A stretch of 51,618 nt of DNA. Source: a virus. The notes beneath the pieces were generated by a model. It was not told where the DNA came from and made no database searches. It worked only from the letters and a program-made list of their open reading frames with translations. Shown here piece by piece: positions 1 to 51,618 of this stretch; the first letter of the stretch is position 1; each line of letters starts with the position of its first letter. The position numbers and the translations under genes were made by a program. Where the stretch lies: positions 1-51,618 of the IMG/VR virus record IMGVR_UViG_3300025128_007159. One strand, written 5' to 3'.

Positions 1-144
1 TTTAATCACATGGGGAGCCTTACCCAAATGCTCGACAAACTCATCGTATAGATTATTTTTAATCATCCTACTCATTAACTCTTGTATCTCATCCCAAGAC
101 ATTTTAATAATATCTTCTTTATTGGTGTGGAATAACTTATTCAT
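1..144 (-). CDS. Unknown protein, 3' end outside the window
   Basis: An open frame starts at an ATG at 144 and runs 48 codons to the window edge without a stop, so the C-terminus is missing. A purine-rich GAAAG lies about 8 nt upstream as a possible ribosome-binding site. The visible part is charged and probably helical (contains MSWDEIQELMSRMIKNN), with no signal peptide or membrane segment. It follows the 160-642 gene by 15 nt in the same direction, so they are probably cotranscribed. I do not recognise the family. Confidence 0.55.
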   Translation of the reverse strand, partial: MNKLFHTNKEDIIKMSWDEIQELMSRMIKNNLYDEFVEHLGKAPHVIK

Positions 145-159
145 ATTATTACTTTCAAT

Positions 160-642
160 TTATCTCCATGTATCGCTTGGTAATTTAACCAGATGGTAAT
201 GGGAGATTCTACCACTCTTTTCCCTTACCTCTAACCAGGGTGATTCACCACCGCTCCTACCATACAATTCATATTTCGTTATCTTATCTATTATTAATTT
301 TTTTGTACTCTCATCAATAAACCGATTCTCATTGATGATTTGCAATTCACTCCAACAACCCATATCATCACTCATTACAATACGATAACCCACAATCTCT
401 ATTTGATTAGTTGGATATATTGTTTGTCCTTTTAACACTCCTGTACTTAATAAATACATCAACAACCCTATCCACACCACTATTGATGTCCACTTGGGCA
501 GTAAATCCAAAATCATCGGTATAATCTTTCTTCTTCGTATCGTTATAATCCTATCACTTGGAAACAACGCCCAATACTTTTCCTCTATGTAAGATTTACC
601 ATCTTTCTTAACTATTTTTTCACTTATCATTCTATTCTTCAT
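160..642 (-). CDS. Hypothetical single-pass membrane protein
   Basis: This 160-residue protein has a strong AGGAAAATTAA leader before its ATG. A hydrophobic stretch at about residues 49-66 (IVVWIGLLMYLLSTGV) is the only probable membrane helix. A basic segment (TIRRRK) precedes it, so the N-terminus would lie in the cytoplasm and the C-terminal 90 residues outside by the positive-inside rule. No catalytic motif is visible and I do not recognise the family. It stands after the small 690-893 gene in the same transcription direction. Confidence 0.6.
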   Translation of the reverse strand: MKNRMISEKIVKKDGKSYIEEKYWALFPSDRIITIRRRKIIPMILDLLPKWTSIVVWIGLLMYLLSTGVLKGQTIYPTNQIEIVGYRIVMSDDMGCWSELQIINENRFIDESTKKLIIDKITKYELYGRSGGESPWLEVREKSGRISHYHLVKLPSDTWR

Positions 643-689
643 TTAATTTTCCTGAAATTCATTTCATAACCCTATTGTTTAATTCTATT

Positions 690-893
690 CTATGGAGTTT
701 CACTATATGGCCAATGGATATTCTCAACCTTTTTCATCTCTATCTTCTCTTCTTCTATTTGTTGTGGCCTCTTATGTGAGGTTTCCTCTATAACTTTATT
801 CTTTTTAAACCACACATTCACAATAGGTTTAATATTATCTTCTATTGTACTTAATATGACTTTGTTTGTTATTTTTAATAAATCTAATAACAT
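690..893 (-). CDS. Small hypothetical protein
   Basis: The 67-residue product is highly charged, with a hydrophobic N-terminal third (LLDLLKITNKVIL) and a Glu/Lys-rich middle. The start is supported by a GGAAGGG ribosome-binding site 5 nt before the ATG. The leader upstream (894-1015) is richer in G and C than its surroundings and can fold (see 921-960). The family is unknown. Confidence 0.5.
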   Translation of the reverse strand: MLLDLLKITNKVILSTIEDNIKPIVNVWFKKNKVIEETSHKRPQQIEEEKIEMKKVENIHWPYSETP

Positions 894-920
894 AAAAACC
901 CTTCCAAGAATACCGAACTT

Positions 921-960
921 ACTTCGTGTTTTTCGGGGGAATCTTTGATTTCACCGAAGT
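921..960 (-). other. Hairpin in the leader of the small gene 690-893
   Basis: On the minus strand ACTTCgGTG (960-952) can pair with CACGAAGT (928-921), an 8-bp stem with one bulged G. An alternative small TCAC-UUCG-GTGA hairpin sits in the same place. The surrounding 122-nt gap between the HNH gene stop and the next start holds no ORF and is visibly GC-richer than its neighbours. No T-run follows, so it does not look like a simple terminator. It may be a structured leader or the end of a processed RNA. Confidence 0.4.
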
Positions 961-1015
961 GACACGCGTATTTGCCGGCGTCTTTACTTTGTTTAACTCG
1001 TCATTAATATATATA

Positions 1016-2326
1016 CTACTTATCACTTTTCTTTCTATTATATTCTTTCGTGGTCAACTCGGCGTTTTCTAACGTTGTTTTTCCACCCAATGTCTTTGGT
1101 TCAATATGGTCGAGTTCACACTTTGCTGAGTAAGCCTCTGATAACAACACCTCTTTAAAAACTGGCGTATTTGCTAACAAAGTTCCTTCATCATTGTTTG
1201 ACCTAATCTTAACATACCACTTATCATTTTTCTCAAATTTGTGATTATTGATATATTGTTTTCTATGTAGGTAAGTAAATTTTTCTTCATTACGTGGTGT
1301 TATAATTTTATCTTCCTCTAATTTAGGTATGATATCCTCATTGATAATACTCTCTAACTTTTCAACTTGTTCCAAATAAGTTGCCATACCACTCATCATA
1401 CCAGAGAATGACAATGGTTGATTTTTTCTCTGATGAACTATTGTGTCGTCATTCCACTTAGTAATCCATATCTCATATAACTCTTTTACGAATTCATCAT
1501 AATCCTCTATGTTGTATTTCGTATGTAAAGTGTTAAGTAGAATTGTTAAGAAGTATAAAAATGATTTTTCAAGTTTTTTTGTTATATTATCATAGTCTAT
1601 TATTGAATCAAAAATCTTTTTAAGTTCACCCACCATATAGTTGAATTTACCCTTTGACCAAGTATTATTTCTATACATAGTATCAAGGTTATCATCTTTA
1701 TTACCGCCTTCACTTTTACCAAACGTACCACCTTTTGTGACATATAACATAATGGTTGCAACCATCTCATCATCTTGCATTCTTTCTACATTAATACCCT
1801 TAACTTTTCCCCATACGTGAGATAGTTTTTCTGATGTTTTTCTAACCAAATCTGAAACAACACCATAGATACCTGTTCGTTGTTCTTGTCTATTTGGTGC
1901 TTTACCATAAGCAACTCTACAATATAAATCGTGCATCGTTTCTCTATCTACACTCTTGATAACACAATAATTTATGTGTTTATTTTCCCTATTCTTTTTC
2001 TTGTCATTCCAAAATAAATGGGTACTATCGTGTCTATTACCACCCTCAAGAGTTATGAAATCATATCCATCATCTTTGTAATGTTTAAAATACTGATAAT
2101 CCTCTTCTTTTCCTTTTTCATCACAATACACCATACAACTATCAATATCAATATAAATCAATGGATTTATATTAGCACCCTTCAAGATAGACGAAAACCA
2201 TCTCTTGATATCTAACATCTCCCAACAACTTCTACGATTGAATTTCTTACAACGAACAACCTTATCTTCAGGAAACATTTTATGAAAAATGTCTACTGTA
2301 CATTGTAATATTTTAGGTAATCTCAT
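1016..2326 (-). CDS. DUF262/HNH-type nuclease-like protein
   Basis: The 436-residue protein has two recognisable ends. The N-terminal part, NRRSCWEMLDIKRWFSSIL followed later by TLEGGNRHDSTHLF, resembles the DUF262 (ParB-like, GmrS-type) pattern in which an arginine-tryptophan start and a DGQQR-like motif bind nucleotide; here the motif reads EGGNRHD. The C-terminus, CELDHIEPKTLGGKTTLENA followed by NRKK, is an HNH nuclease core with the DHI histidine and an Asn. DUF262 plus HNH occurs in GmrSD-type restriction enzymes and in uncharacterised phage proteins. The start overlaps the stop of the small upstream ORF (ATGA), so the two are translationally coupled, and a putative structured RNA lies directly upstream. 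It could be a defence, anti-competitor or homing nuclease; the sequence does not decide. Confidence 0.7.
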   Translation of the reverse strand: MRLPKILQCTVDIFHKMFPEDKVVRCKKFNRRSCWEMLDIKRWFSSILKGANINPLIYIDIDSCMVYCDEKGKEEDYQYFKHYKDDGYDFITLEGGNRHDSTHLFWNDKKKNRENKHINYCVIKSVDRETMHDLYCRVAYGKAPNRQEQRTGIYGVVSDLVRKTSEKLSHVWGKVKGINVERMQDDEMVATIMLYVTKGGTFGKSEGGNKDDNLDTMYRNNTWSKGKFNYMVGELKKIFDSIIDYDNITKKLEKSFLYFLTILLNTLHTKYNIEDYDEFVKELYEIWITKWNDDTIVHQRKNQPLSFSGMMSGMATYLEQVEKLESIINEDIIPKLEEDKIITPRNEEKFTYLHRKQYINNHKFEKNDKWYVKIRSNNDEGTLLANTPVFKEVLLSEAYSAKCELDHIEPKTLGGKTTLENAELTTKEYNRKKSDK

Positions 2327-2508
2327 GCTGAACCCTCTGTTCCTTTCGGTGTTTTTAACATTACATCTTTGAAATAAATTTCACTTGCCTTTTTTACTAT
2401 CTCGTCAAATTCATTTGATGTTAGAATTTGTGGCTTACCTTGAGCCGACTTTAAATTATAATGGTCTAATATCATATCAATGATAACAGAATCTATTTTA
2501 CTTTTCAT
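2323..2508 (-). CDS. Small protein coupled to the HNH nuclease
   Basis: This 61-residue product begins with an AGGAAATGTT ribosome-binding site and ends in a 4-nt ATGA overlap with the DUF262/HNH gene. It is helical and charged (SNEFDEIVKKASEIYFKDVM), with no known motif. Position suggests it works with or regulates the nuclease, perhaps as an antidote or partner, but this is only a positional argument. It is the first ORF after the presumed structured RNA. Confidence 0.5.
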   Translation of the reverse strand: MKSKIDSVIIDMILDHYNLKSAQGKPQILTSNEFDEIVKKASEIYFKDVMLKTPKGTEGSA

Positions 2509-2529
2509 AACATTTCCTATAATAAAACT

Positions 2530-3090
2530 TTTGTGGTGAGGAAAACAATGAAGAGAAAAATAATGAATAAAAAAACCTCACCACATTTAAAACTTTGGTA
2601 TCAAGGGAGACTACTACTTGGGCTATATTTCAGACCTATTGTCCCTACGGCTTATTTCCGTATTATCCAGACTTCATCTCCGCCATCAACCTTTAAATCT
2701 TTGAGTAGTGGGGAAGTCCTCACTCCCCCGCGTTTGATATTATCTCTCTAAGGTTCGTGGTGTTTATCCACTACTCTAAATCTTTTGAGTGGCTTACTCC
2801 ACAGGTCAACGATAAACATTTACGAGACCGCTAAATCTCTTCATCCTTTAATTAGGAATTGACGGGTTATATGATGTCGAACTCGAAACACTATTAGTGC
2901 CCTTTCGGTTAATCTGTTCGAAAGTCGTCACTTTCCATCACAGGGAGTTACCCATTATTACTTCTGCTTTCTCACCACTCAAATTTTCAAATAACTTGGC
3001 CTCGGTTCCAAATAAGTAGTCACCGAAAACCCACTATCTTTTCTAATTATCGTTGAAAAGACAAAACCACGATTAAATCATCAAATCTTA
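2530..3090 (-). ncRNA. Candidate large structured non-coding RNA
   Basis: About 560 nt without a credible ORF, visibly GC-richer than the AT-rich flanks, sits just downstream of a consensus promoter (3097-3126). On the minus strand several perfect helices can form: TACGG/CCGTA (2646-2650 with 2658-2662), TGTTTATC/GATAAACA (2761-2768 with 2811-2818), CTTTCG/CGAAAG (2902-2907 with 2919-2924) extended by AGTG/CACT (2896-2899 with 2929-2932), and a G/C-rich hairpin at 2710-2728. A long-range 7-bp pairing (2613-2619 with 3014-3020) could close the whole domain. A 9-bp stem GTGGTGAGG/CCTCACCAC (2576-2584 with 2533-2541) lies at the 3' end, and GTGGTGAG occurs again at 2971-2978. It does not match what I remember of tmRNA, RNase P RNA, 6S RNA or group I intron cores. 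Confidence 0.6.
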
Positions 3091-3096
3091 TATCCT

Positions 3097-3126
3097 AATA
3101 TACAACTAAAAACCAATACAAGTCAA
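3097..3126 (-). promoter_or_regulatory. Phage promoter for the structured RNA
   Basis: Minus-strand TTGACT (3126-3121), 18-nt spacer, TATATT (3102-3097), preceded by AAAAAAAGGC. The -35 box overlaps the TGA stop of the 48-residue ORF just upstream. Transcription would begin near 3090, at the start of the ORF-free structured stretch. Confidence 0.75.
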
Positions 3127-3269
3127 GCCTTTTTTTCACTTTTTTTCACTTTTTTTAAGTTTTTATAAATCTTATCATCCATCTTATCTTCATCTAACCA
3201 ATCTAATGTTAAAAATCCACCACTTGTATATTCATCTAATTCTATTTTTTCTGTATTTCTATACTTCAT
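3123..3269 (-). CDS. 48-residue hypothetical protein
   Basis: A short ORF begins at an ATG whose A is the last base of the previous gene's TAA stop (TAATG), the usual sign of translational coupling. It encodes an acidic N-terminal part with LTLDWLDEDKMDDK followed by a very lysine-rich tail. The stop TGA lies inside the -35 box of the following promoter. No family is recognised. Confidence 0.5.
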   Translation of the reverse strand: MKYRNTEKIELDEYTSGGFLTLDWLDEDKMDDKIYKNLKKVKKSEKKA

Positions 3270-3424
3270 TACCCATATTTCCTAAATAACTTTGTTTCAA
3301 TTAATTCACCGTCTTCATCCATATCCTCTATAGCTTGTTCATAGGTTTCATACACATCACCGTATCGGTCTTCCCCAACCACCTCTATAGTGTCACATTC
3401 ATCTGAAACTAATATATAACTCAT
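3269..3424 (-). CDS. 51-residue acidic hypothetical protein
   Basis: A short ORF with a good AAAGGAAATAT ribosome-binding site before its ATG, directly downstream of the promoter at 3450-3479. The product is strongly acidic (DEDGE, EDMDED-type stretches) and lacks membrane or signal features. It is first in a two-gene unit with the 48-residue ORF. A small DNA-mimic or host-takeover protein is conceivable from charge and early-type promoter alone; I do not recognise it. Confidence 0.55.
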   Translation of the reverse strand: MSYILVSDECDTIEVVGEDRYGDVYETYEQAIEDMDEDGELIETKLFRKYG

Positions 3425-3449
3425 ATATTTCCTTTATTTTTCATATCTA

Positions 3450-3479
3450 AGTATACGAATAAAAGCTAATACAAGTCAA
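3450..3479 (-). promoter_or_regulatory. Phage promoter downstream of the halogenase
   Basis: Minus-strand TTGACT (3479-3474), 18-nt spacer ending TTTATTCG, TATACT (3455-3450), with AAAAAAAGGC directly before the -35 box. It lies in the gap after the halogenase stop and would start transcription near 3443, in front of the 51- and 48-residue genes. Confidence 0.8.
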
Positions 3480-3496
3480 GCCTTTTTTTCACTTTT

Positions 3497-4939
3497 TTAA
3501 GACATCTCCCAACATTCTTTTACTATATTCTCTAATCTTTCACTTCCTTGTTCTAATGGAAAACTTCCATTCTTAACCTCATACATAACTGATATTGCAT
3601 CTTGTATTCTATCGTCATGTCGTCCCATCAAACCCTTAAAGTCATTTTTGAAAAAATTATCAAAATCACCTATCTGTAATGAGTTCATTGTAGGGCCTTC
3701 ACCGAGTCGAGTTGACAAATTCCACATAGAATACCAATTTCTCCATAACTCATAATGATTAAATGAAAGATATGAACCATATACTAAATCATCATTGTGT
3801 TTCAATAACTTACGATATAAATCTTCTAATGGTTTGAATTGTTCTACTGAAAAATCATTGTTATTGAAGGCCTGTAACACTTTTGGTATTAATGCCTTTA
3901 TTCCATCAAATGCAGTACACAAACCACGAGAATATAACGGGTCTATGAATCCATACGAATGTGGAAGAATACTCCACCTATTGCCAGTACAAGATTTTGA
4001 TGAGAATTGTATTCTTGGCTCAGTCACCCAAGGCCTAACTACTTTTGCATTCTTAAATTGTTCCCTAACATCAGGTAATGATTTGATTAAATCAATAACC
4101 TTATTTGGATAGTTTCTACGAAATGGAACTTTACTACATTGAAATCCTACACTTACAATCGGATTTGTAGACTCTGGTGTATTATTAAATGGAATCACCC
4201 ATAACCAACCACCCTCAACTATGTGATGCAGTGTTCCGTGATGAAATTTAGTCTTGAACTCAGATTCAATGACATTATCAAAAGGTTCAACATCTATCAT
4301 ATGAGTATAACAAGTAGATGAATTAGTTTTTACTTTGGGTATTGTATCTCTTAAATCGAATATCTTCGCTAATGGTGAGTTACTCCCTACTGCATCTATT
4401 ATGTATTGACATCTTATTTCTGAACCATCACTTAGTGTAACTCGAACTTCTTCATCTGATTTCACATCAGTTACTTTTGTGTTAAATAAAAATTTAGAAC
4501 CATATTTGATTGCGGCATTTACAACGTAAGAATCTACGTCTTGTCGATATAGATGCATTTCAGAACGACTTGGGTTGACGTGTTGAAACATTTCTTTTGG
4601 ATTTGATTTTTTACCCTCTTCATGATAAACATAACCAAAATTTTCTTTGACTCCGACACGACTTGCCAAATCCTTGAATATTTTATCAGTTGATAATAAA
4701 TCCACATTATAATACTTTACCAAACCATTCCAAACTGCAGTGAGATAGGGTATCATTGATTCACCTACAGAAAACTTTGGATGTGGTGTACTATCCACGA
4801 CCAACACCCTTAGTCCTTGTTTTGATAGTATTGCAGAAAGAAATGAACCTATTAATCCACTTCCAACTATTATAACATCTATGTTGTTAGGTATATTATC
4901 TGAATCTTGATAACTATATGTCGAATAATCTTCAAACAT
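3497..4939 (-). CDS. Flavin-dependent (tryptophan-type) halogenase
   Basis: The 480-residue protein has the two hallmarks of flavin-dependent halogenases: an FAD-binding GSGLIG at residues 26-31 after a hydrophobic strand, with GESMIP at 59-64, and the diagnostic WxWxIP motif as WLWVIP at 245-250. These enzymes use FADH2, O2 and halide to form hypohalous acid, which is passed to a lysine for regioselective halogenation; I cannot place that lysine with certainty (K98 is one candidate). A cyanophage enzyme of this class, VirX1, is known to iodinate many substrates, so a viral version is not unique. No flavin reductase is visible nearby, so reduced flavin would have to come from the host. Neighbours are small phage genes, giving no substrate clue. 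Confidence 0.9.
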   Translation of the reverse strand: MFEDYSTYSYQDSDNIPNNIDVIIVGSGLIGSFLSAILSKQGLRVLVVDSTPHPKFSVGESMIPYLTAVWNGLVKYYNVDLLSTDKIFKDLASRVGVKENFGYVYHEEGKKSNPKEMFQHVNPSRSEMHLYRQDVDSYVVNAAIKYGSKFLFNTKVTDVKSDEEVRVTLSDGSEIRCQYIIDAVGSNSPLAKIFDLRDTIPKVKTNSSTCYTHMIDVEPFDNVIESEFKTKFHHGTLHHIVEGGWLWVIPFNNTPESTNPIVSVGFQCSKVPFRRNYPNKVIDLIKSLPDVREQFKNAKVVRPWVTEPRIQFSSKSCTGNRWSILPHSYGFIDPLYSRGLCTAFDGIKALIPKVLQAFNNNDFSVEQFKPLEDLYRKLLKHNDDLVYGSYLSFNHYELWRNWYSMWNLSTRLGEGPTMNSLQIGDFDNFFKNDFKGLMGRHDDRIQDAISVMYEVKNGSFPLEQGSERLENIVKECWEMS

Positions 4940-4967
4940 TTTTATTTAATAACCATATTTTAGAATT

Positions 4968-5198
4968 TTACGTATTGAACATATCCCACACGTGTTTGAC
5001 GAATAACCCTACGAAACCTGTGCCTATAACACCTCTCCACTTAGACGTTGATTGTCTGAATTGTGTATTGAGTTTAGTTTCTGCCCATAATCCCTCGTGA
5101 GGATTGAATAAATTTTCTTTAATGAATTTGATATCTGTTGTGAGGTTGTCTATCTTGGTGTGAATGATGTCAAATTCTTTTCTGTCTGCTTCGTTCAA
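4968..5198 (-). CDS. Small coiled-coil plus membrane protein, TTG start
   Basis: The 76-residue product starts at a TTG, supported by GGAG 8 nt upstream; no in-frame ATG fits as well. The N-terminal 30 residues look like an amphipathic coiled coil (EFDIIHTKIDNLTTDIKFIK), and the C-terminus has one short hydrophobic segment (VIGTGFVGLFVKHVW). That layout recalls XhlA/holin-accessory proteins, but no lysin gene is seen next to it. An AT-rich stretch (5220-5255) separates it from the upstream membrane gene. Confidence 0.55.
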   Translation of the reverse strand: MNEADRKEFDIIHTKIDNLTTDIKFIKENLFNPHEGLWAETKLNTQFRQSTSKWRGVIGTGFVGLFVKHVWDMFNT

Positions 5199-5256
5199 CG
5201 AAAGTCTCCGATTTGTTATTATATACAGATATAAATATAGTATATATTACAAAGTG

Positions 5257-5493
5257 TTATGCTTTTCCCACAGGTTTAGGTTTTTTTCTAAACTTTCTTG
5301 GTGTTGGTTTAGAAGGCTTGTAATTTTTCTCTAATCTGAAAATTTCTTCTTTTAAAATTTGACGAGTCGTACGTAGTCTTTGTATTTCGTCCTCAAACGT
5401 ATTAAACTTTTTATTAACATATATTAGATATGCAATAGATGATGTAGTTACACCTATTGCAAATCCAATAAACATGATTAGTGAGTCACTCAT
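5257..5493 (-). CDS. Small membrane-anchored coiled-coil protein
   Basis: The 78-residue protein has an N-terminal membrane helix (residues about 5-25), a charged coiled-coil middle (FEDEIQRLRTTRQILKEEIF) and a Lys/Pro-rich tail. This is the architecture of inner-membrane spanins and of phage small holin-like proteins, but it is not specific. Its ATG overlaps the stop of the 25-residue membrane peptide upstream (ATGA), so the two are coupled. Confidence 0.6.
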   Translation of the reverse strand: MSDSLIMFIGFAIGVTTSSIAYLIYVNKKFNTFEDEIQRLRTTRQILKEEIFRLEKNYKPSKPTPRKFRKKPKPVGKA

Positions 5494-5567
5494 TTAAATT
5501 TCCTATCTACTACTGCTATCAAACTAATTACACACAAACTAAATATACAAGTTAATAATAATTCCAT
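5490..5567 (-). CDS. 25-residue hydrophobic peptide
   Basis: A very short ORF with an AAAGGAATCAAT ribosome-binding site encodes one membrane helix (ELLLTCIFSLCVISLIAVV) and a basic end. Its stop overlaps the start of the next membrane gene by ATGA. The coding density, ribosome-binding site and coupling argue for a real mini-gene, perhaps a leader or membrane subunit of the pair. Confidence 0.45.
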   Translation of the reverse strand: MELLLTCIFSLCVISLIAVVDRKFK

Positions 5568-5579
5568 ATTGATTCCTTT

Positions 5580-5801
5580 CTAAAAATCATCTAATGATGT
5601 TGGTTCCTCTCTCCACCATTCTATATTGCCTACGGATTTTTGAGGTCTAACATACTCTTTCACTATGAATAATTTATTAAAACTCTCGTGGGTTAAATTC
5701 TTTCGTAACCTAAAATAAGTATGAGCTTCCTCATACACATTTGTCTTCAAATCCACAGTATCTACTACTTCTTCATTACAAAAAAGTTGCCACATTCCCA
5801 T
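5580..5801 (-). CDS. Small hypothetical protein
   Basis: The 73-residue product has a clear GGAGAAAGCTT ribosome-binding site. It is soluble and rich in aromatic and charged residues, ending NIEWWREEPTSLDDF. No family is recognised. It sits between the lipoprotein gene and the membrane mini-genes in the unit driven from 6482-6510. Confidence 0.5.
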   Translation of the reverse strand: MGMWQLFCNEEVVDTVDLKTNVYEEAHTYFRLRKNLTHESFNKLFIVKEYVRPQKSVGNIEWWREEPTSLDDF

Positions 5802-5821
5802 AAGCTTTCTCCTTATTGTTT

Positions 5822-6340
5822 TTAATCTAATACAATGTAAAAATCCAAATTACCATTAGACCAATTAGCAGTTAATTTCATAGTGTCTCCCACCATAGTT
5901 TGTACAGGTGCTATCATGTTATTTAACTCACCTCTACTATTACTGTAACTTGTCTGGTTGGTTGTTGGAACTTCTTCTCCATTAAAACCAGTTACATATA
6001 CCGTATCATACGATACATAATTTAAATTTGTGTCTAATCCTCTCTTCACAATATATCCAAGAGTATCTCCAATATACCAATATAGATTACTCTCCCAATC
6101 AATCCAAAAATTTTCTAATCCAAATTCCTTTTGTCTAATTGTGCCTGATATTCGATGTAGAGTTTGCCATTTATTCGGATTTAATTTTAAGTGATAATAC
6201 CCATTGTCATCTTCGGGTAGTCTCATATCAAACGTAAGAGTTGCCTCTTGTTCATACTCTACATAGGTATCTTCACAACCTATTAGAAATAATACACTAA
6301 TTCCTATTAGGATGTTTTTTATTGATTTGATTGTTTTCAT
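5822..6340 (-). CDS. Predicted lipoprotein
   Basis: I place the start at the ATG at 6340 rather than at an upstream in-frame ATG, because this gives a classic type II signal peptide: a basic start (MKTIKSIK), a hydrophobic core and the lipobox LIGC with Cys at about residue 22. The mature protein (about 150 residues) begins CEDTYVEYEQE, an acidic stretch directly after the lipidated Cys; in Bacteroidota such acidic residues are part of the lipoprotein export signal to the cell surface. The rest is beta-rich with aromatic residues and no known domain. Phage lipoproteins often block superinfection; that role is inferred. The gene overlaps the upstream 57-residue ORF. Confidence 0.7.
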   Translation of the reverse strand: MKTIKSIKNILIGISVLFLIGCEDTYVEYEQEATLTFDMRLPEDDNGYYHLKLNPNKWQTLHRISGTIRQKEFGLENFWIDWESNLYWYIGDTLGYIVKRGLDTNLNYVSYDTVYVTGFNGEEVPTTNQTSYSNSRGELNNMIAPVQTMVGDTMKLTANWSNGNLDFYIVLD

Positions 6341-6470
6341 CTTTTTTGTTGACAATATTAACCTTACTTTCTTTATGTAATTTACTTTTTCGTTTATTTC
6401 GTGTTTGTTCGAGTGAGGTTTCATCTTCAATATCATCCCATTCTTCCCAATTACGAATGTTTTTACCCAT
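6297..6470 (-). CDS. 57-residue basic hypothetical protein
   Basis: A short ORF with a strong AGGAGTACAAA ribosome-binding site lies immediately downstream of the promoter at 6482-6510. The N-terminus is acidic (NWEEWDDIEDE) and the rest is Lys/Asn-rich. Its last 44 nt overlap the start of the lipoprotein gene in another frame, so translation of the lipoprotein is probably coupled to it. No family is recognised. Confidence 0.5.
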   Translation of the reverse strand: MGKNIRNWEEWDDIEDETSLEQTRNKRKSKLHKESKVNIVNKKDENNQINKKHPNRN

Positions 6471-6481
6471 TTTGTACTCCT

Positions 6482-6510
6482 AAATTACGAATAATTTTTA
6501 TCAATGTCAA
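6482..6510 (-). promoter_or_regulatory. Phage promoter for the lipoprotein unit
   Basis: Minus-strand TTGACA (6510-6505), 17-nt spacer ending ATTATTCG, TAATTT (6487-6482), with AAAAAAGGC before the -35 box. The -35 region overlaps the end of the 6507-6749 gene. It marks the likely start of a new unit at the downstream edge of the glycan block. Confidence 0.75.
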
Positions 6511-6749
6511 GCCTTTTTTATTTTTAATTTTTCCACTACATCTAAAAACTCTGTAATAGAGTAGTTTTTACCCACATCATCCATTATGATGAAGTTTTCT
6601 AATGATTCTGGTTTATTGTGAATCATATTGTGTAGTGCGATAAATCCTTGTGCTGGATAAAATGTACCTAAACTCTCCTCACCCAATTGATTTGAGTCAA
6701 ACATTAAATTTGCCTTATCTTCATTTTTTCCTATTATGAAATAAGTCAT
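6507..6749 (-). CDS. Small hypothetical protein at the end of the glycan block
   Basis: The 80-residue protein overlaps the preceding glycosyltransferase by 4 nt (ATGA) and closes the long run of overlapping glycan genes. It is soluble, with a mixed alpha/beta look (TYFIIGKNEDKAN) and a charged C-terminal helix (EFLDVVEKLKIKKA). No family is recognised. Confidence 0.5.
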   Translation of the reverse strand: MTYFIIGKNEDKANLMFDSNQLGEESLGTFYPAQGFIALHNMIHNKPESLENFIIMDDVGKNYSITEFLDVVEKLKIKKA

Positions 6750-7936
6750 ACTTTTATCAATCCCTTTTCATAAGTTTTTAATGAACTGATATGGACTTTA
6801 AATATATCAAGTATCGAATCACCAGACTCTCCACTATCTTCTAATATATCGGACAAATTTACAATTATTTGAAAATTATTAGCATCTAACCTTGATGCAT
6901 CAAACTCAACGATAATATTATTATTTTTTTCATTGTCGTATGGTTTAATCCTATCAGATAAATCAAACTTAGTATTTTTTTGTTCTTCTCTTATATACTC
7001 GTCATAACCACAATCAACATACAATGTAGAACACCAAGGCTCTAATTCTCTCAACATAACGTTGTCACAATTTTTAACCACAAATCCTACATCATATTTA
7101 GGTGGTATGATTGGAAACATCATATCATCATGTTTCACCATATGCCCCCACTTACGAATAAAGTTTCTCGTACTACGAAGATTCTGTTCTAACCACTCAC
7201 TTGATTCTCTTCCTTTCATAAACACTTGACCTGCTGGGTTTCTCATGGCTCCATCTTTGAATCTTGAACCTCTACAAGTCATATGATATACAAAACCCTT
7301 CCAAGTCTGAATCAACTCATAACCATTCAATACGAATCGATTGAATATGTCAGAGTCCTCTTTGGATTGTGGAGCGTATAACGGATCATGTCCACCTATC
7401 CTTTGAAAATCCTCTTTCATTATTGCCCACGGAGCAAATATACCAAATGTTGGTTTTGCACCTGTATCTGTAGTGTTTAGATACTCAAGTAGTTCATCTT
7501 CTTGAAACTCTTCAGGTTCTATTCCAAAATCTTGTAATATCTTTTCAGGCCCATCAGGATGTAGTGGTGGTTCTATTCTTGTAAGTGATACAACTCTGCC
7601 TGGTTTTAAATACTTATCAATTTCTTTATCAGCATCAGGACACAAATACATATCTGCGTGAAATATCATAACTCTATCGTGTGTTGCATAATCATTAATC
7701 AATGTATCATATAATATTGTATGTCCCAATCGTTTAGGGCCGTGATTTCTATGAAACTGAATATTCTTATCTCGTTTCATTTGAACCAATACCCACTCCA
7801 TAGTTCCATCATCAGAGAAATCATCTGCAATACATATCTCATGTTCTATTAGAGAGTTTTTACGAATACTCTCATATGCCTGTTTTAAGTATTTTAAATT
7901 ATTCCTACTTGGAATAATAAAACTAATTGGTTTCAT
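6746..7936 (-). CDS. Family 2 glycosyltransferase
   Basis: The 396-residue protein opens with a GT-A fold typical of GT2 enzymes: SFIIPSRNNLKYLKQAYESI, the nucleotide-binding IADDFSDDGT, and a metal-binding acidic motif in IFHADMYL. It would transfer a sugar from an NDP-sugar donor in the cytoplasm. About 130 extra C-terminal residues (after VGFVVKNCDNVML) form a second, unrecognised region that may bind acceptor or partners. It overlaps the epimerase gene by 14 nt. Confidence 0.8.
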   Translation of the reverse strand: MKPISFIIPSRNNLKYLKQAYESIRKNSLIEHEICIADDFSDDGTMEWVLVQMKRDKNIQFHRNHGPKRLGHTILYDTLINDYATHDRVMIFHADMYLCPDADKEIDKYLKPGRVVSLTRIEPPLHPDGPEKILQDFGIEPEEFQEDELLEYLNTTDTGAKPTFGIFAPWAIMKEDFQRIGGHDPLYAPQSKEDSDIFNRFVLNGYELIQTWKGFVYHMTCRGSRFKDGAMRNPAGQVFMKGRESSEWLEQNLRSTRNFIRKWGHMVKHDDMMFPIIPPKYDVGFVVKNCDNVMLRELEPWCSTLYVDCGYDEYIREEQKNTKFDLSDRIKPYDNEKNNNIIVEFDASRLDANNFQIIVNLSDILEDSGESGDSILDIFKVHISSLKTYEKGLIKV

Positions 7937-8789
7937 TTAACCATTCCTTGATATAATCATCTAAATTAATAGTTGGACTCCATCCTAACATTTCATGTGC
8001 CTTTGTATCCTCACATAGTGTTTTATCATATTCACCTTTTCTTGGTGGTACAAATTCAGTTGGATAATCTTTACCAAAATAACTTGCAAGTTCCACTATA
8101 GAGTGATTTGTACCTCTTCCTAATTCAAATTCCTCTCCTCTTAAATCTTTATAATCTTTTAAACGAACAAGACAATCCACAATATCATCAACATGAGTAA
8201 AATCTCTTCTTTGTTCACCATTACCCGTAATCGTCAATGATTCACCATTACTATATTGTTCTTGAAATATACCAACAACTGTACAATATGGCCCATCTAC
8301 TAATTGATGTGGCCCATACACATTATAAAATCTACATATTGAAGTTGGTAAATCATACACACTACTATATAGTTTACATAACTCTTCACCACTAAACTTT
8401 GACCAAGCGTAAGGACTACCATATAACCCATGATGTTTAGATGATGAACCTGCATATATTACTGGAATATTACCTTGTGTTCTTGCCCAATCCAATACAT
8501 TTAATGTTGATACAAAATTGTTATTTATATGATGCTGTGGTTCTTGTAATGATGGTTGTATTCTTGCTAATGCAGCTATATGAAATATAACATCTGGTTT
8601 AATCCCAATGAACGAATAGTCTCTTACCCGACATAAATCAACTTCAAAATACTGACATCCCTCTTGTTCATTTTCTTTTAATCCACTTGAGTAATTGTCA
8701 AGTGATACCACCTGATGTCCATCTTTCAACAACCTTTTTATTATGTTAGTGCCGACAAAACCAGCACCACCTGTAACTAATACATTCAT
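7923..8789 (-). CDS. NAD-dependent nucleotide-sugar epimerase/dehydratase
   Basis: The 288-residue protein is an extended short-chain dehydrogenase. It has the NAD-binding TGGAGFVGT at residues 6-14, an acidic residue ending the second strand (SLDNYSSG), and the catalytic Ser/Tyr/Lys set as AGSSS and YAWSK. CRFYNVYGPHQ and FTHVDDIVDC are typical of UDP-glucose/UDP-GlcNAc 4-epimerases. It probably supplies a modified NDP-sugar to the neighbouring transferases; the exact sugar cannot be told. Four-nt overlap with the upstream glycosyltransferase. Confidence 0.85.
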   Translation of the reverse strand: MNVLVTGGAGFVGTNIIKRLLKDGHQVVSLDNYSSGLKENEQEGCQYFEVDLCRVRDYSFIGIKPDVIFHIAALARIQPSLQEPQHHINNNFVSTLNVLDWARTQGNIPVIYAGSSSKHHGLYGSPYAWSKFSGEELCKLYSSVYDLPTSICRFYNVYGPHQLVDGPYCTVVGIFQEQYSNGESLTITGNGEQRRDFTHVDDIVDCLVRLKDYKDLRGEEFELGRGTNHSIVELASYFGKDYPTEFVPPRKGEYDKTLCEDTKAHEMLGWSPTINLDDYIKEWLNETN

Positions 8790-9700
8790 TTATTTATTTC
8801 CTTCCAATTTTCTAACCAAGCTTCCTCTGTATAATATGATTTAAAATTCTTTCTTGAAGTTTCACTACACAAATCATAAAACTTCTTAGATTTTTTTAAT
8901 TTCTTTCCAATTCTTTTTGCCTCATCCAAATCACCAATCTCTACTGAAGTCAATGGATGTAATATATCTTGTGTATCCAATCCTTTGTAACCAATACAAG
9001 GTATTCCGTGATATGCACAATTCATACTAAATGTTCCAGCTGCATGTGTTCTCATCAAATGAACACCTATGTTATATTGTGATAAACAATTTATCCATTC
9101 TCTCCAAGTCATGTAAGGTAGATATTTTATATCAGGAATCATATCCTCTGATTGTTGTCTTCTACCCATTGATGGAGCGGATATAGGGTGACCTATTTCT
9201 CTTGCAACTATATAGGAATCAAATCCACCATACCAACTTACAAAATTACCACCTATCATTGTGTTATCACCCCACTCACTTCTTGGTGCTAACCCTTCAG
9301 GTATCATCAAACTTCTCATAACTCTCACATCTTTACAACCTAATCCAAGAAAATAATTTACATCACTTTCATTATGACAATACACCCAATCTGATTGTAA
9401 TAGTAAGTTCACATAATTAAATTGTACATCAACAGGATAATCTTGAAAATACCAATGTGGGCCTTCTTGCATTATTGCAACTTTGTCACAAAATAATTTC
9501 AAACGATTTATATCAACGATACTTGGATTGTTTTTTGGTACAATTGCAATACCTAAATCGAAATGTGTTGTAGGTGATGCATCAAAAGTAAGGAATGGTG
9601 CATTTAATGCGACTGACCACGCAATTTCTGTTCTTGCGTTATCAAAGTCTCGTGGTGGTACACCCATCATTATTGATTCTGAGAAAAATGCAACTTTCAT
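8786..9700 (-). CDS. GT-B type glycosyltransferase
   Basis: The 304-residue protein resembles GT-B glycosyltransferases lacking a long N-terminal domain. The C-terminal donor site is suggested by YNIGVHLMRTHAAGTFSMNC followed by HGIPCIGYKG, corresponding to the conserved glycine-rich and surface-loop region of GT1/GT4-like enzymes. No membrane helix or signal is seen. Its ATG overlaps the stop of a 25-codon remnant (9697-9774). The call is by pattern and context. Confidence 0.65.
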   Translation of the reverse strand: MKVAFFSESIMMGVPPRDFDNARTEIAWSVALNAPFLTFDASPTTHFDLGIAIVPKNNPSIVDINRLKLFCDKVAIMQEGPHWYFQDYPVDVQFNYVNLLLQSDWVYCHNESDVNYFLGLGCKDVRVMRSLMIPEGLAPRSEWGDNTMIGGNFVSWYGGFDSYIVAREIGHPISAPSMGRRQQSEDMIPDIKYLPYMTWREWINCLSQYNIGVHLMRTHAAGTFSMNCAYHGIPCIGYKGLDTQDILHPLTSVEIGDLDEAKRIGKKLKKSKKFYDLCSETSRKNFKSYYTEEAWLENWKEINK

Positions 9701-9774
9701 TTTATTTTTGATAATGTTTTAGGTTGTGATTCATATTCTGATAATAAGTATAATGTAAAATTTTCTAATACCAT
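9697..9774 (-). pseudogene. Remnant of a polysaccharide deacetylase C-terminus
   Basis: A 25-codon frame starting at ATG 9774 ends with YLLSEYESQPKTLSKIK. This matches the C-terminus of the deacetylase encoded at 19743-20408 (YLLSQYELQFVTISEIK) at 11 of 17 positions, and both end at a TGA that overlaps the next gene's ATG. The last 54 nt agree at about 41 positions by hand count. This looks like the tail of a duplicated or recombined deacetylase gene, though a short functional peptide cannot be excluded. Confidence 0.5.
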
Positions 9775-9784
9775 ATTATTTCTA

Positions 9785-10420
9785 TCAACCTACACCTTTC
9801 CATGTTGCACCATTATTTGTATAATGATGTTTTACAACTAAATCTGATTGATATAGTATATTGTTACCTTTATCAATTTGTTCTTGAGCCCAATATCTAT
9901 CTTCTTTCCCACTTAACCGTTCATCAAAGGGATTTTCTTTAATAAAATCAGTATCAAATATTGAGAATGCATTATGAAAAAAGTATCTATTCTCTGAATT
10001 ACAAAAATGATTTATTTTATTTTCATCACCAAAGTTAGACCACAAGTATCTTGGTGTAACTTTTTTACCATCCCATATTGGAATCTGTTTTCCCCAAACT
10101 GCTACCGTGTAATCATCCCAAGCGATATCAGACCATTTTATTATTTCACAATGAGCTGATATGACTATCGTGACATTGTTTTCACATATACTTATTCCAT
10201 AGTTTAAAGAACTACCAGGTGAATAATCATTTTTATCAATCTTTAATCTGGTGATATCTAAATAGTCAAACGTATTAACAACTCTTAAAGATTCATCTGT
10301 AGATTCATTATCAACGATTACTACTTGTATTTTATCACCTAAGAAATCAACTAAAGATTGTATACAATGTCCTATAAATCTTTCCTCGTTTCTGTTTCTT
10401 ATTACAACTGAGTATGTCAT
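9785..10420 (-). CDS. Family 2 glycosyltransferase, short
   Basis: The 211-residue protein is a minimal GT-A domain: YSVVIRNRNEERFIGHCIQS, then VVIVDNESTDESL, the nucleotide-binding core of GT2 enzymes. Near the C-terminus FDERLSGKEDRYWAQEQ fits the catalytic-base ED motif of the family. It overlaps the GT29-like gene by 4 nt and probably acts on the same glycan. Confidence 0.8.
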   Translation of the reverse strand: MTYSVVIRNRNEERFIGHCIQSLVDFLGDKIQVVIVDNESTDESLRVVNTFDYLDITRLKIDKNDYSPGSSLNYGISICENNVTIVISAHCEIIKWSDIAWDDYTVAVWGKQIPIWDGKKVTPRYLWSNFGDENKINHFCNSENRYFFHNAFSIFDTDFIKENPFDERLSGKEDRYWAQEQIDKGNNILYQSDLVVKHHYTNNGATWKGVG

Positions 10421-11160
10421 TTTAATTGTTTTATCCTACCTTGTTCCACAAAATCTTCAATAATCTTAGTCTCTGTATCATAGTCTAATATGGCATAATT
10501 TCCATTTTCTCTGACGAGTTGGGTTTTAAAATATTTCTCTCTTTCAGTTCCAATGTATCTACCTATATCAACTGTAAAATAATGTTTACCAAGTTTTGAC
10601 TTACCTTTTTTGGCCTTAACACTAACATCATCCTTAAAAAAACTATTTCCATATACAAAAACTTCTCCAAACACTTCAAGTGCCGTTAAGATTGTCAAAA
10701 ATCCTGTACCTGGACTCACAACACCAGTGCTACTTGGATTTAATTTATTACAATGTTCTCTTATAAACTCTGAGACATAACACAACTGATGTCCATTATG
10801 ACTTTTATGCATAAATCTAAATTTTGTCTTATCTGTTATAAAATGTTGTAGTTGTTTTTCATTATCAAAAAATAAATTGTCTCCCACTTCCTCTCTAACA
10901 GTCCACACTTCCCTAAAAGGCCCTAATTTGTTCTTTTGATAGTCCATCCAATCACTTATTCTCATAAGTGGATGACTTTTTTGACTCGGTGGGCCTGAAC
11001 AACTAGCCCATATATCGGTTTTGGTTCCAACGTGTTTTTCATAACCATCTATCTCAAAATCATTTATTCTGATTACCGTATCAAATGAATCTATTTTTTC
11101 ACCAAGTTCTCTCTCTAAAACTACAGGTGAGTTTGAAACTATAATTGCTTTCTTACCCAT
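10417..11160 (-). CDS. GT29-like (sialyltransferase family) glycosyltransferase
   Basis: I start at the ATG at 11160, which forms TAATG with the upstream stop and has AAAAGGAATTTC before it; a longer in-frame start is less likely. The 247-residue product has a sialyl-motif-L-like stretch at residues 4-50: IVSNSP, GEKIDSFDTVIRIND, GYEKHVGTKTD. A motif-S-like stretch lies at about 149-171: SPGTGFLTILTAL followed by GEVFVYG. The later HYF followed by ERE recalls the small C-terminal motifs. GT29 enzymes use CMP-sugars; plant relatives are implicated in adding Kdo or Dha to pectin. The adjacent cytidylyltransferases fit a CMP-donor. No signal anchor is seen, so it would act in the cytoplasm. Confidence 0.7.
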   Translation of the reverse strand: MGKKAIIVSNSPVVLERELGEKIDSFDTVIRINDFEIDGYEKHVGTKTDIWASCSGPPSQKSHPLMRISDWMDYQKNKLGPFREVWTVREEVGDNLFFDNEKQLQHFITDKTKFRFMHKSHNGHQLCYVSEFIREHCNKLNPSSTGVVSPGTGFLTILTALEVFGEVFVYGNSFFKDDVSVKAKKGKSKLGKHYFTVDIGRYIGTEREKYFKTQLVRENGNYAILDYDTETKIIEDFVEQGRIKQLK

Positions 11161-11561
11161 TACTTGAAATTCCTTTTGATTTGTTCCCAACTTTCGAAGC
11201 GAATACCTTTATCATCAATATAAGCTACTGCATTGGGTTTAATATATGTTACGTCTTTAATATTTTGTTTTATTCCATGTTTCTCTAACCACTCCCAAAC
11301 TAATTCGATTCCATTCTTACCATCAATAAGAGGTCTATCAGGATTGGCCTTGCAACTATAGATTATTAAGTCATAACCTAATTCTTCATTTAAATATTTC
11401 ACACCCTCAATTGCACCTCTAAGTGGTTCATCGTATATTGTACCATCATGAAAACCTTTTGAATTTTTATGTATAACTCCATCAAAATCCAAACCAAGTT
11501 GACTCTTTTCGGTATCACTAACCATTTCTAAAAAGTCATCAAGTTCCATCTGATTTTCCAT
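11160..11561 (-). CDS. HAD-family phosphatase-like protein
   Basis: The 133-residue protein has HAD motif I as LDFDGVIH (nucleophile D25, general acid D27) and motif IV as AYIDDKG (D116, D117). YDLIIYSC looks like the strand ending motif II. The compact, capless size matches KdsC- or GmhB-like phosphatases. Placed between the SIS isomerase and the transferase, it could remove the phosphate from a ulosonate phosphate before cytidylylation. It overlaps the isomerase gene by 23 nt. Confidence 0.7.
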   Translation of the reverse strand: MENQMELDDFLEMVSDTEKSQLGLDFDGVIHKNSKGFHDGTIYDEPLRGAIEGVKYLNEELGYDLIIYSCKANPDRPLIDGKNGIELVWEWLEKHGIKQNIKDVTYIKPNAVAYIDDKGIRFESWEQIKRNFK

Positions 11562-12117
11562 ATTTTCTTATAAGTTCTGATTTTATTGTTGGACATGAAT
11601 TACCCGTTCCGTGAATTAATTGATAGAAAGTTAACTCCGACAATATTTCAACCGTGTGAAAATAATCCCTATCAAAACACACTTCATTTATTTTTTCATC
11701 AAGACAATTTGACTTTTGACCTGATATTAGTGCGGTGGATATATTATATCTGTCATTACACCAAGAAAGTGCTGACACCACATTCTTAGAATTACCTGAA
11801 CCTGATAAACCTATCACCATTGATTTCATATCAGGATAAATGTAGTCTTCTAACCACTTTATGAAAATGTTATCATATTTGTAATCATTTGCTATTGATG
11901 TAATGTAACTAACATTATCTAACGAGTAACATTTTTTATCAGTAAGTCTTGTGATATCAGAAGATGCATGAGAACAAACTGGTGAATTACCACCATTACC
12001 TATAAAATAGATATTATCTGCCTCATCAAAATCTTTTTGTAATTGTTTAAATTCATCGGTGTCAATTTTTGATTCAAATATTTCCAATAAATTTTCAAAC
12101 TCAACCATTCTACTCAT
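11539..12117 (-). CDS. SIS-domain sugar-phosphate isomerase (GmhA-like)
   Basis: The 192-residue protein is a single SIS domain. IYFIGNGGNSPVCSHASSDI corresponds to the GNGGS phosphate-binding loop of phosphoheptose isomerase GmhA, and VIGLSGSGNSKNVVSAL to the second Ser/Gly-rich loop. GmhA and KdsD enzymes convert ketose and aldose phosphates that feed heptose or Kdo pathways. Here it would supply the substrate for, or act beside, the DAHP-synthase-like enzyme. The start overlaps the cytidylyltransferase-cupin stop by 4 nt. Confidence 0.8.
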   Translation of the reverse strand: MSRMVEFENLLEIFESKIDTDEFKQLQKDFDEADNIYFIGNGGNSPVCSHASSDITRLTDKKCYSLDNVSYITSIANDYKYDNIFIKWLEDYIYPDMKSMVIGLSGSGNSKNVVSALSWCNDRYNISTALISGQKSNCLDEKINEVCFDRDYFHTVEILSELTFYQLIHGTGNSCPTIKSELIRKYGKSDGT

Positions 12118-13280
12118 TTTCTATCCTTTACATCATCACCAACATAGACATGGGCCACATCTTCTCTACTAACCGCCAACCTTATTGCTGGTTTACTCCC
12201 TATCGCATGTATTTGATGGGATTTACCTTTCTCTATGAAGACTAAATCTCCTTTTTTAACAATGAATGATTCATCTTCAATATCCCATTTCCAATGGCCA
12301 TCTACGATATACCACCACTCATTCCAACTTGGATGGTAATGTCTTCTATTACCCTCACCTGGTCTTTGACATATTAACGTCGCACTATTGTTTTCTGTAT
12401 TGACCAATCTTTTTGCCCAAGATGGTTTATTATTCTTGATAATCTCATCAATGTTTACAACTGAATGGTTTGCATCAAGAAAATCAGGATTTTCAACTCC
12501 ATCTTTATAAAGTATATCGTGATAATCATCGTGTGTTGTGTCTCTCTCAATTGTTACATCTAAATGTTTTTTAGGATCATAATATTGAGGTTTAGTATGT
12601 CGGTTCATATTCAAATGACTATGTACAACTTCAGCCAATCTAAAATCATCCTCAGTATCAATATCAATTGTTGACCATCCATCCAATTCAAAGAAACCAG
12701 TTCTTCCATCACCACCGTGATATGCTGAACTAAACTTTTTCATATTATCAACATACTTGTTTTTATTCCATGCCATTAAACCACAAGCATAAGATTGTAT
12801 GGGTTTTAAATCTTGTGAGGGTGGTGTAATTTCTTTTTGGTTAAAATTAATAGGATTACCATCGTAGATAGATTCAATTTGTATATTATTAACCGATATA
12901 AGAGTTTCATAATTATTATCGTGAAACTTTTTTACGAATAGTTTTACATCCTCAACTGAAATAAAAGGTGATGTAGAAAGTAACTGAACTAAATCATCAC
13001 ACTCTACGTTCTGTAAAAAATCATAAGCAAAATCATCATTCGTCTTATCATCTTCAGCAAGATAATCTGGTCTCTTATAAAACTTTACACCATATTTTTT
13101 TGCTATCGGTTCGAATATTTCTGATTCAGAATTAATATAAATTTCATCGAATACATTTGCCTTTATCGCAGTTTCAAGAACATAACATATTAAGGGTTTA
13201 CCATCGATTAACCTAAGATTTTTATTCTTAACCCTTTTACTACCTAACCTGACAGGAATCATGGCTATAGTTTTACTCAT
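12114..13280 (-). CDS. Cytidylyltransferase-cupin fusion
   Basis: Of 388 residues, the first 225 or so form a NeuA/KdsB-like CMP-sugar synthetase: IPVRLGSKRVKNKNLRLIDG is the CTP-binding loop, followed by LICYVLETA, QLLSTSPFIS and a C-terminal IDIDTEDDF metal-site motif. After a linker, residues about 300-380 form a cupin: HYHPSWNEWWYIVDG is the metal-binding first motif and KGDLVFIEKGKSHQIHA the second. The first domain would activate an acidic sugar with CMP; the cupin may epimerise, isomerise or sense the sugar. It overlaps the aminotransferase gene by 8 nt. Confidence 0.8.
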   Translation of the reverse strand: MSKTIAMIPVRLGSKRVKNKNLRLIDGKPLICYVLETAIKANVFDEIYINSESEIFEPIAKKYGVKFYKRPDYLAEDDKTNDDFAYDFLQNVECDDLVQLLSTSPFISVEDVKLFVKKFHDNNYETLISVNNIQIESIYDGNPINFNQKEITPPSQDLKPIQSYACGLMAWNKNKYVDNMKKFSSAYHGGDGRTGFFELDGWSTIDIDTEDDFRLAEVVHSHLNMNRHTKPQYYDPKKHLDVTIERDTTHDDYHDILYKDGVENPDFLDANHSVVNIDEIIKNNKPSWAKRLVNTENNSATLICQRPGEGNRRHYHPSWNEWWYIVDGHWKWDIEDESFIVKKGDLVFIEKGKSHQIHAIGSKPAIRLAVSREDVAHVYVGDDVKDRK

Positions 13281-14451
13281 TTAAAACTCCATTGATTAAA
13301 TTATACGCTTTATCAAACTCTTCTTCAGTAGTTGTTAAATGTGGTCTCAGTCTAACTGACTTATCACCTGTTGGATTACATAACATCCCACTTGAGAAGA
13401 GGTCATTAAAAAAATTGTCTCTTTGAGTTTGTGTATCAAAATCAAATGCTATCAAACAACCTTTCCCTCTAACATTATAAATATTATCTATCGTCTTCAA
13501 TCTATCAATAAATTTTTGACTTTCAATGGAAACTGACTCACGAAGATTTTCTTTCTCAATAACTTCCATCACATATGTTGACCTTATCATATCAATCAAA
13601 TCTGAGTCCCAAGTTGTGTATAATATCTTTGTATCAAGTATTGATGAAAATTCTTCTAATGCCATAAATCCACATACTTGTGCCTTCTTACCAAATATTA
13701 CTATGTCAGGATAAAAATCGAGATGTTCAAAGAACCAAGTTTTACCTGTTGCACAAAAACCTGTTTGAATCTCATCAAATATTAATGGAACGTTTAGTTC
13801 TGTACATAACTCTCGTATTCCTCTTAGAAATTCATAGTCTAAGTGATTGTCCCCATATGTAGATTGAATAGGTTCAACAATCACTCCTGCTATAGAATCA
13901 TCGGATTTAAGTAATTGTTCTAATTCGTCTAATGTCTCAAAGTGAGGCCATATACCACCACCAGGAAAACCATCCATTTTAGTTGAAATAGGATAGAATC
14001 TCGTGGTTAGTATGTTACTATAAGACATGATACCATGAAAATCATTTTTCACGGAGAGTATTTTAGGATTTTCTTTTTTAGTATGATGTATGGCGGCTTT
14101 GACTGCACATTCTACGGCCAATGCACCTGTGGAAACAAACCATGATTTTACATATTTCCCATTACATGAAGAGAACTCCATAAAATTTTTGTAAAATCTA
14201 TCATACTCATCCGTTGAAAACTCACAATTGACAATTTTAAATTTTGATACTTTTCTTATCTCATCTTGAAATGATTCTGTAGAGAATATTGGATGATTGT
14301 ATCCAATTGGAATTGAGGAAAACATACCAAAGAAATCAAGATAAGATTTATTTGTATTTTTATCAAAAATGTAACTACCATTACTCTTATCAAAATCATA
14401 TCTTATATTAAATATACCCTTGTCAGGTTCCCCTGCATACATATTATTCAA
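13273..14451 (-). CDS. Class III aminotransferase (lysine 6-aminotransferase-like)
   Basis: The 392-residue PLP enzyme has the class III pattern: FVSTGALAVECAVKAA for phosphate binding, VIVEPIQSTYGD, then FDEIQTGFCATGKTWFFEH with the PLP-ring Asp, and the Schiff-base Lys in IFGKKAQVCGF. The last motif is characteristic of L-lysine 6-aminotransferases rather than of glutamate-1-semialdehyde mutases. In this module it could transfer an amino group to a sugar precursor or make an amino-acid-derived decoration. Start and order fit cotranscription with the DAHP-synthase-like gene 6 nt upstream. Confidence 0.8.
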   Translation of the reverse strand: MNNMYAGEPDKGIFNIRYDFDKSNGSYIFDKNTNKSYLDFFGMFSSIPIGYNHPIFSTESFQDEIRKVSKFKIVNCEFSTDEYDRFYKNFMEFSSCNGKYVKSWFVSTGALAVECAVKAAIHHTKKENPKILSVKNDFHGIMSYSNILTTRFYPISTKMDGFPGGGIWPHFETLDELEQLLKSDDSIAGVIVEPIQSTYGDNHLDYEFLRGIRELCTELNVPLIFDEIQTGFCATGKTWFFEHLDFYPDIVIFGKKAQVCGFMALEEFSSILDTKILYTTWDSDLIDMIRSTYVMEVIEKENLRESVSIESQKFIDRLKTIDNIYNVRGKGCLIAFDFDTQTQRDNFFNDLFSSGMLCNPTGDKSVRLRPHLTTTEEEFDKAYNLINGVLNE

Positions 14452-14457
14452 AACAAA

Positions 14458-15318
14458 TTATTCCTTTGTCATCTGACTATAAGCTGGATGTTTAACATTC
14501 CTAACTATACTTTGTAGTGTATCTAATGAAATAGCTTGGTCGGCATCACTTATTGATTCTGTTGGATTTGGATGGGACTCTATTATCAACCCATCTGCTC
14601 CTGCAGATATTGCTGCGTATGATATTGATGGAACGAAGTTTCTATATCCTGTGGCGTGACTTGGATCGTATATGATTGGAATATCACATAACTCTTTTAA
14701 TGCTGGTATCATCATCAAGTCAGGTGCCCATCTGATTGACGGAAACACATGACGATAAGATGGTGCTCCAACCACTCCTCTCAAACATATTGCAACTTTC
14801 TCATTACCCTTTACTAATATTCTTTCTACTGCTCCAAGTATCTCATCAATCGTTCCCCAAGTTCCTCGTTTCAATAAGATTGGTATATCCAACTCACCTA
14901 ACGCATCTAATAGGGTGTAGTTTTGAAAGTTACGAGTTCCAACTTGAACTATGTCAATACAATCCATCGTGGATTCTGTAATTTGATTTGAATCCATTAT
15001 TTCAGATACGATTGGTAATCCAGTTTCTTCTCGTGCTGTTTTCAAAAATCTTAAACCCTCTTCTCTCAATCCTTCTTTCCAACCATTTTTACCAACTTCT
15101 TCCGTTACAGGAAATGTACAAGGTTTATATGCTCCACCTCGTAATGCATTAACACGAACACCTTTCATTTTATGTGCCCAATCCACAATCATTTCTTCTG
15201 ATTCAACTGAACAAGGGCCTGATATAACATATGGACTATCGTCAAACTTCCATCTATCTGGTTGTAATGATATGTCTAATTTTTTAGCATCTACTAATGA
15301 TTGTATATATGTGTTCAT
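14458..15318 (-). CDS. DAHP synthase-like 3-deoxy-ulosonate phosphate synthase
   Basis: The 286-residue protein follows type I-beta DAHP synthases (AroA/AroG of Bacillus type, related to KdsA): YVISGPCSVESEEM at the PEP site, ALRGGAYKPCTFP, GLPIVSEIMD, LLKRGTWGT, IIYDPSHATG and the C-terminal IESHPNPTESISDADQAIS. These enzymes condense PEP with erythrose 4-phosphate (or arabinose 5-phosphate for KdsA). A phage shikimate role is possible, but the flanking cytidylyltransferases, SIS isomerase and HAD gene suggest an activated ulosonic acid. It overlaps cytidylyltransferase 2 by 4 nt. Confidence 0.85.
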   Translation of the reverse strand: MNTYIQSLVDAKKLDISLQPDRWKFDDSPYVISGPCSVESEEMIVDWAHKMKGVRVNALRGGAYKPCTFPVTEEVGKNGWKEGLREEGLRFLKTAREETGLPIVSEIMDSNQITESTMDCIDIVQVGTRNFQNYTLLDALGELDIPILLKRGTWGTIDEILGAVERILVKGNEKVAICLRGVVGAPSYRHVFPSIRWAPDLMMIPALKELCDIPIIYDPSHATGYRNFVPSISYAAISAGADGLIIESHPNPTESISDADQAISLDTLQSIVRNVKHPAYSQMTKE

Positions 15319-15923
15319 CTTTCACTCCTTATATTTTTAAATTCTATATGTCTCTCTGCCTGTCTTAAATCCTCTTCACTATGGATGTTGGTACAATCAT
15401 CGAGATAACTTCCAACTCTACGACTCATCATACCACTCTCTACAAATTCTTTTTTTGTGATTCTAACCGCACCATTTCGTGTACCATTTGAATCAACTGT
15501 GACTAAATCATCGTATTTATTCTCCACAGCGTATGTTAATAGTTCATCCACATTAGTTCTTCTATCAGGATGGTCAGGTTGTATTCCAACTACATGAGTT
15601 GTTGTTTGAGGTATTCTCCATTCACCTGAATTTGGAAAGTCATTTTTAAACACATTAACATAAACATCAGCAACTTCTCTTTCTCCCATAAATTCTTCAT
15701 CTCTCCAATAAAAAATACATCCGTTTTCTTTTGCTATTTTTTCCACCTCTTCACTATTACTCGTGACCACGATATCTTTAATTAATTTAGAGTTCTTAGC
15801 ATAATCTATTGCGTGTTCAACAAGAGTTTTATTTGCAATTACTCTTAAATTCTTTTTCTTTAATCTTGTGGAGTCTGTTTTGGCTGGTATGATAGCTAAT
15901 CCACATATGTTAGTTGATTTCAT
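15315..15923 (-). CDS. CMP-sugar (acylneuraminate/Kdo-type) cytidylyltransferase
   Basis: This 202-residue enzyme is a single-domain CMP-sugar synthetase. AIIPAKTDSTRLKKKNLRVI is the CTP-binding loop; KDIVVTSNSEEVEKIAKENG and VVGIQPDHPDRRTNVDELL are typical positions of the NeuA fold. It is shorter than the first cytidylyltransferase and lacks a cupin. Two such genes in one module suggest two CMP-sugars, or one active and one regulatory copy. It sits 1 nt after the upstream methyltransferase gene. Confidence 0.8.
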   Translation of the reverse strand: MKSTNICGLAIIPAKTDSTRLKKKNLRVIANKTLVEHAIDYAKNSKLIKDIVVTSNSEEVEKIAKENGCIFYWRDEEFMGEREVADVYVNVFKNDFPNSGEWRIPQTTTHVVGIQPDHPDRRTNVDELLTYAVENKYDDLVTVDSNGTRNGAVRITKKEFVESGMMSRRVGSYLDDCTNIHSEEDLRQAERHIEFKNIRSER

Positions 15924-15924
15924 T

Positions 15925-16530
15925 TTATATCCTTTTGTATAACTTTAGACTGTACCAATGTGGATCTTTAGAACACTCACCAACTTTTATCAGACTATAA
16001 GTATCTTCTAAGTTGTATTCATGATAAACCCTTGGCCACAATCTTTTTAGGTCTTCACCATCTTCTGAAAATAATTCCCTTAATAAAATATACTTTGGTT
16101 TCACTATTGTTTTTACTTTATCTATTATCTCCACTACAGACTCTTTGTCTATGTGCATTAAATGGTCTGAAGAAATAAATATATCAATATCATCTGTAAC
16201 TACTGATTTAAAATCTCTAATTAAACTTAAAGTATCCATTTCTATGAATTTAACTTTATCTTTTATGGATTCATGCATATTTTCAAAACTTGATTCAGAG
16301 TGTAGGTCATTTGCAAAAAGATTTATTGTATCATTTAAATCATTTATATATTTTAAATTTCTACACCCACCAGAACCTATCTCAAAAACATTGATTCCAT
16401 TTTTCAATACATCATTATCATTCAAAAAATTTGCAAGTTCTATAGAATTATCCGTTAAAAATGAGTGTGTTGGATAATGTCCTACTCTCTTCTGATAATC
16501 TTTACCAAACTTCTTTATATATTTACTCAT
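15925..16530 (-). CDS. SAM-dependent methyltransferase
   Basis: The 201-residue protein has the class I SAM motif as NVFEIGSGGCRNLKYI, with the acidic second-strand end in FANDLH and a motif IV-like region DIDIFISSDHLMHID. The substrate is unknown, but position inside the ulosonate module points to O- or N-methylation of the sugar or a precursor. Its ATG shares a base with the stop of the dehydrogenase gene upstream. Confidence 0.7.
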   Translation of the reverse strand: MSKYIKKFGKDYQKRVGHYPTHSFLTDNSIELANFLNDNDVLKNGINVFEIGSGGCRNLKYINDLNDTINLFANDLHSESSFENMHESIKDKVKFIEMDTLSLIRDFKSVVTDDIDIFISSDHLMHIDKESVVEIIDKVKTIVKPKYILLRELFSEDGEDLKRLWPRVYHEYNLEDTYSLIKVGECSKDPHWYSLKLYKRI

Positions 16531-17474
16531 TATACATTTTCCTCTTTAAATTTATTTATTGCCCAAAGGTAAGCTTTTGTTTGTCCTTCAATAGTCATCC
16601 CACCAATATGTGGTGTTATCACTACATTATTATTTGGATTGATTGAAAACTCTACTAATTTACTATTTTCAATATCACCAAACTCATCCCTAATTACATC
16701 CGTTCCATAACCTTTCAAATGTCCACTTTCAATTGATTTAATTATGGCATCCTCATCAACTAATTCACCTCTTGCCGTGTTTATCAAAAAACTTCCGTCT
16801 TTCATTTTTTGAATAAACTCATCATCAACCATGTCTTTTGTTTCTTCTGTCACATGAGTATGTAAAAAAACTATATCAGATTTATCTAATAACTCATCTA
16901 ATGATACACCATTTTCATCTGTAATCCTTGCGTAAGGATCTGTTACTAAGATATCTACTTCCCAACCATCAAATAACCGACACATAATTTTACCAAGTCT
17001 ACCATAACCAATTACACCAATAGTCTTACCTTTAATTTGATGTCCAACATAAGGTTCATAATCCCAATTTCCATCTTTTACTGAATGAAATGATGTTGGT
17101 ATGAATCTTAATAAAGACATCATTAATCCAAATGCTAGTTCAGAAGTTGATGGTAAATCATTGATTAACTCGTAATCTTTTTTTAACGACCACACCTCTA
17201 TATCCATTATTTTACAATACTCTAAGTCTATATGATTTAAACCTGTGGAACAAGTGTTAATCACTTCTACATTTGTACCAGTCAAAACACTATGATTTAA
17301 ATGAAAGTTTTGTTTATTTGGATTTGTAAAGATGTGAGTTATTTCATTTTCTATTAGAACATTTTTTAGTTCACTTACTTTTATGTTTGGTTTGTAAGTG
17401 ACTTCACCACACTTATTTATTAAGTCAACTGCTCCATCTAAATGTTCGATAGGAGTCATGCATAATATGTTCAT
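16530..17474 (-). CDS. D-2-hydroxyacid dehydrogenase (SerA-like)
   Basis: The 314-residue protein has the family's NAD-binding GYGRLG at about residue 155, preceded by KTIGVI, then INTARGELVDEDA with the substrate-binding Arg, and ITPHIGG with the catalytic His. It would interconvert a D-2-hydroxyacid and a 2-keto acid with NAD(H), as in phosphoglycerate dehydrogenase. It may prepare a precursor for the amino-acid-like or ulosonate decoration made by its neighbours. Length is normal for the family without a regulatory ACT domain. Confidence 0.85.
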   Translation of the reverse strand: MNILCMTPIEHLDGAVDLINKCGEVTYKPNIKVSELKNVLIENEITHIFTNPNKQNFHLNHSVLTGTNVEVINTCSTGLNHIDLEYCKIMDIEVWSLKKDYELINDLPSTSELAFGLMMSLLRFIPTSFHSVKDGNWDYEPYVGHQIKGKTIGVIGYGRLGKIMCRLFDGWEVDILVTDPYARITDENGVSLDELLDKSDIVFLHTHVTEETKDMVDDEFIQKMKDGSFLINTARGELVDEDAIIKSIESGHLKGYGTDVIRDEFGDIENSKLVEFSINPNNNVVITPHIGGMTIEGQTKAYLWAINKFKEENV

Positions 17475-17477
17475 AAT

Positions 17478-18548
17478 CTATTTTCCTATCGTGTTGAGTA
17501 AAGTATTTATATAAATTTCTGTTGCATTGTAATCTACTCCACCTGTAAGATAATGTTCAATAAATTCTGTATCTCTACCATTTTCAAGTTGACCATCAAT
17601 CTTTTCCTCTGTTCCCTCATATGAAGTGAGTCCATAAAAGTTTTTATATGCACTTGTATGACCACTACCTTTTAATATTACGGTTGGTATTCCCATTTGT
17701 ATGGGTTTGAAAGACATGGTAGATGGTGATGCGATTACACTATGTGCCTGTGAAATTAATAAATTATCATCGTCCACATCTCTTAATACACTTCCCTCTA
17801 CAGAATTATTTTTCAATACTGTTTGTACAAAATTCAAATCATTTTCATATGGATTTCCCAATGCAAAATGTCTATCTCTACTTTTTATTTTAACTAAAAC
17901 CTTTTTACCATACTTTTGTTGTAAGTCTGCCAATCTTGTTTTCTGAACCATCTCATTACCAAAAAACATTGGAAATACTCTTCGTTCATTTTCTAAAAAA
18001 TTTGTAATCACTAATATGTACTCATCAGTTCTTTCATAAAACTTTAATGCATCATTTGAGGGAATACCACCAAGTAAAAATGCACTTTCATCTACATAAT
18101 TAGAAAAAAAGTTTTTAGTGTATTGTCCAAATAAAAAACAATAATCAAACACTTTTTTATAGTGGTCAACTTCATAACTTCTATCACTAAACTTTGCATT
18201 TCCATGTTGATTACCAAAAACAGTAATACCATGTTCTTTTGCTATTGGATATATTATTTTAGTAGGAATCTCAGTACCCTTATCTCGTGAATCATCAAAG
18301 ATAATTGCATCATAATCAGAAATGTTATTTAGTATAGATTTAAAATCCCAAGAAACTGAGTTGAAGTATTTATCATATCGATTATGAAATAGTTCTCTCA
18401 TATCCACGTTACCATTCCACTCTTGTCCCTTACCCATTTGATGTACACATAAACAATCTATTTCAACGTGATTACTTAATTCAGGAATAATAGGATATAT
18501 TCTTTCACCTTGTCTATAAACAGTAGCTACTAATAAGACTTTTTTCAT
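17478..18548 (-). CDS. GT-B transferase, CDP-glycerol glycerophosphotransferase-like
   Basis: I use the ATG at 18548, which overlaps the upstream stop as ATGA; an upstream in-frame ATG is less likely. The 356-residue protein has a Rossmann-like N-terminus (KKVLLVATVYRQGERIYP) and a C-terminal donor-site-like motif VIASPSTMSFKPIQMGIPTV that recalls TagB/TarF polyol-phosphate transferases and related GT-B enzymes. The middle VLVKIKSRDRHF is also typical of that fold. It probably adds a polyol-phosphate or sugar; the call rests on fold-level likeness. Confidence 0.55.
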   Translation of the reverse strand: MKKVLLVATVYRQGERIYPIIPELSNHVEIDCLCVHQMGKGQEWNGNVDMRELFHNRYDKYFNSVSWDFKSILNNISDYDAIIFDDSRDKGTEIPTKIIYPIAKEHGITVFGNQHGNAKFSDRSYEVDHYKKVFDYCFLFGQYTKNFFSNYVDESAFLLGGIPSNDALKFYERTDEYILVITNFLENERRVFPMFFGNEMVQKTRLADLQQKYGKKVLVKIKSRDRHFALGNPYENDLNFVQTVLKNNSVEGSVLRDVDDDNLLISQAHSVIASPSTMSFKPIQMGIPTVILKGSGHTSAYKNFYGLTSYEGTEEKIDGQLENGRDTEFIEHYLTGGVDYNATEIYINTLLNTIGK

Positions 18549-19351
18549 GACTCCAACCAATCTCTGAAGTAAGTATCATATGCAGTTTGTTCATTATCTT
18601 TTTTATTATCTGTATCACTACTTCCCCATCGATTAAAAGTCCCACCTTTCAAGTGTAATACATAATTTTCTTCTTTTTCTATTTCACTCACCGCTTCTTT
18701 GTAACCATTTCTTATAATATAATTGTATTTTGATTTAGCATCATACAAACTTACGTCAAATTCAAGAGAGCCCTTATTAATTTCATCTTTAACTCTATCA
18801 CAAACACAAAGAAAATCTTGGTCTACCCACCAATCTTTGTTATTTATATCTCTATTGTGTGGATGACTTTTTCTAAATTTCACGTAGGGATTCCAAGTAG
18901 GATTATTAACTTGGTCAATATAAAACTTCATAAAATTTTTAGATGAATCATTTACAGTATATCCCCAAACTCCACCATTAGGTTTAAACTCTGATGAATA
19001 GTGTCGAGTGGTGTACATAAAATCAAAATTATTTTCAAAAACATCAAAAGGATTTTTAACAAAAATTAAATCTGCATCTAAAGTTAATATATTATCACCA
19101 TCTTGTAGATTTAAATCTTCAATTAATTGATATGCCTTTTCTACCTTACAGGTCATTCTTCTATCATTCCAATTTGAAATTGGAAATTCTATAACGTCTA
19201 CCCCTCTACTTTCCAATAAAGTTTTATTTTCAAGTTGACTTGTGTAAACAACAATCTTGCAGTCTGAGTGTTTCTTTAGTGAACGTATACAAACATCAAA
19301 CATATCATTTTCTATGTATTTACCAACGTAAATAAAGTATGCTATATTCAT
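18545..19351 (-). CDS. GT-A glycosyltransferase (GT8/GT77-like)
   Basis: The 268-residue protein has a metal-binding DxD motif in LTLDADLIFVKNPFD, the typical GT8-type arrangement, with an N-terminal strand-helix NIAYFIYVGKYI and a late HLKGGTFNRWG that fits the acceptor/donor histidine-glycine motif of such enzymes. No membrane segment is seen. It overlaps the DNA-glycosylase-like gene and the GT-B gene by 4 nt each. Confidence 0.7.
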   Translation of the reverse strand: MNIAYFIYVGKYIENDMFDVCIRSLKKHSDCKIVVYTSQLENKTLLESRGVDVIEFPISNWNDRRMTCKVEKAYQLIEDLNLQDGDNILTLDADLIFVKNPFDVFENNFDFMYTTRHYSSEFKPNGGVWGYTVNDSSKNFMKFYIDQVNNPTWNPYVKFRKSHPHNRDINNKDWWVDQDFLCVCDRVKDEINKGSLEFDVSLYDAKSKYNYIIRNGYKEAVSEIEKEENYVLHLKGGTFNRWGSSDTDNKKDNEQTAYDTYFRDWLES

Positions 19352-19746
19352 TTTATTTCTACTCTCAAATATTCTTGTAACACTTTGTCTGTTGGATTTA
19401 CATTGAAATTACTATTCTGAAATATCTCCCAAGAGTCTTTTGCGTATTGTCCGATACCATATAAATCATCAACTGATTTGAAACCACTAATATATCCCTC
19501 ACTCATTTTACGAAGTGATTTAGCTCTCCTATTATATAAACCCAATGGTTTTAGAATACTAGCCAAATCGGAATGTTTTGCTTTCATCATATCTTGTGGT
19601 GTTGGATATTTTTTGAATAATTCATCTCTTATTGTATCGACTTGTTTTCTATTTGTCAAGTTAAGTAACATACAACAAGTCAACATTTTCCAACCATCAT
19701 CTTGATATATTTCTTGTAACAACGGCCTTATAATTTTTCTTATCAT
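19348..19746 (-). CDS. MBD4-like HhH-GPD DNA glycosylase
   Basis: The 132-residue protein aligns well, by memory, with the glycosylase domain of mammalian MBD4, a G:T/G:U mismatch thymine glycosylase: KKYPTPQDMMKAKHSDLASI, LKPLGLYNRRAKSL, the helix-hairpin-helix LYGIGQYAKDSWEIF (residues 95-109) and NPTDKVLQEY, where D120 matches the catalytic Asp. There is no C-terminal Fe-S cluster as in endonuclease III. It would excise T or U from mismatches, or damaged bases. Its position, between a glycosyltransferase and a deacetylase with 4-nt overlaps, is unusual for a DNA-repair gene. Confidence 0.75.
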   Translation of the reverse strand: MIRKIIRPLLQEIYQDDGWKMLTCCMLLNLTNRKQVDTIRDELFKKYPTPQDMMKAKHSDLASILKPLGLYNRRAKSLRKMSEGYISGFKSVDDLYGIGQYAKDSWEIFQNSNFNVNPTDKVLQEYLRVEIK

Positions 19747-20408
19747 TTTATTTCTGAGATAGTAACGAATTGTAATTCATATTGTGATAATAAATATTCT
19801 ATTATTTTTTCAAAATGTAAATAATTTTCTTCACTCCAAACATTTTTGTTGTGAACTCCATTGATATGTGATTGGAACATAAATGTGTTTCCATATAGAC
19901 TAATGTTATCTGTTTCATTTATACCATCACAACCCTCAAAGAAATGACATCCCCAATTGATTCCCTTGTTATGTTCTTCGTGTCCTGCAACCCAATCAAA
20001 ATAACCACTAATCGCATCTGCACTTTGTTGATTCACTCCCCAACCTGGTGCTCTAAATCCTTTTGGTTTATAACCACAACTCTCCCATAGTTCTAATGAC
20101 TCTTGAATACGTTGAGTTGCATCACCATAATTTAGTTCAAAGAATTCCATCTCACCTATTCCCTCATTTTGACATGCATGATAATGTCCATGTGCACTCA
20201 TCTCTATCCAATCATATTGTTTCCAAAAATCTACGAACTCTTTCGTAAGAGGAAACTTACCATGATAATTACTTGGAATAAATAAATTAAACTTAACTCC
20301 AAACTTTTTATTGAGTTTCTTTAGATATTCTATTTGAACATCTCCCTCAATCCCCCATTCCTTTTCAGGATGTACATCGTCTATGGCAACTACTACATTA
20401 TTTTTCAT
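19743..20408 (-). CDS. Polysaccharide deacetylase (NodB-like)
   Basis: The 221-residue protein has the carbohydrate esterase 4 motifs in order: VVAIDDVH near the N-terminus (catalytic Asp pair), MSAHGHYHACQ with zinc-binding histidines, and FRAPGWGVNQ. It would remove N- or O-acetyl groups from a glycan or sugar intermediate. There is no signal peptide, so it acts in the cytoplasm, perhaps on a lipid-linked or nucleotide-linked sugar. A partial copy of its C-terminus lies at 9697-9774. Confidence 0.8.
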   Translation of the reverse strand: MKNNVVVAIDDVHPEKEWGIEGDVQIEYLKKLNKKFGVKFNLFIPSNYHGKFPLTKEFVDFWKQYDWIEMSAHGHYHACQNEGIGEMEFFELNYGDATQRIQESLELWESCGYKPKGFRAPGWGVNQQSADAISGYFDWVAGHEEHNKGINWGCHFFEGCDGINETDNISLYGNTFMFQSHINGVHNKNVWSEENYLHFEKIIEYLLSQYELQFVTISEIK

Positions 20409-20836
20409 CCTCTTAGTTCCTTTATTTGTTTTTCTTTATACAATCCTCTCCACCAATTATTGAATCTGTCTTTTGTATTTTTGATTGGTTTAAATATTCT
20501 TGATAAATAACTATCTACTTTAGCTTCAGGTGTGAAACTATCTGTAGGATTAGGTATCATATCACCGAAACCTTTTTCTCTAAGTTTATTCCTGTCCACA
20601 TCTCCACCATGCTCTTCAAAGAATATAGGATTACCATCTACATCAATAATTGTTTCAGCTGGAAAATGTTCTGTATGACTATGGGATAATATAAACCACT
20701 TTAACTTATAGTCTTCTTGAATCACTTGTTGTCTGGCTTCCCATCCATAATAATAATCCATAACACTATTGATTACTAAGATTGGTAGTGCAAGAGTTAT
20801 AGTAAGTTTCTTCCAATATTCAACTATTTTTTTCAT
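20405..20836 (-). CDS. Hypothetical membrane-anchored protein in the glycan block
   Basis: The 143-residue protein has one N-terminal hydrophobic segment (LTITLALPILVINSVM) after a basic start, then a soluble region with HSHTEHFPAE and NPTDSF, and a basic, Trp-containing tail. The histidine-rich HSHTEH is noted, but I assign no metal site. It overlaps its neighbours by 4 nt each, which ties it to the glycan operon. The family is unknown. Confidence 0.55.
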   Translation of the reverse strand: MKKIVEYWKKLTITLALPILVINSVMDYYYGWEARQQVIQEDYKLKWFILSHSHTEHFPAETIIDVDGNPIFFEEHGGDVDRNKLREKGFGDMIPNPTDSFTPEAKVDSYLSRIFKPIKNTKDRFNNWWRGLYKEKQIKELRG

Positions 20837-21009
20837 TCACCCACTTTACCTAACTTCTTAATTATATTTTCTGGTGTATCGCCTAAAGTCTTAACATAGT
20901 TGTCCCAAGAACCATTCATCCTGCGTTTCGCTTCTTCTTTATCAAGTTCTTCTTGTGTCATTCTTGTGAGACTCTCTTTATACCATAGTAATGGATCATA
21001 CGTCATCAT
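20833..21009 (-). CDS. 58-residue hypothetical protein
   Basis: I choose the ATG at 21009 because AAGGAA lies just upstream; the longer frame would run deep into the preceding glycosyltransferase gene. The product is acidic-basic helical (MTQEELDKEEAKRRM) with YDPLLWY at the start. Short overlaps on both sides tie it to the operon. No family is recognised. Confidence 0.45.
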   Translation of the reverse strand: MMTYDPLLWYKESLTRMTQEELDKEEAKRRMNGSWDNYVKTLGDTPENIIKKLGKVGE

Positions 21010-21979
21010 TATATTCCTTAAACACATCATCCCATGAATACGTGTATCCTTGTTTATTATAACTAAACGCATTAGCCTGAGACATTTTATCTGCGTTCTT
21101 AAACCAATATTGTTGTTTTCTCATTCTGGTCATATCACCATCTGAGAAATCTTGTCCCTTGATATACATTCTTTTGTTTGGTAACTTTCTATTATGCACT
21201 AATAGAATGTTCTTGATAATATATTGTGGTAACTGACCTTGAAAGTGTGAAAGACATTTATTCATAAATGCAGTATCCTCGTGTACAAAAAATACACTCT
21301 TTGGAATATTAACACCACTTCTAATTACTTCTGACGATATAACTAATCCACATCCATTAAATTTCAATTGATTTGTTTGTTGTATGTCTAACTCATCTAC
21401 TTGATTATTTATCAAGTCCATCTCTTGTTGAGCCATATTATATCTCAAACTCCACCAGTTTTCGGTATCCATTTCAATAAATGGCTTATCTGTAAAATCA
21501 GGATGTTCTAATACTTTCCACGACTCATCCCACATTTTACAAGTTGCAAAGAACCCAACATACTTTGGTGTAGTCTCCTCTACTGCACTATGTAAATTAT
21601 CTAAAATTTCCCAAGTTTGTCTTGGTATTAATGCATCACTTTCACCCCACATCAACACATCAACTTCCTCACAGTACTTATCATTAAACTCTCTACGATA
21701 ATCTGCAATAGTAAACAATCTATCTTTATTAGTCCAATAGGAAAACCCAAAATCTTTACACCAAATTCTAAACCTTCTAAGAATTTCCTTTTCCGTAATT
21801 TTGTCAGTATCTATTTTTTCTAAGTCTTGATTCAAATTTACACAAATATCAACGATAACGTTTTCACGATTTTCAATTCCAACTAAAGACTTCTGAACGC
21901 TCAATAAATAATCTTGTATGATATCTACTTCATAAAATTGTACCAAACAACCTATAGCAAATTTATTCTTTAGTTTCAT
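20996..21979 (-). CDS. GT-A glycosyltransferase-like protein
   Basis: The 327-residue protein has the general layout of a GT2-like enzyme: AIGCLVQFYEVDIIQDYLLS near the start, an acidic motif WGESDALIPRQTW in the DxD position, and a C-terminal FVHEDTAFMNKC that resembles the ED motif of the catalytic base. No signal or membrane segment. The family number cannot be fixed by eye. Confidence 0.6.
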   Translation of the reverse strand: MKLKNKFAIGCLVQFYEVDIIQDYLLSVQKSLVGIENRENVIVDICVNLNQDLEKIDTDKITEKEILRRFRIWCKDFGFSYWTNKDRLFTIADYRREFNDKYCEEVDVLMWGESDALIPRQTWEILDNLHSAVEETTPKYVGFFATCKMWDESWKVLEHPDFTDKPFIEMDTENWWSLRYNMAQQEMDLINNQVDELDIQQTNQLKFNGCGLVISSEVIRSGVNIPKSVFFVHEDTAFMNKCLSHFQGQLPQYIIKNILLVHNRKLPNKRMYIKGQDFSDGDMTRMRKQQYWFKNADKMSQANAFSYNKQGYTYSWDDVFKEYNDDV

Positions 21980-22733
21980 AGTTCTCCTTTAACATATTCC
22001 AAACTTGTCCCATCAATTCATTTCTTTTGGTTTTATCAAATCCATTAAAGTGCCACACCCAACCTGCTTCAGAAATCATTGGGTTTAAAACTCCTCTTAA
22101 ATGTAATTGTTGTAAATTAAACTTCTCATTCAAAAACTTAATAGGATGTTCACTTGCTCTTATCATATAATTAATAGGTGTTTGGTCTGAACCCTTTTTT
22201 ACAGTCTGATGTTGTCTTGTTTTTAACTCCAATTCATTTTCATAATAAAAATCGGTAACACTCTTACACCACTCTTTGTGTTTCTTATTCAACACAATAA
22301 ACCCACAATTGAAATATGTAGTCCAATCAAACTTTGTATCAGGCCAGAAATCTTGATACCCTTTAATACTATTGATTGTCCACTCTAAAAAGAATTTATC
22401 TTGTACACATCCAAACTCACCATCTGTTTGTTCAAAGAAATTTGGACAATCCCAATGTATCATTGTATCTATATCAACTAATGCCACATTATCATATTCT
22501 ATTTCATTTGCATCCAACACATCGAATACATGCCATCTTTGCCAAGTTGGTTTCATTCCTTCTCCTTCATTGAATACTCCACCACCATGTGATCTTAATT
22601 CTTGGTCTAAGATAACCAACTCTACATTATTTTTATCACACCAATATTTCCATGTTTTAAAACACCACTCCTTGTAATCGAGAAAGTCTGGTGCCTTCTC
22701 AAAACAAGTCATAAATACTACATTTTTACTCAT
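21963..22733 (-). CDS. GT-A glycosyltransferase with DxD motif
   Basis: I start at the ATG at 22733, just before the upstream stop; an upstream in-frame ATG is possible. The 256-residue protein starts VVFMTCFEKAPDF and has NVALVDIDTMIHWDCPNFF, a typical DxD nucleotide-sugar/metal site, and YFNCGFIVLNKKHKEW, a motif common in GT8/GT34-type transferases. A late GWVWHFNGFDK fits the acceptor-side His. It overlaps the methyltransferase gene by 8 nt. Confidence 0.7.
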   Translation of the reverse strand: MSKNVVFMTCFEKAPDFLDYKEWCFKTWKYWCDKNNVELVILDQELRSHGGGVFNEGEGMKPTWQRWHVFDVLDANEIEYDNVALVDIDTMIHWDCPNFFEQTDGEFGCVQDKFFLEWTINSIKGYQDFWPDTKFDWTTYFNCGFIVLNKKHKEWCKSVTDFYYENELELKTRQHQTVKKGSDQTPINYMIRASEHPIKFLNEKFNLQQLHLRGVLNPMISEAGWVWHFNGFDKTKRNELMGQVWNMLKENYETKE

Positions 22734-23340
22734 AATACCACTCGTTATCATATTTTGCAATCACACCTTCTGATGCCAATAAAGGTTTTCCAACACTTCT
22801 AACCTCTCCCTCAGAGATTCCAATTTCTTTAATAATATTAAACCCTTTGTGTTCTTCTGAAAACTTATCTACTGCTGCTTTGACACCACCCTCTTGATAA
22901 TAACCACCTATACCATAATCATCAAAAATAAAATATGATTCTTTATTTGAAAGATTACAACAATTAATTATATCACTATACACGTGTCTAAAATCATGAA
23001 CACAATCTATAAAAAATACATCAAATTTTTCTGATAATCCCCATTCTCCCCCATATAGATTTTTTTGAATATACGTTATGTTATCTCTATCATGGTTTAA
23101 TTCTCTAGCCATTCTTAAATTTGGTTCTTCTCTCCAATCCATTGTGGTAACTTTATCGAACAAAAAACTCAACACTCTTGTGGTGTGTCCATGATTAGTC
23201 CCACACTCTAATATTTTTTTATCCTTAAACTCATCAGTATCAAAAAAATCAAGTAAATCATTTTTGAACTTGATGGTTGTCGTTTCTTTATATTCTCGTT
23301 TACTTGGAATATTCTCGAATATATCTGGTTGAACATCCAT
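22726..23340 (-). CDS. SAM-dependent methyltransferase
   Basis: The start chosen is the ATG at 23340, which shares its A with the upstream TAA stop. The 204-residue protein has motif I as KKILECGTNHGHTTRVL, a second-strand acidic residue in VTTMDWREE, and FDVFFIDCVHDFRHVYSD as motif IV with potential metal-binding residues, similar to Methyltransf_24 (CmcI/rhamnosyl O-methyltransferase-like) enzymes. It probably methylates a glycan hydroxyl. Confidence 0.7.
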   Translation of the reverse strand: MDVQPDIFENIPSKREYKETTTIKFKNDLLDFFDTDEFKDKKILECGTNHGHTTRVLSFLFDKVTTMDWREEPNLRMARELNHDRDNITYIQKNLYGGEWGLSEKFDVFFIDCVHDFRHVYSDIINCCNLSNKESYFIFDDYGIGGYYQEGGVKAAVDKFSEEHKGFNIIKEIGISEGEVRSVGKPLLASEGVIAKYDNEWYYE

Positions 23341-23936
23341 TATATAACTTTCTCCATTAACTTTATACACTCTTCATAACTAAGGTCTTTACTCTTGAGT
23401 GATAATATTGTATCATCAAATCTACTTGAATCAATCCACCAATCTTCCCATGGCACAAATGAGTCATGAAAAGTAGTAGGTGTTGTTACATCCTCAAATA
23501 ATACTTCATAATTATACTCTTCTAAAAGTTTTTTAGCTGGAATCTTTAGTCTACCATTTTGTCTATAATCATCATGTTCAAACGTCATACAACCAAAGGA
23601 ATAACCAGAAGTTAATAATTTTTCCAAACAAGTGTAACTATTACCATCTACATCCATTGAAATATAGTCTATATGTTTTGATGATGGGAAATAACTATCT
23701 ACTTTTTCTATAAAATCATCATCATTTATGTTTATACAGAGAAATGGTGTTATTCTCCCTTTATAACTGTAATCAGTTTTTCTATCAACACATAAACCAT
23801 TCCAACCGAGTTTTTCCAAAGCTATTGAATTGTTATTATCTGTTGGATGATGACATCCTAAATCTAAAAAAGTTCCCTTTTCTCCAATTAAATAATAAGC
23901 AAATAAATCTTGACCTTCTTTTGATTGTGATTTCAT
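23340..23936 (-). CDS. FkbM-type methyltransferase
   Basis: The 198-residue protein shows the FkbM pattern: SKEGQDLFAYYLIGEKGTFL followed by DLGCHHPTDNN (motif I), LCVDRKTDY (second-strand acidic residue), and DYISMDVDGNSYTCLEKL, the characteristic post-motif region. Such enzymes O-methylate sugars or polyketides. It is one of several methyltransferases in the glycan block, consistent with a methylated surface or virion glycan. Start and stop overlap the neighbours as TAATG. Confidence 0.75.
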   Translation of the reverse strand: MKSQSKEGQDLFAYYLIGEKGTFLDLGCHHPTDNNNSIALEKLGWNGLCVDRKTDYSYKGRITPFLCININDDDFIEKVDSYFPSSKHIDYISMDVDGNSYTCLEKLLTSGYSFGCMTFEHDDYRQNGRLKIPAKKLLEEYNYEVLFEDVTTPTTFHDSFVPWEDWWIDSSRFDDTILSLKSKDLSYEECIKLMEKVI

Positions 23937-24739
23937 TATATACCTCTTTCCATATCTCTAACTTTTATTAACGGGCCTTTGAAATGCCTAACGTATCTGT
24001 AAACATTTTGGTCAAACCCATGTCTCAAACTACCAAAGGTGTAACCCTCTTTTTTTAATTGGTCTACCAACAAAGTTAAAATATAACCATCATCCCATCT
24101 GAACTCATTGAAAGCCCTTAGACTTGTATAATACTCAAACCATTTCTTAACAACATCTTTACCACTTTTCTCCAAGTTAAACACCATTATTTCTGCATCT
24201 ATTGCCATTCCAGGTCTCGTAATAACAGAACTATCGAAATTAGAAACATAATCAAAGAAAAGTTTATCAAAACCATTTGGATGACCTTTGTCTTCTCTAA
24301 ACTGAGTATCTGCTCCAACCCAAACTAAGTAAGGTTTAGTTGTTACATCCACACAATGATTTATTGCTGCTACCTTTCTAAACCAATATATTGAATTCCT
24401 ATTCCAATATTCATTTGATGATCCATCAGGACTACAACCAGGTTTTCCAATTTCGTGACACGTACTAAAGGGTGAAGTTTGTAAAAAATTATATAACCAA
24501 TCATCTTCATAAACCTCAAATAAATCCAACAAATTTAAAGTGTCTCTTTCCTCACCAGTAAAATCTATCTCTACGTTATGATTTCTTTTTTCGAATGAAT
24601 TTTCATGATAAACATAAAACTCAACCTCAGGATATTTTTCTTTTACATCATGGAATATTTTTTGGTCATCAGTTTCAAATATTCTCTTGTTAAAAGATGT
24701 TACAAGACTGACGTTATCTAACATTAGTTTATCTAACAT
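23936..24739 (-). CDS. Probable glycosyltransferase of unassigned family
   Basis: The 267-residue protein has LVWVGADTQFREDKGHP, where an acidic ADT lies where a DxD motif is expected, and VDVTTKPYL just before it. DDGYILTLL and FGSLRHGFDQNVYRY are reminiscent of the acceptor half of GT-A enzymes. Without better motifs the call rests on layout and position, between a methyltransferase and two transferases. Confidence 0.5.
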   Translation of the reverse strand: MLDKLMLDNVSLVTSFNKRIFETDDQKIFHDVKEKYPEVEFYVYHENSFEKRNHNVEIDFTGEERDTLNLLDLFEVYEDDWLYNFLQTSPFSTCHEIGKPGCSPDGSSNEYWNRNSIYWFRKVAAINHCVDVTTKPYLVWVGADTQFREDKGHPNGFDKLFFDYVSNFDSSVITRPGMAIDAEIMVFNLEKSGKDVVKKWFEYYTSLRAFNEFRWDDGYILTLLVDQLKKEGYTFGSLRHGFDQNVYRYVRHFKGPLIKVRDMERGI

Positions 24740-24745
24740 TATTGT

Positions 24746-25771
24746 TTAACTGCCTCCTATTGTTATATCTGCCATATCTGAAAAGATATTATAAAGATAA
24801 AAACAATAATTTTCATACTGATAACCAGTAACGAATTTTCTTCGAGAGTTATCTATGATTTCACGATTTAGTTTATCAAAATCAGATAATATTTCATCAA
24901 CCACTTCATTTAAATTTGACCAGTCATAGTTAACTGCAAAATAAGTTTCCTTATCTATATAAATATTTGGTTCAGTTAACACCATACTCATATCAGGCTT
25001 TATCATAATTGTACCTACATTTATAGATTCAAAATCTCTAAAACATACCTCACCCATACCAAATGGTGATAAACAAACTTTTGAATCATAAAGATATTGA
25101 AAATATTCGTTTTGTGGTAATTTTTCTTTTCTTGATTCAAATTTATCATCTAAAATTTCCCAAGCACCTTTTCTATGTTCGGTATAAGAAATATCATTTC
25201 TAATCGTATGTTCATAGTTTTCTTTATGGTCACCTTGATAAATTGCACACACATCGTGAGGTTTAACTGGATTTAAAGGTGGCATTTCGTTTATTAATTG
25301 TGGATTTAAATGTCCAAGATTCCACCCACTTAACTTAATCCTATTCCAATCCTTATCTTCTATATCATAACTTAAATTAAGTTCTCCACTTCCCCAAAAC
25401 CATCTACCAAAATTACTTGGTTTTTTGTATTCTTCACGTTTTAGTATTTGGTTTTTGAATAAATAAATAGCGTCACATTGTTCTAATATCTCAATTGAAC
25501 CCATCAATGAAGTTGAATCTGAACCATCGAATAAGAAGTAATCACCACCCTCAGTAACTTTATTTAAATTTTCTAAACCCCAATCAACACTATCTTTTAA
25601 TTTCAAGGACTTATTCATAAAATCGTGCATCCCAACGAACATATAATCAAAGTCATCTGAGTCGGTTATTTCTATACTATAATTTGACAACGCAGCTTTA
25701 CATGCCATAAAAACTCGAAATGTAGGTTCATTTCTATCTTGAGTCGGATTTAATACCTTTATTTTTATCAT
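24746..25771 (-). CDS. Exostosin/CgeB-like glycosyltransferase
   Basis: The 341-residue protein ends with a recognisable donor-site pattern: YLYDSKVCLSPFGMGEVCFR, then DFESINVGTIMIKPDM, as in exostosin (GT47) and CgeB-like GT-B domains, where Glu residues and the small loop bind the NDP-sugar. The N-terminal half is less clear, with DWGLENL and LFDGSDSTSLMGS. It overlaps the GT2 gene upstream by 4 nt. Confidence 0.65.
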   Translation of the reverse strand: MIKIKVLNPTQDRNEPTFRVFMACKAALSNYSIEITDSDDFDYMFVGMHDFMNKSLKLKDSVDWGLENLNKVTEGGDYFLFDGSDSTSLMGSIEILEQCDAIYLFKNQILKREEYKKPSNFGRWFWGSGELNLSYDIEDKDWNRIKLSGWNLGHLNPQLINEMPPLNPVKPHDVCAIYQGDHKENYEHTIRNDISYTEHRKGAWEILDDKFESRKEKLPQNEYFQYLYDSKVCLSPFGMGEVCFRDFESINVGTIMIKPDMSMVLTEPNIYIDKETYFAVNYDWSNLNEVVDEILSDFDKLNREIIDNSRRKFVTGYQYENYCFYLYNIFSDMADITIGGS

Positions 25772-26406
25772 GTTATTATTTCTGAATATAATTGATTTTG
25801 CTGTTCTTGTTTTTGAATAGTTTTTGGATGATACAAACTCAATTCCTCGTGTGGTGGTAAGTGTGCATATGTTTTAGCACCTTGTATCTGTTCATGTACT
25901 GGTCTTACCCAACGAATATCTTTATTATTTTTAAATACCCTCGACTGAAAATCAGGATAATTTACCCAACCTTGTTCCGTTACTTTCCAACTCCATTGTT
26001 GTATGTGTTTTTCTGTTAGTCCATCTACGGTGTTTACTCTCGGAACCCATATTAAATCAACATCATTTATCTCTAAAACCTTTTTAATGTCTCTTAATAA
26101 TACTTCGTGTGGATACTCATCTGCATCTAAATGAAAAATATAATCTCCACTACATTGTTCAATCACATAATTTTTTTGTGAAGCAAAATCACCATTGAGT
26201 TTTCTCTGATACACCTTGATAGTTTTCATATCTTCGTGTCCATATTGTTGAGTCCAACTTGTGATTACCTCTTGTGTTTCTTGATTAGAAAAATCATCAA
26301 CTATAACGATTTCATCTTCAGGATCTGTCTTATGAATTAATATTTCTAATAACCTATTTAATTCTTTAGCTTCATTATGAACTGTAATTCCATAACTAAT
26401 CTTCAA
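25768..26406 (-). CDS. Family 2 glycosyltransferase (short)
   Basis: The 212-residue protein is a classic GT2 domain: ISYGITVHNEAKELNRLLEI, VIVDDFSNQETQEVI, GDYIFHLDADEYPHEVLL with a clear DxD, and a C-terminal HLPPHEELSLYH. It resembles LPS core glycosyltransferases such as WaaE/KdtX-type enzymes, which add sugars to Kdo or heptose. No membrane segment. It overlaps the upstream gene by 11 nt. Confidence 0.85.
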   Translation of the reverse strand: MKISYGITVHNEAKELNRLLEILIHKTDPEDEIVIVDDFSNQETQEVITSWTQQYGHEDMKTIKVYQRKLNGDFASQKNYVIEQCSGDYIFHLDADEYPHEVLLRDIKKVLEINDVDLIWVPRVNTVDGLTEKHIQQWSWKVTEQGWVNYPDFQSRVFKNNKDIRWVRPVHEQIQGAKTYAHLPPHEELSLYHPKTIQKQEQQNQLYSEIIT

Positions 26407-26914
26407 CTACAACCTCAGTTCCATTTTCTATTTGTGTGTTTAATTCCGTTATAAGATTTCCAGATATTTTCTCGTATTCAGTTTCCAAATAAACTCTACG
26501 TTTCCTACATTGTATGTAATCATATGTTTTCAAAATATCTTCTCTTTTGATAATTCTTCTTAATCTATTGAGAACTGCATTTACTTCAGCTCTTGATGGA
26601 TCTTTTGTTTCACCGGTAACACCTTGAATGTTTACTTGTGTTCCAATTTTATTTCCAGCCTTATCCTTTATTGATGCGAGTCCACCTAATAATCTTATAG
26701 CAATATTAATACTTTGTTTTGATACGTAATCCTCTCCGAACTTTTTTAATTGTAATCCACTAACAAAAATTTTCATACCATCTTTAGTGTTTGCTCTATG
26801 TTTTGTATCAAGAACAATAACAAACCTACGGAATGCTCTCTTGTCCTTCTTACCTTGATAAAGGAAGTTAACAATCTGACCAGGTTGGAGACGATTCCAA
26901 GTTGTATTCCTCAT
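26396..26914 (-). CDS. Conserved-looking phage protein of unknown function
   Basis: The 172-residue protein begins with a beta-rich region (LQPGQIVNFLYQGKK, RRFVIVLDTKHRAN) that resembles a small SH3/PemK-like barrel, followed by a basic helical part (AEVNAVLNRLRRIIKREDIL). It looks like a nucleic-acid- or structure-related phage protein rather than a sugar enzyme. It stands inside the glycan block together with the zinc-ribbon gene. I do not recognise the family. Confidence 0.55.
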   Translation of the reverse strand: MRNTTWNRLQPGQIVNFLYQGKKDKRAFRRFVIVLDTKHRANTKDGMKIFVSGLQLKKFGEDYVSKQSINIAIRLLGGLASIKDKAGNKIGTQVNIQGVTGETKDPSRAEVNAVLNRLRRIIKREDILKTYDYIQCRKRRVYLETEYEKISGNLITELNTQIENGTEVVVED

Positions 26915-27360
26915 TATAAATCCTTAACAACACCCATTAGTTTTAGTGATTCTAAAAATTCATACTGACCGAATTCTTTTGCATTATCAACATCTAACAT
27001 CCTATCGTGTCCCTTGTATTTTTCATCCTTTTTTTCTTCTTTCGTGAGAGGTCGTGGTTGTGCCAATTTATAAGTCCAACTTGTTTTAGTTCCTTCGGGA
27101 TAAACTATACCCAAATCTCCCATATTAACAATAGATGGAAACCAAGTTATATCTCTATCCACATCATAAAAACTTACTTCTTTCATCAGTTCGGTTGAAC
27201 CTTTAGTTGCTGATTCTAATTCTTTTGAATCTGTTTTATACGTAGAGTTCGAAGTGTATCCACAACGAAAACAAATATAAGATGACCACTCATCTTGAAC
27301 TTCTTCAAAACAATGATTACTATCCAAACAAACTGGACAAGTTATTACTTTTTCTGCCAT
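26914..27360 (-). CDS. Zinc-ribbon protein
   Basis: The 148-residue protein has an N-terminal zinc ribbon formed by two Cys pairs: TCPVCLDSNHC and ICFRCGYTS. The remainder is soluble, with DITWFPSIVNMGDLGIVYPE and a late EFGQYEFLESLKLMGV. Such ribbons in phages bind DNA, RNA or partner proteins. It shares a base with the next start (26914), so the pair is probably translated together. Confidence 0.65.
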   Translation of the reverse strand: MAEKVITCPVCLDSNHCFEEVQDEWSSYICFRCGYTSNSTYKTDSKELESATKGSTELMKEVSFYDVDRDITWFPSIVNMGDLGIVYPEGTKTSWTYKLAQPRPLTKEEKKDEKYKGHDRMLDVDNAKEFGQYEFLESLKLMGVVKDL

Positions 27361-27361
27361 T

Positions 27362-28711
27362 TTATTTACTCATTTTTTTTAATTTTGGTAATTTTAATTT
27401 TCCTACTCCCGTATCAGATTTGTCTACACCAGCTTTTTCCAGTTTAGGTAATTTTAAACTGACTTGTTTTGGTAATGACTCCAACAACGGTTCTAACAAT
27501 TCTTCTAATTTCTCTTTCATTTTATCAAATGAAAATGCTTGAGTGTAAACTTTGAGGTGTTGTGCCTTCACTTTGTATTTCTTATAATTATTATATATAT
27601 CCTTTAATAACTGAGATGCTATTTGATAATTAACTTGAAACCATTGAGCCTCTCCTTGAAATACATAATCTTTTGGATACGCATCTTTAGGTATCTTAAC
27701 TAATGAACCAGGTAACAAACTACAATAACTTCCATGTAAAAAGTCTAAATGACCACTCCAATTAGAAGCAATAATTGGTTTACCACTTTGAGCCGCTTCT
27801 AATAATGGTCTACCAAATCCCTCTCCATGTGTGAATGTGGTATGTACTTTTACTTTAGGATGATTGTATAATTGATTCATTTGATTGTCAGTAAAATCTC
27901 CGTGTATGAGGTATACATTTGGAAGTGTGTTTGAAGATAAAGAATCTTTGATAGTCTTAATCTTATCAAGAATATCATTCCTATCTATAATAGAAAATCC
28001 ATGACCACTTGTCTTCAAAATAAGTGCTGGAGGATTCTTTGTATTTTTGAATGTTTCACAAAATACCTTAACCAACATACCCGTATCTTTTCTATCTTTA
28101 CCTAATCCACCTTGTAACCAATGACCTGTGTATAGAAAACAAAAATCCTCATCTATTTGATTAAACATTTCTTTTACTTCATCATCAAATTCAGAAATAG
28201 TTTTAAAGTTTTCATCAAATCCTTCAAATAATGTATCTGATTCAACTTTTAACTTTATTGGTTGTTCTGTACCTGTTTTTTCATCTTTCTTCGTAAATTC
28301 TGCATTTTTAAAAACCTGATTTGAAAATTCTGAAGTGAATATTACTTTATCCATTCTGTTACAGCCCTCTACCCATTGTGGTGATGGTACTGATGCCTCA
28401 ATACCCGCTGTCATTCCAACGTTTTTCTTTCCTATCGGTGTAAACTCATTAGGTATAACAAGATGAAGATGTAAATCAGGTTGTTTTGGTAGTTGTAGTT
28501 CAGGCCCACCTGAAATAATTCTATTCTTAATTTCATTATGATGTTTATTATCTTCAAGTGCATTTCTCGATGTCTTACCCCAAGGCACTGCATTTATTTT
28601 TACATCATATTTGTCCAATTCAATTAGAGCCCTACAAATATCTCTTGAATGATTTCCGTATCCACTACGAGTTTCTACAGGTGCAGATACTAATACTAAA
28701 GGTTTGTTCAT
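27362..28711 (-). CDS. Family 4 glycosyltransferase with LKLPKL tail
   Basis: The start at ATG 28711 is supported by GAGGAAAAT directly upstream. The 449-residue protein is a GT4 GT-B enzyme: VSAPVETRSGYGNHSRDICR near the N-terminus and THGEGFGRPLLEAAQSGKPI as the EX7E donor site. The C-terminal tail carries LKLPKLEK and LKLPKLKK about 17 residues apart; the next gene upstream has LKLPKLNK at its N-terminus. This repeated short motif is not part of the catalytic domain and may be a docking peptide. Confidence 0.85.
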   Translation of the reverse strand: MNKPLVLVSAPVETRSGYGNHSRDICRALIELDKYDVKINAVPWGKTSRNALEDNKHHNEIKNRIISGGPELQLPKQPDLHLHLVIPNEFTPIGKKNVGMTAGIEASVPSPQWVEGCNRMDKVIFTSEFSNQVFKNAEFTKKDEKTGTEQPIKLKVESDTLFEGFDENFKTISEFDDEVKEMFNQIDEDFCFLYTGHWLQGGLGKDRKDTGMLVKVFCETFKNTKNPPALILKTSGHGFSIIDRNDILDKIKTIKDSLSSNTLPNVYLIHGDFTDNQMNQLYNHPKVKVHTTFTHGEGFGRPLLEAAQSGKPIIASNWSGHLDFLHGSYCSLLPGSLVKIPKDAYPKDYVFQGEAQWFQVNYQIASQLLKDIYNNYKKYKVKAQHLKVYTQAFSFDKMKEKLEELLEPLLESLPKQVSLKLPKLEKAGVDKSDTGVGKLKLPKLKKMSK

Positions 28712-28718
28712 ATTTTCC

Positions 28719-30152
28719 TCATGCCTTATAAATGTTGAATTTTTTTCTTGGTGTCCATTTTTCAAATGCCGTTTCCATATGGTCTATGAAATTCTTACCC
28801 ATCATCTTAGCACTCATCATAACCTCTTCACTCATTACGAACTCATGACCTTTTATACCACACTCATCTCGTTTTTCCTTACCCATATCATACCAATACT
28901 TTATTGCATCTCCTGCATCTTCCCAATCACATCTGTCATCAAAAATGTATGGTGTTGGAATTGAACCCATTAAAGCTCTTGAACGAGGCCACACTGGCTT
29001 TACCCATTCACCATGAGTTAAATCTTTGTTGTTTTCCCACTTCTTCCAATTATGTAAACTCTCAACTTCATAATAATCTTCATAAGTTAATAACTTATCT
29101 TTTAATTTAAATCCACATTGGTCTTGTAGTCCGCCCGTAACATTAACGATGATTGGTGTTCCACTCATTAATGATTCACAAGTACCCAATCCAAATCCCT
29201 CGTTACTTGCAAGGTTCATCGTTACATCAGATAAATTATAAAGAAAATTCATTTGTCTATTATCAAGTTTACCACCACTAAAGACTATGTTACATTCTGG
29301 TGCTATTTCCCTAATAAGTGCAGGTAAATCTGTACCATTCTCATCTTGTGGTTGGGTGTGCATTATATAACCAACTTTGTCTCGTTTATCTTTTGGTAGT
29401 TTATCCCAAAAATGTTTAAATGCTAGAACACAATCTCCTGGCATCTTTCTACGAATATTTCTATTCACATACAATAGTGAGAACTCAATTGGTTTTCCGC
29501 TGAAAATATCATTACGAAACTTGTTCATCTCCAATCTTTCCTTTTCGTCTGTGATTGGATAAAAATATTTTTCATTTATTCCATGAGGGATATACGTAGA
29601 ATCCCATTCAGTTCTTGGTTTAAATTGACAAACGTTATTTACGATGTTCACAGTTTGTTTTGATATATTCATAATCAAATCACAACTTTCGTAAAATGGT
29701 TCGTTCCATCTTGGATAAGGTAAGTCATCCCATATGTTATAATAAAAGATTGGAATGTTCTGTCTGAGTTCATGTTCCATATTGTATAACCACTGCCAAA
29801 ATCTTGGATCTGTGTAGTGTAAGATGGCATCTGGATTTTCAAGTGCCATAACTTCTTTTAATACGTTTTCATTTCCATAACCATCAACAGGATAAACCTT
29901 GAGAAATGCATCATCAACACCAGATTCCTCTCGTGTTGCTTCGTTCATATCTACAATCTTACCACTATCAGGATGTTTGATAGCTCCACCTATCTGAACC
30001 CAATCATATTTATCTACGGTATTCATAACAATCTCTCTCGACATTGTACCAACACCACTTGACATTCTCAAGTCATCAGATAAAAGAAGTATTTTTTTCT
30101 TTTTTCTACGACTTTCTAATTTATTTAACTTCGGTAATTTAAGTTCTGCCAT
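28719..30152 (-). CDS. Family 4 glycosyltransferase with N-terminal LKLPKL
   Basis: The 477-residue protein starts AELKLPKLNKLESRRKKKK and then a Rossmann strand ILLLSDDLRMSSGVGTMSRE, typical of GT4. LASNEGFGLGTCESLMSGTP is the EX7E donor-binding motif. The C-terminal region contains DRCDWEDAGDAIKYWYD. An AAAGG sequence lies upstream of the ATG. It is the first gene of the glycan block and lies 25 nt after the small 30178-30372 gene. Confidence 0.85.
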   Translation of the reverse strand: MAELKLPKLNKLESRRKKKKILLLSDDLRMSSGVGTMSREIVMNTVDKYDWVQIGGAIKHPDSGKIVDMNEATREESGVDDAFLKVYPVDGYGNENVLKEVMALENPDAILHYTDPRFWQWLYNMEHELRQNIPIFYYNIWDDLPYPRWNEPFYESCDLIMNISKQTVNIVNNVCQFKPRTEWDSTYIPHGINEKYFYPITDEKERLEMNKFRNDIFSGKPIEFSLLYVNRNIRRKMPGDCVLAFKHFWDKLPKDKRDKVGYIMHTQPQDENGTDLPALIREIAPECNIVFSGGKLDNRQMNFLYNLSDVTMNLASNEGFGLGTCESLMSGTPIIVNVTGGLQDQCGFKLKDKLLTYEDYYEVESLHNWKKWENNKDLTHGEWVKPVWPRSRALMGSIPTPYIFDDRCDWEDAGDAIKYWYDMGKEKRDECGIKGHEFVMSEEVMMSAKMMGKNFIDHMETAFEKWTPRKKFNIYKA

Positions 30153-30177
30153 TTAATAAAACCTTTAATTTTTTTAA

Positions 30178-30372
30178 TTAAAATTTACTTCCACTTTGAT
30201 GTAGTTTGTCATACTTCAAAACTTTTTCTTTAAAGTCTTCATCGTAAACAAACATATTCAAACTTCTATTTACTAATTTCTGTAACGAAAATTCATCGTC
30301 AATAGTCTTATTCTTGAACTTTTTATATAGTTCATTAATAACTTTCACCGAAGTTAGTTTAACCTCGTTCAT
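30178..30372 (-). CDS. Small ribbon-helix-helix-like protein
   Basis: I choose the ATG at 30372 because GGAG stands 7 nt upstream; the longer frame begins in AT-rich spacer. The 64-residue protein begins with a beta-strand-like EVKLTSVKVINELYKKFKNK followed by FSLQKLVNRSLNMFV, a layout common to small ribbon-helix-helix DNA-binding proteins. If so, it could be an early transcription regulator at the head of the glycan block. The fold is suggested only by pattern. Confidence 0.5.
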   Translation of the reverse strand: MNEVKLTSVKVINELYKKFKNKTIDDEFSLQKLVNRSLNMFVYDEDFKEKVLKYDKLHQSGSKF

Positions 30373-30409
30373 AATATAACTCCATTTATATACATATATA
30401 AATATATAT

Positions 30410-30820
30410 TTAATCAATAATAATTGATTTTTTATTTAATTTTTCTGCATATTTTAAAGTGGATAGTGTACCACTTGTTATGTTTTTTGAATCTGAGACA
30501 AATGCAACCACTCTATCCGAATAATTTGCAATTTGTTTATTACGTTTGAAATAGTTAGAAACATAATATTTCCTACCATATTCAAATTTAGGTCTCACAC
30601 AATGAATATTGTGTGGATAATGTTGTGGTGGAAACTCACTATATTTTACATCAAGTTCCAATGCAAACTTTTTAGCGTATCCATCACTACCTTCTTTTTG
30701 TCCACCACTTACTATTTCTAATTCATCTCCAAAGTTTTCTTTCAGTTTGAAGATAAAATCTTTTACTTTTCTTGAAGTTGTATAACTACGAGAGCCTATA
30801 ATTGCTACTTTCATCATCAT
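30410..30820 (-). CDS. SLOG/DUF2493-like nucleotide-binding protein
   Basis: The 136-residue protein has the DUF2493 (YspA) SLOG pattern: KVAIIGSRSYT at the start, then IVSGGQKEGSDGYAKKFA, and DRVVAFVSDSKNITSGTLST, the ligand-binding strand-loop of Rossmannoid SLOG domains. SLOG proteins bind nucleotides, ADP-ribose derivatives or cytokinin-like molecules. Three ATGs in a row make the exact start uncertain by two codons. It overlaps the 3' end of the next gene upstream. Confidence 0.75.
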   Translation of the reverse strand: MMMKVAIIGSRSYTTSRKVKDFIFKLKENFGDELEIVSGGQKEGSDGYAKKFALELDVKYSEFPPQHYPHNIHCVRPKFEYGRKYYVSNYFKRNKQIANYSDRVVAFVSDSKNITSGTLSTLKYAEKLNKKSIIID

Positions 30821-31238
30821 TTCTTTTTTGTTTCTTTTCTTGTTGATTTGTTACGAATTTGTAAACCGTCAATAGTTTATCCAACCCATCTATAATCTGT
30901 TCTGGTTTATGATACAAATAACTAAACCTAACATAACTGGATTTCATTCCAACTGGTCTAATATCCCACCAAATAAATTCATTCGAGTTATCAAAAAACT
31001 TTGTTCTAATTATAGTTTTATAACTAACACCACCTAATGATTCCCATTTTTTTATAAATTCTTTCATTTGTGTTTGTGTGATTTTATCTTTCTTACCATC
31101 ATACCAGAAGTAAATTGGAAAAGGATGTGAGCCAACTGAACCTAAATGAGACAATTTTTCATACACTTGCTCTTCAAATGGTTTACCTACAAAATCAGAT
31201 AGTTTTATTCTTATAGTACTATTTACATATCCATCCAT
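30786..31238 (-). CDS. Hypothetical protein
   Basis: The 150-residue protein is soluble, with FPIYFWYDGKKDKITQTQMK and EFIWWDIRPVGMK, and a charged C-terminal tail (QQEKKQKRNDDE). I do not recognise a domain. It shares a base with the stop of the nuclease gene and overlaps the SLOG gene by 35 nt, so it belongs to the same operon. Confidence 0.55.
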   Translation of the reverse strand: MDGYVNSTIRIKLSDFVGKPFEEQVYEKLSHLGSVGSHPFPIYFWYDGKKDKITQTQMKEFIKKWESLGGVSYKTIIRTKFFDNSNEFIWWDIRPVGMKSSYVRFSYLYHKPEQIIDGLDKLLTVYKFVTNQQEKKQKRNDDESSNYRLS

Positions 31239-32071
31239 TATAGTCCCTTACATAATATACATTTTTTGTGTTTCTCACATTTTTCATAATCATTATCTAC
31301 AACATTTCCATCTTCATCAAAACATTCGTCCATAAACTCTTGTAACCTATTCATAACCTTATTGATACTTGGTTTTCCACTCGCAGGTGAAAATTGTTGT
31401 ATTCTTTTTTGTGGGTAATCAAAGTTTTCATACAATCTTCTCTTCAATATTAAATATTCAACATCTATTTTATCGATAGGAATTTCTTTCTCCTTTGAGA
31501 AAAAGTATTTATACAACAATAACTGATTGGTTTTGGTTTTATCGGCCTTCATATACTTGTTCCAACCCATAGTTGCAGTTTTAATATCAATAATTTTTAT
31601 ACGACCAGTTGTTTTATTATGAATAACCACATCCATATAACCTCTAAATTTAATACTATCAGAAACTCTATGATTCAATCCTATCTCAATACCAACCAAC
31701 TCTGTATTTTTCTTTGGAAAATAACCTGATTTTCTTTTAAGAAACTCATCTATAATATTACAACCATCGTTAAAGAATTCTTTCATCTGATCCAATGAGA
31801 CTTCAAAATCATCACCATGTTGTTCTTTTGAAATTTTGTAGTTCTCTTCCATTCTATATTGTAGTATATCTTTTAATGGAAGATTATCAGCCTCTTTAAT
31901 TGTTCGTTCATAATAACAAACTAAATATGCCTGAATTGTTTCATGTAAAGCACTACCAAATAACGTATAAATATTACCTTTAAACGTTTCAGCCTTATCT
32001 ACATAATTTAGTTTCCACGTATAAGGACACTTGTCCCATTGTGAAAATTGACTATAACTTATTTTACCCAT
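31238..32071 (-). CDS. PD-(D/E)XK nuclease with predicted Fe-S cluster (Cas4/RecB-like)
   Basis: The 277-residue protein has SYSQFSQWDKCPYTWKLNYV at the N-terminus, H43 in ALHET, D147 in KFRGYMDVVI, and the D162-I-K164 of IIDIKT, with Q183 and Y187 completing the RecB-type nuclease core. Four cysteines (C15, C265, C271, C274) fit the split arrangement of the 4Fe-4S cluster in Cas4 and AddB nucleases. It probably trims or resects DNA ends during replication-recombination. No CRISPR array is present, so an adaptation role is not indicated. Confidence 0.85.
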   Translation of the reverse strand: MGKISYSQFSQWDKCPYTWKLNYVDKAETFKGNIYTLFGSALHETIQAYLVCYYERTIKEADNLPLKDILQYRMEENYKISKEQHGDDFEVSLDQMKEFFNDGCNIIDEFLKRKSGYFPKKNTELVGIEIGLNHRVSDSIKFRGYMDVVIHNKTTGRIKIIDIKTATMGWNKYMKADKTKTNQLLLYKYFFSKEKEIPIDKIDVEYLILKRRLYENFDYPQKRIQQFSPASGKPSINKVMNRLQEFMDECFDEDGNVVDNDYEKCEKHKKCILCKGL

Positions 32072-32325
32072 TAACTACTTCTCATTGTATTTATATCTTC
32101 GATTCTATGTTCATTTCCCTCAGTATCCGTAAACACTTCAGGTAAATCTTTGTGTTGTCCGCTTGGTATCTTACCATGATTCACCATACTGACACCCTCT
32201 CTTTCAGGTGGTAATCCCTCTAAGTCACAATAATCCCATTGAACCTCAGTAATGTCTATACCAACAATGGGTTTACTCCTATTCATTACATATAATTGTA
32301 TTAGTGGAAATCTCATTTTCCCCAC
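32071..32325 (-). CDS. Small hypothetical protein
   Basis: The 84-residue protein overlaps the genes on both sides. It contains KPIVGIDITEVQWDYCDLEG and a C-terminal FTDTEGNEHRIEDINTM, suggesting a compact beta-rich fold. No family is recognised. Confidence 0.5.
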   Translation of the reverse strand: MGKMRFPLIQLYVMNRSKPIVGIDITEVQWDYCDLEGLPPEREGVSMVNHGKIPSGQHKDLPEVFTDTEGNEHRIEDINTMRSS

Positions 32326-32696
32326 TTACCTCTACCAACGATTGTAGCCATAATACCATAATTACTGACATCAAGATAAGCATCTTCCAATGGTTCATCT
32401 TGAACTGCTGATTTCTTATCACCGAGTAACAATGTCTTTACACGTTGTAACTTGTCATTCATACGAAACCACAAACCCGTAAGGGATAACTTTATTTCTT
32501 CAGGTGTTACCAAAAAAGTCCCAACACTAATGTTACCTGGGCCGTAGTCGTGTTGTTTATGTAAGAATAATTCATATTGTTCTTTTTGAATCTTCTTGAA
32601 CTCGGTGGTCATCTCTGGCCACTCTTTTTCCATTTGTTCTATAATATCATACTCCTCTGATTCTACACGAGGACTATCTTTTATAACCTTTGACAT
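32313..32696 (-). CDS. Nmad1/DUF1599-like protein
   Basis: The 127-residue protein has a central KQHDYGPGNISVG and later LWFRMNDKLQRVKTLL, matching the DUF1599 pattern renamed nucleotide-modification-associated domain 1. Such proteins are related to all-alpha NTP pyrophosphatases and often occur with modified-base genes. It is the first gene behind the promoter at 32722-32751. It may control the nucleotide pool or base modification; no other base-modification gene is obvious here. Confidence 0.65.
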   Translation of the reverse strand: MSKVIKDSPRVESEEYDIIEQMEKEWPEMTTEFKKIQKEQYELFLHKQHDYGPGNISVGTFLVTPEEIKLSLTGLWFRMNDKLQRVKTLLLGDKKSAVQDEPLEDAYLDVSNYGIMATIVGRGKWGK

Positions 32697-32721
32697 ATAT
32701 GTCTCCTAATTTACATACTTG

Positions 32722-32751
32722 AATATACGAATAATTTTGTATATAAGTCAA
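32722..32751 (-). promoter_or_regulatory. Phage promoter for the nuclease-glycan operon
   Basis: Minus-strand TTGACT (32751-32746), 18-nt spacer ending ATTATTCG, TATATT (32727-32722), with AAAAAGGC before the -35 box. The -35 region overlaps the stop of the gp62 gene. It is the last promoter of this family seen before the glycan block. Confidence 0.8.
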
Positions 32752-33188
32752 GCCTTTTTATAAATTTTTTTCAATTGTTTGTCATCAACACCATATTTCA
32801 TTATAATTGTTGTGACTTGTTCTTTGGTTAATAACTCTAAGTATTCTTCCACTTCTCTCGTACTACATTCAAAATAGTCTGTTAGATGTTCCATTGCCCA
32901 TTTCTCAACTTTTGATTTCTTTTTTGATTTAACATACCGAAGAAATGTTCTACCCTTTGGTATTACATCTATATAAAACTGATACACATTCTTAGGAGCC
33001 AACTCCCAATACTTTTGTATCTCATTCACCACTTGTAACCACTCCGATTTCATACTAAGAAACCTATGAACCATATAATTACTCCAAGTCTTTTTATCTG
33101 ATTCAGTAAGATTGTCCCAATACAGAGTGTTCTGTACGTTTGTGATTTGTTTTATGTGGTCAAACAGACTCTTCAATTCCACTACCAT
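32748..33188 (-). CDS. 62: Clamp-loader small subunit (gp62-like)
   Basis: The 146-residue protein matches marine T4-like gp62 proteins as I remember them: NYMVHRFLSMKSEWL, then NVYQFYIDVIPKGRTFLRY, and an acidic-basic helical C-terminus. T4 gp62 is longer (187 residues). With gp44 it forms the ATP-driven loader that opens the gp45 clamp onto DNA. Unusually it is separated from gp44 by a radical SAM gene and a zinc-ribbon gene. Its start overlaps the zinc-ribbon gene by 29 nt. Confidence 0.75.
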   Translation of the reverse strand: MVVELKSLFDHIKQITNVQNTLYWDNLTESDKKTWSNYMVHRFLSMKSEWLQVVNEIQKYWELAPKNVYQFYIDVIPKGRTFLRYVKSKKKSKVEKWAMEHLTDYFECSTREVEEYLELLTKEQVTTIIMKYGVDDKQLKKIYKKA

Positions 33189-33414
33189 CTAATAAAGACT
33201 TTGGAACTTTTCCACAATTACCACAACTGTAAACTTGAACAGGTACAAGTCCCTCTTCACCATTAGGTGACATAATTGCAGATATTCTTTTGATGACATA
33301 TGAGTTTATAAACAGATAATTATTACAATCTTCACATTGTAAAGTATCTGCCTTTGATAAATCCACAGTTTTCTTTGGTTTTTTTCCGAGTTGCCTCATT
33401 GGTTTAGTGCTCAT
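33160..33414 (-). CDS. Small zinc-ribbon phage protein
   Basis: The 84-residue protein has two Cys pairs, LQCEDCNNYLF and VYSCGNCGKVP, spaced as a zinc ribbon with a short beta insertion (VIKRISAIMSPNGEEGLVP). Similar small ribbons lie in replication operons of marine T4-like phages. A role in binding DNA or the clamp loader is plausible but inferred from position. It ends inside the gp62 start region. Confidence 0.65.
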   Translation of the reverse strand: MSTKPMRQLGKKPKKTVDLSKADTLQCEDCNNYLFINSYVIKRISAIMSPNGEEGLVPVQVYSCGNCGKVPKSLLDGSGIEESV

Positions 33415-33416
33415 TA

Positions 33417-34583
33417 CTACTCCTCTATATTTGTGTAAATTTCTAAATTTTTATACTTTGTTCTCATATCTTTTACTTTTTCCATTTCTTTCTTAAAATC
33501 TTTATATTTTGGATGTTCTTCATTATTAATATTTTTAATCTTCCAAACTAAATCTGAAAAGGTTCCCCAATTATTTATATGAATAAAATTTACTTCTGTT
33601 TTCATTCCGTTTAACTTTTGGAAGTAATCTGACATCTCAATAAAACCTATCATCTCTTTGTAATTGTTATCTTGTACCACAAAAGTCATTCTTACAAAAT
33701 CTAAGTTTGATATATCTGTAAAGATAAAATGTAAATTCTTTTGTAATCTTTTCCAATTACCACCAACTCTGATTTTATCATAAGTTTCTTTAGTACAGGC
33801 ATCAATACTAATTTCTGCAGTTACTCGTGGAATTTCATGTAGGTTACTTAGATTCTCCCACATCTTTCTTGTCCACCCATTTCCATTTGTATGTATATGT
33901 AGATTTCGTGTATCAGGATACTTTTCCATAGTGATTGATTTTAATAAGTTTCTCCAAAACTCTCCACCAAAACCATCACCACTAGCTGTGATGTATAATT
34001 CATTTGCGTTATCCATAGCATCACATAAAATTATTTCTTGTATCTTTTCAGACTTCTTTCTTTCTTCACCCTCTGTCTGTATGTAATCCAATCTACAACT
34101 TGGACACTTTAAATTACAACTTCTATCATGAGAGAATATAACACATTCAGGCCCCCAAGGCAACTTTACCATTTTCTCTGATATGATTTGTTTCCATTTA
34201 TCCTCACCATTTGGATTTATTTCTTCTGCGTTCCATAACTTATGATATGTTGATTCATCATAAATTGGAAAGTATCCATTATCATAGATGGTTTCATCCA
34301 CATCATCATTATACCAACGATTTAAAAACCCACACTCAGTAGAATCACAATACTTAAAATCACCATCGTGCATTGATTGTCTAAGTTTTTGTGAAGTTTC
34401 TCCATTCCAAATATCTTCCCATTTATCTTCTAATGAATTACCACTTGGGCCACAAGTTATCCAAGCGTTAACCCATCGTTTTTCTTCTTCACTCCACCCA
34501 CCTGATACACATTGCCATACTTTACCATCGTGGAAAAATTCTGCATTTCTGAATGGTGCTACACAAAATCCCTTTCGTTTCAC
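33417..34583 (-). CDS. Radical SAM enzyme with N-terminal Cys-rich (SPASM-like) region
   Basis: The 388-residue protein has the radical SAM signature CNLKCPSC (C156, C160, C163) and strands with ASGDGFGGEF, the glycine-rich SAM site. The N-terminus is Cys-rich (C7, C25, C44, C79, C84) with GFCVAPFRNAEFFHDGKVW, resembling a SPASM/twitch auxiliary cluster, which usually lies C-terminally. Such enzymes modify peptides or sugars. The gene splits the gp44-gp62 pair and overlaps gp44 by 4 nt, so it is expressed with the clamp loader. The substrate is unknown. Confidence 0.85.
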   Translation of the reverse strand: MKRKGFCVAPFRNAEFFHDGKVWQCVSGGWSEEEKRWVNAWITCGPSGNSLEDKWEDIWNGETSQKLRQSMHDGDFKYCDSTECGFLNRWYNDDVDETIYDNGYFPIYDESTYHKLWNAEEINPNGEDKWKQIISEKMVKLPWGPECVIFSHDRSCNLKCPSCRLDYIQTEGEERKKSEKIQEIILCDAMDNANELYITASGDGFGGEFWRNLLKSITMEKYPDTRNLHIHTNGNGWTRKMWENLSNLHEIPRVTAEISIDACTKETYDKIRVGGNWKRLQKNLHFIFTDISNLDFVRMTFVVQDNNYKEMIGFIEMSDYFQKLNGMKTEVNFIHINNWGTFSDLVWKIKNINNEEHPKYKDFKKEMEKVKDMRTKYKNLEIYTNIEE

Positions 34584-35515
34584 TTTACCTTTCCGATTAT
34601 CTCAACAAACATCGCCATAATATTTATCTCTTTATCCACAACTACTGCATCTGATTGTTGATATTGAGCCAATATCAATATACATTCTGCAACATGACCT
34701 CTACCCCAATCATCTACAGTATCAAATAATAATCTAAATAAATCACTAAAGTCTGTTACCTTTGAATCTGCCAATAGTTGTCTTATATTTTTAAACGAAT
34801 TCTTTTTATCTTGTGTTTTCAAGATTTCCAATACTTGGTTTTTATAATCATTCTGAATACTCATACCCTCATCAATAACCAACTCACCATTCACTACTTG
34901 TCTTTGTGATGCGTTAATAACTCTTCGTAAATCAGGAAAACCACCATTCACTATTGTTACAATATTCTCTAATTTGTATTTAACATTTTCATTGTCCAAT
35001 ATATTTGATAAGTGTTGAGCAACTTGTTTTCTATCAGGTGGAACTATCTGAAATGATTGACATCTTGATTGTATCGGGTCAATGATTCTCTCAACATAAT
35101 TACAAGTCAATATAAACCTACAATTCTTACTAAATGTTTCCATTAGATTACGAAGAGCAGCTTGTGCGTTAGGTGTAATATAATCACACTCATCCAAGAT
35201 GATAACTTTCATATCTTTGAAACCTAATGTTGATGCGAAGTTCTTTACTTTCTCACGAACCACATCCACACTATTCTCATCAGATGCATTAATATATAGA
35301 TAATCACAATCTATATTGTTAACCAACAATTTAGCTAGTGTTGTCTTACCTGTACCGGCCCTTCCGTATAAGAGAAGATGTGGTAAATCTCCACTCTCAA
35401 GGTAAACGGATACTTTACTTTTGAGATGGTCGTTTCCAATGTAAGTATCCATTGTATTAGGTCGGTACTTTTCTACCCACAAAGTATGTTTTACTTCATT
35501 CATTTTCATCTTCAT
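34580..35515 (-). CDS. 44: Clamp-loader large subunit (gp44, RFC-like AAA+ ATPase)
   Basis: The 311-residue AAA+ protein has VEKYRPNTMDTYIG, Walker A GRAGTGKT (residues 51-58), Walker B VIILDECDY, sensor LTCNYV and the SRC motif IQSRCQSF, as in T4 gp44 and eukaryotic RFC small subunits. It hydrolyses ATP to load the gp45 clamp at primer ends. Its start region overlaps the 59-residue ORF upstream; the 4-nt overlap downstream leads into the radical SAM gene. Confidence 0.95.
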   Translation of the reverse strand: MKMKMNEVKHTLWVEKYRPNTMDTYIGNDHLKSKVSVYLESGDLPHLLLYGRAGTGKTTLAKLLVNNIDCDYLYINASDENSVDVVREKVKNFASTLGFKDMKVIILDECDYITPNAQAALRNLMETFSKNCRFILTCNYVERIIDPIQSRCQSFQIVPPDRKQVAQHLSNILDNENVKYKLENIVTIVNGGFPDLRRVINASQRQVVNGELVIDEGMSIQNDYKNQVLEILKTQDKKNSFKNIRQLLADSKVTDFSDLFRLLFDTVDDWGRGHVAECILILAQYQQSDAVVVDKEINIMAMFVEIIGKVK

Positions 35516-35675
35516 CTTTCAGAAATGTACTCTCTTGATGTATTGCAATTACACTACCACTATCTAAATTAGAACCACTTTGTTCGTAGTCTAATTTTAC
35601 ACTTACAGCTTCCTCTGTTATTGTAGCAGCTAATTCTTCTAACTCTTTTCTTTGTTTGGAAGTTAATTCACTCAT
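35496..35675 (-). CDS. 59-residue hypothetical protein between DUF2452 and gp44
   Basis: A short ORF starts at ATG 35675, inside the end of the DUF2452-like gene, and stops 20 nt into gp44. The product has an amphipathic helix (SKQRKELEELAATITEEAVS) and an acidic end. Overlaps on both sides suggest that translation passes from the clamp-side genes through it into gp44. No family is recognised. Confidence 0.55.
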   Translation of the reverse strand: MSELTSKQRKELEELAATITEEAVSVKLDYEQSGSNLDSGSVIAIHQESTFLKDEDENE

Positions 35676-36060
35676 CTACTTTTTCCCATTTATCATTTGA
35701 ATCTAATTTAAATGCCCCTATGAATATCCATTTATTATATTGAGGTTCTACTAAACTTAAAAAAAGGGTTCCACTTTCTCTTTGATAAAGATAATATGTA
35801 TCACCTTTTACGGGTTCAAATTTAAAATCAGAACCATAAACTAACTTATTCCACTCATAGGCTTCTATTAATTTTTTATACTCTTCTTTAATTTCATTGT
35901 ATCTTGCTTCAAAATAATGATTTGTTTTAGCAACTTTCTCATTCTTCCAAGTATCAACATCATCAGGTCTTATCGCTGGTGCTCCGACATTATCACCATA
36001 TGGCATAACAGATTTGTTCTCTGCAAACATATCAGGTTTTTTATCTTGATTATCACTCAT
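35668..36060 (-). CDS. DUF2452-like phage protein
   Basis: I start at ATG 36060, which overlaps the methyltransferase stop as ATGA. The 130-residue protein has YGDNVGAPAIRPDDVDTWKN, then NHYFEARYNEIKEEYKKLIE, and a C-terminal WIFIGAFKLDSNDKWEKV, the pattern I recall for DUF2452 proteins (related to human C1orf50), common in T4-like cyanophages. The function is unknown. The location inside the clamp/clamp-loader operon suggests a replication-linked role. Confidence 0.65.
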   Translation of the reverse strand: MSDNQDKKPDMFAENKSVMPYGDNVGAPAIRPDDVDTWKNEKVAKTNHYFEARYNEIKEEYKKLIEAYEWNKLVYGSDFKFEPVKGDTYYLYQRESGTLFLSLVEPQYNKWIFIGAFKLDSNDKWEKVDE

Positions 36061-37271
36061 ACTTTTTTCCATATCCATATAGGTTCACAAAATGTTTTAT
36101 CTTGTGTATCTAAAGTTTTTTGTAATGATTCATCAGTATAATCAAGTGATTTTGCAGTTCCAGCTCCACCACTATTAGGTCGTTTAGCCATTTCCATTCC
36201 TATACAACCTTGATACTCTGAATCAGTAAATGTTGATAAGAAATCATTCATTGGATTACATATCTCTAACCAACTCTTAGTTGATTTTACACTAGCATAT
36301 ACATCAGATATATTAACACATAGATAACCATCAGATTTTATTGAAGGCCATAATTTTTTTAATGTTTTTTGTAGAAAATCTTTATTCCAATCATCTATAT
36401 CTTTGTACCTAACCCAACTTTGAGTATCATCATAACTATATCTCTCAACACTAAAATAAGGTGGTGATGTAAAGACTGTATCATACATATTTTCTCTGTA
36501 TTCAAAATCCTCTGCTGGTGATTCTACAAACATACTTTTTTTAGGAACCTCAAACATCGTTCTATGTTTATCATAAAATTGTTTCTGTTCTTCATAGATA
36601 GGATGATTTTCTTTTCTTGGATCTATCCCAATATAGAACTCACCTGTTTCACTACCATAAAATCCAGCCAATCTATCTCCCCAACCTGCACTAAAGTCTA
36701 AGATACTTTTACTACCCAACTTATCATACAATACTTTGGCAACATTTGGTTTGAATTGAGAACAAATATACTTTCTTAATCCAATCATAGTCCTCAACAC
36801 ACTACGATTTATCTTAGGTAACTTCAATGTATAGGCCGCCCCCATCAAACTCGTCATAAATTTTTCATTTTCCCAAGTTCTCTTTGGGCCAGGACTTACT
36901 GAACCATCAACACTCCATCGATTTACTTGTTGAAAGAAATTACTTGCATCATTACCACTATTGATTCTTCTGAAATATTGTTGTTTACCTTCGAATGTTA
37001 AATCATATCTATATTGAGTACCTTCACGTGCAAACCACTCACCCTCTACCAAGATTTCATTATGTCTCATACCTTTCAATCTTTTCAAATCGTTGTATGC
37101 ATCATTTTCTGAAATCTCGGCATAAGGTATTTCGTAGGTCATAGCAACTTTTGCCAGACTTTCTTTAACATCTTGTTTATCAAATGTTTCTTTTATATAC
37201 TCCCACTCTTCCTCTTCAATTGAAAGATATGGTTTCATATTTAAGAATTTATCAAAGTATTTTAAATACAT
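36057..37271 (-). CDS. DNA methyltransferase (N4/N6-type)
   Basis: The 404-residue protein has motif I as SILDFSAGWGDRLAGFYGS and the catalytic motif IV as TSPPYFS, typical of N6-adenine/N4-cytosine DNA methyltransferases. GYLCVNISDVY follows as a later strand. The N-terminal 150 residues could hold the target-recognition part. No partner restriction enzyme lies next to it, so an orphan protective or regulatory role is likely. It shares a base with the gp45 stop. Confidence 0.8.
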   Translation of the reverse strand: MYLKYFDKFLNMKPYLSIEEEEWEYIKETFDKQDVKESLAKVAMTYEIPYAEISENDAYNDLKRLKGMRHNEILVEGEWFAREGTQYRYDLTFEGKQQYFRRINSGNDASNFFQQVNRWSVDGSVSPGPKRTWENEKFMTSLMGAAYTLKLPKINRSVLRTMIGLRKYICSQFKPNVAKVLYDKLGSKSILDFSAGWGDRLAGFYGSETGEFYIGIDPRKENHPIYEEQKQFYDKHRTMFEVPKKSMFVESPAEDFEYRENMYDTVFTSPPYFSVERYSYDDTQSWVRYKDIDDWNKDFLQKTLKKLWPSIKSDGYLCVNISDVYASVKSTKSWLEICNPMNDFLSTFTDSEYQGCIGMEMAKRPNSGGAGTAKSLDYTDESLQKTLDTQDKTFCEPIWIWKKV

Positions 37272-38002
37272 TAAATTACGTTCTGAGTAGCCACTACATA
37301 ATATTGTGATTCAAAGTCATCAACTTCAAAATCTAATTTTATTAAACCTTTATCTGATATTTTCATATCAATACTTTCACATTCTCTGTTAGCCTGTAAA
37401 ATATTTGAAAACATATCAGAGTTAAAACTTATAGGTGGAATTTCTTTAAATGTATTTACCTCGACAGGTATAGTAACTCTATTAGTACCAACATTACTAA
37501 AACCAATAACAATATTTACTTCATCGTTTTGTGCAATAATAGTAAAGGTGTCATTTTCAGATAAAGCTCCATTACCAGCTATAAAGGTACTGACGAATCG
37601 TTTGTCTATTTTTAAATCCAAATCCCAAGTATCTGGTAAGTTTTTTAATGGTGGTGGTGATGGAATTACAGATAAATCACTTAACATATACTTAGATATT
37701 GTTTTATATTTTTTATCTTTTAAATCCACACTCACAAAAGTATCACCCATTTTAGAAAGTTTGAAATCAATATCATCCCCAACTACAGCCAACAAAGCCA
37801 ATAACTGAGGTGTGTTGTAAACACCAAGTGTACATGCATCTATACCTTTTGACTTTCCCCAAGTTACACTACCCAAGACAGATTTATCACCTGTAATTAC
37901 TCTTGTGGATAAACTTGTGCCAGTAGACTCCCATTTAGCAGATTTAATTTCATTTCCCAAACTATACTTGTTGATGAATCGTATCAATTCACTTTTATTC
38001 AT
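37271..38002 (-). CDS. 45: Sliding clamp (gp45)
   Basis: The 243-residue protein resembles T4 gp45: SELIRFINKYSLGNEIKSAK at the start, ACTLGVYNTPQLLALLAVVG in the middle and a beta-rich second domain ending FESQYYVVAT. Trimers encircle DNA and tether the polymerase; in T4 the clamp also activates late transcription. The start has AAGGAAAAAGGTT before it and a possible promoter at 38031-38059. Confidence 0.9.
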   Translation of the reverse strand: MNKSELIRFINKYSLGNEIKSAKWESTGTSLSTRVITGDKSVLGSVTWGKSKGIDACTLGVYNTPQLLALLAVVGDDIDFKLSKMGDTFVSVDLKDKKYKTISKYMLSDLSVIPSPPPLKNLPDTWDLDLKIDKRFVSTFIAGNGALSENDTFTIIAQNDEVNIVIGFSNVGTNRVTIPVEVNTFKEIPPISFNSDMFSNILQANRECESIDMKISDKGLIKLDFEVDDFESQYYVVATQNVI

Positions 38003-38030
38003 AACCTTTTTCCTTATCGTGTTTCTTTGT

Positions 38031-38059
38031 TATATATACATATATATTAGTTTTCCCAA
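38031..38059 (-). promoter_or_regulatory. Possible promoter for gp45
   Basis: Minus-strand TTGGGA (38059-38054), 17-nt spacer, TATATA (38036-38031). It deviates from the strong family in the -35 box and lacks the A-rich-GGC prefix. It overlaps the hairpin at the gp43 stop, so it is only a candidate. Confidence 0.35.
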
Positions 38060-38065
38060 AACTAA
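38047..38065 (-). other. Perfect hairpin spanning the gp43 stop codon
   Basis: The 8-bp inverted repeat TTAGTTTT-GGG-AAAACTAA includes the TAG stop of the polymerase gene. No T-run follows, so it is not a standard intrinsic terminator. It may protect the 3' end of the gp43 message or weaken read-through to gp45. Confidence 0.5.
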
Positions 38066-40560
38066 AAAAATCTTTCAATACTTTGTGTTTTATCAACTAC
38101 GGCTTCCCAACTCATAGCTTCATAAAACATCCCAAGTTTTTTACTCATTGCCTGTTCATACATTTTACTATGGTCAATATGTGTTTTAATTAATTCTAAT
38201 ATTTGTGGTGGATCTTCATAACCTTTGTATGCAATTGTATCAAATCCAAATTCATTTTCTTTTAGATACACCCACTTAATCTTTGTTCCATTAGATATTT
38301 TCTCATACTTTCTACCCTCATACCAATGTTGTAATAATGAATTATAATTTATAGCAGATTTAACATGAACTGGTGCTCCTTTTTTGAACGTACTAAAAGT
38401 CTCACCCGTTTCCTCTGTATATTTCTGAATACCTTTTACACCGATTGGATTTGCCATAACATCATAATGTAACATATGCATATTTCTTTTAAACTTACTG
38501 ATTCGTTCATCAATTTGTTCTTTAGGTACATCTGATAGAATATCTTCTAATACACTACTCAATAACTTTTTCATAGCGACTGCAAAATTACTACGAACCG
38601 TGTCTAATCCTTTCACGTGAATTTTATTTACCTTACGACCAGCGTCATTTATAATCTTTAGTCCATATCTTTTCTTAGTAATAAATAAACCTGTTTTTGC
38701 AACAACCTCTTGTTTAATATCAAAAACGTGTTCAGTTATATTTAAAAACTTTTTAGCAAAATAGTCATACGATTTATTTAAATAATCTTGTACTTCACTA
38801 CAAATCTCCATAATTCTTTGTGTCATCATGGTATCACTTAACTTCTCTGTTGGAAACCTTTTCTTAACCAATGGAACTGCAGATGCAAAAATACTATCAG
38901 TATCAATATAAATAACATAATCTTTTGTATCACCTAACTCATTGTTATAAAAGTGATTCGTTATCTTCTTACTGAACTTAATCAACGATTGACCTGTTAA
39001 AGTTGTTGCCTCTGCGTTATCTAAATCATAAAATCTAAATACTGGTAATCCCAAGACACCATACAGAGAGTTCAAGATAATCTTTTGTAAATATTGTCTT
39101 CTATCAAAGTATTCCTCTTTTTCTGTATCCCCTTGTTCGTTAAACTTCTTAACAAGTTTTCTCATCTCAACTCTTTCGTTGAACCACTTTGTGAGTAGTG
39201 CAGGAATCAACCCTTGTTTATCTGTACGATACATCACACCATTACTTGCTACACTTACCTCTGCTTGATTGAAGTAAGTTTGTAGTTCACTTTCAGTAAA
39301 CTTACCCATCTCTTTACCACCCTTATCTGTAATCGTATAAGTCTTTTTGTTATTCTTATCTATAAACTTTTCTGCATCCCAACCCTCTACTTTACCAACC
39401 TTTGTTTCTGGTGATATATTTAAGGAACGAATTACACTCGGATACATACTCGTGATATCTAAATCATATACCCAATCATGTTTACCTTTTTGTGGACGTT
39501 GTACATAAGCCCCAGCGAACTTATCATCATCTAATTTCTTTGGTCTTGGTGGTCTATTTGGTGCTACAATACTCATCTTTTTTAAATACACTAATATAGC
39601 ACCCTCTAAATATCTTGACGACATATAAACATCTTCATATGGAATATGTCCAAGATGTGCCACACCACGAGCAATCTCAATATAATTAAGTTTCTTATCT
39701 AAATCTACTAATATTTTTACATCTCGAATATTATAATCTATAAACTTTTGTAATTCATTTTCATATAAATCATTTAAAGTTCCCTCATACTCAATCTTTT
39801 TCATACCAACTTCAACTTCACCAATGTAATCTAAACGATAACTTGATTGTTGTATAAATGAAAACTTTTTATATAAAGATAAATAATCTAAACAACTAAC
39901 ACCAGCAATTACATATCGACCTTTATATTCATTCCACTTTACTTCACTTATCGGTGATAATAAACCAGCAACACTTTTACCCAAGACTCTAACTGCTCGG
40001 TTATATAAATAAGGTATATCAAAGAAGTCCGTATTCCACCCACTAATGATTGTAGGTTTTATTTCCATATACTTCTGATAAAACTTATTTAACATTTCAT
40101 ATTCAGTAGTGAATAATTCTACAACTACATTGTTTTCTGTATAATTCTTTATTTGTTTTTTAGGATCTGTAACATATGTGTAATATGTATCTGATAATTT
40201 GTCCCACATTGTTATTGCGGTTATTGTATTACTTGCCCGTTGAGCATCTGGAAATCCATCAGTAACCTCTACCTCAATATCTATAAAAATCATTCTATGT
40301 CCCTCTGAGGAATCATCACTATTAGTGTATTGGTCAACTAAAAATCTTGTTGTAGGTGGGACATCACTTTCAAATAGATGTGGATCTTCCTTGTCATAAT
40401 CAAAAACTTTTTTTAATCTATCACCATATAAACTAACGTGAGTACCATTTGAATGTTTCACGTAGGCATAAGGTTTATATGGGATTACTTGATAACCCTT
40501 TTTATCATCCCACAAGTGGAAGTTCTTTTTGTAATTATCATACCAGATTGATTGATACAA
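38062..40560 (-). CDS. 43: Family B DNA polymerase (gp43)
   Basis: The 832-residue protein has, in order, exonuclease motif I (MIFIDIEVEV), motif II (SGWNTDFFDIPYL), polymerase motif A (DLDITSMYPSVI) and motif C (VIYIDTDSIF), as in T4 gp43 and marine relatives. It is the replicative polymerase with 3'-5' proofreading, working with gp45, gp44/62 and gp32. The C-terminal KTQSIERFF matches the QxxxxxFF-type clamp-binding tail. It is driven by the strong promoter at 40591-40620. Confidence 0.97.
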   Translation of the reverse strand: MYQSIWYDNYKKNFHLWDDKKGYQVIPYKPYAYVKHSNGTHVSLYGDRLKKVFDYDKEDPHLFESDVPPTTRFLVDQYTNSDDSSEGHRMIFIDIEVEVTDGFPDAQRASNTITAITMWDKLSDTYYTYVTDPKKQIKNYTENNVVVELFTTEYEMLNKFYQKYMEIKPTIISGWNTDFFDIPYLYNRAVRVLGKSVAGLLSPISEVKWNEYKGRYVIAGVSCLDYLSLYKKFSFIQQSSYRLDYIGEVEVGMKKIEYEGTLNDLYENELQKFIDYNIRDVKILVDLDKKLNYIEIARGVAHLGHIPYEDVYMSSRYLEGAILVYLKKMSIVAPNRPPRPKKLDDDKFAGAYVQRPQKGKHDWVYDLDITSMYPSVIRSLNISPETKVGKVEGWDAEKFIDKNNKKTYTITDKGGKEMGKFTESELQTYFNQAEVSVASNGVMYRTDKQGLIPALLTKWFNERVEMRKLVKKFNEQGDTEKEEYFDRRQYLQKIILNSLYGVLGLPVFRFYDLDNAEATTLTGQSLIKFSKKITNHFYNNELGDTKDYVIYIDTDSIFASAVPLVKKRFPTEKLSDTMMTQRIMEICSEVQDYLNKSYDYFAKKFLNITEHVFDIKQEVVAKTGLFITKKRYGLKIINDAGRKVNKIHVKGLDTVRSNFAVAMKKLLSSVLEDILSDVPKEQIDERISKFKRNMHMLHYDVMANPIGVKGIQKYTEETGETFSTFKKGAPVHVKSAINYNSLLQHWYEGRKYEKISNGTKIKWVYLKENEFGFDTIAYKGYEDPPQILELIKTHIDHSKMYEQAMSKKLGMFYEAMSWEAVVDKTQSIERFF

Positions 40561-40590
40561 CTATATAATTCTCCAAATTTGTCATGACAG

Positions 40591-40620
40591 AATATACGAA
40601 ATAAAACCTATACTTGTCAA
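40591..40620 (-). promoter_or_regulatory. Phage promoter for gp43
   Basis: Minus-strand TTGACA (40620-40615), 18-nt spacer ending TTATTTCG, TATATT (40596-40591), preceded by AAAAAAACGC. It is in the gap between the kinase-like gene and the polymerase start, 30 nt upstream of the ATG. Confidence 0.85.
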
Positions 40621-40628
40621 GCGTTTTT

Positions 40629-41162
40629 TTATAATAATCCAATAATTTTTTGTACGGTATTATCATCCGTTTTGATTGTATGATAATCTATATTATTATC
40701 ATCTAATGTTTTGATACAATGTTTATCTATTTTGATTGAATCCTCTAAGTTCTGAAATCTCTCAGCGTCATTATGATTTGTTTCTGGTCGTTCCAACATT
40801 ACATTTATATTATCATAATTGTTATGTAAATCTATTACCATTTGATTAAAGGCTTCTGAATAGAACTCGGCTGGATAACCTTCACTATACCACGTCTTAT
40901 ATATTAATGAGAATAAGACTGGTGAATCTACAACAATGTAATCAACCTTACCATAACTTTCCGCTATACCTCTGTGTTGATTAGCACATACATAGAGTTG
41001 GTCTTTTATAGCTGGTAGATTATTATCCCAAGCTAGTCTTTTTGGAAACTCGTATGGATTATTACAACTTATATGTTTTCTTTTGAGTTCGTAAAAAACT
41101 CCCGCGGCTATGGAGGACTTTCCGATACCAGGCCCTCCAAATAAATTTATTAATTTACTCAT
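40629..41162 (-). CDS. P-loop ATPase/nucleotide kinase-like protein
   Basis: I choose the ATG at 41162, which overlaps the upstream TGA as ATGA and puts the P-loop near the N-terminus; an ATG further upstream gives 11 extra residues. The 177-residue protein has SKLINLFGGPGIGKSSIAAG (Walker A) and YIVVDSPVLFSLIY with a Walker B-like Asp. VMLERPETNHND is in the LID/substrate position seen in AAA_28/NadR-type kinases. It may phosphorylate a nucleoside or cofactor precursor. Confidence 0.65.
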   Translation of the reverse strand: MSKLINLFGGPGIGKSSIAAGVFYELKRKHISCNNPYEFPKRLAWDNNLPAIKDQLYVCANQHRGIAESYGKVDYIVVDSPVLFSLIYKTWYSEGYPAEFYSEAFNQMVIDLHNNYDNINVMLERPETNHNDAERFQNLEDSIKIDKHCIKTLDDNNIDYHTIKTDDNTVQKIIGLL

Positions 41163-41377
41163 AGTGATTGATATAAACTGAATAAATAACCACAAAATCC
41201 TACTATGTTAAGTAAGGATAAATTATATTGTTTGGTTTTTTGAGTTTGAATAGTAAGTAGAGCTAAACCAATTAACATCCCTATCTTTCCTATATGTGAA
41301 TTTATAAAATAAGGTGATAACATCATAATGGCTGTACCAAGATATATCACTCCATATTTATATAATTTTTCGTTCAT
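41159..41377 (-). CDS. Small two-helix membrane protein
   Basis: The 72-residue protein has two or three hydrophobic segments (YGVIYLGTAIMMLSPYF, IGMLIGLALLTI, LLNIVGFCGYLFSL) with a basic loop between. It is the first gene after the terminator behind the TonB-dependent receptor and overlaps the kinase-like gene. No family is recognised; a holin or membrane-altering role is possible. Confidence 0.55.
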   Translation of the reverse strand: MNEKLYKYGVIYLGTAIMMLSPYFINSHIGKIGMLIGLALLTIQTQKTKQYNLSLLNIVGFCGYLFSLYQSL

Positions 41378-41390
41378 TTAATACTCCGTA

Positions 41391-41415
41391 AAAAGGGGGG
41401 AAATTAATCCCCCCT
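41391..41415 (-). terminator. Rho-independent terminator after the TonB-dependent receptor
   Basis: Minus-strand run of G (in AGGGG) pairs with a run of C across a short ATTAATTT loop, followed by TTTTT. It begins about 10 nt after the receptor stop codon. This is the clearest intrinsic terminator in the window and closes the receptor transcript. Confidence 0.85.
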
Positions 41416-41423
41416 AAAATTAC

Positions 41424-44198
41424 TTAGAAATTTACAACTATACCAATGTTAGCATAACGTGGTGTTCCTAAGAATACCTCTGCGTTATGTGGTAGGTGAA
41501 GTTTATCACCGAAACCATTGTATTGTGAATTGTCAACTGCGTCTTGTACATAAACTGCGTCAAGAGCGTTGAAAATGTGACCAGTTAGACTCATATCAAG
41601 ACCACCAACTTTTGGTAGTTTGTATGAACCATGTAGGTCTAAACGATTGTACTTTGGTGCCATCCATACTTGGTCTCTATCAGCATCAGCATCACTTCCA
41701 TCATACTCACGTGCATTTGGACTCCAATCAGCGTAGTTCTTATCGTACATCTTAAAGATACCTTGTAGTCTAAGACCCTTGATTGGTGTAAGTGTTGCAC
41801 CCATGACATAAGCTGTCTGAGGCATATCACCCACGAATAATCCATTAAGTGCATAAGAGTAAGGTGTGGTCTTTAGACCGATTACCTGACCTGCATCATT
41901 GTACTCATTCTCTTGATAGTTACCTTTTGCATCTCCATCAAACTTCCACTTACCAAATGATACTGCTCCGTCTAAACGAATCATGTCATTAAGTTTCATT
42001 GAAGCTTCAATCTCAAGACCTTGGTGTTTCTGATTGATACCACTCAAGAAAATCACGTCAGTATCACCTGAGTCACCTTGACCTGTTGTTACAGATTTAG
42101 TTTGGTTTCTATCCATCCAATCAGTATTGTAAGCACTCACTTTAACTGCTACATTCTCAGTATTGAAGTTTACACCAGCTTCTGAACTGATGAACTTTTC
42201 GTTAGATGGGTCTGAAGCGACTGTACCATCAAAGTAGATTACGTTATCCATGATAGGTGGTTTCTGAACGTAGCCTGTGTTAGCAAATACACTAACATTA
42301 TCGTCTACGTCATACATAGCTCCACCCTTAACTTGGAAAGTTGAGATAGCATCTGCTGTAATCACTTCATCAGCAACTGTAAAGTGGTCTTGGTAAGAAT
42401 ACTTGATACTTGAAACTCCACCCATACCATAAACATTTAGTTTATCTTTAGTGTAGTTACCTTGTAAGAATCCACCAATCCAATCGACTGTAGTGTGATT
42501 GTGATAAGCGATGATGTCACCTAAACCGACCTTTTTACCATCAGGTGCATTATCATCAGCATAGTCTACATAGTAGTCACCGCCAAGTAAGTCACGAACT
42601 TCACGAGCGTGTTCTATACCTGCAGTTCTCCAATCTAAACCAAGTTGAATCTCAAGTTCGTCACTAACTTCATAGTTAAGTTTTGAAATCAAACCATAAG
42701 TATCTTGACGATTGATTGAGTTACGAAGAATACCCTTTGAACGATTCATTGTCGCATCAAAGTTAGCATCAACGTTGTTTGAATTGGTTGCAATAGCTGC
42801 ATCCCAATCCCAACCCCATGGTGAACTTCTATACCACCTTTCACCATCTACAGCTGGTTTTCTGAATGATGAACCGTATGTACCAGTTCCACCACCTGAA
42901 CCACCACTCCAATACAATACTGAACTTAGTCTTGTCTTTTCGTTGATAGTCATAAAGTGGTTTAGGTTTACTAATGGCTTATGAAAGAAGTTTTCTCTTT
43001 CATTTAAGAAACCAGAGTTATATCTGTCTTGATTTCCACCACCAAATAGTCCACCAACTCCATACATATACCAATATTGTTTACCAGTATAATCTGAACT
43101 TACAGGAGCCCAATTCTGATTAAATGTACGACCACCTTCTGTTTGGAACTTAGCACCGTCAGCAAAAGCATTGACATCATATCCATCGACATCACCAGCT
43201 AACTCTTGTGAGTAAGTAGCGATATTCTGTTTGTACAGATTTTGACCGTGACGTTGTGGAGCGCCAATTGCATATAATTCAAATCTATTGTTTTCATTCA
43301 TCTGAAAACTAGAACCTAAATAATAAGCCCATGCGTCTGTCCAAGTAGCGTCGATGATACCATCACCAGTCTTACGAACCAAAGTTCCACTCAATGCTAA
43401 CTTGTCTCCCATCATCAAACCAGTATTGTAGTTAAAAGTAGTTTTCAAGAAATTACCTGCACCACCTTCTTGTTTGAATTTACCACCTTTTTCAGCTCCA
43501 GCTGGATTTGTTATGATGTTCATAGTTCCACCAATTGATGGTGTAGCTAAATTAACAGCCGATAGACCTCTTTGTAACTGAATAGAGTTAGCTGCATCTG
43601 CTACTCCGTCCCAATTACTCCAATAAACCCATCCGTTCTCCATATCATTTTGGGGAACACCGTTAATCATAACTGCTACGTTTCTTTGATTGAATCCACG
43701 AACATTGATACGAGCATCACCCGCACCACCACCTTGTTGTGTTGCATATACACTTGGTGTAGTATTTAGAGCCATTGGAATATCTTGTGACCCAAGACGA
43801 ACTTCTAACTCTTCTTTACTTACAGTTGTGTAAGCAACAGGTGTTTTATCATCAGCCCTTGAAGCCAAAACCTCAACGTCTGATAATTCAATCACGTTTA
43901 GTGGAAGAACAAAAGCCATCATTAAATCTGTATCTGCTTCTGTTACTTTCACGGTTTGTGATTGTGGTTTAAACCCAATTACCGTCGCTGTAATTGTGTA
44001 GTCACCAGCACCTAAATCAAGTACAAATGTACCAGTTTCATCTGAAATTGTACCTAATTCGGTTCCTACTACAACAATGTTAGCATTTGGTAAGGGGTCT
44101 CCTGCTTCTGATGTAACTTTTCCTGTTACCGATTGTGAAAACAACATTATCGGTGTGAGTAGAGTCATCATCATAGCAATTAGATTACGACTTTTCAT
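41424..44198 (-). CDS. TonB-dependent outer-membrane receptor
   Basis: I start at ATG 44198, behind AGGAGATTCGAT, because it gives a signal peptide (KSRNLIAMMMTLLTPIMLF, cleavage near SQS); an upstream ATG is unlikely. The 924-residue protein then has a carboxypeptidase-D-like beta domain (GKVTSEAGDPLPNANIVVVG), a plug domain (DIPMALNTTPSVYATQ, INVRGFNQRNVAVMINGVPQ, GGTMNIITNP) and a long beta-barrel ending in RYANIGIVVNF with the terminal Phe used for outer-membrane insertion. It has the length and all parts of an intact receptor for TonB-driven uptake of siderophores, vitamin B12 or glycans. Such a gene inside a phage replication core is extraordinary. The ligand cannot be read from sequence. 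Confidence 0.92.
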   Translation of the reverse strand: MKSRNLIAMMMTLLTPIMLFSQSVTGKVTSEAGDPLPNANIVVVGTELGTISDETGTFVLDLGAGDYTITATVIGFKPQSQTVKVTEADTDLMMAFVLPLNVIELSDVEVLASRADDKTPVAYTTVSKEELEVRLGSQDIPMALNTTPSVYATQQGGGAGDARINVRGFNQRNVAVMINGVPQNDMENGWVYWSNWDGVADAANSIQLQRGLSAVNLATPSIGGTMNIITNPAGAEKGGKFKQEGGAGNFLKTTFNYNTGLMMGDKLALSGTLVRKTGDGIIDATWTDAWAYYLGSSFQMNENNRFELYAIGAPQRHGQNLYKQNIATYSQELAGDVDGYDVNAFADGAKFQTEGGRTFNQNWAPVSSDYTGKQYWYMYGVGGLFGGGNQDRYNSGFLNERENFFHKPLVNLNHFMTINEKTRLSSVLYWSGGSGGGTGTYGSSFRKPAVDGERWYRSSPWGWDWDAAIATNSNNVDANFDATMNRSKGILRNSINRQDTYGLISKLNYEVSDELEIQLGLDWRTAGIEHAREVRDLLGGDYYVDYADDNAPDGKKVGLGDIIAYHNHTTVDWIGGFLQGNYTKDKLNVYGMGGVSSIKYSYQDHFTVADEVITADAISTFQVKGGAMYDVDDNVSVFANTGYVQKPPIMDNVIYFDGTVASDPSNEKFISSEAGVNFNTENVAVKVSAYNTDWMDRNQTKSVTTGQGDSGDTDVIFLSGINQKHQGLEIEASMKLNDMIRLDGAVSFGKWKFDGDAKGNYQENEYNDAGQVIGLKTTPYSYALNGLFVGDMPQTAYVMGATLTPIKGLRLQGIFKMYDKNYADWSPNAREYDGSDADADRDQVWMAPKYNRLDLHGSYKLPKVGGLDMSLTGHIFNALDAVYVQDAVDNSQYNGFGDKLHLPHNAEVFLGTPRYANIGIVVNF

Positions 44199-44226
44199 AT
44201 CGAATCTCCTTGTTATTGTTATGAAC

Positions 44227-44250
44227 GACACATTTTTTCACAGGTGTGTC
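44227..44250 (-). other. Inverted repeat in the receptor leader
   Basis: Minus-strand GACACA and TGTGTC flank a 12-nt loop about 30 nt upstream of the receptor start codon. It could be an operator or RNA hairpin controlling the receptor. No consensus promoter was found between it and the reductase stop. Confidence 0.4.
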
Positions 44251-44281
44251 TACTGCCTGTCCGCTATTTGTATGTGAAATT

Positions 44282-46288
44282 TTAATTTGCATAGTCTTGG
44301 TCATCATTATCACCTGTAAGAGATGGTACTTCACAATTATCATTATTGCAGAACTTATCTATCTCTGCTTCTTCATTCTTGATTACTCCGAATGATAACT
44401 TACCGAGACCTTTAATTTGCTTTTCATACTCTTTCTCTTCTATGGATTCGTATGGCATTTGAGGATAAGCACCCCAATCATGTCTTGGTAATAATGAAAT
44501 ACCTTTTAGGTGATATTGAAAGTAGTTTAATACGTGAGGTATTTGTTCCCCCTCTGTCTGTGGGTCGAACGTCACTGTGCAACTAACTTGGTTATCAGCC
44601 CAATGTCTCTGCATAAAAGCTGCTATGTTAAATTGTTCCCAAATAGAGAGTTCTCCCGCCGTTCGTATTCCCTCACCTACATCTACTGGCACCTCTACAA
44701 CCATTGTTGTGTCCTCTGAACCAAATGCTGGTTCAATCTTATAACCTGCTTTTTTTAGTGGTTCAATCAACTCTGAATGTTTTGATAATCTGATTCTTCT
44801 AATGTAGAATCGTGATTCAGGATAATGAAGACCTGGTGTAGCACCTGCTAAAAGAGATACCGTACCACTTGGTTTTACTGAGGTAGTCTTGATTGACTTT
44901 GGTACTGCAAACCAATCTGAATATTGTTTATCCCATTCTTGAATCGTATCATAACCACCCTCTAACCAATCTCTTAATTCATGGATACCACGATTGGTAA
45001 TAAATTGAGCGACACCACTTACTGAACAACCGATTCGTCTGTTTCTTAACATAACCCTATTTGTATCCGACCAATGAGTTCTACCAAGAGTTACCGTCTT
45101 AGCATACAGATATGCATATTTAAGGGTACGTTGATAATCCTCTAATGAATCATGATTGTTTGGAAATGTTTCTACAAGACAACATAGCTCATATGATTCT
45201 AATGATTGTTCTAAACAAGGATTACCACCCATAACTCTATGGTCTTTATTATCACCACCATTCTTCATCCTTGAGTAATGTCTCATGTTATCTAACCAAG
45301 CAAAACCTGGTTCACCATTATCTACGACTCTCTTAGAAACCTCTGTATAATCCATACCTAACTCTGCGAATATTGAGTTGTTTGATGTCCAACCATATTG
45401 GTCTCTATGTGGATTTACTTTGTAATTTTTTAAATCTAAGTATTCTTCGTTGTATGGGTCACCGAATACAATCTCTGCTGTTCTTCTTACATTACCAGCG
45501 ACAACACATTTACCTATAAGATTCATTATGTCTACTATTGTTGTGATTGTTATTGGTTCTCCACTGTTCTTTTGTAATACTTCTCTGATATCTTCATGAA
45601 CTTCCATTAAAGGTTCAGGCCCACTTGACACACCACCGAAGCCCTTGATTGGTTCACCTTCTGGTCTTACCTTTGAGTAATCAAACTCAACCATAGGTTG
45701 TCCATGAAAATAACTTTCTAATAGTAATTTCAAAGATTCTACCCAACCCTCACGAGTGTCTGGTATTACGTACGTAGTTTCTCTATCTTCATCAACGCCT
45801 TTAACGATAATTTCACCAGCACCCTTTGTATCAAATCCTACACCAACACCTAACATACTTGCATCCATTAAGAAACAAAATGGCTTTGAATAGTCTTCCT
45901 TTAGTGTTTTTGTTGATACGAAAGCACAATTGTTTAAAGCCGCATACAATCCTTTCTCTTCTGTAACGGCAGTTCCCATAGCCCATAAACCACGACCTGG
46001 TGGTAAGAACTTCATGTGAAATATTCTATCATACATCTCTTGAGCAGACTTCTGTGCTTGCCAGGCATTCCAACCTAACTGATGAGATTCGATATGATTT
46101 TTTTGCATTGTGTAGGTGCCTTCAACAACCCTTTGAACAGTTTCCCACCATCTCTCATTTTTTCCATTTTCTTTGATTCGTGAATAAGTTCTCATATAAA
46201 CCAACTCACCTAATCCGTTAAAACCAAAAGGAGCCTTTTTCCTTTTATACTTGTCTATAAACTTTTCTGATAACTTAAAATTTTCCAT
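44282..46288 (-). CDS. nrdJ: Class II (adenosylcobalamin-dependent) ribonucleotide reductase
   Basis: The 668-residue protein follows the monomeric class II enzymes of Lactobacillus type: PPGRGLWAMGT, C121 in NNCAFVS, the active-site NPCLE (N356, C358, E360), C369 exactly 11 residues after C358, SVKPSGTVSLLAG, and C-terminal FCNNDNC as the redox pair with the expected 5-residue spacing. It makes deoxynucleotides with B12 and without oxygen or iron. It lies just downstream of the helicase and upstream of the outer-membrane receptor, which may be meaningful if that receptor takes up B12. Confidence 0.92.
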   Translation of the reverse strand: MENFKLSEKFIDKYKRKKAPFGFNGLGELVYMRTYSRIKENGKNERWWETVQRVVEGTYTMQKNHIESHQLGWNAWQAQKSAQEMYDRIFHMKFLPPGRGLWAMGTAVTEEKGLYAALNNCAFVSTKTLKEDYSKPFCFLMDASMLGVGVGFDTKGAGEIIVKGVDEDRETTYVIPDTREGWVESLKLLLESYFHGQPMVEFDYSKVRPEGEPIKGFGGVSSGPEPLMEVHEDIREVLQKNSGEPITITTIVDIMNLIGKCVVAGNVRRTAEIVFGDPYNEEYLDLKNYKVNPHRDQYGWTSNNSIFAELGMDYTEVSKRVVDNGEPGFAWLDNMRHYSRMKNGGDNKDHRVMGGNPCLEQSLESYELCCLVETFPNNHDSLEDYQRTLKYAYLYAKTVTLGRTHWSDTNRVMLRNRRIGCSVSGVAQFITNRGIHELRDWLEGGYDTIQEWDKQYSDWFAVPKSIKTTSVKPSGTVSLLAGATPGLHYPESRFYIRRIRLSKHSELIEPLKKAGYKIEPAFGSEDTTMVVEVPVDVGEGIRTAGELSIWEQFNIAAFMQRHWADNQVSCTVTFDPQTEGEQIPHVLNYFQYHLKGISLLPRHDWGAYPQMPYESIEEKEYEKQIKGLGKLSFGVIKNEEAEIDKFCNNDNCEVPSLTGDNDDQDYAN

Positions 46289-46337
46289 TCAAAATACTCC
46301 TTGTAAACTCATTTTTGTAACAAAAATAAATATCATA

Positions 46338-46367
46338 TATATAAGACTCTTTACTCAAATCCGTCAA
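46338..46367 (-). promoter_or_regulatory. Phage promoter for the ribonucleotide reductase
   Basis: Minus-strand TTGACG (46367-46362), 18-nt spacer, TATATA (46343-46338). The -35 box lies inside the last codons of the helicase gene. The spacing matches the other promoters of the family, though the A-rich-GGC prefix is absent. Confidence 0.6.
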
Positions 46368-47718
46368 CATTTTTACCAAAATCTTTATATTTGTTAGCTA
46401 ATTCTTTTCTTAAAAACTCTTCACTATTATTCATCTTACCTTGTGCCTCTTTACCAAACTGACTACTACCCTCGAACACTTGAATTTGACCTATGTTAGT
46501 ATTTATGGTCGCTGGATAAGTGATACCATCTATACCAAACCTATTTTTTATAACATGAAAACGACCTGTGTTAGCTATCTTATCTTCGACCTTACGACTC
46601 ATACTCATAACAAAGTCAGCGGTCATGACCTTACTATAATCCTCAGCCACCTTATCTGCCCCAATAACATCCTCTTCTAATGCTGAACGATTAGCCTGTG
46701 ATGCTGTCCATATTGGAATCTCCATCTCACCAGCCAAACCTCTCAGGTCTTCATAGATATTACCGATAGCGTGTCTCTTTTCCTTAAAGTTGCCTGTTGG
46801 CATTAGAATATCTGCATAGTCAACCAAAGCCATATCAACCTTGATACCACTTAGTTCTATCTGTTTTAGGTGTGAACCTATTGTTTGTACTGTAGCTGAT
46901 TTTGTTGGGAAATATTTTATTAATAACTTACCATTTAACTTCTTTATTTTAGACTCAACATCTTCTTTATGATATTTGATATTTGCTGTAGTCACACCAC
47001 TAAAAATAGAATCATATCTCAAACCTACATAGTTCTCATTCAATTCTAAAGTATAGTGAACTATCACACCTTTGTTTTTCAAAACACTACTACCTAAAGA
47101 TTGTAAAGTCCAAGACTTACCAATACCAGCTGGCGCAACTATTACACCTAATTCACCTGCACCTAAACCACCATCCATAATATCATTAACAACATCCCAA
47201 GGAGTTTTAACTGTGGTTCTAGCAGACTCTTCAAGTCTTGATTTAAAAGACTCAATATAATCATGTCCTAAATCTTTCGTAGTTCCAGCTTTCATAGCTT
47301 CATCAATAATATTTTTTATACCATCATAATCTTTATTCTCTAATAAGTCCACCGATTCTAATATGGCGCTTTTTAGTGTTTGATTTTTACAAAAATCTAA
47401 AGTCTTCTTTTGAACAAAATCTAAATCAGTAGCCTCGATATGCTTCCAAGTCTCTCTTAATTTTTCTACTACGCCTGATTTTAATATATCATTATCGATT
47501 TCTTCAACACCACATTTTAGTACCTCTAACGTTGGTTGCTTTTTATACTCAAAATAATATTCTTGAATATGTTTTACCAACCACTTGTTTGAATCTGAAT
47601 CAAACATGGATGGCTTTATAATGTCCATTATTGTTTGTATAAATTTCTTATCAGATAATAATGAAGCTATTATCTTTGATTGAAATGAAGTTCCAAATTT
47701 TACTAAAGTTTCACTCAT
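46351..47718 (-). CDS. 41: Replicative DNA helicase (gp41, DnaB-like)
   Basis: The 455-residue protein has an N-terminal helical domain and a RecA-like C-terminal domain with Walker A APAGIGKS at residues 195-202. VDMALVDYADILMP is the Walker B region and IPIWTASQANRSA the H3-type motif of DnaB/gp41 helicases. It moves 5'-3' on the lagging strand. It overlaps the exonuclease gene by 8 nt. No primase gene (gp61) is visible in the window. Confidence 0.93.
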   Translation of the reverse strand: MSETLVKFGTSFQSKIIASLLSDKKFIQTIMDIIKPSMFDSDSNKWLVKHIQEYYFEYKKQPTLEVLKCGVEEIDNDILKSGVVEKLRETWKHIEATDLDFVQKKTLDFCKNQTLKSAILESVDLLENKDYDGIKNIIDEAMKAGTTKDLGHDYIESFKSRLEESARTTVKTPWDVVNDIMDGGLGAGELGVIVAPAGIGKSWTLQSLGSSVLKNKGVIVHYTLELNENYVGLRYDSIFSGVTTANIKYHKEDVESKIKKLNGKLLIKYFPTKSATVQTIGSHLKQIELSGIKVDMALVDYADILMPTGNFKEKRHAIGNIYEDLRGLAGEMEIPIWTASQANRSALEEDVIGADKVAEDYSKVMTADFVMSMSRKVEDKIANTGRFHVIKNRFGIDGITYPATINTNIGQIQVFEGSSQFGKEAQGKMNNSEEFLRKELANKYKDFGKNVDGFE

Positions 47719-48727
47719 GTGTTTTCTTTGCGTACCGATTTAATTGATTAAAATTAGTTAATAACCACGTATTTAGATTTGGTAAAGCAGTAAATAGTTT
47801 GTCCTCTAAAAACATCTTTTCAAACTTATACTTAACCAACTGATTTATTGGTTCATTTATTCTTTGTACTATCTTTGTTTTCGTATTACCAGATATGTCT
47901 ACTTCATGTAACTGCATTAATTTATAATTACGTTCGATGATTTCTTTTGATTCTGGTAAAACTCCGATGATATCATCTATATTACATATCACACTATCTG
48001 CCAAAAATGGCAACTTTTTTTTAATTGTTTTTAAACCTAAACCCTTAACGCCAGGTATGTTATCTGACTTGTCACCATCTAAGACTCTGTACCATATATA
48101 GTTCTTTGAAAATATACCAAACTCTTCAAAAACTGATTTATCATTGTACATCTTCTTCTTAGTGGGACTCCATATTTTCACACGACCATTTGCTAACTGA
48201 AGAAAGTCTTTATCGGTCGACATAATTATCACTTCTGATTTTGGTAAAGCTTGTTCTGCTAAATAACCGATGGTATCATCAGCCTCAATATTATCATACG
48301 ATAAAACTGTTACAGGTAGATTATCTAAATATTCTACACTTCTTTGTAACTGCATAATCATATTCTGTTTTTCATCCTCTTGAGATGCAAAATCATAAGT
48401 TCTGTTTACACGATATTTTGTTTTTCTATTTTGTTTGTACTCTGGTAATATCTTACGACGGCGGGTAGACCCACCTTTACCATCAAACACTATGATGACT
48501 CTGGTGGGACTAACCATGTTTATCACATAACCAATGCTTTTAAGAAAACCAACTATTCCACCAACGTGCACACCATCTTCGTTAGTAGTTGGTATAACAC
48601 TAAATACTCTGATAAATGTATTTAGACCATCTATAATAAGCACCTTATCGTTGGGTTCACCACCGTCAAGTGAACCACCTTTTTTCTTTATCTCTTCGAA
48701 CATTGAAAGATATCGTTTATTACTCAC
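47711..48727 (-). CDS. 5'-3' exonuclease (RNase H/FEN-like)
   Basis: The 338-residue protein has the FEN/PIN metal-binding pattern: KVLIIDGLNTFIR, RVIIVFDGKGGSTRRRKI, DNIEADDTIGYLA, VIIMSTDKDFLQL and the helix-hairpin-helix DNIPGVKGLGLKTIKKKL. T4 RNase H removes RNA primers of Okazaki fragments; this enzyme fits that job. It overlaps the UvsX gene by 8 nt and the helicase by 8 nt. Confidence 0.92.
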   Translation of the reverse strand: MSNKRYLSMFEEIKKKGGSLDGGEPNDKVLIIDGLNTFIRVFSVIPTTNEDGVHVGGIVGFLKSIGYVINMVSPTRVIIVFDGKGGSTRRRKILPEYKQNRKTKYRVNRTYDFASQEDEKQNMIMQLQRSVEYLDNLPVTVLSYDNIEADDTIGYLAEQALPKSEVIIMSTDKDFLQLANGRVKIWSPTKKKMYNDKSVFEEFGIFSKNYIWYRVLDGDKSDNIPGVKGLGLKTIKKKLPFLADSVICNIDDIIGVLPESKEIIERNYKLMQLHEVDISGNTKTKIVQRINEPINQLVKYKFEKMFLEDKLFTALPNLNTWLLTNFNQLNRYAKKTHE

Positions 48728-49811
48728 TCATCTCCTCTTCAATAACAACATCATCAATGCCAAAGTTTTTTTCGTATTTAAGGATTACCTTGCTACAGAT
48801 TAAGTCATAACAATGTGACCTAAACTCTTCATCTTTTAGAAGTTCACTCCAATCCTTAGATTGAAACTTAACCTCTTTACCTTTGTGATTGTCCATGGTA
48901 TACCATGAACCACCCTGCTTTACGAGTCTATGGTCTTTCATTACCTTAAGCCAACTTCCATCATCATCTATGCCAGTTTCAAAGTAAAGTTCAAAATCGG
49001 CGTGTCTCATTGGAGGGCCAAGTCTATTCTTAATGACCTGAGCTCTCATCTTCATACCGATAGTATTATTCTTTTTATCTTTAATCTGACCTGTATTCTT
49101 TAATCTGATACGTGTTGATGAATGGAATGGTAGTGCTTTTCCACCACTTGTTGTCCAAGGGTCTCCAAACATTACACCTAACTTTTGTCTCAACTGATTA
49201 GTGAAAACTAAAGCTATTTGTTGTCTCCCAATCATTTGGGTAATCTTACGCATTGCTTTCGAAATGATAATCGCTTTGGATGTAGCCCAACCATCTTTAT
49301 CAAAGTCGGATTCCATCTCCACATTGGTGGATGCGGCGGCGAGTGAGTCAACAAGTATAGTTACTAACCTATCCTTATCACTCTCTCTTACTTTTGCGAC
49401 AATCTCTTCGATTGCATGAAATATGTCTTCTACTGTTTCTAAGTGTAGATATAACATACTATCTGTATCGACTCCGATAGCTGATAGAAACTCTGTACTA
49501 ACAGCTGTTTCGGTATCGATGTAAACTGCAACACCACCTTTCTTCTGTGTCTCCGCTAACATATGAGCTCCGATTAGTGACTTACCACTACTCTCAAGTC
49601 CATTTAGTTCGGTGATTCTACCGACCGCAATACCACCATTTGGTTTATTTGATATTGCTAGGTCTAACATTGTAGAACCAGTTGACACAAAATCTTTTAT
49701 GTCGGTGGGTGTAGTATCACTACCATCAAGGAAGTAAGCAACCTTCATATCCTTGAATTGTTTGTTTATGGTATCCGCTAAGACACCAGCCAATTCGTCT
49801 CTTGTAGACAT
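48720..49811 (-). CDS. uvsX: Recombinase UvsX (RecA family)
   Basis: The 363-residue protein has RITELNGLESSGKSLIGAH with Walker A at residues 71-78, VAVYIDTETA, VTILVDSLAAAS (Walker B), IALVFTNQLRQKLGV (L2-like loop) and an acidic C-terminus. UvsX forms filaments for strand exchange and recombination-dependent replication. It lies between gp32 and the exonuclease, 21 nt after the gp32 stop. Confidence 0.94.
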   Translation of the reverse strand: MSTRDELAGVLADTINKQFKDMKVAYFLDGSDTTPTDIKDFVSTGSTMLDLAISNKPNGGIAVGRITELNGLESSGKSLIGAHMLAETQKKGGVAVYIDTETAVSTEFLSAIGVDTDSMLYLHLETVEDIFHAIEEIVAKVRESDKDRLVTILVDSLAAASTNVEMESDFDKDGWATSKAIIISKAMRKITQMIGRQQIALVFTNQLRQKLGVMFGDPWTTSGGKALPFHSSTRIRLKNTGQIKDKKNNTIGMKMRAQVIKNRLGPPMRHADFELYFETGIDDDGSWLKVMKDHRLVKQGGSWYTMDNHKGKEVKFQSKDWSELLKDEEFRSHCYDLICSKVILKYEKNFGIDDVVIEEEMSE

Positions 49812-49832
49812 ATTTTTCTCCGATTTTTAAGA

Positions 49833-50579
49833 TTAACTATTGAACAAATCGTCGAATGCGTCTCCTGCTGCTTTCGCATCCGTTGAACTTTGAGCTTTTT
49901 CAGTTACCTCTTCGGTTTTCTCTTCTTCAGAACTTCCGTTTAGATATTCATTTAAAGCGTCTGTCAACTCATCATATGAGCGTTCTTGATAAATCTCAGT
50001 AATATTCTTCTGAGAATTATTGATTGTCTCAAGTAGCGATGCGTCTTCTGTAATTGGTGTTATGTTTGGTTTAACTCTGATTGATGTAGATGGAAACGAT
50101 GCGCCTGTTTCTTCTGCAGTTTTGAATTCTACAGAAACATCACGACCACTTGTTGTGTCTGTGATATCACCATAATCAGGGTCTGCTATAATGGATAATA
50201 ACTCTTGATAAACCGTCTTACCAAATCCCCAAAACTTCACACCTTGTGATTCTTCACCTCTGACAACGATTGGAGCATAGGTTCTCATCTTTGCTTCAAT
50301 CTTTCTTCCAAGACGATAGTCTTCTTTAGAGCCAGTTGACTTCAATTTCTGAGCGAACTCTTCAATCGGGTCTGGCCTTCCAAAAGAAATTGGTGAAAGA
50401 TAATTCTTTCCACCTAAATCATAGTGAAAGTATAATTCAATAAAAGGATTATCTTTATTGAATTTGTAAGGTGCAATCCTTACAACCTGTGTACCAGGTG
50501 ATGGTTTCCAAAGGTTTGATGTTCTGTTGTTTGTAGTCTGAAGTTGACTAAGACGATTTTTTATTGCGTTTAAGTCCAT
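49833..50579 (-). CDS. 32: Single-stranded DNA-binding protein (gp32)
   Basis: The 248-residue protein has a basic N-terminus (KNRLSQL, a LAST-like cooperativity element), an OB-like core with VVRIAPYKFNKDNPFIELYF and GVKFWGFGKTVYQELL, and an acidic tail ending DAFDDLFNS. It coats ssDNA and recruits replication partners through the tail. It is shorter than T4 gp32 (301) and contains no cysteine at all, so the zinc site of T4 gp32 cannot be formed. It has a clear GGAGATAAAAA leader. Confidence 0.9.
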   Translation of the reverse strand: MDLNAIKNRLSQLQTTNNRTSNLWKPSPGTQVVRIAPYKFNKDNPFIELYFHYDLGGKNYLSPISFGRPDPIEEFAQKLKSTGSKEDYRLGRKIEAKMRTYAPIVVRGEESQGVKFWGFGKTVYQELLSIIADPDYGDITDTTSGRDVSVEFKTAEETGASFPSTSIRVKPNITPITEDASLLETINNSQKNITEIYQERSYDELTDALNEYLNGSSEEEKTEEVTEKAQSSTDAKAAGDAFDDLFNS

Positions 50580-50633
50580 TTTTTATCTCCTATTATTTAA
50601 TTTATTATTTTTTAGTGGAATCATTTGTTGATT

Positions 50634-50663
50634 CGTATATAAGTATAAAGTAATTTTTGTAAA
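50634..50663 (-). promoter_or_regulatory. Possible promoter for gp32
   Basis: Minus-strand TTTACA (50663-50658), 18-nt spacer, TATACG (50639-50634), in the 86-nt gap before gp32. Spacing fits the phage promoter family, but both hexamers deviate. Confidence 0.4.
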
Positions 50664-50665
50664 TA

Positions 50666-51076
50666 CTATTTTTTATTCCAAGTTTTAGTATCGACGATTG
50701 TGTAAATTTTAGTTGGTATTTTATTTAGTCCATTTTCATTTGTTAATAGTAAGCAGTTCTGATAATCTTCCCAATTTACTTGGTAGCTCTTATCTAATTT
50801 TCCATCATTCAGCTCTCTGATTAAATCATTGAGGGCATTAATAGTGTATAATGTGTTGGTCATCTTTTTTCTGTGTAAGGATATTGTGTCGTGACTACCT
50901 TGCACGAAATCCTCTTCGTATTCAACGTTATACGTGCATATTAGTTGATTACTATCATTACCATTTTCAAACACATAAATCTTGTCGAACACAATTGTGT
51001 TACATTCAATCACCAAGTTTACGACATCATTTAGATTGTTCTTTTGGGTAAATGTGCAAAGTAGTTGAGTCTTCAT
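50666..51076 (-). CDS. Conserved phage protein next to gp32
   Basis: The 136-residue protein begins KTQLLCTFTQKNNLNDVVNL and contains TISLHRKKMTNTLYTINALN and WEDYQNCLLLTNENGLNKI. I recall closely similar proteins beside gp32 in marine T4-like cyanophages, always without assigned function. It is soluble and small. It shares a base with the stop of the partial gene upstream. Confidence 0.65.
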   Translation of the reverse strand: MKTQLLCTFTQKNNLNDVVNLVIECNTIVFDKIYVFENGNDSNQLICTYNVEYEEDFVQGSHDTISLHRKKMTNTLYTINALNDLIRELNDGKLDKSYQVNWEDYQNCLLLTNENGLNKIPTKIYTIVDTKTWNKK

Positions 51077-51618
51077 TAATCTTCTTTACTTCTTAAAGTA
51101 GCTGCGCTATCTGGAAAAACAATTGGCTCCTGGTCTCCAAATATATCTCTTGAAACTGATTCAACATTTTTTCCAAAATCTTCAGCTACCAACATTTCAA
51201 ATTTATGAGTTCCTCCGTATCCTTCACCATCTTCTCTGATACCGATAGTTGTGATTGGAACGACAACATCTTTACCTCTAACTTTACCTTGATACTCTAT
51301 GGTTGGTGGGTCTGCATCAGGATTAACTTTAAGTTGTTGAACGACTTGACTCCAATCATCAGTTCCAAATACACCCTCCATGGTTTTTTTATTGATAACA
51401 TATTCACCTAATATTATGCTTTCATCACCATCAGATACAGATTTTAGAGGTAATTTTTCTTGAACTTTTTTCAAAACTGAATCCTTGGCTTCATCGCTTT
51501 TATTAATATATTCAGCCACTTCTCTAGCTTGTTCCTTTGCTATATTTTTTTGTCCTGTAACAAAATTACCGGCTGCTTCATCACCATACTCATTCATCAT
51601 TCTACCTAAAGTCACAGA
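51076..51618 (-). CDS. Partial unknown phage protein (5' end outside)
   Basis: The frame is open to the window edge; the only start-like codon near it is a GTG inside what looks like continuing protein (TLGRMMNEYGDEAAGNF), so the true start lies outside. About 180 residues are visible, with helical and acidic N-terminal half (EQAREVAEYINKSDEAKD) and a beta-rich C-terminal half (VVVPITTIGIREDGEGY). I do not recognise it; a structural or baseplate-type protein is possible. Confidence 0.55.
   Translation of the reverse strand, partial: SVTLGRMMNEYGDEAAGNFVTGQKNIAKEQAREVAEYINKSDEAKDSVLKKVQEKLPLKSVSDGDESIILGEYVINKKTMEGVFGTDDWSQVVQQLKVNPDADPPTIEYQGKVRGKDVVVPITTIGIREDGEGYGGTHKFEMLVAEDFGKNVESVSRDIFGDQEPIVFPDSAATLRSKED

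Follow-up and report, generated by a model that had tools for sequence, protein, structure and literature searches.

Organization of the locus

The window analysed here is the whole of the IMG/VR virus record IMGVR_UViG_3300025128_007159 (51,618 nt). On its minus strand, a gene for a radical SAM enzyme lies between homologues of both T4-type clamp-loader subunits, gp44 and gp62, which were recognized with PHROGs models (Table 1). In T4, the genes for gp44 and gp62 are neighbours. A zinc-ribbon gene is located between the radical SAM gene and gp62, and overlaps gp62 by 29 nt; a family-model scan of the 84-aa zinc ribbon gave no match over the cut-off. The initial annotation had placed a radical SAM enzyme and a zinc-ribbon gene between the two subunits, with a 4-nt overlap to gp44, and the ORFs, the Pfam and PHROGs matches and the sequence at the overlap agree with this description. 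A DUF1599 gene, the Pfam name of which is nucleotide-modification-associated domain, is located close to gp62.

Table 1. Features of the clamp-loader locus in the window
Feature	Position	Strand	Evidence or remark
gp62-like clamp-loader subunit	32748..33188	-	phrog_225, 1.9e-18
Zinc-ribbon protein, 84 aa, CX2C...CX2C	33160..33414	-	between radical SAM gene and gp62
Radical SAM enzyme gene	33417..34583	-	ORF; 388 aa; GTG start
Radical SAM C-X3-C-X2-C motif (C156, C160, C163)	34095..34118	-	invariant in 64/64
N-terminal SPASM-type domain, residues 7-80	34344..34565	-	PF13186 above gathering threshold
GTGA, 4-nt overlap of gp44 stop and radical SAM start	34580..34583	-	ORF and sequence reading
gp44-like clamp-loader ATPase subunit	34580..35515	-	phrog_168, 2e-87

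According to the GTGA overlap, co-expression of the radical SAM gene with gp44 is probable, as the initial annotation had suggested; this is judged from position. The location of the gene is not due to chance or to an assembly artefact, because the gene is present at this joint in other contigs with 86-99% identity and the dN/dS values are 0.06-0.14 (21 pairs of seven sequences, with dS above 1 in some pairs). The radical SAM gene is under strong purifying selection.

Other genes of the window were also noted. The region 41424..44231 (-) encodes a 935-aa TonB-dependent receptor with CarbopepD_reg_2 and Plug domains, and adjoins a B12-type ribonucleotide reductase. Relatives of the receptor were found in 319 viral-contig stretches, the best 80 of the 319 with 68-100% identity, and some of them share contigs with gp44 loci. 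This conserved phage-borne outer-membrane receptor merits its own study. An apparent nucleotide-sugar pathway run at 11539..15923 (-) contains CMP-sugar synthase-, NeuB/KDO8P synthase-, aminotransferase- and GmhA-like genes, as read by eye. The FAD-dependent oxidoreductase at 3497..4939 (-) has a Trp_halogenase match (6.3e-10). The DNA-methylase-like protein at 36057..37271 (-) matches PF01555 just under the gathering threshold (9.9e-6). In one clade of the gp44 tree its gene lies upstream of gp44; the other clade (33 rows) gave no match in the flanks fetched, some of which are short.

Domains and predicted fold of the enzyme

The N-terminal region, described as unusual and Cys-rich in the initial annotation, corresponds to a SPASM-type domain. 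PF13186 passes its gathering threshold at residues 7-80 (25.0 bits against 21.5), and the predicted structure is of high confidence. Radical_SAM (PF04055) is matched at residues 154-287 below the gathering threshold (21.8 bits against 29.5). The core motif C156-X3-C160-X2-C163 is invariant in all 64 aligned family members. The N-terminal C7, C25, C79 and C84 are likewise invariant in 64 of 64, and C79 and C84 sit at, or just beyond, the end of the SPASM-type domain. The typical SPASM domain is C-terminal and has seven Cys residues and two clusters, whereas the domain of the window enzyme is N-terminal and its invariant Cys residues are only four, so that the seven-Cys two-cluster motif is absent. 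The four residues are predicted to form one auxiliary 4Fe-4S site.

The best NCBIfam match of the enzyme is NF033640 (N_Twi_rSAM, twitch domain-containing), which likewise combines an N-terminal auxiliary-cluster domain with a radical SAM barrel. However, the score of 54.8 bits falls short of the cut-off, 170, and a search of the whole window record with NF033640 also stayed under the cut-off. Among nine scanned relatives (three phage and six cellular), NF033640 was the first row for eight and the third for L136. None of the nine reached the cut-off, the top score being 90.0 bits.

The AlphaFold2 model built with 64 sequences (pLDDT 93.9, pTM 0.91) shows a radical SAM barrel; with 15 sequences only, the pLDDT was 77.0. 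In the VIA structural ranking, DesII, a deoxysugar (nucleotide-sugar) radical SAM enzyme, is placed first (Z 16.7, rmsd 3.8, 235 residues aligned). SkfB is second (Z 15.5), and many radical SAM barrels are found at Z 13-15. The 50 matches listed range from Z 12.6 to 16.7 and are almost all radical SAM enzymes. The top Foldseek match is SuiB. A profile search of PDB sequences with the enzyme gave no matches. The resemblance to DesII is one of fold only; the identity is 11%, and the next fold is only 1.2 Z behind. SuiB and SkfB are SPASM enzymes; the window enzyme passes PF13186 and matches their barrels. The structural matches seem to reflect mostly the barrel; the ranking hardly discriminates, and leaves the substrate unfixed. 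Viperin and pVip also share the barrel (Z up to 14.7), whereas the window enzyme has an additional N-terminal Cys domain. A PADLOC scan of the window enzyme with E values up to 0.01 returned no families, so pVip is unmatched; the cellular relative L164 has a weak pVip match (5.3e-6). A viperin-like antiviral enzyme was rejected on these grounds.

The gp44/zinc-ribbon joint in related phages

The gp44 search of viral contigs gave 569 relatives, and the best 80 were kept. A radical SAM match is present at 21 of the best 80 loci, among which contigs and near-copies repeat. From 103 locus rows, including second loci of some contigs, 61 gp44 variants were drawn. The zinc ribbon directly overlaps gp44 by 4 nt in 45 of them, 15 have the radical SAM gene and one has another insert; the carrier share is inflated because the rows include repeated loci from the same contig and loci fetched by the radical SAM query. 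When duplicates were removed by identity of a 700-nt gp44 core, L087 and L089 were fused with radical SAM-bearing phages. A quick gp44 tree was therefore calculated with 63 rows, namely the 61 variants, the window and L087. In this carrier-enriched set, the joint is empty in 45 variants, holds the radical SAM gene in 16 and holds other inserts in two. The 16 carriers comprise nine at 86-100% identity, six of the 48-50% group and one of the 33% type. On the tree, the radical SAM label needs six changes, at least five of which are forced by starred branches.

The gp44 genes of L087 and L009 are identical at 918 of 930 bases (98.7%). The cargo at the joint is a GT2 (family 2) glycosyltransferase in L087 and the radical SAM gene in L009. 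The joint of L083 holds a PfkB-type sugar kinase and a second gene without assignment. In the empty relatives, the zinc-ribbon start overlaps the gp44 stop, likewise by 4 nt. The gp44/zinc-ribbon joint is a cargo exchange site in the replication operon, and the radical SAM gene is optional at this joint. As relatives are often without the gene or have other cargo, it looks like optional cargo and not like copying machinery.

The zinc ribbon and the interval before gp62

The zinc ribbon is located downstream of gp44 in all 61 gp44 variants, whether or not they carry the radical SAM gene. In Microcystis phage Mel-JY01, gp44, the zinc ribbon and gp62 follow one another with overlaps of 4 nt and then 1 nt. 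The uncultured phage LR756508 (484 kb) has a zinc ribbon ~2.4 kb past gp44, and gp62 another ~1.9 kb on; a TnpB-like ORF (read by eye) and an ATPase-like ORF lie between gp44 and the zinc ribbon. The zinc ribbon is an old partner of gp44. In Synechococcus phage ACG-2014f, gp44 and gp62 are parted by a 96-aa protein, which is unlike the zinc ribbon, and a glutaredoxin. Thus, the split of the clamp-loader pair to which the initial annotation drew attention is real here, but it is not special to the window, because the zinc ribbon follows gp44 in the relatives and in Mel-JY01, and the pair is also split in ACG-2014f and LR756508. The LR756508 gp44 itself is interrupted by an intein-looking segment, with the TnpB-like ORF next to it (L315:5965-7359, by eye).

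Among the 52 loci in which the sequence continues for more than 4.5 kb past gp44, Hint/intein-like and 2OG-Fe(II) oxygenase genes are both present in 50. One of the other two has Hint only, and L012, a radical SAM carrier, has neither. The gp62 gene was found past the array in six variants, 4.4-5.6 kb from the zinc ribbon. Pfam was scanned with 119 of 136 interval ORFs from 18 hand-picked loci; L102 (a near-copy of L018) and the radical SAM and outer ORFs were omitted. Forty of the 119 proteins match 2OG-FeII_Oxy_3, and 11 match Acetyltransf_1. In L058:7115-11543, L018:8221-12799 and similar intervals, an acetyltransferase, a Hint/intein-like protein and one to five 2OG-Fe(II) oxygenases were observed. 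Other cargo is present in L012:7356-12505: another radical SAM protein, a Sulfotransfer_4 match, an unmatched 521-aa protein, and a core resembling class II tRNA synthetases that scores under the gathering threshold.

One explanation of the enzyme is peptide or protein tailoring, together with the Hint protein, the 2OG-Fe(II) oxygenases and the acetyltransferase of this interval. It is consistent with the abundance of 2OG oxygenases among the interval proteins, with the radical SAM gene in 11 of the 50 loci that have Hint and 2OG, and with the structural matches, since SuiB, top in Foldseek, and SkfB, second by Z, are peptide maturases. However, the enzyme occurs both with and without the array. 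In the window, L001, L007 and L010, which carry the radical SAM gene, as well as in L036, the array is absent and gp62 directly follows the zinc ribbon; L012 has the gene without any Hint or 2OG match; and the array is present with an empty joint in 38 loci. Moreover, no precursor-peptide-like ORF was noted beside the enzyme among ORFs of at least 40 aa. We regard this explanation as unlikely. In a broader version, the whole clamp-loader interval would be a tailoring locus: the Hint/2OG/acetyltransferase array would be its conserved part, the radical SAM enzyme an interchangeable extra step, and the product a modified self-processed protein or peptide made during genome copying. This version is rather improbable.

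Viral relatives away from the joint

The viral-contig scan for the enzyme yielded 17 loci when one protein was the query and 33 when an alignment was used. In tblastn searches of 50,697 phage records, no match was found with the window enzyme, nor with the more distant L050. By identity, the joint homologues fall at 86-99%, in a 48-50% group (L018, L023, L035 and others) and in a 33-36% type (L050 and L051, the contigs of which are L111 and L112).

Five relatives of ~71% identity are located away from gp44, with no gp44 match within the fetched flanks. The gene order is 5'-exonuclease, radical SAM gene and Cpn10 in L100, with DnaB nearby, and DnaB, radical SAM gene and dUTPase in L013. The copies of L097-L099 are found in tailoring-gene islands with Trp halogenase, FkbM methyltransferase, 2OG oxygenases, GDSL-type hydrolase and dTDP-sugar epimerase; two of the three island 2OG oxygenases tested are under gathering, and several other island genes were read by eye only. 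In L097, the radical SAM gene has the Trp halogenase (1.5e-91) as its upstream neighbour. A reading of sulfotransferases by eye was rejected, as L097 497-1066 has no Pfam match and L099 5372-5989 has only a weak unrelated match.

These loci bear on the proposal of the initial annotation that the role of the enzyme is tied to the clamp loader. As an early replication-linked enzyme, it would modify the clamp loader, a nucleotide or the phage DNA. In every joint copy with its start inside the locus, there is a 4-nt overlap between this start and the gp44 stop, the L013 and L100 copies adjoin 5'-exonuclease, DnaB and dUTPase while the window-type copies adjoin gp44, and DUF1599 is near gp62 in the window. 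Nevertheless, 45 of the 63 gp44 variants lack the gene and two have other cargo in its place, the ~71% relatives have other neighbours, and some relatives reside in tailoring islands. The nearest empty-site relative, L036, retains the DUF1599 gene while the radical SAM enzyme is absent. No replication family is prominent among the top 25 families of the 144 cellular neighbours described below. A replication-linked role is thus quite doubtful, and the clamp-loader tie was not upheld. DNA hypermodification was also rejected: the DUF1599 gene stays in L036 without the enzyme, and the part of PMC9301287 available to us holds nothing for this gene. In that part, 261 instances of ahbD-type genes are reported, with PF13186 and PF04055 together on three contigs only (PMC9301287).

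The cellular family

A first genome scan found no cellular relatives. A motif-pattern scan gave at least 120 loci, and 101 of the 120 listed scored above 150 bits with an HMM built from the phage sequences. From among the matches listed, 53 cellular sequences remained after filtering by score and length; they belong to Planctomycetota, Pseudomonadota, Bdellovibrionota, Bacteroidota, archaea and others. The enzyme belongs to a large bacterial and archaeal family near NF033640, below the cut-off of that model.

The nearest cellular relatives among the matches listed are from Scalindua, Brocadia and MAGs labelled Planctomycetia, Nitrospinae and Nitrospirae, with 35-40% identity. The Scalindua copy L164 (40% identity, the nearest among the matches listed) is located amid GT1 and GT2 glycosyltransferases. 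The neighbours of L228, from a MAG labelled Nitrospirae, are DUF6473, Methyltransf_24 and a weak sulfotransferase match. The neighbour scan covered 144 of 151 ORFs from 48 loci; seven ORFs, including the GT2 neighbour of L164, were dropped for length, and five of the 53 loci contributed no neighbour ORFs. The 144 neighbours include six Glycos_transf_2, six Glycos_transf_1, three Sulfotransfer_3 and seven Radical_SAM matches, and the rest are mixed; these counts stand without a control set. Around the closest relatives and in some of the phage islands a sugar context is evident, and family-wide it is weak, because L164, L228 and the islands contrast with the mixed 144 neighbours. The initial annotation had considered that homologues might occur in glycan clusters only, which would point to a recent insertion. 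The glycosyltransferases beside the nearest cellular relatives agree with this picture, but the mixed neighbours of the wider family do not.

In L226:871-5344 (a Lysobacterales MAG), the family member has, by eye, a carbamoyl-phosphate synthase small-chain-like ORF on one side and DapB- and DnaJ-like ORFs on the other, outside any glycan cluster. The carbamoyl-phosphate synthase small-chain, DapB and DnaJ families account for three, two and two to three of the 144 scanned neighbours, respectively.

In a quick tree of 11 phage and 53 cellular sequences, ten of the 11 phage copies form one supported (starred) clade, and L050 is apart. As this clade is separate from the cellular copies, the gene seems to have been phage-borne for a long time, and a recent acquisition from a host was rejected. 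The same clade and the low dN/dS values make it highly improbable that the gene is a neutral hitch-hiker, a recently acquired host gene of no phage function, despite its patchy distribution.

Proposed role

The explanation we favour, with somewhat better than even confidence, is that the gene is an optional tailoring-enzyme cassette of a marine T4-like phage lineage, expressed via the replication operon, with glycan or surface decoration as the favoured function. Beyond the anatomy, the optionality, the exchange at the joint, the selection and the predicted fold described above, we infer its expression, chemistry and substrate. Sitting between gp44 and its zinc-ribbon partner, the cassette would be read with the replication operon, and the 4-nt overlap suggests translational coupling and expression. 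According to the invariant motif and the fold, the core cluster would cleave SAM to give a 5'-deoxyadenosyl radical in the barrel. The N-terminal SPASM-type domain would hold one auxiliary 4Fe-4S cluster, which may serve in substrate positioning or electron transfer. The product most likely modifies a sugar, a glycan or another surface or small-molecule substrate, and would have no part in clamp loading. The enzyme gene would be one among the interchangeable tailoring genes traded by these phages.

A comparable situation has been described in pelagimyophages, the variable host-recognition islands of which differ by radical SAM cassettes and also contain glycosyltransferases, according to the part of the report available to us (PMC7029224). 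Compared by that description only, both cases concern T4-like marine phages with radical SAM cassettes in a variable site, whereas the pelagimyophage cassettes are in the host-recognition cluster and the window gene is at the gp44/zinc-ribbon joint (PMC7029224). Radical SAM genes and glycosyltransferases are also prevalent in Tasman Sea samples, as stated in the accessible part of another report (PMC7150976). Within the literature searched, a radical SAM gene at the clamp-loader joint was not found.

The enzyme represents a large family of radical SAM proteins with an N-terminal SPASM-type domain, for which no scanned NCBIfam model is matched at its cut-off. The phage copies are under selection, and would lend themselves to expression and assay. 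For the marine T4-like phages, the locus illustrates how tailoring enzymes are inserted without disturbing the core, one 4-nt overlap within the replication operon being replaced by another.
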